Part shown: one piece after another, positions 1 to 33,618 of the stretch
How positions within the stretch are numbered: position 1 is the first letter of the stretch
Layout of the letters: every line of letters begins with the position of its first letter
Origin: Bacillota bacterium
GTDB taxonomy: Bacteria; Bacillota; Sulfobacillia; JAIMAT01
Direction of reading: 5' to 3'
NCBI GenBank assembly: GCA_023511835.1
Contig: JAIMAT010000015.1
Coordinates: 1 to 33,618, forward strand
DNA length: 33,618 nt
Notes under the pieces: model-generated
What the model was told of the DNA's origin: nothing
Database searches by the model: none
Seen by the model: only the letters and a program-made list of their open reading frames with translations
Position numbers and translations under genes: made by a program

Positions 1-264
1 GTCGAGTTCGGCGTCATCGCCAGCGTCTCCCGGCCCTTCTGCCGCCAGTGCGACCGGATCCGCCTCACCGCGGACGGGAAGCTCCGCAACTGCCTCTTCG
101 CCCTCGACGAGACCGACCTGCGCCAACCGCTGCGCTCGGGAGCGAGCGACGAAGAGTTGGCCGCGGTGATGCGGAGTGCGGTCTGGAGCAAGTGGGAGGG
201 CCATCTCATCAACCGCCGGGAGTTTCGCCAGCCCGAGCGGGCGATGTACGCCATCGGTGGTTGA
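1..264 (+). CDS. moaA: GTP 3',8-cyclase MoaA, C-terminal part (5' truncated)
   Basis: This is the last 87 residues of MoaA, the radical-SAM enzyme that converts GTP to 3',8-cyclo-GTP in the first step of molybdenum cofactor synthesis. The frame is open from the first base, so the N-terminal radical-SAM CxxxCxxC part lies outside the window. The visible part has the C-terminal 4Fe-4S ligands as Cx2Cx13C (Cys14, Cys17 and Cys31 of the fragment, in the context [10 protein letters not shown]), the site that holds the GTP substrate. It ends in the Gly-Gly tail (MYAIGG) typical of MoaA. The stop codon overlaps the next gene by 8 bases, which suggests translational coupling. Identity is firm. Confidence 0.95.
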
Positions 265-784
265 ACGGCCGTCGCGGCGCGGCGCGCGCCTCCTGCCAGG
301 GCTCGGGCTGGCCCTCCTCCTCGTCCTCGCGGCGGGCTGCGGGGCGCCCGCGCCGCGCGCCCCGCTGGCGGCGGAGGGCGGCGAGGCGCTGCTCCTCGAC
401 CGCAGCCTCCAGCTCTACGGGCAGCTTGTGGGCGAGGGAGCCCCCGCGCTGCAGGGGCTGCTGCGCCCGGACAGCGAGCTGGTAGAGGAGACGGAGCTGC
501 TCAGCCTGGGCGAGCATCCCGCGGCCGCCGCCGTGGCCCGGCTCCGCGCCTGGCTGCAGCGCCACCCGCGCTCCGGAGCGGCGCGGCTTCTCGTCCCCTT
601 CGACCCGTCCACGCCGGGCAGCCTGGCCGTGGTGGAGCTGCCGCTGCGGGGAGGCTTCCTGTATCTGGCCTGGGACTCGGCGGGCCGTCTGGCCAAGCTC
701 TACGCGAGCAGCGCGGCCCTCGACTGGAGGGCCATGGGTCAGGAGGGGCCGGAGGCCTCCTCCCTGCGGGTCGGGCGCAGGTGA
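257..784 (+). CDS. Putative lipoprotein of unknown function
   Basis: A 175-aa protein with an Arg-rich N-terminus, a hydrophobic stretch (about residues 12-26) and a lipobox ending AAGC (Cys28), so it is probably a lipid-anchored extracytoplasmic protein. The GTG at 257 was chosen because it puts the signal peptide at the N-terminus and overlaps the moaA stop; an in-frame ATG at 176 would add 27 residues read from inside moaA. The mature part has no domain I recognise: a helical half (residues 35-105), then a probably beta-rich half with a motif [12 protein letters not shown]. The 3' end overlaps the end of the convergent gene by 46 bases. A role in molybdenum cofactor work is suggested only by position. 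Confidence 0.7.
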
Positions 785-1788
785 AGCTCGGCCTCGGCGC
801 GCGCGGCCTCCTCGTCCAGGTCCTCGACCGTCTCCTGCTCGGTCCGCCCCATGGCGCGACAGGTCTCGAGCACCTCGGCGGTGCGCCGCGTGTGGATGTG
901 GACCCGGTAGAGCCCCTCCTCGCCGATGACCAGGAGCGAGTCGCCCAGCGCCTCCAGCCGCCGGCGCACCTCCTCCCGCTCCAGGGTCGACTCCAGGAGC
1001 AGCTGAACCTCCTGTCCGTAGAGGGCGGCCGGGCTGGCGCCGGCGGTCGCCTGCGGCAGGACGGCGGCCGCCGCGGGTGTCTCCGCCCCCTCCCCGGCCG
1101 GCACCGGGTGCGCGGGGCGGAGGCCGGCCTCGACGCGCGCCGCCTGCCGCGCCGCCGCCTCCAGAAAGGTGGCCAGCCCCTTGGCGGCGGCGTCGACCAC
1201 GCCCCGCTCCCTCAGCACGGGCAGGAGCTCGGGCGTCCGCCGGGTGGCCTCATGGGCGGCCTCGGCGGCCACGCGCAAAAGCTCCCCCATCCCGGACGCG
1301 GCCTCCCGGCGGAAGGGGGCGGTCGCCTCGGCAGCGGCGCGGATGGCGGTCAGGATCGTCCCTTCCACCGGGTCGACCACCGCCTTGTAGGCCGCCTCCG
1401 CTCCGGCCGCCAGCGCCTCGGCCATGTCGGCCGGCCTCAGGACGGCCTTGCCGGCCACCTGGCGGGCCATGCCGCGGAAGATCTCGGCCAGGATGACGCC
1501 CGAGTTTCCGCGCGCTCCCAGAAGCGCCGCCCTGGCTGCCTGGCGCATCAGCTCGCCCGCTTCCGCGCCCGTCGCGGCCGCCTGTCTGGCCGCCCGGGCC
1601 ACCGAGGCCAGGGTGCGCTGCATATTGGTGCCCGAGTCGCCGTCGGGGACCGGGAAGACATTGATCCGGTTGATCTCGTCTACGTGGCGGGCGAAGTCGG
1701 AGGCGGCCCGGTCCAGCACCTCGCCCAGGGTCGGCCCGTCCCAGGGTCGGCCGGCCTCCCGATCCCCCGTCAGAGAGAGCGTGCTCAC
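739..1788 (-). CDS. DhaL/DAK-type kinase, FakA-like but short
   Basis: A 349-aa relative of FakA (YloV), the ATP-binding subunit that phosphorylates fatty acids bound to FakB. Residues 10-200 are a DhaL domain with the Mg-ADP signatures NVFPVPDGDSGTNM and ALLGARGNSGVILAEIFRG. Residues 240-330 resemble the FakA middle domain (GDSLLVIGEEGLYRVHIHT). FakA proteins are usually about 550 aa and end with a domain that contacts FakB; here the frame stops after the middle domain. The start is the GTG at 1788, whose first bases overlap the plsX TGA (GTGA), indicating coupling. The upstream extension of the frame is an alternate reading of plsX. The link to plsX supports a role in acyl-phosphate metabolism, but substrate and partner are not shown. 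Confidence 0.85.
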   Translation of the reverse strand: MSTLSLTGDREAGRPWDGPTLGEVLDRAASDFARHVDEINRINVFPVPDGDSGTNMQRTLASVARAARQAAATGAEAGELMRQAARAALLGARGNSGVILAEIFRGMARQVAGKAVLRPADMAEALAAGAEAAYKAVVDPVEGTILTAIRAAAEATAPFRREAASGMGELLRVAAEAAHEATRRTPELLPVLRERGVVDAAAKGLATFLEAAARQAARVEAGLRPAHPVPAGEGAETPAAAAVLPQATAGASPAALYGQEVQLLLESTLEREEVRRRLEALGDSLLVIGEEGLYRVHIHTRRTAEVLETCRAMGRTEQETVEDLDEEAARAEAELHLRPTRREEASGPS

Positions 1789-2819
1789 CTCGACCCCACC
1801 TCCGCGCTGTTCAACGCCTCGCGCAGGCGCGGCAGCACGCCGCTGCGCACCGCCCGTGCCGCCGCCGCCACCAGGCGCCGGACGTCCTCCGCCTGCGAGC
1901 GCCCGTGCCCCGGGAGAAAGATGCCGTTGACGCCCAGGATGAGGGGGACGCTGTCGACGCGCGTGGCGTCGCCCAGGACCTCCAGCATCTCCAGCAGGCT
2001 CCGCAGCGCGGGCCCGGGCGCCACGCCCTCCGCCGCCAGGGCGGCGCGCAGCCGCCCGCCCAGATAGGCGGCCAAGCCTTCCAGGAACTTCAGCAGGACG
2101 TTGCCCGTGAAGCCGTCGACGACGACGACGTGGGCGGAGCCCAGCACCAAGTCCTGCCCCTCCACATACCCGCGGAAGCGGAGCTCGCTCCGCTCGAGCA
2201 GCTCGTAGGCCGCCCGCGTCTGCCGGTTGCCCTTGCCGCGCTCCTGGCCGTTGGCCAGAAGCGCCACCTCCGGCTCCTCGACGCCCAGGAAGCACTGCGC
2301 GTAGACGGCGCCCATGCGCGCGAAGTCCACGAGGTGCCGGGGGTTGACGTCCACGTTGGGCCCCAGGTCGAGGACGAAGGTCTGCGGGGCGAAGGGGAAG
2401 GCGACGCCCGCCACCGGCCGCTCGATGCCGGGCAGCAGGCCCAGCACCAGCGCGGCGGCGGCCAGCGTGGCGCCCGTGTGGCCGACGGAGAGGCCGGCGT
2501 CGGCCTCTCCGTCGCGCACCAGGCGCGCCGTGACGGCGACGGAGAGCTGCGGGTCGGCGCGGAGGAGGCGGACCGGTGCCTCCCCCTCCTCCACCCGGCG
2601 GGGCGACTCCACCAGGCGGAGTCGCCCCGAGGCGAGGCGGGAGAGCGCCCCCCGCGCGGCCAGTTCGGCCTCCAGGCGGGCGACCGGCCCCACGAGGAGC
2701 ACGTCCAGGAGGGGATCGTCCTCCAGGGCCGCCAGCGCCCCCTCGACCATGGCCTCCGGCGCGTGGTCGCCCGCCAGGGCGTCCACGGCCACGCGCACGC
2801 GCCTCTCGGGCTGCGCCAT
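1785..2819 (-). CDS. plsX: Phosphate acyltransferase PlsX
   Basis: A 344-aa PlsX, which makes acyl-phosphate from acyl-ACP and phosphate for PlsY in phospholipid synthesis; it is a peripheral membrane enzyme. Family signatures appear in order: AVDALAGDHAP near the N-terminus, SVGHTGA (usually SaGNTGA), LGPNVDVNPRHLVDFARMG, LLANGQERGKGN and VVVDGFTGNVLLK. Length fits the family. The start is the ATG at 2819, preceded by AAGGAGGG at good spacing. It is followed directly by the FakA-like gene, so two routes to acyl-phosphate may be co-expressed. The usual neighbours fapR, fabD and acpP are not nearby and no FapR operator was found. A TATAGA box (2878-2883, minus strand) upstream may be a weak promoter. 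Confidence 0.95.
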   Translation of the reverse strand: MAQPERRVRVAVDALAGDHAPEAMVEGALAALEDDPLLDVLLVGPVARLEAELAARGALSRLASGRLRLVESPRRVEEGEAPVRLLRADPQLSVAVTARLVRDGEADAGLSVGHTGATLAAAALVLGLLPGIERPVAGVAFPFAPQTFVLDLGPNVDVNPRHLVDFARMGAVYAQCFLGVEEPEVALLANGQERGKGNRQTRAAYELLERSELRFRGYVEGQDLVLGSAHVVVVDGFTGNVLLKFLEGLAAYLGGRLRAALAAEGVAPGPALRSLLEMLEVLGDATRVDSVPLILGVNGIFLPGHGRSQAEDVRRLVAAAARAVRSGVLPRLREALNSAEVGSR

Positions 2820-2952
2820 GCGACGCCCTCCTTCCGGCACCATCTGGCCCCGGATTCGGGAGCGGCAGGCCGGCCCCTCTATACCAGGCGGTAGAAGGCG
2901 TGCCGCCCGGCCCCGCCGGCGGCGCGCGCCGCGCACGCTGCAGGCCCTTCGG

Positions 2953-4695
2953 CTAGCGCCGGTAGGTGCGGAGCCAGAGGAGGAGGGCGACCGCCTCGGC
3001 CGCCCCCGCCAGGAGACGGAAGAGCGGGCGGGCGGGAAGGCCGCCGGCGGCGGGACCGAAGAGGAGGACCAGCGCCAGCAGGCCCGCCCACCATCCCCAG
3101 AGGAGGCGGTCCACCAGCCGCGCCATCGCAGGCTCGGCGCCCGTCGGGGCGGGCGCGGAGGGCGGACGGCCGGTGCGGGAGGCGGGGGAGGGCGCCCCCG
3201 CGCCCTCTCCGGAGCGGAGCTCGCGCAGGATGCCCTCCAGCGTCGTGGGCAGCTGCAGCCAGGGGCGCAGCAGGGCGAGAAGCAGAAGCGGCCCGGGGGC
3301 CCGCCGCTTCCCGCCGGCGCGGGCGGGGAGCGCCCCGGCCGCCTCCGCGGCCGGCGCGGGCGCGAGGGGGGCGAGCGCGCCGCCCAGACTGCGGGCCAGG
3401 AGCCCGTCGCCCAAGAGCAGCTCGCGCCCCGCGCGGAGAACCGAGGCCATGAAGTCCTCGCCCGGCGCCAGCCGGGTGAAGGTGCCGGCCACGATGCCCA
3501 GCGCGCGGCCCAGGAAGAGGAAGCGCGCCGGCAGCTGGAAGGGGTGCGAGTAGAGGAAGTCGCCCATCTCCCGCGTGAAGCGGGCGAAGGCCTCGGGGTC
3601 GCGCGCCGTGTCCGTGGCCAAAAGCCGCTCCATGGCGAACTCCATGGTCTTGCGCAGCGCCCCCCGGTCGGTGCCGGGGCGGACGAAATCGAGCGCCACC
3701 ACGGCCTCGGCGACGCCCTGGCTGTCGCGCGCCAAAAGCGAGAGGAGAAGCTTGGCTACCGCCTCCCGGTCGCCGGCGCCCACCTCGCCGGTCATGCCGA
3801 AGTCGAGGTAGAGCAGGACTCCGTCCCGCGCGACGAACAGGTTCCCCGGATGCGGGTCGGCGTGGAAGAAGCCGTGTTCCAGGATCTGGCGCATGGTGGC
3901 ACGGACCAGCCGGTGCGCCACGCGGCGGGGGTCGATGCCGGCGGCGCGCATCGCCTCGGCGTCGTCGGAGGGGATGCCCTCCTCGTAGCTCATGGCCAGC
4001 GTCACCGCGGAGGAGAGCTCCGGGTAGACGCGGGGGACGCGCACCCCGCGCCGGCCGGCGAAGTTGGCGGCGAAGCGGGCCGCCCGCTCCCCCTCGCCGC
4101 GCAGGTCCAGCTCGGCCAGCGTCGTCTCGCGGAACTCCTGGTAGATGCGGAGCAGGTCGTAGCGGCGCCCCCAGGAAGTCCAGCGGGACGCCCACCGGGC
4201 AGCCACGCCCAGCGACCAGAGGTCGGTCTCAACCAGCCGCTCGATGCGCGGGCGGAGGATCTTGAGCGCCAGGAGGCGGCCGTCGTCCAGCCAGGCCCGG
4301 TGCACCTGCGCCAGGGAGGCGGCGGCCAGCGCCTCCTCCTCCACGCGCGCGAAGGGCCATGCCTCAGGACGGCCGTACGCCTCCTCCAGGCGGGCCCGCA
4401 CGGCCGGCCAGGGGGCCGGCGGAACCAGGTCCTGCAGGCTGGCCAGCTCGGAGGTGAACGACTCCGGCAGGACGTCCACGCGGGTGCTGAGGAACTGCCC
4501 GACCTTGATCAGCAGGCCCTGGAGCCGGAGGGCCGTGCGCCGCAGGCGGCGCGCCTGGGCCGGCAGGAGGCGGGAGGCCAGGCGGCGCGCCGGCTCCTCG
4601 CGTCCCAGGCGTTCCAGCAGGGCCACCGCCAGCCATTCCAAGGCGATGCCCGCCGCCAGCGCCAGGACCGTCCACGCCCTGCGGAGCGAACGCAC
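2953..4695 (-). CDS. UbiB/ABC1/ADCK family atypical kinase
   Basis: A 580-aa member of the UbiB/ADCK atypical kinase family, membrane-associated ATPases or kinases linked in other organisms to isoprenoid quinone synthesis. Family marks seen: KVGQ at 64-67 (the KxGQ motif), an alanine-rich loop AAASLAQVH (124-132) in place of a glycine-rich loop, ALK at 143-145, HADPHPGN at 278-285 and DFG at 298-300. The last 60 residues form two membrane segments, as is common in the family. Start is the GTG at 4695, 9 bases after the stop of the small upstream gene; its ribosome site is poor, so a slightly different start is possible. A quinone role is plausible, but no quinone gene is nearby. Confidence 0.92.
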   Translation of the reverse strand: MRSLRRAWTVLALAAGIALEWLAVALLERLGREEPARRLASRLLPAQARRLRRTALRLQGLLIKVGQFLSTRVDVLPESFTSELASLQDLVPPAPWPAVRARLEEAYGRPEAWPFARVEEEALAAASLAQVHRAWLDDGRLLALKILRPRIERLVETDLWSLGVAARWASRWTSWGRRYDLLRIYQEFRETTLAELDLRGEGERAARFAANFAGRRGVRVPRVYPELSSAVTLAMSYEEGIPSDDAEAMRAAGIDPRRVAHRLVRATMRQILEHGFFHADPHPGNLFVARDGVLLYLDFGMTGEVGAGDREAVAKLLLSLLARDSQGVAEAVVALDFVRPGTDRGALRKTMEFAMERLLATDTARDPEAFARFTREMGDFLYSHPFQLPARFLFLGRALGIVAGTFTRLAPGEDFMASVLRAGRELLLGDGLLARSLGGALAPLAPAPAAEAAGALPARAGGKRRAPGPLLLLALLRPWLQLPTTLEGILRELRSGEGAGAPSPASRTGRPPSAPAPTGAEPAMARLVDRLLWGWWAGLLALVLLFGPAAGGLPARPLFRLLAGAAEAVALLLWLRTYRR

Positions 4696-4704
4696 CGCCG
4701 CCGT

Positions 4705-5001
4705 TCAGACGTCGTCCCCGGGCTCGATGGAGGGACGGTAGCCGCCCGCCCCCTCGCCGTCCTCCCCGGGCCACGGCTGGCGCCAGACGTCGAAGGCGTA
4801 GGCCATGCGGCGGCGGAACTCCCGGGCGCGCCGCCGCAGCTCCGCCTTCTCGCCGCCGCGCCGCCCGGACCGGCTCACCTCGCGCAGGCCGGCCCCCAGA
4901 GCCGCACCTGCCGCCGCCCCCAGCGCCGTGGTCGTCACCAGTCCGGCCGCCAGGCCCAGTCCCACGGCCCGGCGGATCCAGCGTCGTCCCGCACCCAACA
5001 C
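4705..5001 (-). CDS. Small glycine/alanine-rich membrane protein (YtxH-like in form)
   Basis: A 98-aa protein with a basic start (GRRWIRRAV), one Gly/Ala-rich hydrophobic segment (about residues 13-36), a strongly basic helix (RRRAREFRRRM) and an acidic tail. The layout resembles YtxH-type small membrane proteins, but similarity is by composition only. The start is the GTG at 5001, with AGGAGGGG five bases upstream; an ATG at 5031 lacks such a site. It heads the minus-strand run leading to the UbiB kinase gene and may be co-translated with it. Function unknown. Confidence 0.7.
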   Translation of the reverse strand: MLGAGRRWIRRAVGLGLAAGLVTTTALGAAAGAALGAGLREVSRSGRRGGEKAELRRRAREFRRRMAYAFDVWRQPWPGEDGEGAGGYRPSIEPGDDV

Positions 5002-5093
5002 CTCGACCCCTCCTGTCCTAGAGCTTATCATGCGCCCCGGCCGGCGCCGCGCCGCCCGGCGGTCGCGCGCCCTCGTCCGGCGCGGCGCGGCGC

Positions 5094-5122
5094 TTGACAG
5101 GGGCGGGGGCGTCGCCGATAGT
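5094..5122 (+). promoter_or_regulatory. Sigma-A-type promoter of the T-box/trpP unit
   Basis: TTGACA at 5094-5099, a 17-base spacer, then GATAGT at 5117-5122. The -35 box is perfect and the -10 box matches 4 of 6. Transcription would start near 5129, just upstream of the T-box Stem I, as expected for a leader-controlled gene. Confidence 0.8.
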
Positions 5123-5144
5123 GGTGCCAAAGTCGCACCGCTGG

Positions 5145-5447
5145 CACGGGCGATGAGCGGGAGGAGTAACCGGGGCGTCTCCGCCCCAGAGAGCCGGGGC
5201 AGCTGGGAACCGGCGCGGAGATCCGGCGAATGGACCCGCGAGCCTTCCGGCCGAGCGGCCCGGGAACGGGCCGGTGAGGCCGGACGGGGACCCCGCCGCT
5301 AATGGGGAGGCGGCCCACACCGCCGCGACGTCCGGCCCCGGGGCCGGACCGCGCGGCAGGAGGGTCGCCGTCGAGCGCGCCGCCGCCGGCGGCGAAGCAG
5401 GGTGGCACCACGGAGAGAGCCCGTCCCTCGAGGGACGGGCTTTCTTG
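5145..5447 (+). promoter_or_regulatory. T-box riboswitch, tryptophan type
   Basis: A transcriptional T-box leader fills most of the 539-base gap before trpP. Stem I closes by GCGGG (5157-5161) with CCCGC (5235-5239) and holds the conserved elements AGGAGTAA and CAGAGAGCCGGGG...CTGGGAACCGG. The specifier context GAATGGACC gives codon UGG (Trp) at 5231-5233. The T-box sequence AGGGTGGCACCACG (5399-5412) can pair with CGTCCCT (5422-5428) to form the antiterminator; the same CGTCCCT is the left arm of the terminator. The bulge UGGC (5403-5406) would pair with a tRNA ending GCCA, which fits the G73 of bacterial tRNA-Trp. Uncharged tRNA-Trp should therefore turn on the transporter gene downstream. 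Confidence 0.94.
5419..5446 (+). terminator. Intrinsic terminator of the T-box
   Basis: A perfect 10-bp hairpin (arms 5419-5428 and 5431-5440, two-base loop) followed by TTTCTT. Its left arm overlaps the antiterminator strand, giving mutually exclusive folds. Confidence 0.92.
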
Positions 5448-5540
5448 CATCCCGGAGGCCCGCGGGGAGAGGCTCCCCCGTCCCGCGCCGGCGGTGCGAC
5501 GGAAGCGGTCCGGCGGGACCGCGACGAGGGGGTCCTGGAC

Positions 5541-6110
5541 ATGCAGAAGGCGGTGGCAGGCGAGGGCGGGCAGGGCGAGCGGCTGCGCGTCGCCGATCTG
5601 GCGACGGCCGCCCTGCTGCTCGCCGTGGGCTACGTGCTCAACACGGTGATGCCGCCCTTCTACGCGGGCATGAAGCCCGACCTGGTGCTGGCCATGCTCT
5701 TCGTCATCCTTCTCCTCTTCCGGAACCTGACGGTGGACGTGGCCGCGGGTCTGGCGGCGGGCGTGATCACGGCGCTGACCACCAGCATGCCCGGCGGCCA
5801 GATCCCCAACCTGGTGGACAAGATCGTCACCACGCTGGTGGTGGTGGGCGTCATCCGTCTGGTGGGCCGGCTGCAGCCGAACCTGCTCTCCGTGGTGGTG
5901 GCGGTGGTGGGCACGCTGGTCAGCGGGACGGTCTTCCTGCGGGTGGCCATGGCCATGGGCGCGGTGCCGTCGGCCGCCTTCCGCACGCTGTTCCTGACGG
6001 TGGTCCTTCCCACCACGCTGGCCAACGCGGTGGTGGTGGCGCTCCTCTACGCCGCGGCACGCCTGGCCCGGCGCGCCATGGGCGGCGCGACGACGCCGGC
6101 CCGCGGCTGA
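5541..6110 (+). CDS. trpP: Tryptophan transporter TrpP
   Basis: A 189-aa membrane protein with about five or six hydrophobic segments. It resembles the TrpP (YhaG) tryptophan transporter of Bacillus: the order MPPFYAGMKPDLVLAM, then ITALTTSMPGGQIPNLVDK, then a C-terminal segment around VVLPTTLANAVV follows that family closely. The role is uptake of tryptophan across the cytoplasmic membrane. The ATG at 5541 was chosen over upstream in-frame codons because those lie inside the T-box. The T-box with a Trp specifier independently supports the substrate. In Bacillus subtilis trpP is controlled by TRAP instead; here the T-box takes that place. Confidence 0.93.
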   Translation: MQKAVAGEGGQGERLRVADLATAALLLAVGYVLNTVMPPFYAGMKPDLVLAMLFVILLLFRNLTVDVAAGLAAGVITALTTSMPGGQIPNLVDKIVTTLVVVGVIRLVGRLQPNLLSVVVAVVGTLVSGTVFLRVAMAMGAVPSAAFRTLFLTVVLPTTLANAVVVALLYAAARLARRAMGGATTPARG

Positions 6111-6114
6111 GGGG

Positions 6115-7077
6115 GTGCCGGCAGGCGGCGTGGGCGGGGAGGAGGCGCGGCGCGAGGCGGGCGGCGGAGCCTGGGTACGCCTCTACGGCGGCGGCATCGG
6201 CGACCTGGTCCTCACCCTGCCCTTCCTCAGGCGGCTGGGCGAGGAGGGCCCGCTGGTGGTGGCCTGCCCGGCGCCGGTGCAGGCGGAGCTGCTGGCCCGC
6301 GCGCCGTGGGTGACACGGGCGGCGGCCGTGGAGGAGTTTCTCGTGGCCCGGCGCCGGGGGGCGGAGGGCGCGCGCTTCTACGACCTGGCGGAACACCCCA
6401 TGCAGCGCGACTGGTGGTGGGGCTCGGAGGCCTTCACGCGGGCCTTCGGCCCCATCCACATGCTCCGGGTGCTGGAGCGCATGTTCGGCTTCCCGCCGGC
6501 CGCGGAGAGGCCCCGCCTGGAGAGCCGGCCGCCGGAGGCGCTGCTGGCGGCGGCCGGGCTGGAGCCGGGCGACCTGGAGCGCCTGGTGCTGCTGGCGCCC
6601 GGGGGGCGGCGCCGCAACAAGCTCTGGCCGCTGGAGCGCTGGCGCCGCCTGGCGGGCGCCCTGCGGGAGCGGGGCTGGCGCCCCGCCGTGGTCGGTCGCG
6701 CCGGCGAGCCGTACTCCCACCAGGTGGCCGAGCTGGCCGCCGGGGGGCTGCCCCACCTGGGGGACGGGGAGATCGGCGCCACGCTCGACCTGCTCTCGGC
6801 GGCACGGGCGGTGGTCGCCGTCGACAACGGGCTCGCCCACCTGGCGGCGCTCCAGGGAACCCCCACGGTGATCCTCTTCGGGCCCGCGCAGGCGTGGCTC
6901 TGGGCACCGCCCTACCCCAACGCGGTGCCGGTGCAGGGAGCCTGCGGGCTCAACTGCATGGCGCAGCCCTTCGAGTGGGAGTGCCCCTGGAAGGTCTGCA
7001 TGGAGGTGATCCGGCCTGAGACGGTGCTGGCCACCCTGCTGGGCCTGCTGGAGATGGGCCGGACGGGGGCGTGGTAG
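6115..7077 (+). CDS. Glycosyltransferase family 9 (heptosyltransferase-like)
   Basis: A 320-aa GT-B glycosyltransferase of family 9, the group of ADP-heptose transferases. The N-terminal half has the acceptor-side glycine loop GGGIGDLVLTLPFLRRL; the C-terminal half has the nucleotide-sugar signature VAVDNGLAHLAALQGTPTVILFGP and a Cys-containing end (CGLNCMAQ, CPWKVCM) common in the family. It starts with GTG four bases after trpP, so it should be transcribed from the same T-box-controlled promoter. A Gram-positive host makes an LPS substrate unlikely; a cell-surface or S-layer glycan is a guess. Donor and acceptor cannot be read from the sequence. Confidence 0.88.
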   Translation: MPAGGVGGEEARREAGGGAWVRLYGGGIGDLVLTLPFLRRLGEEGPLVVACPAPVQAELLARAPWVTRAAAVEEFLVARRRGAEGARFYDLAEHPMQRDWWWGSEAFTRAFGPIHMLRVLERMFGFPPAAERPRLESRPPEALLAAAGLEPGDLERLVLLAPGGRRRNKLWPLERWRRLAGALRERGWRPAVVGRAGEPYSHQVAELAAGGLPHLGDGEIGATLDLLSAARAVVAVDNGLAHLAALQGTPTVILFGPAQAWLWAPPYPNAVPVQGACGLNCMAQPFEWECPWKVCMEVIRPETVLATLLGLLEMGRTGAW

Positions 7078-7101
7078 GCTGGCGGCGAGAGGGGTGACGT
7101 G

Positions 7102-9174
7102 ATGACGCTGCGTGCTCTGGAGGCGGAGGACCTCTTCCGGCTCCGCTTCCTGGGGGAGCCGGAGCTGTCGCCCGACGGCTCGCGGCTCCTCTGCGTGGAG
7201 ACGACCATCGACCCCAAGCGGAACGGCTACCGCTCGCGCCTGGTCGCCTTCGACCCCGAGCGGGGCGGCCCGCCGCGCCCCTGGACGAACCCCCCGGAGG
7301 GCCGCTCGGATCGCCATCCGCGCTACTCGCCCGGCGGGGGGCAGGTGGGCTTCCTCTCCGACCGCTCCGGTTCGAACCAGCTCTGGCTGATGCCGGCGGA
7401 CGGCGGCGAGGCGCGGCAGGTGACGCAGGTGAAGGGGATCGCCGACTTCGCCTGGGTGGACGAGCGGCGGTTGCTCCTGACCGTCCGCGAGGGCGAGGAG
7501 GGGCCCGAACCGCCCGAGCCGGAGGAGGAGGGACCGCCACCCGACGAGGCGGCGGCCCAGAGGAAGCGGTACACGCGCGACGTCCGCGTCGTCGACCGCA
7601 TCTTCTACCGCATCGACAGCGTGGGCTACATCCACCGGGAGCGCTCCCACCTCTTTCTGCTCGACCTCTCCGAGCTGCCCGCCGGCGGCGAGCCGGCCGG
7701 CCCGGAGCGGCTGCGCAGGCTGACGGGGCCCGGCGGGTGGGACGACGAGGAGGCGCGACCCTCGCCGGACGGCCGCCGGGTGGCCTTCGTCTCGCGGCGC
7801 GACGAGGCGCACCCCGACCTGACGGACCTCTACGTGCTGTCGCTGGAGGGCGGGGAGCCGCGGCGCCTGACGGCGGGCGGCGGGGGCGTGGGCGAGCCGG
7901 CCTGGTCGCCCGACGGCGAGCGGATCGCCTTTCTCTTTGCGCGCAAGAACCCCGACGGCTCCTCGGGCAACGCCGAGGCCTGGTGGGTGCCGGCCGACGG
8001 CTCGGGCGCGGCGCAGCCGCTGAGCGCCGGCTACGACCGCTCGCTGGTCGACGCCTCGCTGGGCGACACCCGCGGCCACGACGGCGGCGCGCCGCTGGTC
8101 TGGTCGCCGGATGGGAGCCGGCTCTACGCGCTCGCCTCCGACCGCGGGGCGACGCGCCTCGTGGCCGTCGAGGTGGGCGGCGGACGCGTCGAGACGCTGA
8201 CCGGGGAGGAGCCGAGCCTCTTCGGGATCGCCTGGCCCCGCGACCGCTCCTTCTTCGTGGCGTTGGGCACCGAGGCGCTGGCGCCCTGCGACCTCTGGCG
8301 CGGGCGGCCGGGGGAGGGCGGGCTCCGGCGGCTGAGCCGGATCAACGGGGAGCTCCTGGACGGGATCGACCTGGGCGTGCCGGAGCGCTTCACCTTCCGC
8401 GCGCGGCCCGGGAGTCCGGAGATCGACGGCTGGCTGCTGCGGCCGGCCGGCAACGGGCCGGAAGCCGGGGTGCCGGCGCCGGTGGTGCTGGAGGTGCACG
8501 GCGGGCCGGCCATGATGTACACGGGCGCCTTCTTTTTCGAGTTCCAGCTGCTCCGCGCCCGCGGCTTCGCGGTCCTCTGGTCCAACCCGCGCGGCTCCGA
8601 GGGGTACGGGGAGGCCTTCCGCAACGCCATCCACGGCCGCTGGGGGACCGACGACTTCGAGGACGTCATGGCGCTGCTGGACGCCGGCCTCGCCCGGGGC
8701 GGCCTCGACCCGGAGCGCGCCGGCATCGCCGGGGGCAGCTACGGCGGCTTCATGACCAACTGGGCGGTCGGCCACAGCGACCGCTTCCGCGCCGCCGTCA
8801 CCATGCGCAGCGTCGTCAACTGGGAGAGCGACTTCGGCACGGGCGACTTCGGCTTCCTGGACGACGAGATGTTCGGCGGGGCGCTGCCCTGGCGCGACCC
8901 GGAGCCGTACCGGCGCATGTCGCCGCTCACCTACGTGGAGGCGATCCGCACGCCGCTCCTCATCCTTCACTCGGAGAACGACTGGCGCTGCCCCATCGAG
9001 CAGGCGGAACAGCTCTACGCGGCGCTGAAGAAGCTGGGGCGGACGGTGCTCTTCGTCCGCTACCCGGGCGAGAGCCACGAGCTCTCGCGCTCCGGCAAGC
9101 CCTGGCACCGCCTCGACCGGCTGGAGCGGATCGCCGGCTGGTTCGAGCAGTACCTGCGCCCCGCGGGCCGCTGA
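7102..9174 (+). CDS. S9 family peptidase (acylaminoacyl-peptidase-like)
   Basis: A 690-aa serine peptidase of the prolyl oligopeptidase family. Residues 1-410 form a WD40-like beta-propeller with repeats of the type SPDGxR (for example PAWSPDGERIAFL); the alpha/beta hydrolase domain follows. The triad is visible: Ser546 in GGSYGGFMTNW, Asp627 in LHSENDWRCP and His659 in PGESHELSRSG. An acidic proline-rich insert lies near residues 132-155. There is no signal peptide, so it is probably cytoplasmic and trims oligopeptides. ATG 7102 is preferred to GTG 7099 because AGAGGGG then sits seven bases upstream. It follows the glycosyltransferase by 24 bases, in the same operon. Confidence 0.93.
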   Translation: MTLRALEAEDLFRLRFLGEPELSPDGSRLLCVETTIDPKRNGYRSRLVAFDPERGGPPRPWTNPPEGRSDRHPRYSPGGGQVGFLSDRSGSNQLWLMPADGGEARQVTQVKGIADFAWVDERRLLLTVREGEEGPEPPEPEEEGPPPDEAAAQRKRYTRDVRVVDRIFYRIDSVGYIHRERSHLFLLDLSELPAGGEPAGPERLRRLTGPGGWDDEEARPSPDGRRVAFVSRRDEAHPDLTDLYVLSLEGGEPRRLTAGGGGVGEPAWSPDGERIAFLFARKNPDGSSGNAEAWWVPADGSGAAQPLSAGYDRSLVDASLGDTRGHDGGAPLVWSPDGSRLYALASDRGATRLVAVEVGGGRVETLTGEEPSLFGIAWPRDRSFFVALGTEALAPCDLWRGRPGEGGLRRLSRINGELLDGIDLGVPERFTFRARPGSPEIDGWLLRPAGNGPEAGVPAPVVLEVHGGPAMMYTGAFFFEFQLLRARGFAVLWSNPRGSEGYGEAFRNAIHGRWGTDDFEDVMALLDAGLARGGLDPERAGIAGGSYGGFMTNWAVGHSDRFRAAVTMRSVVNWESDFGTGDFGFLDDEMFGGALPWRDPEPYRRMSPLTYVEAIRTPLLILHSENDWRCPIEQAEQLYAALKKLGRTVLFVRYPGESHELSRSGKPWHRLDRLERIAGWFEQYLRPAGR

Positions 9175-9200
9175 GCCCGGGGAGCACGCCGGTCCCGGAC

Positions 9201-9229
9201 GATCGCCCGGAGTCCGCCTCCGGGCGATC
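9201..9229. terminator. Bidirectional hairpin between convergent genes
   Basis: Perfect 12-bp stem (9201-9212 with 9218-9229) and a 5-base loop, between the end of the S9 peptidase gene and the end of the AcuB-like gene. There is no T-tract on either strand, so termination strength is uncertain. Confidence 0.7.
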
Positions 9230-9231
9230 GC

Positions 9232-9891
9232 TCACTCCTGGGGCGAGCGGGTGAGGCCGATGCGGCGGCCGTTGCGGAAGTTGAAGACGTCGACGACGCC
9301 GAAGCCCGCCTCCGCGAAGGCCTTGGCCAGCGCGCCCGGGCTCTCCACGTCGACGCGGAGCATGATCAGGTAGGCACCGGCGCTCTCCGCGCGGTGGGTG
9401 ACCACGTGGGTGATGTTGCCGCCGTGCTCGCCCACGATGCGGGCGATCCGCTCCAGCTGGCCCGGCCGCTCCACCGCCGCCAGGGTGAAGCGCGTGTTCT
9501 CCTCGCCGGCGCCGAAGAGGCGGGCGAACTCCGCGATCAGGGCGTCGCGGGTGACGATGGCGACCAGTTCGCCGGTCTCGTCGACGACGGGGAGGAAGTT
9601 GAGCGGCTCGCCCAGCATGCGGACGGCCACCTCTTCGATGACGTCGTCGGGGTGGACCGGTTCCGGCGCCGCATCCATCAGGTCGGCGACGGTGACCCGC
9701 GGCACGCGCCCGGAGAGCGCCCAGTCGTAGACGGCCCGCGCCGTGATGACGCCGACCAGCTCCCGGGCCCGCGTCACCGGCAGGGAGGTCACGCCCGTGT
9801 CCTGCAGGACGACCAGCGCCTCGTCCGCCGTGGTCTCGGGCCGGACGGAGAGGATGTCCGTCCGCCAGAAGTTGCGGACGAACAAGGGCAT
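9232..9891 (-). CDS. acuB: AcuB-like CBS-CBS-ACT protein
   Basis: A 219-aa protein with two CBS domains (about residues 1-55 and 68-125) and a C-terminal ACT-like domain (about 138-210; FTLAAVERPGQLERIARIVGEHGGNI). This architecture and length match AcuB of Bacillus, which sits in the acuABC acetoin-utilisation operon and is thought to sense nucleotides. Here acuA and acuC are absent and the gene follows ispH by 43 bases, so the symbol marks the architecture rather than a proven acetoin role. The start is taken as ATG 9891; a GTG sits one codon earlier and AAGGGG overlaps it, so the exact start is uncertain. Confidence 0.85.
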   Translation of the reverse strand: MPLFVRNFWRTDILSVRPETTADEALVVLQDTGVTSLPVTRARELVGVITARAVYDWALSGRVPRVTVADLMDAAPEPVHPDDVIEEVAVRMLGEPLNFLPVVDETGELVAIVTRDALIAEFARLFGAGEENTRFTLAAVERPGQLERIARIVGEHGGNITHVVTHRAESAGAYLIMLRVDVESPGALAKAFAEAGFGVVDVFNFRNGRRIGLTRSPQE

Positions 9892-9934
9892 CACCCCTTG
9901 AGCCAGCTTGATTCTCCGTCCGCCGCCCGCTCTC

Positions 9935-10918
9935 CTATGCCGGTCGCGAGCCTTCCCCGGAACCGGCGGGTGACCGGCCGCCGGGGAGGATGGCCAGCGG
10001 CCCCTCCTCCAGGCGGCTGTGGCGCTCCCAGGTGGACGGCTCCTCCGGGTCGAAGCGCTCGAGGTAGGCGATCACTTCATTGACGATCTGGCTGGGCGTG
10101 GAGGAGCCCGCCGTCACGCCCACCTTCCGCGCACCGCGCAGCCAGGCGGGGTCGATCTCGCCCACGAAGCCCACCCGGTAGGCCGGCCGGCCCGCGATCC
10201 GCCGGACCACGTCCACCAGCCGGTTGGAGTTGTTGGACTGCTCGTCGCCAACGACGATGACCAGGTCGCACTCGCGCCCCTGCGCCACCGCCGCCTGCTG
10301 CCGCAGCTGCGTGGCCAGGCAGATCTCGTTGAAGACCTCCGCCCCGGGGAAGCGTTCCTGGACGCGGGCGATCAGGTCGGCCGTATCCCACTGGCTGAGG
10401 GTGGTCTGCGTGACGACCGCCACCCGCGAGCTGCCGGGGGGCAGCTCCAGCTGCTCCACGTCGCGCGCCTCCTCCACCAGGTGGACGTGGCCCGCCCCCT
10501 CGCCCATGGCTCCTTCGGGCTCGGGGTGCCCCTTCTTGCCGATGTAGATGACCTCGTAGCCCTGGGCCACCTTCTGGCGGATCACCTCGTGCGTGCGGGT
10601 GACGTCCGGGCAGGTGGCGTCGACCACGTGGAGCCCCTTCTCGCGCGCGCGGCGCTTCACCTCGGGCGAGACGCCGTGCGCGGTGAAGATGACGGTGCCG
10701 CGGTCGATGCCCTCGAGCAGGCGCAGGCGGTCGTTCCCCTCCAGGGTGACGACGCCCAGGGTGCGGAGCCAGTCGACCACGTGCCGGTTGTGGACGATCA
10801 TGCCGAGGATGTGGATCGGGCGCGGCACGGCCGGATCGGCAGCCACCCGCTGTGCCAGCGTGAGCGCGTCGGCCACGCCGTAGCAGTAGCCGCGCGGTGT
10901 GATCTTGACGACCTCCAT
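9935..10918 (-). CDS. ispH: 4-hydroxy-3-methylbut-2-enyl diphosphate reductase
   Basis: A 327-aa IspH (LytB), the iron-sulfur enzyme that makes IPP and DMAPP from HMBPP in the last step of the MEP isoprenoid pathway. The three cluster cysteines are present: Cys12 (RGYCYG), Cys103 (DATCPDV) and Cys200 (NEICLAT). Other family marks are FTAHGVSP, VVTQTTLS, DEQSNNSNRL and VGVTAGSSTP. A C-terminal extension of about 35 residues after AYLERF is Gly/Pro-rich and probably disordered. The start ATG 10918 fits the family N-terminus (MEVVKITPRGYC). The AcuB-like gene follows 43 bases downstream and probably shares its transcript. Confidence 0.97.
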   Translation of the reverse strand: MEVVKITPRGYCYGVADALTLAQRVAADPAVPRPIHILGMIVHNRHVVDWLRTLGVVTLEGNDRLRLLEGIDRGTVIFTAHGVSPEVKRRAREKGLHVVDATCPDVTRTHEVIRQKVAQGYEVIYIGKKGHPEPEGAMGEGAGHVHLVEEARDVEQLELPPGSSRVAVVTQTTLSQWDTADLIARVQERFPGAEVFNEICLATQLRQQAAVAQGRECDLVIVVGDEQSNNSNRLVDVVRRIAGRPAYRVGFVGEIDPAWLRGARKVGVTAGSSTPSQIVNEVIAYLERFDPEEPSTWERHSRLEEGPLAILPGGRSPAGSGEGSRPA

Positions 10919-10941
10919 GGCCCCACCCCGCTCCTCTCCGA

Positions 10942-10947
10942 AGTATA
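10942..10947 (-). promoter_or_regulatory. Possible -10 box for ispH
   Basis: TATACT on the minus strand, 24 bases upstream of the ispH start. No recognisable -35 box is found at 16-18 bases, so this is only a candidate. Confidence 0.35.
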
Positions 10948-11054
10948 GACGAGGCCGGGAGGGCCTCTGAGGGGAAGGTGGGCAACGGGGGACGGAGCCC
11001 GCGGGCCCCGCCCCCCGCCGTCGGGGTCGGTCCCCTGCCGGCCGGCACCGCCGC

Positions 11055-11393
11055 TCAGCGCGCCTGCGTGGCCGCGTAGGCCTCGGCTGCGCCGCGGGCG
11101 TCGCCGCTGACGCCGAGTACCACCTGGATGCCGACGGCGCCCAGCGAGCGGAGCATGCCCTCGCCCATCTCGCCGGCCAGTACCACCTGGACGTCCTGCT
11201 CGCGCAGCGTCTCGAAGACGCGACGGTGGTGCTCGCCCCTCGGCACGAGGTCGTGAGAGCGGCCCCAGTCCACGTCCAGGAGATCCCAGCCGGTCACCCG
11301 GCCGTCTTCCAGGGTGGCCACCGCCAGGCGGGGCGCCCGCCCGAAGTGGGGAAAGATCCGGCCCTCGTTGTCGACAGGAAGCGCTGCCCGCAC
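11055..11393 (-). CDS. NifX/NifB-type iron-molybdenum cofactor-binding domain protein
   Basis: A 112-aa single-domain protein of the dinitrogenase iron-molybdenum cofactor-binding family: MRAALPVDNEGRIFPHFGRAP at the start, then VQVVLAGEMGEGMLRSLGAVGIQVV. Stand-alone members are common in organisms that do not fix nitrogen and usually have no known job; iron-sulfur or metallocluster handling is presumed. The GTG start at 11393 has a G-rich site upstream. It follows pepF by 44 bases and is probably co-transcribed. No nif genes are present, so nitrogen fixation should not be inferred. Confidence 0.83.
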   Translation of the reverse strand: MRAALPVDNEGRIFPHFGRAPRLAVATLEDGRVTGWDLLDVDWGRSHDLVPRGEHHRRVFETLREQDVQVVLAGEMGEGMLRSLGAVGIQVVLGVSGDARGAAEAYAATQAR

Positions 11394-11437
11394 CGTTACC
11401 CTACCCCCTTACCGTACTTGCCCGGGAACCTCCGCCA

Positions 11438-13255
11438 TCATAGCCCCGTGGCCTCGAAGCGGTCGAGCAGCTGGGCGAAGAAGGCCAGCGTCTGCTCGAT
11501 GGGCTCCGGGCTCCGCAGATCGACGCCCGCCTCGGCCAGGAGGTCGAGCGGGTCGCGCGCGCTGCCCGAGGCCAGGAAACGGAGGTAGCGCTCGCGCGCG
11601 TCGTCCTCCCCCCGCCGGATGCGCTCCGCCAGCGCCGTCGCCGCCGAGACGGCGGTGGCGTACTGGTAAACGTAGAAGTTCATGTAGAAGTGCGGGATCC
11701 GCGCCCACTCCAGGTCGATTTCCGGGTCGACCGTCATCTCCGGGCCGTAGTAGTCGACGTTGAGGCGGTGGTAGAGCTCGGAGAGGTTGTCGGCGTGGAG
11801 CGCGCCGCCTGCCTCCACCAGCTCGTGGATCCGCTGCTCGAATTCGGCGAAGAGCGTCTGCCGGAAGAGCGTGGTGCGGAGCGTCTGCAGGTAGCGGTCC
11901 AGCAGGCGGCGCTCCTCCTGCGGGTCGCGGCTCCGTTCCAGCAGCTCCTGGATGAGCAGCGACTCGTTGAGCGTCGAGGCCACCTCGGCCACGAAGAGGG
12001 CGTAGCGCGCGGTGGGATACGGCTGCGCCGCGTTGGAGTAGAAGCTGTGCATGGCGTGGCCCATTTCGTGGGCGAGGGTGAAGACGCCGTCCAGGTCGCC
12101 CTGGTAGTTGAGGAGTACGTAAGGGTGGGTGCCGTAGACGGAGGTGGTGTAGGCGCCCGACACCTTGCCACGGTTCTCGTAGACGTCCACCCAGCCGCCG
12201 CGCAGCGCCTCGTCCAGGTCGGCCGCGTAGCGCTCGCCCAGCGGGCGGAGCCCCTCCTCCACCAGTCGGACGGCTTCCTCGTAGGGGACGGGCGGGGCCG
12301 GCTCGGCCGCGACGGGGACGTAGACGTCGTAGAGGTGGATGCTCTCCAGGCCCAGCGCTCGCCTGCGCAGCGTCACCCAACGGTGGAGGAGGTCGAGGTG
12401 GCGGCGGACCGTGGCGACCAGGTTGTCGTAGACCTCCACCGGGATCTGGTGCGGCGTCAGCGCCGCCTCCCGCGCCGAGGCGTAGCGGCGCGCCCGGGCG
12501 AAGAAGACGTTCTTCCGCACCTCGGCGTGGAGCGAGGCCGCCAGCGTGTGGCGGTGGTGCGCCAGCGTCTCGCCCATGGCGGCGAAGGCGCGCCGGCGCA
12601 CCTCCCGGTCGCGGCTCTCCAGGAAGTGGACGTACCGCCCGTGGCTCATCTCCACCTCGCGTCCCTGCTCGTCGAGGATGCGCGGAAAGCGGAGGTCGGC
12701 GTGCTGGACCGCCTGGAAGATCCGCTCCGGCGCCTGGGCCAGCTCGCCGGCGGCCGCCAGCAGCGCCTCCGTCTCCTCCGAGCGGACGTGGGGCCGGAGC
12801 CGCGCCAGGCGTTCCAGACGCGGACGGTAGGGCCCGAGGCCGGGCTCCTCGCGCTGCCAGCGCTCCAGTCGCCCGGGCTCCAGGGCGAGGATCTCCGGCT
12901 CGAGGAAGGCGCCCGCCTCGGCCGCGCGGTGGGCCAGCGCCAGGGCGCGGTCGAGCCGCTCCCGGTTGCGGGCGACGCGCTGGTCTTCGTCCAGGCGCAG
13001 GCTGGCGTAGACGACCAGCCTCTCCAGCTGCAGCGAGAGCTCGTCCGCCAGGCGCAGCACCGCCAGCAGGTCGGCGGGACTGCGGCCGAGGCGGCCGCGC
13101 TGGGCGGCCAGCTCGGGAAGCCGGCCCTCCGCCTGGCGGAAGACCTCCTCCCAGGCCTCCGCGTCGGGGAAGAGATCCTCCAGCCGCCACCGCCAGCGCG
13201 GCTCCAACTGCTCCCGCTCCGGTACCTCCGCCCCGGCCGCTCCCGCCGGGGTCAC
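11438..13255 (-). CDS. pepF: Oligoendopeptidase F (M3 metallopeptidase)
   Basis: A 605-aa zinc endopeptidase of family M3, subfamily PepF, which cleaves intracellular oligopeptides. The zinc motif HEMGH (TLAHEMGHAMHSFYS) lies near residue 395, with the third ligand in the following VAEVASTLNE helix. Other PepF features are RWRLEDLFPD near the start, VYGTHPYVLLNYQG and IPHFYMNFYVYQYATAVSAA. The GTG at 13255 is the likely start because GGAGG sits five bases upstream and the protein then has family length; upstream in-frame codons would add a low-complexity Ala/Arg tail. Probably heads a two-gene unit with the NifX-like gene. Confidence 0.95.
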   Translation of the reverse strand: MTPAGAAGAEVPEREQLEPRWRWRLEDLFPDAEAWEEVFRQAEGRLPELAAQRGRLGRSPADLLAVLRLADELSLQLERLVVYASLRLDEDQRVARNRERLDRALALAHRAAEAGAFLEPEILALEPGRLERWQREEPGLGPYRPRLERLARLRPHVRSEETEALLAAAGELAQAPERIFQAVQHADLRFPRILDEQGREVEMSHGRYVHFLESRDREVRRRAFAAMGETLAHHRHTLAASLHAEVRKNVFFARARRYASAREAALTPHQIPVEVYDNLVATVRRHLDLLHRWVTLRRRALGLESIHLYDVYVPVAAEPAPPVPYEEAVRLVEEGLRPLGERYAADLDEALRGGWVDVYENRGKVSGAYTTSVYGTHPYVLLNYQGDLDGVFTLAHEMGHAMHSFYSNAAQPYPTARYALFVAEVASTLNESLLIQELLERSRDPQEERRLLDRYLQTLRTTLFRQTLFAEFEQRIHELVEAGGALHADNLSELYHRLNVDYYGPEMTVDPEIDLEWARIPHFYMNFYVYQYATAVSAATALAERIRRGEDDARERYLRFLASGSARDPLDLLAEAGVDLRSPEPIEQTLAFFAQLLDRFEATGL

Positions 13256-13385
13256 GCTCTCCTCCACTCTCTTCACCTCCGCCGGCCGGCTCGTTGCCGG
13301 GCTCGCGGCCGCCGCACGGCGGCCTGCAGGGGGTGCGGGCCTCGCGCCGCCCCGCGCCCCGGCTCCCATGCTACGACCGCGCGTG

Positions 13386-13409
13386 CCCGCCCGGCGAGCG
13401 CCGGGCGGG
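13386..13409 (-). terminator. Hairpin downstream of the MFS/polytopic protein unit
   Basis: Perfect 10-bp stem (13386-13395 with 13400-13409) and a 4-base loop, about 20 bases past the stop of the polytopic protein gene on the minus strand and before pepF. No T-tract. Confidence 0.55.
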
Positions 13410-13427
13410 GAGCCGCCCGCCGGGCGC

Positions 13428-14834
13428 TCATGCCCGGCCCGTTCCGGGGAGCGGCTGCTCTCCCTCCGGCGAGGGGGGAGCGGTCGGAGCCGGCTCGCGC
13501 GCCCGGCCGAAGGGCCAGAGCAGGACGTAGAGGAGGGCCGCCGCGGCGGCCAGACTGCCGCCGGCGGCCAGAAGGCCCCGTCCCGGCAGCAGCCGCCCCC
13601 AGGGCCCGGCCTCGAGCGCCCCCAGGCCTGCAGCCATCAACACCGCCCCCAGCACGGCCAGCCCCAGCTGGAGGAGCGAGATGCCCGCGGCGCGGGGCCG
13701 CCGCCCCAGAAAGAGCGGGAAGAGCGCGTAGCCCACCCCGTAGGCCAGGGTCGTCGCCCAGCCCAGGAGTGCCAGATGCGTCGCCAGCGGTGAGAGCGGG
13801 TCGAGGCCCAGCAGGAGGCCGAGGCCGAGGAGGGCGGCGAAGAGCCAGCCCGCGCGCCAGGCGAAGGCGAGCGGTGGTCCCAGCCGCCGCAGGCGGCGCC
13901 CCGGCGCCAGGTAGAGCGCCGCGGCCTCGAGCAGGGCCAGCCCGAGGAGGCGGGAGCCGGCGCCGGCCAGCGCCCAGTTGCCCAGCGCGCTCCCGACGGC
14001 TGCCAGGGCCAGGCCGAGGAGCCAGAGGAGCTGGGCCAGTTCGCCGCCGCGGCGGCGAACCGCCGGGTAGGCGAGCCAGCGGGGGAGGAGGTGGAGGGGG
14101 ACGGCCAGGAGCGTGCCCGCCACCCATCCGTAGCGGAGGAGCAGAGCGCCGGCCGGCGGGGTGACGTAGGGCGCCGCCGGCGCGAGGCCGCGGACCAGCG
14201 GCCGGAGCTGCCAGGCCAGCGCCGCCAGGAGCGCCAGCAGGGCGAGCTCGGTTCCGCGGCGGCCCACCGGGTCGGTCTCCCGCGCCAGCTCCGAACGGGT
14301 CAGCAGGTGGATCCAGGGCGCCGGACGCGCCAGAGGGCGCCGCCCGCGCGCGGCCGCTCGCGCCCGGCGCTCGGCTTCCCGGGCCAACTCGCGGCTGGCG
14401 GCCGCGGCCAGCGCCTCGCGGTCGAGGCGGGCGCCAAAGAGAAGCGTGGCCAGCAGATTGGCCAGGAAGAGAAGCGCCGCCAGCGCCTGCATTGCCAGGC
14501 CGGCGGCCACCAGGGCGGGCGTGGCGCCCACGTCGCCCGCCAGCAGCGTCCAGAGGGCGACCTCCGCCGCCGCCAGGTGGAGCTGTCCCAGCCAGGGCCA
14601 CGGTGGCTGCCGCCCGAGGAGCAGGGAGAGCATGGCGTAGGTGACGCCGGTGATCAGAAAGGTGAGCCAGCCCCAGGGGTTGATCTGCTCGTGGAGCGGC
14701 CGCAGCAGCGGGATGATCGCCGGCCTGAGCGCCATCCAGGCGCCCAGCGAGACGCCCAGGGCGAAGTGGGCCAGGCCGAGGGCGGTGAAGAGCGCCGGCA
14801 ACCTGCCGACGGCCGAGCTGGCGACCTGTCGCAC
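13428..14834 (-). CDS. Polytopic membrane protein with two oxidase-I/NnrS-like modules
   Basis: A 468-aa protein with about 12 hydrophobic segments and a basic cytoplasmic loop (residues 143-175). Two regions recall heme-copper oxidase subunit I or NnrS-type proteins, where a His-bearing helix is followed by lGw..l...G..Y.l.P: around 48-70 (HEQINPWGWLTFLITGVTY) and near 368-395 (THLALLGWATTLAYGVGYA). Further His occur in GLAHFALG (His23) and VPLHLLPRW. The full set of oxidase ligands is not evident, so redox activity is uncertain; it could be a heme- or NO-related sensor or a degenerate protein. GTG 14834 begins one base after the MFS stop, with GGAGGGG upstream, so the two are translationally coupled. 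Confidence 0.75.
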   Translation of the reverse strand: MRQVASSAVGRLPALFTALGLAHFALGVSLGAWMALRPAIIPLLRPLHEQINPWGWLTFLITGVTYAMLSLLLGRQPPWPWLGQLHLAAAEVALWTLLAGDVGATPALVAAGLAMQALAALLFLANLLATLLFGARLDREALAAAASRELAREAERRARAAARGRRPLARPAPWIHLLTRSELARETDPVGRRGTELALLALLAALAWQLRPLVRGLAPAAPYVTPPAGALLLRYGWVAGTLLAVPLHLLPRWLAYPAVRRRGGELAQLLWLLGLALAAVGSALGNWALAGAGSRLLGLALLEAAALYLAPGRRLRRLGPPLAFAWRAGWLFAALLGLGLLLGLDPLSPLATHLALLGWATTLAYGVGYALFPLFLGRRPRAAGISLLQLGLAVLGAVLMAAGLGALEAGPWGRLLPGRGLLAAGGSLAAAAALLYVLLWPFGRAREPAPTAPPSPEGEQPLPGTGRA

Positions 14835-14835
14835 C

Positions 14836-16179
14836 TCACACCACCCCTCCGCGCGCGTCGCGCGAGGAGAGCGCCGCTGCCGGCGCCGCCGCGGGATCCC
14901 ACTGCCGGCGCAGGGCGAGCGCGGCCAGGATGGCCGCCAGGCTGACGGCACCGCCGACCAGGAAGCCGGCCCCGGCTCCCCAGCGCTGCGCCAGCCAGCC
15001 CACCAGGAGCGAGCCCAGGGGCGCGACGCCGTTGAGGAGCATGACGTAGAGGCTCATGACGCGGCCGCGCAGCTGGTTGGGCACGGTCACCTGGACGGTG
15101 CTGTTGGAGGTGGCGATGTAGAGGATCATGGCGAAGCCGACGGCGGGCAGGAGGAGCATGGCGGCGAGGAAGTGGCGGAGCGTGCCCAGCACGGTGACGC
15201 CGAGGCTGAAGGCCAGTCCCCCGCCCAGCAGGATCTCCCGCCGCGGCCCGTGGCGCGAGAGCAGGGCCAGGACCAGGGCGCCGGCCAGCGCGCCCGCCCC
15301 CAGCGCCGACATCAGGTAGCCCAGCCGCTCCGGCCCGGCGCGCAGGGTGAAGCGGACGTACGCCGGCATGAGGACGTTGAAGTTGAGGCCGAAGGTGCTG
15401 ACGACACCGACCAGGAGGGTGGTCACCAGCACCAGCGGGGTGCGGCGTACGTACTCCAGCCCGCCCGCCACCTCCCGCAGCAGCGAGGCGTGTACCGTCT
15501 CCGCCGGCCGGCGCTCCAGGCGCATCAGGAGCAGACCGGCGATGACCGGGAGGAAGCTGGCCGCGTTCAGGACGAAGGCCCAGCCCACGCCCACCCGCGC
15601 GATGACCAGGCCCGCCGCGGCCGGCCCCACCAGGCGCGCCCCGTTGAAGGCGGAGGAGTTGAGCGAGATGGCGTTCATCAGGTCCTCGCGTCCCACCATC
15701 TCGACGATGAACGCCTGCCGGGCCGGGTTGTCGAAGCTCTGCACGGTCCCGATGAGGAAGGCCAGCAGCAGCACGTGCCAGACGCGCACGTGCCCCGAGA
15801 GCACCAGCAGGCCCAGCGTCAGGGCGATGAGGGCGAGGAGCGTCTGGGTGACCACCAGCAGCCCGCGCTTGGGGAGCCGGTCGACCAGCGCTCCCGCCAC
15901 CAGCGAGAAGATGAGGAAGGGCAGGAACTGGAGCGCCGAGACGACGCCCAACACCCAGGCCGAATCGGTCAGCTGCAGGACGAGCCAGCCCTGGCCGACG
16001 TTGTCCATCCACGTGCCGACCAGCGAGATCAGCTGTCCGGCGAAGAAGAGCTGGAAGTTCCGGTGGCGCAGGGCGGAGAAGGCGCCCCGCAACCCCCGTC
16101 CCGGGCGATCTTCCGTCGGGCGCACACCTCCGCAGGGGACCGGGAGGACCGCTTTCGACAGCCGGCGACCGTCCGTCAT
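14836..16179 (-). CDS. MFS transporter, EntS-like group
   Basis: A 447-aa major facilitator with about 12 membrane segments, closest in style to the MFS_3/EntS group of exporters: RHRNFQLFFAGQLISLVGTWMDNVGQGWLVL at the start, GALVDRLPKRGLLV in the 2-3 loop, QSFDNPARQAFIVEMVG and NQLRGRVMSLYVMLLNGVAPLGSL later. The substrate is unknown; relatives export siderophores, drugs or metabolites. ATG 16179 is used, but no good ribosome site precedes it and about 25 residues come before the first conserved segment, so a later start is possible. The coupled downstream membrane protein may act with it. Confidence 0.88.
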   Translation of the reverse strand: MTDGRRLSKAVLPVPCGGVRPTEDRPGRGLRGAFSALRHRNFQLFFAGQLISLVGTWMDNVGQGWLVLQLTDSAWVLGVVSALQFLPFLIFSLVAGALVDRLPKRGLLVVTQTLLALIALTLGLLVLSGHVRVWHVLLLAFLIGTVQSFDNPARQAFIVEMVGREDLMNAISLNSSAFNGARLVGPAAAGLVIARVGVGWAFVLNAASFLPVIAGLLLMRLERRPAETVHASLLREVAGGLEYVRRTPLVLVTTLLVGVVSTFGLNFNVLMPAYVRFTLRAGPERLGYLMSALGAGALAGALVLALLSRHGPRREILLGGGLAFSLGVTVLGTLRHFLAAMLLLPAVGFAMILYIATSNSTVQVTVPNQLRGRVMSLYVMLLNGVAPLGSLLVGWLAQRWGAGAGFLVGGAVSLAAILAALALRRQWDPAAAPAAALSSRDARGGVV

Positions 16180-16286
16180 CGTACCACAAGCACACCGGCC
16201 GCCGCGGCCGCGGGGCGGCGGGGACCCGGTCCGGCCCGTGGCCGGGAACCCGCTCCCCCGGGTGGCGTCCAAGGAGGCGGGAGGGG

Positions 16287-17234
16287 ATGGCGATGGCCGG
16301 AAGGGTAGGGGCGGCGCTTCTCGCGCTCCTGTTCGCGGCCGCCGCCTGCGGGGGCGGCGCCGGCGCCCCCGCAGGCGTGCGCCCCACCGCGCCGGCCGCG
16401 CCGGCTGCACTGCGGCCGGGTGGGCAGCCGGCGGGCGAGCCCGCCCTGGTCGTCTACTTCCTGCGGGGGGGAGGCGGAGGCCGGCCGGAGCCGGTTCCCG
16501 TGCGCCGGCCGTGGCCGGCGGGCCTGCCGAGAGGGGAGGCCCTTCCGCACCTGCGCGCGGCGGTGGAGGCGCTCCTGGCCGGGCCGACGCCGGAGGAGCG
16601 CGCGGCAGGGCTGGCGAGCGCGCTGCCACCCGGAGTACGCCTGTTGGGGGCAAGGGTGGAGCGGCCGGTGGCCGTGCTCGACTTCTCGCGCGAGCTGGAA
16701 GAGAGCGGCGGCACGCTGGCGGTGGCCTCGCTGCTCGACCAGATCGCGCTGACAGCTGCCTCCGTGGAGGGCGTGAAGGGCGTGGAGCTGCTGGTCGAAG
16801 GCCGCAGAGTGGGCGGGGAGGAGCGGCCCTACACCGGGGAGGGCTTCCTCTTCCGGCGGCTCCTGCCGCCCGCCGGCTCGCGCCTGGTGGCGGGGCTGGC
16901 GCCGGAGGACGCGCTGGACCTCTGGATCGCGGCCATCCCCGACCGCGAGGCCATGTGGCGGCTGATGGGGCCCTCGCTGCGCGCCCGCTACGGGAGCGCC
17001 GCAGCCGTCGACACGGCGGCCTGGGCGGAGGGCCTGGGCAGCTACCGCGGCTACACGCTCCAGGCGGGCGAGGTGCGGGGGGGCGGGACGGGGACGGGCA
17101 AGGGCCGGCGGGTCGACGTCCGCCTGAGCGGGACGGCCACGCTGGAAGGGACGACGGAAAGCGTCGTCTACGTGGCGCACATGATCTGGAGTGGCGGCTT
17201 CTGGCGCTTCGACGGAGGGGAAAGAGTGCGCTAG
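16287..17234 (+). CDS. GerMN-domain lipoprotein
   Basis: A 315-aa exported lipoprotein. The signal peptide ends in a lipobox with Cys21 (FAAAACGGG), followed by a Pro/Ala-rich linker. Residues about 85-170 match a GerMN domain (LRAAVEALLAGPTPEERAAG, VAVLDFSRELEESGG, LLDQIALTAASVEGVKGVELLVEG), found in the sporulation/germination protein GerM and other Gram-positive lipoproteins. A C-terminal region of about 120 residues (VAHMIWSGGFWRFDGG) looks like a separate small domain. Two starts fit: ATG 16287 with AAGGAGG nine bases away, or ATG 16293 with GGGAGGGG six bases away. It leads the plus-strand unit that faces the Get3-like ATPase operon. Confidence 0.87.
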   Translation: MAMAGRVGAALLALLFAAAACGGGAGAPAGVRPTAPAAPAALRPGGQPAGEPALVVYFLRGGGGGRPEPVPVRRPWPAGLPRGEALPHLRAAVEALLAGPTPEERAAGLASALPPGVRLLGARVERPVAVLDFSRELEESGGTLAVASLLDQIALTAASVEGVKGVELLVEGRRVGGEERPYTGEGFLFRRLLPPAGSRLVAGLAPEDALDLWIAAIPDREAMWRLMGPSLRARYGSAAAVDTAAWAEGLGSYRGYTLQAGEVRGGGTGTGKGRRVDVRLSGTATLEGTTESVVYVAHMIWSGGFWRFDGGERVR

Positions 17235-17275
17235 ACTGCTTCTAACCTCTTATCGTGGAGGCGGGGGATGCGAGC

Positions 17276-18064
17276 GTGACCGCATCGCCACTCCTGTTGG
17301 AGCACCTGAGCGAGGGCGATCTCCGGTTTCTGGCCCGGGTGACCGGCCGGGAAGGGGAGGGAGAGGCGGGGGCCGTGGAGCGGCTGCGCCGGGAGCCGGA
17401 GGAGGTGGAGGCCGCGCTGGACGACCCGCGCCTCTTCGCCGAGCTGTCGCGCGGCGAGGAGTGGCTGGCCAGGGTGACGCCCTTCCTTCTGTTCCAGGTC
17501 TTTCTCCGCCGGGCGTTGCGCGACCTTGCCAGCACCAGCTACGCGAGCGAGCTGGCCGGGCCGCGGCTGCGCGTGCCGCTCTTCGATACGCCGGAGCTGG
17601 TCCGCTTCCTGGCGGACCGGCAGCGGCGCGACTACCTGGCGCTCCTGCTGGCCTCCTTCACCCGGGCCGGCAGCGGGCGCGTCTGGGTGCGGACGGCGCG
17701 CGGGCCGCGGCGGATGCGCGTCAGCGAGCTCGATCTTCGCCGCATGCGCGAGCTGGCCCAGGTGGTGGACGCGCGCGACCGCTTCCTGGTCTACCGGCGG
17801 GTGGGGGACCTGGCCCTCTTCCTGAGCGGGGTCTTCGCCGAGCACGTGGCGGCGCTCTCGCCAGCGCCGCTGGACTGGCTGGAGGAGGAGGGCCGCCGCT
17901 ACTACGGGCTGGCCGCCGACCAGGCAGGGGCCGGCCTCTCCGGCTGGCGCCAAGTGCTGGAGAGCCTGGCCTCCGACTTCCGCCGCGCCCGGCGCATCCT
18001 CAACTACGCCAGCTGGCACTACTTCCGCGGCTGGCAGGAGCGGCTCTTCGGAACGCCCGTCTAG
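17276..18064 (+). CDS. Unrecognised 262-aa helical protein of the ATPase locus
   Basis: I do not recognise this family. It is mostly helical, with no signal peptide or clear membrane span. Conserved-looking stretches are VTPFLLFQVFLRRALRDL (about 66-83), VPLFDTPELVRFLADRQRRDY (100-120), LALLLASFTRAGSG, YRRVGDLALFLSGVFAEH (about 172-189) and, near the end, RRARRILNYASWHYF. Cysteines are absent. GTG 17276 is preferred because a purine run GGCGGGGGA lies 7-10 bases upstream; GTG 17255 is an alternative. It follows the GerMN gene by 41 bases and precedes the 101-aa paralogue by 24 bases, so it belongs to the same transcript. A role with the Get3-like ATPases is inferred from position only. Confidence 0.8.
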   Translation: MTASPLLLEHLSEGDLRFLARVTGREGEGEAGAVERLRREPEEVEAALDDPRLFAELSRGEEWLARVTPFLLFQVFLRRALRDLASTSYASELAGPRLRVPLFDTPELVRFLADRQRRDYLALLLASFTRAGSGRVWVRTARGPRRMRVSELDLRRMRELAQVVDARDRFLVYRRVGDLALFLSGVFAEHVAALSPAPLDWLEEEGRRYYGLAADQAGAGLSGWRQVLESLASDFRRARRILNYASWHYFRGWQERLFGTPV

Positions 18065-18088
18065 GGCGGCGCCCGGGAGGTGGAAGCC

Positions 18089-18394
18089 TTGCGTGCGGAG
18101 GCGGCGGGCGGGGGACCGCGGGCGGACCGCGGGCACCTAGGATGGACGGGGAAGTTGCGCCAGTTCCTCTGGGGCCTCTTCTACTACGACAGCTACCGCG
18201 AGACGGTGGAGCAGGCCAGGAAGCTGGACGACCTCATCCGGCTGATGCTCTTCGGCGAGTTCCTGGGCGTGCCGCTGATGAACGCCTCCGTCGCCCTGCG
18301 CCTGCTCCCCTACGCCCTGGAGGGACTGCCGGGCTGGCGCGAGCGCCTGTCGCAGGAGTTCGACGTGGTGGAGGAGCTGCCCCACATCGACTGA
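18089..18394 (+). CDS. Small protein, paralogue of the 104-aa protein at 21650
   Basis: A 101-aa protein. The TTG at 18089 is chosen as start because GGGAGG ends eight bases upstream; GTG 18080 is too close to that site. After a Gly/Arg-rich N-terminus, the region from LRQFLWGLFYY to EFDVVEEL aligns with the 104-aa protein encoded on the other strand: LFGEFLGVPLM against TLGDMLGIPVL, ALRLLPYAL against SLRILPYAV, and GWRERLSQEFD against SWKQRVFRERD. The shared core is a hydrophobic, perhaps amphipathic, helical region of about 60 residues. Function unknown. Having one member in each convergent unit argues that both units serve one process. Confidence 0.8.
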   Translation: MRAEAAGGGPRADRGHLGWTGKLRQFLWGLFYYDSYRETVEQARKLDDLIRLMLFGEFLGVPLMNASVALRLLPYALEGLPGWRERLSQEFDVVEELPHID

Positions 18395-18463
18395 CCGGCG
18401 GCCGGTGGGCCGCCCCGCGCCGGGGGCGGCCTCGGCCCGCCGGACGGCAGCGGGAGGGAGAAC

Positions 18464-18970
18464 GTGTCGCCGCTCAACACGCTGGTCTACGTCCTGGCCG
18501 GGTTGCTGGCCGTCTGGTGGGTGGCGGGCGCCTACGCCAACCGGCGGCGGGCGGACCGCCTCCTGGCCGCCCTTCGTCCGCACCTGCGCGAGCTGGCCGG
18601 CTCCGCCAGCATCCGCTGGCACGGCGGGTCGGCCTTCCGCATCGACCTGCAGGAGGTGGCGGCGCCCTTCCGGGCCGTCTCCATCCTGGCGCTGCTGGCC
18701 GGGCGCGAGGCGCCGCTGGCCCTTCTCTGGAACCGGTGGCGGGGCGGTGGGGACAGGCTGGTGATCGAGGCCGACCTGCAGCGCCGCCCGGGACGCGAGG
18801 CCGTCCTGGAGGGACCGGAGGGGCTGCCCGGCCTGCCCGCGGGCTCGGTGCTGGCGCTGCGGCGGGAGCATCCCCACCTGCACCTGGCCGTACCGCTTCG
18901 CGGGCGGCCCGAGCCGGTGGTGGAGGCGACCTTCCGCATGCTCCGCGGCCCCTTGGCCGGCGGTGCCTAG
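18464..18970 (+). CDS. Membrane-anchored protein of unknown function (ATPase locus)
   Basis: A 168-aa protein with one N-terminal membrane segment (residues 5-22, LNTLVYVLAGLLAVWWVAGA) and then a mixed alpha/beta domain, probably on the cytoplasmic side because RRRADR follows the segment. No domain is recognised. The start is GTG 18464 with GGGAGGGAG upstream. It is the last gene of the plus-strand unit and ends 22 bases from the end of the convergent ATPase operon. It could be the membrane anchor or docking partner of the ATPase module, but this is inference from position and topology. Confidence 0.78.
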   Translation: MSPLNTLVYVLAGLLAVWWVAGAYANRRRADRLLAALRPHLRELAGSASIRWHGGSAFRIDLQEVAAPFRAVSILALLAGREAPLALLWNRWRGGGDRLVIEADLQRRPGREAVLEGPEGLPGLPAGSVLALRREHPHLHLAVPLRGRPEPVVEATFRMLRGPLAGGA

Positions 18971-18992
18971 GAGAGGCGTCCGCCGGCCGCGG

Positions 18993-19472
18993 TCAGTGGC
19001 AGGCGAGGCCTGCCAGGGCCGTCGCCAGGCGCTCCCGCTCCGCCGCCTCCAGCCCTCCCCAGAGGTTGAGCCGGACTCCCCGGCCGGTGAGGGGGCAGGA
19101 GAAGCCGACCGTCACCAGCGGACGGCCGCGGCCCAGGCGGCCCAGCAGCGGGCGGGCCTCGCCCCACTCCAGGCGGCCGGGGTGGTCGTTGACCGTCACC
19201 TCGAGCCGGCCCCGCGCCGGGGAGAGGCGCGGCGGCGGGGGCAGCGCCGCCGCAACGCGGAGGTCGAGGCGGGCCAGGCGGCCGTCGCCGAGCCGGAGCA
19301 GGTAGGCGGCTTGGCCCTCGCGCGTCCACGAGACGCCATCCAGAAGGACGCGCGCGTCCACCTCCGGCGAGGCGCCCGGATCGAGCAGCTCCCAGCCCTC
19401 GGGCAGCGGGAGCACGAGGAAGTTGACCGTTCCCAGGATCAGGTTGTTGGCCGCGATCAGATGCTCGCCCAC
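18993..19472 (-). CDS. Unrecognised 159-aa protein ending the ATPase operon
   Basis: A 159-aa probably beta-rich protein with no signal peptide or membrane span. The end contains VTVGFSCPLTGRGVRLNLWGG and then a short helix ending in CH; Cys in FSCP and in the tail are the only cysteines. Start GTG 19472 has GGGAGG eight bases upstream. It lies 43 bases after the pseudo-ATPase gene, on the same strand, and is probably co-transcribed. I do not recognise the family; a partner role for the ATPase pair is inferred from position alone. Confidence 0.78.
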   Translation of the reverse strand: MGEHLIAANNLILGTVNFLVLPLPEGWELLDPGASPEVDARVLLDGVSWTREGQAAYLLRLGDGRLARLDLRVAAALPPPPRLSPARGRLEVTVNDHPGRLEWGEARPLLGRLGRGRPLVTVGFSCPLTGRGVRLNLWGGLEAAERERLATALAGLACH

Positions 19473-19515
19473 GTCGCCGCCTCCCCGCTCCGCCCGCGAC
19501 CGGCGGGGGCCCCGC

Positions 19516-20541
19516 TCAGGCCGGCAGCTCGGCGGCCAGGTCCTGGCTGGGGCGGAACATGTCCTCGGCCACCTGTTCCACGGCCTTCAGCCCCACCACC
19601 TCGCGCGGGTAGAGGGGCAGGTAGGCGCGTACCAGCGGGCCCAGGTCGGCCTGGATGGTGTTCAGGTAGCCGCCCTGCTCGGCGAACTTGTTGCGCAGGT
19701 ATTCGTCCGGCGTCTCGCCCAGCGACTCGCGGGTGATCACCTCGTTGACCACCACGCCGCCCACGGGGATGTCGTAGGCGCGCACCATCTCGATGAAGCG
19801 CTTGACCACCGAGATGGGCAGAGAGAGCGGCAGCGTGACGAAGAAGAAGGCGGTGACGGCCGGGTCGACCAGCAGCCCCTTCACCTTCTCGAAGCGCTCG
19901 CTCATGGCGATCAGGTCGGCCATCATGGGGTCCCGCTGCACTTCCTCCAGGACCTTCTCCTTGCGGAAGGAGAGCTGGACGCGGAGCGAGAGCGCCTCCT
20001 TCCGGCTCTCGATGAGGCGGCCCAGCCAGAGGCCGTAGATCTTGGAGAGCCCGATCAGCCGGACGGCGTTGGCGACGGCGGCGGTGTCGAAGACGATGCG
20101 GTCGTACTCGCCCGACTGCATCAGCATCATGTCCGTCATCTTGTCGAACATGGCCGACTCCTCGAAGGCCGGGTTGGTCATGGCGATATCGATGAAGGGC
20201 CGCGCGTCGACCGGGATGTCGGCATAGCGGAGGAACTCGCGGATGCGCGCGCTGACGCTCTCGCGGTAGCGCTGCACCGCATCCTCGGTGTTCACCTCGA
20301 TGGCGAAGAGGCCGTCGACCCCCTGGACCGGCTTCACCTGGCCGCCGGAGAGATCCTGGCCGAAGAGGCTGGAGAGCGAGTGGACGGGGTTGAGCGAGGC
20401 CAGGAGCGTCCGCTTCCCCTGGCGCGCGAAGTGGTAGGCGAGCACGGCCGCACTGACCGTCTTGCCCACCCCGCCCTTGCCTCCGGTGAAGACGAAGCGG
20501 AGGTCCGGGTGCTCCTCGAGGAACTGGCCGAGAGTCTGCAT
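19516..20541 (-). CDS. Get3/ArsA-like ATPase, subunit with Asp-to-Asn switch I
   Basis: A 341-aa member of the SIMIBI Get3/ArsA family. The deviant Walker A GGKGGVGKT is intact (residues 20-28), including the signature Lys22. Switch I reads ASLNPVHSLSSLFGQ: the family STDPxHxLSD Asp is Asn51 (codon 20389-20391, minus strand). The same Asp-to-Asn change (D57N) in yeast Get3 abolishes hydrolysis. Switch II is also altered: DTAAVANAVRLI replaces the usual DTAPTGHTLRLL. No cysteines are present, so neither the ArsA metal site nor the Get3 CxxC exists. It follows its better-conserved sister by 58 bases. Likely a nucleotide-binding pseudo-ATPase in a heterodimer; membrane-protein targeting is one possibility, not shown. 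Confidence 0.9.
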   Translation of the reverse strand: MQTLGQFLEEHPDLRFVFTGGKGGVGKTVSAAVLAYHFARQGKRTLLASLNPVHSLSSLFGQDLSGGQVKPVQGVDGLFAIEVNTEDAVQRYRESVSARIREFLRYADIPVDARPFIDIAMTNPAFEESAMFDKMTDMMLMQSGEYDRIVFDTAAVANAVRLIGLSKIYGLWLGRLIESRKEALSLRVQLSFRKEKVLEEVQRDPMMADLIAMSERFEKVKGLLVDPAVTAFFFVTLPLSLPISVVKRFIEMVRAYDIPVGGVVVNEVITRESLGETPDEYLRNKFAEQGGYLNTIQADLGPLVRAYLPLYPREVVGLKAVEQVAEDMFRPSQDLAAELPA

Positions 20542-20599
20542 GGTCGGGAACGGTCCTCCCTTCCTGGATGGAGGCGCGCCGCGAGAGGCTCGCCGGGCC

Positions 20600-21598
20600 C
20601 TAGATGGCCACCTTGCAGTCCATGAGGTCGGCGCTCGCCTGGGCGATCATCTCCAGCCCCTTGGGCTCGCGCGTGTACATGGGGACCACGGAGAGGACGT
20701 GGTCGCCGAACTTGCGCGCGATCTCCTGCAGGTAGGGGCGCTGCCCCTCCAGCCGGTTGCGGAGGAATTCGCTCAGGTTGGGCTGCTCGATCAGCTCGGG
20801 CGGGTAGACCTGGTTGACGATCAAGCCGCTGAGCTGGATGCCCAGTTCCGAGAACATGGAGAGGGCGCGGTCGGTGTCCAGGATGGCCATCTGCTCCGGG
20901 ATCAGCACCATGAAGAAGCCGGTGCTCGTCTGGTTGGTGATCAGGTCGGTGAAGGTGGTGATGCGCCGCCGGATGTCCACCAGCTCCGCCATCATGGCGT
21001 CCTCCTGGGCGCGCTCGCCCTTCAGGGAGGCGGCCACCTGCTCGTACTCGGCCACCTGGCTGCGCGCCTCGGTGATCTTCTCCACCCACTTGGAGAGGAT
21101 CTCGGCCATGGCCACCATGCGCACGCCGTGCCCGAAGGGCGGCATGTCGAAGATGTACATGTCGTACTCGCCGGCCGCCACCAGCTCGGCCATGGCGTCA
21201 TAGGTGGCCGACTCGTACATCGACGGCTCCGCGGAGGAGGAGTCGATGTACTCCTCGATCTCGCGCGGCAGCTCCTCCAGACCGTACATCTCGCGGATCT
21301 TCTGCTTGACGCTGGCCTGGTACTCCGCCACCCGCCGGTCGGCGTCGATCTCGACGACGTAGAGGTTGGGGATCACCTCGATGACGCCCCTGCCGAAGAA
21401 GTTCTGCTCGAAGATGTCCGAGAGCGAGGCCTGCGGGTCGGTGCTGAACAGGAGCGTCTTCCGCTTCTTCTCGGTGGCCATGTAATAGGCGAGCGAGGAG
21501 CTGGACGTGGTCTTCCCCAGCCCGCCCTTGCCTGCGAAGATCGCTACCCGGATCTCGGGATGTGCGTCGAAGTAGGCCCTGAGACCGGCCGGCTTCAA
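20600..21598 (-). CDS. Get3/ArsA-like ATPase, catalytically conserved subunit
   Basis: A 332-aa Get3/ArsA-family ATPase. The deviant Walker A is AGKGGLGKTT (residues 22-31), switch I is STDPQASLSDIFEQ with Asp54 kept, and switch II is DMPPFGHGVRMV, keeping the P..GH of the family. The central part is helical and rich in Met and Glu (ILSKWVEKITEARSQVAEYEQVAASL), where Get3 proteins carry their client-binding region. TTG 21598 is the preferred start: GGAGGT lies nine bases upstream, whereas longer starts enter the spacer after the 104-aa gene. Only one Cys occurs, near the C-terminus. With the Asn-bearing sister downstream it probably forms a heterodimer, as the mycobacterial Get3-like pair Rv3679-Rv3680 does. 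Confidence 0.92.
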   Translation of the reverse strand: MKPAGLRAYFDAHPEIRVAIFAGKGGLGKTTSSSSLAYYMATEKKRKTLLFSTDPQASLSDIFEQNFFGRGVIEVIPNLYVVEIDADRRVAEYQASVKQKIREMYGLEELPREIEEYIDSSSAEPSMYESATYDAMAELVAAGEYDMYIFDMPPFGHGVRMVAMAEILSKWVEKITEARSQVAEYEQVAASLKGERAQEDAMMAELVDIRRRITTFTDLITNQTSTGFFMVLIPEQMAILDTDRALSMFSELGIQLSGLIVNQVYPPELIEQPNLSEFLRNRLEGQRPYLQEIARKFGDHVLSVVPMYTREPKGLEMIAQASADLMDCKVAI

Positions 21599-21649
21599 GT
21601 CGCTGTCACCTCCGAAGAATCGCCTCCGGGAAGTCCCCGGAGATGGCAC

Positions 21650-21964
21650 CTAGTAGAGCGCGTCGGTGAAGTCGCGCTCGCGGAAGACCCGCTGCTTCCA
21701 GGACTCGATGTTCGGGACGGCGTAGGGCAGGATGCGCAGGGAGTAGTAAGGCGGCAGGACCGGTATGCCCAGCATGTCCCCCAGCGTGATGAACATGAAG
21801 AGGTGCTCCATGTACATGCGCGTGCGCAGCGCCGCGGTCACGTTGCCGTGCGAGGCCATGCCGTAGAGGACGTCCTTCATGACGTTGCCGAGCCCCTGCT
21901 TCTCGCCGCCGGACTCCGCCGAGGGGGCCTCCTGCTCCGTCTTCTTGCTGCGGCGCCAGAACAT
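21650..21964 (-). CDS. Small protein leading the Get3-like operon
   Basis: A 104-aa protein with a charged N-terminus (WRRSKKTEQE) and a hydrophobic core, MEHLFMFITLGDMLGIPVLPPYYSLRILPYAV, that aligns with the 101-aa protein at 18089. The core is helical and contains LGDMLGIPVL and SLRILPYA; the end is FRERDFTDALY. It is first in the minus-strand unit, 51 bases before the conserved ATPase, with GAGGTGAG in front of ATG 21964. Possible roles are client, adaptor or membrane-docking factor for the ATPases; none is shown. The family is not one I recognise. Confidence 0.82.
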   Translation of the reverse strand: MFWRRSKKTEQEAPSAESGGEKQGLGNVMKDVLYGMASHGNVTAALRTRMYMEHLFMFITLGDMLGIPVLPPYYSLRILPYAVPNIESWKQRVFRERDFTDALY

Positions 21965-21992
21965 CCGTACTCACCTCGCCGAGATAGCGTGT

Positions 21993-22024
21993 GCCCGGGC
22001 AGGAGCCGCCGGCCCTGCCCGGGC
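21993..22024. terminator. GC hairpin between cstA and the Get3-like operon
   Basis: Perfect 10-bp stem (21993-22002 with 22015-22024) and a 12-base loop, about 30 bases upstream of the 104-aa gene start. It may end cstA transcription or lie in the leader of the ATPase operon. No T-tract. Confidence 0.45.
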
Positions 22025-22064
22025 GCCGGTACCCTCTCTTGCGTTGCCGCCCGCGACTGCGCCC

Positions 22065-22085
22065 GGGCCGGGCGGAGCCCGGCCC
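22065..22085 (-). terminator. Hairpin after cstA
   Basis: Perfect 9-bp stem (22065-22073 with 22077-22085) and a 3-base loop, 15 bases past the cstA stop on the minus strand. No T-tract. Confidence 0.6.
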
Positions 22086-22100
22086 GCCGCGACCTTCTTC

Positions 22101-23825
22101 TCAGCGCGCCGGCGTCGCCGACTGGCCCACCGCACCCACGGGTTGGGCGCGGGAGGCCGTGTAGGAGCGAAGCGTCATCGACGCCATGCGGAAGCCGAGG
22201 ATGATCAGCATCACGCCCACCAGCGTGAAGACGGCGTCCAGCGTGTGCGCCGCCCAGGGGATGGTGCCCAGCGGCGGCTGGACCAGCGTCTTTCCGGTGT
22301 AGACCGCCTTGGCGAAGATGTAGGTCTGGTAGACCAGCCCGAGCAGCGTGGTCACGATCATGAACATGGCCGGCCAGAAGGTCCAGCCGCTCTGGCTCCG
22401 GGTGCGGGCGAGATGGATGGAGATCAGCATCAGCGCCAGGCCGGCGAGCAGCTGGTTGGAGCCGCCGAAGTAGAGCCAGAGGTTGTTCCAGGAACCCGAG
22501 ACGGCGAAGAGCCAGGCGATCAGGATGCCGACGAAGGTGGCCACGTGCTTCTGGCCCAGGATGGCGAAGCGCCCCTGGCCCGCCACCTCGGCGGAGATCA
22601 AGCGCCAGAAGCGGGTGACCAGCGACTGGACGGTGATGGCGTAGAGCACCAGCGAGACGCCGAAGAAGGTGCTCAGGAAGGCCACCGCCCCCTGCCCGCC
22701 GAGGAAGCCTTCGGTCAGGCGGATGGCCCCCGCCACCCAGGCGGTGGTGTTCTTGGTGATCTCGCCGGGGGCCAGCACCATGTAGGCGGCCAGCGAGGCC
22801 AGCGCCACCAGGCCCTCGGAGAGCATGGCGCCGGCGCCCACCGGATGCGCGTCGCTCTCCAGGTCCAGCTGCTTGGAGGTGGTAGAGCTGCCGACCAGGC
22901 TATGCCAGCCGGAGATGGCGCCGCAGGCGATGGCCAGGAACATCATCGGCCAGAGCGGACCGGTGTTGGGCGACCAGAAGCCCTTCCAGGCCGGCTGCTG
23001 CAGCGAGACGTGGAAGACCGGCGAGAGCAGGCCGCCGATGATGATCAGGGCGACGGCGATGAAGGTGGGGAAGAAGCTGATGAAGTTCATCGGCTGGATG
23101 AGCGTCGGCAGCGGCAGCACCGAGGCGACGAAGAGGAAGACGCCCACCAGCGCCGCCCAGAAGGGCGTCGACCACGGGCCGAAGGGGTCGGCGGGGGTGT
23201 GCAGGTAGACGCCGGCGACGATGGAGAGGACCACGAGCAAAAGACCGATCAGCGTCGTCAGTCCGACGTTGAGCCGCACCTTGTACATGAGCTGGCCGAC
23301 GATGACGGCGGTGATGATGACGCCGATGGTGGCGGCGAAGGTGCCGGGAAGCGTGTTCCAGAACTGGGCGATGAAGAAGACGAAGGTGGCGGAGATCATC
23401 TGCAGGTAAAAGAGGATGAAGCCCAGCAGGGTGCTTCGCCCGCTGGCCCCGGTGAACTCGTACGAGATCGGCCCGAAGGAGCGGCCGTTGTTCCGCACGG
23501 AGACCATGATGGCCCCGTAGTCCTGGAGCCAGCCGATGAAGAAGTTGCCCAGGATGATCCAGACCAGGGCGGGCAGCCAGCCGTACTGCAGGGCGATGAA
23601 GGGGCCCAGGATCGGGCCCAGGGCGGCCACGCTCTTGAACTGGTAGCCCCAGAGCACGTACCGGCTCGCCGGGAAGAACTCCACGCCGTCCATGTACATG
23701 TGGGCGGGCGTGGTCCGCTTCGGGTCCGGCTTCCAGACGTTGCGGTCGTACCATCGGCCGTACCCCAGGTAGGCGATCCCGTAGAAGACCAGGGCCGCCA
23801 CGACGAACCAGAACGGCGTCGTCAC
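22101..23825 (-). CDS. cstA: Carbon starvation protein CstA (pyruvate/peptide transporter family)
   Basis: A 574-aa membrane protein with many hydrophobic segments, matching CstA: MYMDGVEFFPASRYVLWGYQFKSVAALGPILGP near the start, WIILGNFFIGWLQDYGAIMVSVRNNGRS, then GAISGWHSLVGSSTTSKQL and WNNLWLYFGGSNQLLAGLAL. In enteric bacteria CstA family members carry pyruvate or peptides and are induced by carbon starvation. GTG 23825 is the start, with AGGAGG seven bases upstream; the long upstream extension of the frame runs antisense or out of frame to other genes. The usual small CstA partner (YbdD/YjiX type) is not adjacent; a 124-aa CxxC protein lies upstream instead. Confidence 0.95.
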   Translation of the reverse strand: MTTPFWFVVAALVFYGIAYLGYGRWYDRNVWKPDPKRTTPAHMYMDGVEFFPASRYVLWGYQFKSVAALGPILGPFIALQYGWLPALVWIILGNFFIGWLQDYGAIMVSVRNNGRSFGPISYEFTGASGRSTLLGFILFYLQMISATFVFFIAQFWNTLPGTFAATIGVIITAVIVGQLMYKVRLNVGLTTLIGLLLVVLSIVAGVYLHTPADPFGPWSTPFWAALVGVFLFVASVLPLPTLIQPMNFISFFPTFIAVALIIIGGLLSPVFHVSLQQPAWKGFWSPNTGPLWPMMFLAIACGAISGWHSLVGSSTTSKQLDLESDAHPVGAGAMLSEGLVALASLAAYMVLAPGEITKNTTAWVAGAIRLTEGFLGGQGAVAFLSTFFGVSLVLYAITVQSLVTRFWRLISAEVAGQGRFAILGQKHVATFVGILIAWLFAVSGSWNNLWLYFGGSNQLLAGLALMLISIHLARTRSQSGWTFWPAMFMIVTTLLGLVYQTYIFAKAVYTGKTLVQPPLGTIPWAAHTLDAVFTLVGVMLIILGFRMASMTLRSYTASRAQPVGAVGQSATPAR

Positions 23826-23989
23826 GCTTCCCCCTCCTCTTCTGCAAGAGTCACCGCCGGCGGGCGGCGGTGCGGTGAAAGGACGGTTCGACCGGCGAAG
23901 ACCGAAATCCTTCCCGACGTGTCGATCGGATGACCTGAAGTGGCGAGGCGGATGTCGAGGGCGACGGAAAAGGCGCCAGGGCGGGCCGG

Positions 23990-24364
23990 TCAGGCCGATA
24001 CGCGCAGCTCCTCCCGCACCGCCGCGCAGGCGGCCTCCGGCGTCAGCTGCCGGACCACGCGGCGTCCGCCCACGATCACGGCAGGACCCCTTCCGAGGCG
24101 GTGGCGGAGGGAGAGCCAGAGGCCCTGGGGCGAGTAGGCGTCGACGGTGACCGGCTCCACGGCGGGACCGAACTCGCTCACCAGGGCGTTGAGCACCTCG
24201 ACGGCGCGCTCCTGCTCCTCCACCACCTCGGGCGGATACTCGCGGAGCTGCTCCTGCGGGTAGTGGAGGCTGGCCACGCGAAGCCAGTCCATGCCCTGGC
24301 AGGCGGCGCACATGTTGAAGAATTCCGGCATGAGTCCGACGACGGTCACCCGGATCCGCCTCAT
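23990..24364 (-). CDS. Conserved-looking CxxC protein upstream of cstA
   Basis: A 124-aa cytoplasmic protein with an N-terminal beta strand (RRIRVTVVGLMPEFF) followed by MCAACQG, a CxxC motif at Cys19-Cys22, and a C-terminal GPAVIVGGRRVVRQLTPEAA that resembles the cis-Pro/beta-strand end of thioredoxin-fold proteins. I do not recognise the exact family. ATG 24364 has GGGAGGG upstream. It lies 164 bases before cstA on the same strand, with no clear terminator between, so they may be co-transcribed. A metal-binding or thiol role is suggested by the motif only. Confidence 0.75.
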   Translation of the reverse strand: MRRIRVTVVGLMPEFFNMCAACQGMDWLRVASLHYPQEQLREYPPEVVEEQERAVEVLNALVSEFGPAVEPVTVDAYSPQGLWLSLRHRLGRGPAVIVGGRRVVRQLTPEAACAAVREELRVSA

Positions 24365-24459
24365 GGACTACCCTCCCTTCCTGGTTCTCGTCACTATCAT
24401 AGGCTACCGGAGACGAAAGGGAAGGGCGGCGCGCAGGGTCGGGGGCGCGAGGGGGAGAA

Positions 24460-24486
24460 GCGGCCGCCCCGAACGAGGGCGGCCGC
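24460..24486 (-). terminator. Hairpin after the YceI gene
   Basis: Perfect 10-bp stem (24460-24469 with 24477-24486) and a 7-base loop, beginning 10 bases past the yceI-type gene stop on the minus strand and followed by a TTCTCCC stretch. Confidence 0.65.
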
Positions 24487-24496
24487 GGTCGGGCGC

Positions 24497-25045
24497 TTAC
24501 GCCTGCTCCTGGAGGACGGCCTCCACATGGACGGTGAGGCGGACCTCGTCGCCCACCATGACGCCGCCCGCCTCCAGGAGGCTGTTCCAGTTGAGCCCCC
24601 ACTCCTTGCGGTTGATCTTCCCCTCGAGGGTGAAGCCGGCCCGCTGGTGGCCATACGGGTCGCGGATCTGCCCCTCGAAGGTGAGCTCCAGGGTGACGGG
24701 CCGGGTGACGCCGCGTATGGTCAGGTCGCCTTCCACGTCGTACCGGTCGCCGCCGCGGGGCGTGATGCGGCGGCTCCGGAAGCGGATCTCCGGGTGGTGT
24801 TCGGCGTCGAAGAAGTCGGCCGAGCGCAGGTGGTTGTCGCGGTCGCCCTCGCGCGTGTCGACGGAGGCCGCCTGGACCACGCCCTCGATCTCGCAGGCGG
24901 CCAGGTCGGCCGGATCGCCCCGCAGCTCGCCGGCCACCTCGTTGAACTGCCCGCGGACGGTGGCGATCATCATGTGGCGCACGGAGAACTCCACGGTGGT
25001 GTGGACGGGGTCCACCTTCCAGACCTGGGTGCGCGTGACGGACAT
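24497..25045 (-). CDS. YceI family protein
   Basis: A 182-aa YceI-type lipocalin-like protein: WKVDPVHTTVEFSVRHMMIATVRGQF at the start, then SVDTREGDRDNHLRSADFFDAEHHPEIRF and, near the end, INRKEWGLNWNSLLEAGGVMVGDEVRL. These are the hallmark motifs of the family, whose members bind long polyprenoid or amide lipids in a beta-barrel. There is no signal peptide, so this copy is probably cytoplasmic, as is usual in Gram-positive relatives. ATG 25045 follows a G-rich site; ATGs at 25060 and 25066 would add a few residues. It is divergent from a MarR-family regulator, a common pairing, and is probably its target. Confidence 0.94.
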   Translation of the reverse strand: MSVTRTQVWKVDPVHTTVEFSVRHMMIATVRGQFNEVAGELRGDPADLAACEIEGVVQAASVDTREGDRDNHLRSADFFDAEHHPEIRFRSRRITPRGGDRYDVEGDLTIRGVTRPVTLELTFEGQIRDPYGHQRAGFTLEGKINRKEWGLNWNSLLEAGGVMVGDEVRLTVHVEAVLQEQA

Positions 25046-25067
25046 GAACCGGCCCCCCATGCACATG

Positions 25068-25094
25068 TTGTTTAGACGAGTATCAAAATATATC
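25068..25094. promoter_or_regulatory. AT-rich divergent promoter/operator region
   Basis: TTGTTTAGACGAGTATCAAA followed by ATATATC is the only AT-rich patch in this part of the window and lies between the divergent yceI-type and marR genes. On the minus strand GATACT or TATATT could serve as a -10 for the yceI-type gene. TTGTTTAG and AGTATCAA form only a weak inverted repeat. Confidence 0.45.
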
Positions 25095-25121
25095 CCTCGC
25101 AGGCGATGCGCAAGCGGCGCG

Positions 25122-25673
25122 ATGCGACCGCCTTCGCCATCGCCTGCCGGCCGCGGCGGGCCGTCGAGCGGTCGGTTACAATCGGTAACGGAAGGGAGGG
25201 GGCGGGGGACGGCCAGCGAGCGGCTCGCCCAGGCGCTCATCGACCTCTGGCGGCTCCTGCGCCGCCGGGCGCACCCCGCCCGGCGCGGCGAGATGACGCC
25301 CGAACAGTACTGGCTGCTCCGCCGGCTGGAGGAGGGCGGCCCCACCTCCATCGGCGATCTGGCGGCGGAGCTGGGCGTGACGGCCAGCACGGCGACCATC
25401 GCCTGCAAGCGGCTGGAGCGGGCGGGTCTGGTGGTGCGCCGGCGCCAGTCCAGCGACGAGCGGGTGGTCAAGGTGGAGCTGACACCCGCCGGACTGGCCC
25501 GGCTGCAGGGCTGGCGCGAGCGTCTCCTCCGCTCCCTGGCCGACCTGCTGGAGCCGCTCGACCCGGGCGAGCAGGAGTCGCTGGCCTCGCTGGTGGAGCG
25601 GGTGCTGGAGCGGGCCCGGCAGCCGGAGCGCGCGGCGGTGGGAGGCGACGCCGGCCGGGCGCGGGAGGGCTAG
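25122..25673 (+). CDS. MarR family transcriptional regulator (start uncertain)
   Basis: A winged-helix MarR regulator. The recognisable domain runs from about 25209: SERLAQALIDLWRLLRRR (helix 1), MTPEQYWLLRRLEEGGPTSIGDLAAELGVTASTATIACKRLERAGLVVRRRQSSDERVVKVELTPAG in pieces along the DNA-binding region, then a C-terminal dimer helix. ATG 25122 is the only canonical start upstream of helix 1, but it adds about 29 Pro/Gly/Arg-rich residues and lacks a ribosome site. The good site GGAAGGGAGGGG (25190-25201) is followed by no ATG, GTG or TTG, only ACG at 25209; the next ATG (25293) would remove helix 1. It probably represses the divergent yceI-type gene and itself. Confidence 0.85.
   Translation: MRPPSPSPAGRGGPSSGRLQSVTEGRGRGTASERLAQALIDLWRLLRRRAHPARRGEMTPEQYWLLRRLEEGGPTSIGDLAAELGVTASTATIACKRLERAGLVVRRRQSSDERVVKVELTPAGLARLQGWRERLLRSLADLLEPLDPGEQESLASLVERVLERARQPERAAVGGDAGRAREG
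25175..25189 (+). promoter_or_regulatory. Candidate MarR operator over a -10 box
   Basis: GTTACAATCGGTAAC is an inverted repeat of GTTAC/GTAAC with a 5-base centre. It overlaps TACAAT (25177-25182), a possible -10 box without a clear -35. A protein bound here would block transcription of the regulator gene. Confidence 0.45.
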
Positions 25674-25740
25674 GCGCTCTCCGCCGGGCGCGGCGGGGAG
25701 GGTTTACGGCGGAACGCGGAGGGGAAAGGCGGGGGGCGGG

Positions 25741-26190
25741 ATGGGCGGCTCCGGCGGGCGGAGCGGATGGGTGCGGCTCATGGACTGGGTCGAGGACGCC
25801 CTCTACATGCTGGTGGCGGCGCTCCTGGTGGCGCTGGCCACAGTGACGCTGGTCGGCGCCGTCCGCCTCTTTCTGCGCGGACCCGGCCCGGAGCTGGTGG
25901 CGCGGGTGCTCGACCCGCTCCTCGTCGTGATGATGCTGCTCGAGCTCCTGCACACGGTGGTCGTCTTCATCCGCACCCACGTGCTGGACTTCGAGCCGCT
26001 CCTGGTCGTGGCGCTGATCGCCAGCGTACGGCGGATCCTGGTGCTGACCGTGGAGAGCCTGCCCGGCCGGGTGAGCGACCTCGCCTTCCGCCAGGGCATG
26101 GCCGAGTACGCGCTGGACATCCTCTTCATCGGCATGCTGGTCTGGGCCATCCACTACAGCCGGGCGCGCCGCGGCGACCGGGCGGCCTAG
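25741..26190 (+). CDS. PsiE-like membrane protein
   Basis: A 149-aa protein with four hydrophobic segments, resembling the phosphate-starvation-inducible PsiE family: an N-terminal segment LVAALLVALATVTLVGAVRLFL, VLDPLLVVMMLLELLHTVVVFIRTHVLDFEPLLVVALIASVRRILVL in the middle, and a last segment ILFIGMLVWAIHYS. The family has no known biochemical role. ATG 25741 comes after a purine-rich run; internal ATG or GTG codons before the first segment are alternatives. It starts 67 bases after the marR gene and could be co-transcribed with it. Confidence 0.85.
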   Translation: MGGSGGRSGWVRLMDWVEDALYMLVAALLVALATVTLVGAVRLFLRGPGPELVARVLDPLLVVMMLLELLHTVVVFIRTHVLDFEPLLVVALIASVRRILVLTVESLPGRVSDLAFRQGMAEYALDILFIGMLVWAIHYSRARRGDRAA

Positions 26191-26231
26191 CGGCCGGCTT
26201 GCCGGGTGCCGCGGGAGGCCCCGCGCCCCCC

Positions 26232-26260
26232 TTGGCGCGCGGTACCCGGGTGGGTATACT
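26232..26260 (+). promoter_or_regulatory. Promoter of the glutaredoxin-groES-HIT unit
   Basis: TTGGCG at 26232-26237, a 17-base spacer and TATACT at 26255-26260. The match to a housekeeping promoter is good. No CIRCE repeat is seen between it and groES. Confidence 0.7.
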
Positions 26261-26327
26261 GGCGGGCGGACGCCGCAGCGACGAGCACCGGCTCGGCTGC
26301 GGAACTCGCCGCGCAGGAGGGATGCGG

Positions 26328-26564
26328 GTGGCGGTCCTCGTCTACACCACCCCCAGCTGCCCGTACTGCCGCGCCACCAAGCGCTTCCTGGCGGAACGGA
26401 AGGTGCCCTACCGCGAGATCGACGTCTCCCGGAACCCCGCCGCGGCGCGCGAGGTGGTGCGCAAGTCGGGCCAGATGGGCGTTCCCGTCATCGATGTCAA
26501 CGGCCAGATCATCGTCGGCTTCGACCGCGCGCGCCTGGTCCGAGCCCTGGGACTCCACGAATAG
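26328..26564 (+). CDS. Glutaredoxin-like protein
   Basis: A 78-aa glutaredoxin (NrdH/YruB type). The redox motif is CPYC at Cys11-Cys14 in VYTTPSCPYCRATKRFL, and GVPVIDVNGQIIVGFD carries the cis-Pro and glycine loop. It would reduce disulfides or glutathione-like mixed disulfides of target proteins in the cytoplasm. GTG 26328 is preferred as start because AGGAGG lies exactly seven bases upstream; ATG 26322 is only one base from that site. The gene is first behind a good promoter, 82 bases before groES. Confidence 0.92.
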   Translation: MAVLVYTTPSCPYCRATKRFLAERKVPYREIDVSRNPAAAREVVRKSGQMGVPVIDVNGQIIVGFDRARLVRALGLHE

Positions 26565-26646
26565 TCGCCGGCCGCGCCGCCGGGCCCGTCGCGGCCCGGC
26601 GGCCGCGCGCCCGCCGGAGCCGACGCCAGCGAAGGAGGCTGAGCGC

Positions 26647-26922
26647 ATGAAGATCAAGCCCGTCGACGACCGCCTTCTCGTCCGGCCCATCCACGAAGAG
26701 GAGAAGACCGCCTCGGGCCTCTACCTGCCCGACACCGCCAGGGAGAAGCCCCAGGAGGGCGAAGTCCTGGCCGTGGGCACCGACGAGGAGCTGCAGAAGA
26801 TCTTCAAGGTCGGCGACCACGTGCTCTTCGCCCGTTACGGGGGCAACGAGATCAAGCTGGACGGGGAGACGCACCTGATCCTGAGCCGCTCCGACGTCCT
26901 GGCCATCCTCGAGAAGGAGTGA
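26647..26922 (+). CDS. groES: Co-chaperonin GroES
   Basis: A 91-aa Cpn10: MKIKPVDDRLLVRPI at the start, the mobile loop EEEKTASGLYLPDTAREKPQEG, then GEVLAVG, VGDHVLFARYGGNEIKLDG and LILSRSDVLAIL. It caps GroEL during protein folding. AAGGAGG stands eight bases before ATG 26647. The downstream gene is a HIT protein, not groEL, and no CIRCE element (TTAGCACTC repeat) is present, so its control differs from the usual groESL operon. The mobile-loop tripeptide is LYL rather than the usual IVL type. Confidence 0.96.
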   Translation: MKIKPVDDRLLVRPIHEEEKTASGLYLPDTAREKPQEGEVLAVGTDEELQKIFKVGDHVLFARYGGNEIKLDGETHLILSRSDVLAILEKE

Positions 26923-26938
26923 GGCGCCCCAGGGCGCC
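26923..26938 (+). terminator. Small hairpin right after groES
   Basis: A 7-bp perfect stem (26923-26929 with 26932-26938) with a two-base loop directly after the groES stop. No T-tract; it may only reduce read-through into the HIT gene or protect the message end. Confidence 0.35.
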
Positions 26939-26985
26939 GCGCGGCAGCGGGTGCCCGGCCCCGGACCGGCGGGGGTGAGCGCTCG

Positions 26986-27414
26986 ATGGAGCAGGCGGCC
27001 GATTGCATCTTCTGCCGGATCGTGGCGGGCCAGGCGCCCGCCTTTCGTCTCGTCGAGGGGGAGCGCGCCCTGGTCATCCTCGACGCCTACCCGGTGGCGC
27101 CGGGCCACGCGCTGGTCATCAGCCGCCGCCATGCCCGCGATCTCTTCGAGCTGGAGGAGGGGGAGGCGGAGGAGGTGGCGCGGCTGGCCCGCCGGGTGGC
27201 GCTGGCCCAGCGGCAGGTGATGGGGCTCGGGGGCGTCAACCTGCTCAACTCCAACGGGCGGGTCGCCCAGCAGACCGTCTTCCACTTCCATCTCCACGTC
27301 ATCCCCCGCACCGCCGGCGACGGGCTGAACGTCTGGGCGGGGAAGCGCCTCCACCCCGTCGACCGCGAGCTGGGCGCGCGGCTCCGGGCGGCGCTGGCGG
27401 GGGAAGGCGCCTGA
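26986..27414 (+). CDS. HIT family nucleotide hydrolase/transferase
   Basis: A 142-aa histidine-triad protein, Hint/HinT-like. The zinc-type CxxC (Cys7 and Cys10 in CIFCRI) is at the start, LDAYPVAPGHALVISRRH follows, and the triad HFHLHVIPR holds the catalytic His. Such enzymes split AMP-linked substrates. The C-terminal tail after GDGLNVW is short. ATG 26986 follows a G-rich site. It lies 63 bases after groES and may be read from the same promoter. Confidence 0.93.
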   Translation: MEQAADCIFCRIVAGQAPAFRLVEGERALVILDAYPVAPGHALVISRRHARDLFELEEGEAEEVARLARRVALAQRQVMGLGGVNLLNSNGRVAQQTVFHFHLHVIPRTAGDGLNVWAGKRLHPVDRELGARLRAALAGEGA

Positions 27415-27462
27415 CGCCCCGTCGCGGCGCCCGGCAGGCCCGGCGGGTTTTCGGGCGGGGGG

Positions 27463-27900
27463 TCAGCCGCCCGCCTTGCCCAGGAGGAAGCTGGCCACCA
27501 GCACGGCCAGGACGAAGAGCGTGACCAGCGTATAGGTCAGGTCGCGCTCGCGCAGAAAGACGAAGACCGAGAGCAGGACCCGGGCGATGGGCGTCAGCAC
27601 CAGGACGAGAATGCCCAGGTCGATGAGCGCCAGGGGGTCGCCCCGTCGCGCCTCGGCGAAGACTTGGGCCACCTCGCCGGGACGCGCGTAGGGCACGCGC
27701 GGGGGATGGACGAGAAGCAAAAGGAAGCCCCCCAGCATGATGGCGGCGCTGAGCAGCACCCCGCCGCGCAGGATCCAGCTGATCATCAGCTCCAGATCGA
27801 CCCCGGGCGGGCCGGCCTCGGCCGCGCCTGCCGCCCCCGCGGGGGCCGGCGAGCCGGGGCCGCCGGCCGCCCGCGGCGGCTCTGCCTTTCCCTCGGACAA
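27463..27900 (-). CDS. DUF1634 membrane protein, partner of the TauE/SafE permease
   Basis: A 145-aa protein with a Pro/Ala-rich N-terminal tail (about 34 residues) and three membrane segments: WILRGGVLLSAAIMLGGFLLLL, LIDLGILVLVLTPIARVLLSVFVF and TLVTLFVLAVLVASFLLG. This is the DUF1634 pattern, usually encoded next to TauE/SafE permeases. The start is TTG 27900, three bases after the permease stop, so the pair is translationally coupled. Function unknown; an accessory subunit of the permease is the simplest reading. Confidence 0.85.
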   Translation of the reverse strand: MSEGKAEPPRAAGGPGSPAPAGAAGAAEAGPPGVDLELMISWILRGGVLLSAAIMLGGFLLLLVHPPRVPYARPGEVAQVFAEARRGDPLALIDLGILVLVLTPIARVLLSVFVFLRERDLTYTLVTLFVLAVLVASFLLGKAGG

Positions 27901-27903
27901 CCT

Positions 27904-28743
27904 TTACACCCCCAGCCCGCGCAGCAGCATCTCGACCCCGATAAAGAGCAGGACGGGAATCCCGATCAGGCGGAGCGTCCGGTTGCGGATCCTCCCCAGC
28001 AGCAGTGAGCCCAGGGAGGCGCCCAAGAGGACACCCAGCGCCACGGGTGCCGTCGTCTCGGGCCGGATCTCCCCGCGCGCGAAGTAGATGGCGGCGCTGG
28101 CGGCGGCGGTGACGCCGATCATGAAGTTGCTGGTGGCGGAGGAGACCTTGAGCGGCAAGCGCATCAGACCATCCATCGCCAGCACCTTCAGCGCCCCCGA
28201 GCCGATGCCGAGGAGGCCCGAGATGAGCCCCGCCAGATACATCATGGCGAAGCCCTGCGGGACGCGTGTGGCCGCGTACTCCACCTGCCGGCCGGCGGCG
28301 GCGTCGTAGTAGCTCCCCGCCAGGCGCAGGCGCCGGACCAGCCGGCCCGCCTGGCGGGGGTCCGGCAGCTGGCCGCCGCTCTGCTGCAGCGAGTTGACCG
28401 CCGACCAGCCCATCAGGAGCGCGAAGATGATGTAGAGGTAACGCGCCGGTACCAGGCCGCTCAGGAAGGCGCCGCTGATGGCGCCCGTGGTGGTGGCCAT
28501 CTCCAGGAACATGCCGATGCGGATGTTGGTCAGCCGGTCGCGCACGTAGGTGGCTGCGGCTCCGCTCGAGGTGGCGATGACGGTGACGATGCTGGCCCCG
28601 ATGGCGTCGCGGATGTCCAGGCCCAGCCCCAGGGTGAGCATGGGGACGATGAAGACGCCGCCGCCGAGACCGAGGAGCGAGCCCAGGAGGCCGAAGACCA
28701 ACGATGCCGCGAAGGCGACCAGACTGAAGTCGAGCAGCTGCAT
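27904..28743 (-). CDS. TauE/SafE family permease
   Basis: A 279-aa membrane protein of the TauE/SafE (sulfite/organosulfonate exporter) family, with two related halves: FGLLGSLLGLGGGVFIVPML in the first and AGLISGLLGIGSGALKVLAM in the second, each with the Gly-rich family signature. A loop of about 45 hydrophilic residues separates them. The substrate is not determinable; family members move sulfite, sulfonates or other small anions. ATG 28743 fits the first membrane segment. A perfect TATAAT lies upstream on the minus strand. The DUF1634 gene follows directly. Confidence 0.92.
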   Translation of the reverse strand: MQLLDFSLVAFAASLVFGLLGSLLGLGGGVFIVPMLTLGLGLDIRDAIGASIVTVIATSSGAAATYVRDRLTNIRIGMFLEMATTTGAISGAFLSGLVPARYLYIIFALLMGWSAVNSLQQSGGQLPDPRQAGRLVRRLRLAGSYYDAAAGRQVEYAATRVPQGFAMMYLAGLISGLLGIGSGALKVLAMDGLMRLPLKVSSATSNFMIGVTAAASAAIYFARGEIRPETTAPVALGVLLGASLGSLLLGRIRNRTLRLIGIPVLLFIGVEMLLRGLGV

Positions 28744-28788
28744 GCGAGGCACCGCTCCCGAGCGAACCGAGCGCTGACAACCCTGGCC

Positions 28789-28794
28789 ATTATA
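28789..28794 (-). promoter_or_regulatory. Possible -10 box for the TauE/SafE gene
   Basis: TATAAT on the minus strand, 46 bases upstream of the permease start. No convincing -35 box stands at the right distance. Confidence 0.4.
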
Positions 28795-28901
28795 AGCCTC
28801 CCCCGCCGCCTGCCCCCGGCGCCCCTCGGCGAGCGCCGCGAGGAAGCAGACAGACACCGCCCGCTCGCGCCGGCGCATAGGCCGGCACGGGGTGAGCGGG
28901 C

Positions 28902-30746
28902 ATGTGCGGCATCGCGGGCTGGGTGGACTGGGACGAGGACCTCCGCCGGCAGGCGGACGTCCTCGAGGCCATGGGCGCGACGCTGGACTGCCGGGGACCG
29001 GACGACGCCGGCCTCTGGCTCTCGCCCCACGCGGCTCTGGCCCACCGCAGGCTGATCGTCGTCGACCCCGAGGGCGGCGAGCAGCCCATGGTGCGCGAGC
29101 GGGGCGGCCGGCGCTGCGTCCTGACGTACAACGGCGAGCTGTACAACACGGCCGAGCTGCGCGAGACGCTGGAGGCGCGCGGCTACCGCTTCCGCGGCCA
29201 TTCGGACACCGAGGTGCTGTTGGCCGCCTTCATGGAGTGGGGCGAGCGATGCCTGGAGCGCCTCAATGGCATCTTCGCCTTCGCCGTCTGGGACGAGGCG
29301 CGGGAGGAGCTCCTGCTGGCCCGCGACCCCCTGGGCGTCAAGCCGCTCTTCTACGCCCGGCGCGGCCGGGGCCTCCTCTTCGGCTCCGAGGTGAAGGCGA
29401 TCCTGGCGCACCCCGCCGTGGAGGCAGAGATCGACGAACAGGGGCTGGCCGAGATCTTCGTCATGGGGCCGGGGCGCACACCGGGGCAGGGCGTCTTCCG
29501 CGGAGTGGAGGAGCTCCTCCCGGGCCGCTGGCTCCGCTTCTCCCGCCGGGGGATGGAGGCCGGCCGCTACTGGCGCTTGGAGAGCCGGCCGCACACCGGG
29601 ACGCCGGAAGAGACGGCGGCCGCGGTGCGCGAGCTCCTCGCCGACGCCGTAGCCCGCCAGCTGGTTTCCGACGTCCCCCTGGGCGTCCTCCTCTCCGGCG
29701 GGCTCGACTCCAGCTCGGTCACCGCCTTCGCCAGCGACGCCTTCCGCCGGCAGGGGCGCGGGCGGCTGGCCACCTTCAGCGTGGAGTACGCCGGCAACGA
29801 CCGCTACTTCCGGCCCAACGCCTTCCAGCCCGACGAGGACGGCCCCTGGGCCCACCGGGTGGCGAGGGAGTTCGCCACCGACCACCGGGACGTGACGCTG
29901 GACCCGGGGGAGCTGGCCGAGGCGCTCCTGCCGGCCCTCCTGGCGCGTGACCTGCCCGGCATGGCCGACGTGGACGCTTCGCTCTACCTGCTCAGCCGCG
30001 AAGTAAAGCGTCGGGTGACGGTGGTGCTGGTGGGCGAGGCGGCCGACGAGGTCTTCGGCGGCTACCCCTGGTTCCGCGACCCGCACGCGCTGGACGGGCC
30101 GAGCCTGCCCTGGGTACGCAGGATCGAGGAGCGGGCGGAGCTGCTGGCGCCCGACGTACGCCGCCGCATCCGGCCGCTGGAGTACGCGGCGGAGCGCTTC
30201 CGCGAGGCGCTGGCGGAGGTGCCCGCGCTGCCGGGGGAGGAGCCGGAAGAGGCACGCATGCGCGCCCTCTCCTACATCAACATCACGCGCTTCCTGCCCA
30301 TCCTCCTCGACCGCATGGACCGGATGAGCATGCGCGTCGGGCTGGAGGTGCGGGTGCCCTTCTGCGACCACCGGCTCGTCCAGTACGTCTGGAACATCCC
30401 CTGGCGGCTGAAGAGCGCGGGCGGTCGCGAGAAGGGTATCCTGCGCCTGGCCATGCGCGGCCTCCTGCCCGAGGAAGTGATCGCCCGCAAGAAGAGCCCC
30501 TACCCCAAGAGCCACCATCCGGACTTCCGGGAGCAGGTGCGCCGGCGCCTGGGGGCCCTGCTGGACGACCCCGCCTCGCCGCTGGTGCCGCTCCTCGACC
30601 GGGAACGGGTGCGGCGGCTGGTCGAGGAGGACGCGCGCGACTTCGACCCCGCCTGGTTCTCGCAGCTGATGGGCGGCGCCCAGCTCTTCGCCTACCTGCT
30701 CCAGACCGACGCCTGGCTGCGCCTCTATAAGGTGCGGATACGGTGA
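28902..30746 (+). CDS. asnB: Asparagine synthase (glutamine-hydrolysing)
   Basis: A 614-aa AsnB-type enzyme that makes asparagine from aspartate, ATP and glutamine. Residue Cys2 (MCGIAGW) is the glutaminase nucleophile; RGPDDAG, YNGELYN and HSDTEVLLA complete the N-terminal amidotransferase domain (about 1-210). The synthase domain has the PP-loop LLSGGLDSSSV near residues 264-274, GEAADEVFGGY and a C-terminal EVRVPFCDHRLVQYVW with KSPYPKSHHP. The length fits the Bacillus type. ATG 28902 must be the start because Cys2 has to be exposed after Met removal; GGGGTGAG precedes it. Confidence 0.95.
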   Translation: MCGIAGWVDWDEDLRRQADVLEAMGATLDCRGPDDAGLWLSPHAALAHRRLIVVDPEGGEQPMVRERGGRRCVLTYNGELYNTAELRETLEARGYRFRGHSDTEVLLAAFMEWGERCLERLNGIFAFAVWDEAREELLLARDPLGVKPLFYARRGRGLLFGSEVKAILAHPAVEAEIDEQGLAEIFVMGPGRTPGQGVFRGVEELLPGRWLRFSRRGMEAGRYWRLESRPHTGTPEETAAAVRELLADAVARQLVSDVPLGVLLSGGLDSSSVTAFASDAFRRQGRGRLATFSVEYAGNDRYFRPNAFQPDEDGPWAHRVAREFATDHRDVTLDPGELAEALLPALLARDLPGMADVDASLYLLSREVKRRVTVVLVGEAADEVFGGYPWFRDPHALDGPSLPWVRRIEERAELLAPDVRRRIRPLEYAAERFREALAEVPALPGEEPEEARMRALSYINITRFLPILLDRMDRMSMRVGLEVRVPFCDHRLVQYVWNIPWRLKSAGGREKGILRLAMRGLLPEEVIARKKSPYPKSHHPDFREQVRRRLGALLDDPASPLVPLLDRERVRRLVEEDARDFDPAWFSQLMGGAQLFAYLLQTDAWLRLYKVRIR

Positions 30747-30772
30747 AGACCGGGCCGCGGACGCATGAGAGA

Positions 30773-30813
30773 GGCCGCCCGAGGCAAGCCTAGGGGAGGC
30801 TTCCCGGGCGGCC
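30773..30813 (+). terminator. Hairpin between asnB and the coat protein gene
   Basis: An outer 9-bp stem (30773-30781 with 30805-30813) around an inner 6-bp stem (30786-30791 with 30797-30802). It probably ends or attenuates asnB transcription before the sporulation-type gene. No T-tract. Confidence 0.55.
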
Positions 30814-30850
30814 CCGGCCGCCCGCACCTCCGAGGCGAAGGGGTGGTGAC

Positions 30851-31429
30851 ATGCCCATCACGCAGAAAGAGGCGCTCTGGCTGAACGAGATCCTCAACGG
30901 CCACGCGGCCGCCATCGACCGGCTGCTGGTGGACGCCAACGCCGTCCAGGACCCGCAGCTGCGCGGCATCCTCGAGCGCCACCTGCGCGTCGACCAGCAG
31001 CACTACAACACGCTGCGCAACTTCCTGGCCCAGAACGGCCAGGTGTCCGGCCAGGCGCCGGACTTCAACTACACGGGCCAGTACGGGGGCGGCTTCGGCC
31101 AGCAGGGCTGGAATCCCCAGGCGGGCATGCAGCCCTTCCAGTCCTCCGAGTTCCGCGATCACCGCTCCTCGGACCGGAGCATCGCCGTCGACCAGCTGGA
31201 GCACTGCAAGTGGCACGCCTCGCAGACGCTCCAGGCCGGCCTCGAGGCGGCGACCCCGCAGGTGCGGCAGGCCTTCCTGGGCATGTGCAAGGACCACGCG
31301 GACATGGCCTACGAGCTCTTCCAATACCTGCACGCGCACAACTGGTACCAGGTTCCCGCGGTGCAGAGCGAGCTGATGCGTCCCGCCGCCCAGGCCTACC
31401 CGGCCATGAGCGGCGTGCCCGGCTTCTGA
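30851..31429 (+). CDS. CotF-like spore coat protein
   Basis: A 192-aa protein of two helical-hairpin modules. The first (residues 1-60; LNEILNGHAAAIDRLL, HLRVDQQHYNTLRNFL) and the second (about 105-180; DRSIAVDQLEHCKWHASQTL, FLGMCKDHADMAYELFQYL) are separated by a Gly/Gln/Tyr/Asn-rich linker (about 62-100). This resembles CotF-type coat proteins and their ferritin-like relatives in spore formers; the resemblance is clear in form, moderate in detail. ATG 30851 has GAAGGGG upstream. Together with the GerMN protein it points to a sporulating host. The linker is unusual for the family and may help assembly. Confidence 0.8.
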   Translation: MPITQKEALWLNEILNGHAAAIDRLLVDANAVQDPQLRGILERHLRVDQQHYNTLRNFLAQNGQVSGQAPDFNYTGQYGGGFGQQGWNPQAGMQPFQSSEFRDHRSSDRSIAVDQLEHCKWHASQTLQAGLEAATPQVRQAFLGMCKDHADMAYELFQYLHAHNWYQVPAVQSELMRPAAQAYPAMSGVPGF

Positions 31430-31446
31430 GGCCGCCGCCGGGGAGG

Positions 31447-31492
31447 GGCGGGCGGGGGCACGGGGCGCGCGCCGGGCGGCCCCCCGCCCGCC
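31447..31492. terminator. Bidirectional hairpin between convergent genes
   Basis: Perfect 12-bp stem (31447-31458 with 31481-31492) with a 22-base loop, between the ends of the coat protein and glycerate kinase genes. No T-tract on either strand. Confidence 0.6.
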
Positions 31493-31503
31493 GGGTGCGC
31501 CGC

Positions 31504-32688
31504 CTAGCGGGGGGCGCCACCTCCGCCGGAAGCCGCCAGGCGGAGGCCGACGCCGACCAGGCGGGCGGCCCGCTCGGCGGCCGCGCGAACCAGGACGGCC
31601 GCCTCCGCCATGGCCTCCTCCAGTGGGACGGGCCCGTCGACGGCCGGCAGGAGCGCCGCCAGGCCGCCTTCCGGCTCCAGCAGCCCCTCGGCGCCGGGCC
31701 CGAGGCCGCCGGCCAGGGCGACGGCGGGCACGCCCCGGCGGGCGGCCCTGCGCGCCACCTCCGCCGGCGCCTTGCCGAAGGCGGTCTGGCCGTCGAGGCG
31801 TCCCTCGCCGGTCAGCACCAGCTCGGAGCCGGCCAGCCTCTCGTCGAAACCCAGCCGGTCCAACACCAGCCGGGCGCCGGGTTCGAAGCGCGCGCCCAGC
31901 ACCGCCAGCAGGGCGAAGCCGGCACCTCCCGCCGCGCCGGCGCCGGGCGCGTCGCGCCAGCGGCCCGAGGGGGGCGGCGCCACGGCCGCCTCGACCCGCT
32001 CGGCCCAGCGCTCCAGGGCGCGCTCGAGCCGGGCCACCTCCGCGGGGCCGGCGCCCTTCTGCGGCCCGTAGACCGCGCTTGCGCCGCTCGGGCCCAGGAG
32101 CGGGTTGGTCACGTCGCAGGCGACGGCCAGCTCGACTCCGGCCAGGCGCGGCTCCAGGCGCGTCAGGTCGAGCCGCTCCAGGCGCGCCAGGGCGGCCCCT
32201 CCCTCCTCCAGCGGCCTTCCTGCCGCGTCCAGCAGCTCCGCGCCCAGCGCCCGCAGCAGCCCGGCGCCGCCGTCGTTGGTGGCGCTCCCGCCCAGCGTGA
32301 CCAGGAGCCGGCGGGCGCCCGCATCCAGCGCCGCGCGGACCAGCTCGCCCACGCCGCGCGTGCCGGCGCGGAGCGGGTCGCGGCGGCCGGGCGGCAGCCG
32401 GCCCAGCCCGGCCGCCTGGGCCAGCTCCACCACCGCCGTCCCGTCGGGGAGGAGGCCCCACTCCGCCTCCACCGGCTCGCCCAGCGGGCCGCTCACCCGG
32501 CTGCGGAGGAGGCGGCCGCCCGAGCCGTGGAGGAGGACCTCCAGCGTGCCCTCGCCGCCGTCGGCGACGGGCAGGCGGATCACCTCGTCGCGGGGGCGGG
32601 CGCCGAGCCAGCCCTCGGCCATGGCCTCGGCCGCCTCGAGGGCGCTGAGGCTGCCCTTGAAGGAGCATGGAGCCACCAGGACGCGCAC
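31504..32688 (-). CDS. Glycerate kinase (GarK/GlxK family)
   Basis: A 394-aa glycerate kinase, which phosphorylates D-glycerate, in this family mainly to 2-phosphoglycerate. Family marks in order: VLVAPCSFKGSLSALEAAEAM, LPVADGGEGTLEVLL, AQAAGLGRLPPGRRDP, VTLGGSATNDGGAGLLRALG, ACDVTNPLLGPSGASAVYGPQKGA and LVLTGEGRLDGQTAFGKAP. Length fits. GTG 32688 has GGAGGTG upstream and starts exactly at the family N-terminus; the longer frame upstream is antisense to the methyltransferase gene. It stands alone, without glyoxylate or glucarate genes nearby, so the feeding pathway is unknown. Confidence 0.95.
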   Translation of the reverse strand: MRVLVAPCSFKGSLSALEAAEAMAEGWLGARPRDEVIRLPVADGGEGTLEVLLHGSGGRLLRSRVSGPLGEPVEAEWGLLPDGTAVVELAQAAGLGRLPPGRRDPLRAGTRGVGELVRAALDAGARRLLVTLGGSATNDGGAGLLRALGAELLDAAGRPLEEGGAALARLERLDLTRLEPRLAGVELAVACDVTNPLLGPSGASAVYGPQKGAGPAEVARLERALERWAERVEAAVAPPPSGRWRDAPGAGAAGGAGFALLAVLGARFEPGARLVLDRLGFDERLAGSELVLTGEGRLDGQTAFGKAPAEVARRAARRGVPAVALAGGLGPGAEGLLEPEGGLAALLPAVDGPVPLEEAMAEAAVLVRAAAERAARLVGVGLRLAASGGGGAPR

Positions 32689-32830
32689 GGGGGAGCACCT
32701 CCGCGGGCATGGTAGCAGAGGCCGGCGCAGCCGTGCCGGCGGCCGCCGGAGCCGGCGGGAGGAGAGCGGCGGCGGCGCGGGAAACGCTTCCTGGAGCGCG
32801 GGCGGGCGGCCCGCGCGGGGGGTGGGTGCC

Positions 32831-33529
32831 ATGGCGGAGAAGGGGCCGCAGGCGGCAGCCGACCGGGGCGAGGGCGGGGTCGCCGGGGCGCTGGGGCGGG
32901 CGGTGGCCTGGACCCTGCTGGGCTTGGCGGTCGTCGACCTGGCCCAGCGGCTGCGCGCGCGGCTGCGTCCGGGGCCGATGCCGGCGCGGATCCAGCCCTT
33001 CTTCCTGGAGAGCCGGTTGCGGGCGCTGACGCTGGGCCCGCGGCAGGTGCTGCCGGCGCTGGAGCTGGAGCCGGGCATGGAGGTGCTGGAGGTGGGGGTG
33101 GGGACGGGGTTCCTGACGCCCTCGCTGGCGGCGGCGGTGGAGCCGGGGGGCCGCCTGGTGGCGCTGGACGTCCAGCCCGACCACTTCGAGCGCATCCGCT
33201 GGCGGCTGGAGGAGACGGGGATCCGGAACGTGGAGCTGGTCCAGGGCGACGCCCAGGCGCTTCCCTTCGCCGATGCCAGCTTCGACCGCGTGGTCATGGT
33301 CACCGTCCTGGGCGAGATCCCCGACCGGCGCCGCGCCCTGGCCGAGGCGCGGCGGGTGCTGCGCCCGGGCGGCCGGCTCTGCGTCACCGAGCACGCCGCC
33401 GACCCGGATTTCCTGGGCGCGCGCCGCGTAGAGCGGCTGGGGCGCGAGGCGGGGCTGGTGCCGCTGGCCAGGAGGGGCGGGCCGCTGCGCTACACGCTCT
33501 GCTTCGCGCGCCCGGCGAGGCTCGCGTAG
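32831..33529 (+). CDS. Class I SAM-dependent methyltransferase
   Basis: A 232-aa methyltransferase with a hydrophobic N-terminal segment (about residues 22-40, LGRAVAWTLLGLAVVDLAQ), suggesting membrane contact. SAM motif I is VLEVGVGTGFLTPSLA, the ribose-binding acid follows in LVALDVQPDHF, and GDAQALPFADASFDRVVMV and LRPGGRLCVTEH complete the UbiE/Methyltransf_11 pattern. The substrate could be a lipid or quinone; nothing local decides it. ATG 32831 follows a G-rich site. The SDR gene starts 15 bases downstream and is probably co-transcribed. Confidence 0.9.
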   Translation: MAEKGPQAAADRGEGGVAGALGRAVAWTLLGLAVVDLAQRLRARLRPGPMPARIQPFFLESRLRALTLGPRQVLPALELEPGMEVLEVGVGTGFLTPSLAAAVEPGGRLVALDVQPDHFERIRWRLEETGIRNVELVQGDAQALPFADASFDRVVMVTVLGEIPDRRRALAEARRVLRPGGRLCVTEHAADPDFLGARRVERLGREAGLVPLARRGGPLRYTLCFARPARLA

Positions 33530-33544
33530 AGGGGGGCGAGAGGG

Positions 33545-33618
33545 GTGGCGGGACGGTTCGAGGGGAAGGCGGCGCTGGTGACCGGCGGAGGCACCGGCCT
33601 CGGCTACGCCATGAGCCG
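33545..33618 (+). CDS. Short-chain dehydrogenase/reductase, N-terminus only
   Basis: The first 24 codons of a gene that runs off the window. It starts with GTG 33545 behind GAGAGGG and encodes GKAALVTGGGTGLGYAMS, the TGxxxGxG NAD(P)-binding start of an SDR. The wording resembles 2,4-dienoyl-CoA reductases, but too little is present to name a substrate. Confidence 0.85.
   Translation, partial: MAGRFEGKAALVTGGGTGLGYAMS

Follow-up and report, generated by a model that had tools for sequence, protein, structure and literature searches.

A tryptophan T-box riboswitch ahead of the transporter gene trpP in a G+C-rich lineage of the Bacillota

The DNA under study (hereafter the window) is the whole of contig C15, JAIMAT010000015.1, a stretch of 33,618 nucleotides from a 2.36 Mb genome of the Sulfobacillia (Bacillota) that is assembled in 156 contigs and is 96.3% complete. 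It was analyzed alongside two further genomes of the same genus, G001 and G002, the present one being G000. It bears a gene for the tryptophan transporter TrpP, which is preceded by a promoter and a structured leader comprising the following elements:

5094..5122, + strand: sigma-70-type promoter, TTGACA-17-GATAGT (10/12 matches)
5149..5244, + strand: stem I, with specifier loop, AGAGAG bulge and distal loop (cmscan, RF00230 at 5150-5243)
5188..5193, + strand: AGAGAG of stem I (RF00230 alignment; identical in the three genus genomes)
5231..5233, + strand: specifier UGG, a Trp codon, in the loop GAAUGGA (RF00230 alignment; identical in the three genus genomes)
5245..5370, + strand: long stem II region between stems I and III (RNA fold)
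5291..5314, + strand: candidate stem IIA/B pseudoknot (pairs found by eye; block largely conserved in the genus)
5373..5396, + strand: purine string GAGCG, stem III (5378-5384/5388-5394) and AA (RNA fold)
5399..5428, + strand: antiterminator, with A1 AGGG/CCCU and A2 ACGG/CCGU (cmscan, RF00230 at 5371-5428; individual pairs listed)
5403..5409, + strand: T-box bulge UGGCACC, in which UGGC (5403-5406) is complementary to the 5'-GCCA of tRNA-Trp (inspection; tRNA 3' end read)
5413..5446, + strand: intrinsic terminator hairpin with a UCGA loop (5428-5431) and a 3' side ending in UUUCUU (fold and pairing; not called by the terminator scan)
5526..5532, + strand: Shine-Dalgarno-like GAGGGGG (by inspection; GGAGGTC in the other two genus genomes)
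5541..6110, + strand: trpP, tryptophan transporter, 189 aa (Pfam PF17099, E 8.4e-41)

Together these elements make up a transcriptional T-box riboswitch spanning 5149-5446, behind the promoter and ahead of trpP; the leader is real and is an ordinary member of a known riboswitch class. An earlier note, made from the sequence alone, had placed it at 5145-5447, which is good to a few bases (5149 is the first base of stem I, and the terminator runs to roughly 5446), and the three motifs which that note named, namely the specifier UGG, the UGGC bulge and a CGTCCCT (5422-5428) common to antiterminator and terminator, are each present in the sequence. For the promoter, a scan of 5000-6200 recovered 2 such sites, against a mean of 0.0 across 50 shuffles, and its second hexamer, the only one aligned, reads GATAGT, GATAGT and CATAGT across the three genus genomes. 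Close behind trpP lie two further genes, one for a family 9 glycosyltransferase (6115-7077) and one for an S9 peptidase (7099-9174), separated by gaps of 4 and 21 bases in the frames as listed, whose start codons are provisional. This gene order is the same in both other genus genomes. Hence, the three genes may be co-transcribed and the switch may govern all of them.

Several features of the leader's anatomy match the T-box class. The specifier codon UGG (5231-5233) matches the amino acid handled by the product of the downstream trpP gene. The stretch GAGCG-stem III-AA fits the purine-string motif RRRxG-stem III-AA, described as a T-box feature in the part of PMC7583486 drawn on here. Within the stem II region, CCCC (5291-5294) can be paired by eye with GGGG (5304-5307) and GCCGC (5295-5299) with GCGGC (5310-5314), giving the candidate pseudoknot. 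Finally, the stretch CCGUCCC is needed by the antiterminator and the terminator alike; because it overlaps both, the two predicted structures are mutually exclusive.

Covariance models recover the same architecture, in two pieces. With E-values as the criterion, cmscan of 5000-5600 ranked RF00230 (T-box) as the top family, with one match at 5150-5243 (45 bits, E 1e-8, model positions 7-103 of 219) and another at 5371-5428 (27.7 bits, E 2.9e-4, model positions 157-216 of 219), both on the same strand and collinear along the model. The length of the stem II region and the base composition are the likely cause of this split. The earlier note had proposed the model as a check, and the outcome depends on the threshold: it is positive with E-values only, and at Rfam gathering scores there is no match anywhere in the window, the cut-off for RF00230 being 93 bits. 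That score is the curators' cut-off for automatic annotation and not a structural feature. None of the 12 RF00230 matches in this genome, pieces included, attains it (the best, before trpD, has 72.5 bits), nor does any match in the three genus genomes (0/3), as against 2/14 control genomes. Since all the genus matches fall below it, the miss at 93 bits reflects the lineage and the model, and not this leader alone; the default cut-off thus misses every RF00230 match found in this genome and its two genus relatives. Conversely, weak RF00230 matches mean little, because the genome search with E-values up to 10 also gives matches in 10 of the 14 control genomes, archaea included. The rest of the case for a T-box is independent of such weak matches.

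Thermodynamic folding contributes evidence that differs by element. The terminator hairpin (5417-5447) has a folding energy of -22 kcal/mol (z -4.66, 0/200 shuffles as good), the 127-base stem II region (5244-5370) one of -91.4 kcal/mol (z -4.46, 0/200 as good), and the leader as a whole is likewise more stable than its shuffled versions (z -4.29, 0/100 as good). On their own, stem I (z -0.77, 47/200 as good) and the antiterminator stretch (z +0.54, 138/200 as good) are no stabler than shuffles, and the minimum-energy fold of the whole leader fails to draw stem I as the covariance model does. The earlier note had also called stem I unusually GC-rich, a description that we abandon: its G+C content is 74.0%, level with the 73.8% of the window, and that of the T-box stretch as a whole (5149-5447) is 77.6%.

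These data bear on whether the element works on transcription or translation. Translational T-boxes exist, according to the part of PMC11477304 consulted, and such a device would hide or free the ribosome-binding site of trpP instead of terminating transcription; the automatic terminator scan, which called 0 sites, might be taken in its favor, and the U-tract UUUCUU, being short and broken, counts against an intrinsic terminator. Nevertheless, the hairpin at 5413-5446 is a strong one with a U-rich end, its counterpart in G001 carries a seven-U tail, and the Shine-Dalgarno-like sequence lies some 80 bases beyond it; we therefore regard translational control as very improbable. The scan may perhaps have missed the terminator on account of the pairing running into the U-tract.

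Comparison within the genus offers a further line of evidence. The same leader precedes trpP in both G001 and G002, whose TrpP proteins are 79% and 72% identical to that of the window. The promoter-to-gene alignment of the three genomes averages 75% column identity, ragged ends included, and the specifier, the AGAGAG, the bulge and the flanks of stem III are unchanged throughout. For the outer pair of A1, G000 has A-U and G002 has C-G, a two-sided change, and G001 has an A.G mismatch, a point against the T-box reading; in the terminator stem, G002 has other bases than G000 on either side and yet keeps its pairing. Decay of the T-box, such that its parts persist with switching lost and trpP is left with constant termination or read-through, could be argued from the RF00230 score below the gathering cut-off, the broken U-tract and the mismatched A1 pair in G001, and is the least probable reading of all, given the invariance of the key elements against that average identity and the pairing retained through change in the terminator of G002.

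As to the identity of the sensed tRNA, the tRNA-Trp of the genome has the anticodon CCA and a 3' end reading G-CCA (G73); hence, both the UGG specifier and the UGGC bulge, which is complementary to the GCCA end, fit it. The earlier note had regarded the two as independently predicting tRNA-Trp. Their agreement stands; their independence does not, since the bulge would fit any tRNA with G73, and this base occurs in 9 of the 36 tRNA sequences with an encoded CCA, representing six amino-acid classes (Trp, Asn, Asp, Gln, Ser and one Arg) in a set of 37 distinct tRNAs on 32 loci that is not quite complete, as 39 tRNA matches are listed. The bulge is therefore a weak second specificity signal. At its variable position, 46% of the Trp T-boxes in the collection of PMC7778990, as given in the portion used here, have U; among 31 trpP T-boxes from the survey described below, the base is C in 27 and U in 4. 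As a separate observation from the tRNA search, ARAGORN calls a tRNA-SeC gene with anticodon TCA at 1448-1542 on the minus strand of locus L010 (contig C1), and the genome may accordingly encode selenocysteine.

The covariance model, the anatomy, the conservation and the gene context converge on a Trp T-box ahead of trpP as the best reading, as the earlier note had proposed. We consider it nearly certain that this is a transcription-attenuating, tRNA-Trp-specific T-box riboswitch controlling trpP, with tRNA binding, charge sensing and termination being attributed to it from the known T-box mechanism. By that analogy, the nascent leader would bind tRNA-Trp via the UGG specifier. When no amino acid is attached, the GCCA end of the tRNA would pair with the UGGC bulge and hold the antiterminator (5399-5428), allowing RNA polymerase to continue into trpP and possibly the two close downstream genes. 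If the tRNA is charged, the amino acid is expected to block this pairing, whereupon the stronger terminator (5413-5446) would take up the CCGUCCC stretch and transcription would stop.

The genome codes for further elements of this kind. On contig C4, a UGG T-box precedes trpE and a trpG-like GATase gene, and on contig C22 another precedes a trpD-like gene with IGPS/PRAI and PALP genes after it, the gene names being based on Pfam and neighborhood in each case. The trpE T-box (L007) and its genus counterparts (L042, L043) have the bulge UGGCACA, not UGGCACC. In the trpD leader (L001 on contig C22, and likewise L035 and L036; approximately 1500-1850 on the T-box strand), a single UGG stem I precedes two modules that resemble an antiterminator/terminator; the distance between their bulges is 86-90 bases, too short for a second full stem I, and all three genus genomes are alike in this. 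A T-box class with duplicated terminator-antiterminator elements was reportedly described by Vitreschak in 2008. How partially tandem T-boxes work is described as unknown in the section of PMC7583486 consulted. Elsewhere in the genome, two T-box matches (68423-68647 and 69740-69958; L004 and L005; 33.1 and 32.2 bits) lie about 1.1 kb apart on the minus strand of contig C1, and a match of 64.8 bits (9355-9584, minus strand of contig C50; L019) is placed just before a threonine--tRNA ligase gene.

The transporter gene of Bacillus subtilis is instead controlled by TRAP. A search for the TRAP gene (PF02081) returned 0 matches in this genome, which is 96.3% complete, and was positive in the B. subtilis control; the longest chain of (G/T)AG repeats at the start of this trpP is 1. 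With neither a TRAP match nor repeats, we rejected TRAP control of this gene.

We then asked how these two modes of control are distributed. TrpP matches were found in 7 of the 154 genomes of the class and in 111 of the 398 genomes of a sample of the phylum. The tally consists of 77 genomes: 71 of the 111 phylum genomes, i.e., the present one and 70 others that were chosen by score and not by random draw (the best-scoring apart from three), and six other genomes of the class. This leaves out 40 of the 111 (3 with E 5e-36 to 2e-30 and 37 weaker or partial), as well as second trpP copies in G262, G299 and G503 and a fragment in G014. The T-box search covered 655 to 1529 bases of upstream DNA per locus, and the counts are of genomes, not of independent events. 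Within the class, all 7 genomes with TrpP have a UGG T-box upstream of it and no TRAP match. In the full tally, trpP is immediately preceded by a same-strand UGG T-box in 0/38 genomes with a TRAP match versus 31/39 without one, and GAA-UGG is present in all 31 of these direct T-boxes. By family labels, there are 14 families among the 31 T-box genomes and 21 among the 38 TRAP genomes, with none in common.

The repeats follow the same division. Among the 38 TRAP genomes, the (G/T)AG chain at the trpP start ranges from 3 to 10 with a median of 5, and among the 31 T-box genomes from 1 to 3 with a median of 1, the ranges touching at 3. A shuffle control, in which no more than 2 out of 200 simple letter shuffles may reach the chain length, is passed by 26/38 of the former and 0/31 of the latter. 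Eight of the 39 genomes without TRAP have no direct T-box, which sits badly with an either/or pattern. In six of them, a UGG T-box lies before the gene upstream of trpP; NCBIfam identifies this intervening gene as TrpB-like in the 2 genomes tested, the others having been read by eye, and in some cases there may be further genes in between. The seventh, G403, runs into a contig end. The eighth, G234, has six (G/T)AG repeats in an assembly of about 450 contigs, and hence its TRAP gene may have been missed. In three TRAP genomes, a T-box is found behind trpP on the same strand. A separate scan of named genomes, outside the tally of 77, yielded 4 trpP relatives, 1 of which (L026, a Bacillota MAG) has a T-box in the DNA covered.

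We lean toward a unifying interpretation, namely that across the phylum trpP is probably placed under one of two exclusive RNA devices, either a Trp T-box or TRAP-binding repeats at the start codon, with the swap between them following family-level gain or loss of TRAP. The lineage of the window would lie on the T-box side, where UGG T-boxes before trpE, trpD and trpP occur in three different layouts, through which the response to tRNA-Trp charging may be graded. The contrast between two species, with TRAP in one and a T-box in the other acting on one transporter gene, thereby becomes a near-complete either/or pattern in the genomes examined, which can be used to ask which control state came first, and the present leader adds a G+C-rich lineage to the set of T-box-controlled trpP genes. 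We did not find this pattern stated in the literature searched, although it may in part be covered by Panina 2003, Gutierrez-Preciado 2007 and Vitreschak 2008.

Control of trpP by a T-box is itself already in print for Clostridioides difficile, and the present leader is a new member of that set. The part of PMC7438776 used here names trpP among the C. difficile genes with T-box long leaders, and Table 2 of PMC11477304, likewise seen as an excerpt, has CD1988, a putative tryptophan transport protein, which we infer to be the same gene. That T-box resembles the one described here in preceding a tryptophan transporter gene, a likeness drawn from its description and not its sequence. In the excerpts of PMC3766115 and PMC12452182 consulted, trpP is not mentioned, and the 2008 table of PMC2494555, in the portion consulted, has only ABC and NSS transporters among those with Trp T-boxes. 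The T-box of Streptococcus suis trpX (PMC9382623, in part) also serves tryptophan uptake, but its target is an ABC transporter and not a member of the TrpP family.

Measured against the Trp-specific members of the stem II-containing transcriptional T-boxes of RF00230, the leader is alike in its stem I, specifier, purine-flanked stem III, antiterminator/terminator pair and UGGN bulge, and differs in its long and G+C-rich stem II region. A2 starts with A-U, as against the conserved G-U wobble described in the pertinent section of PMC7583486. We do not regard this as noteworthy: with the register chosen to maximize pairing, the first pair of A2 in the 31 trpP T-boxes is A-U in 7, G-U in 15 and G-C in 9. 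In B. subtilis, TRAP acts on the same gene to the same end, the matching of uptake to tryptophan supply, by different means: there a tryptophan-activated protein binds the translation-initiation region, at sites in the trpP transcript reported in the part of PMC11255114 examined, whereas the present genome has no TRAP match and a chain of 1. The contrast with B. subtilis, which the earlier note had drawn, is thus right by that source and holds across the genomes surveyed.
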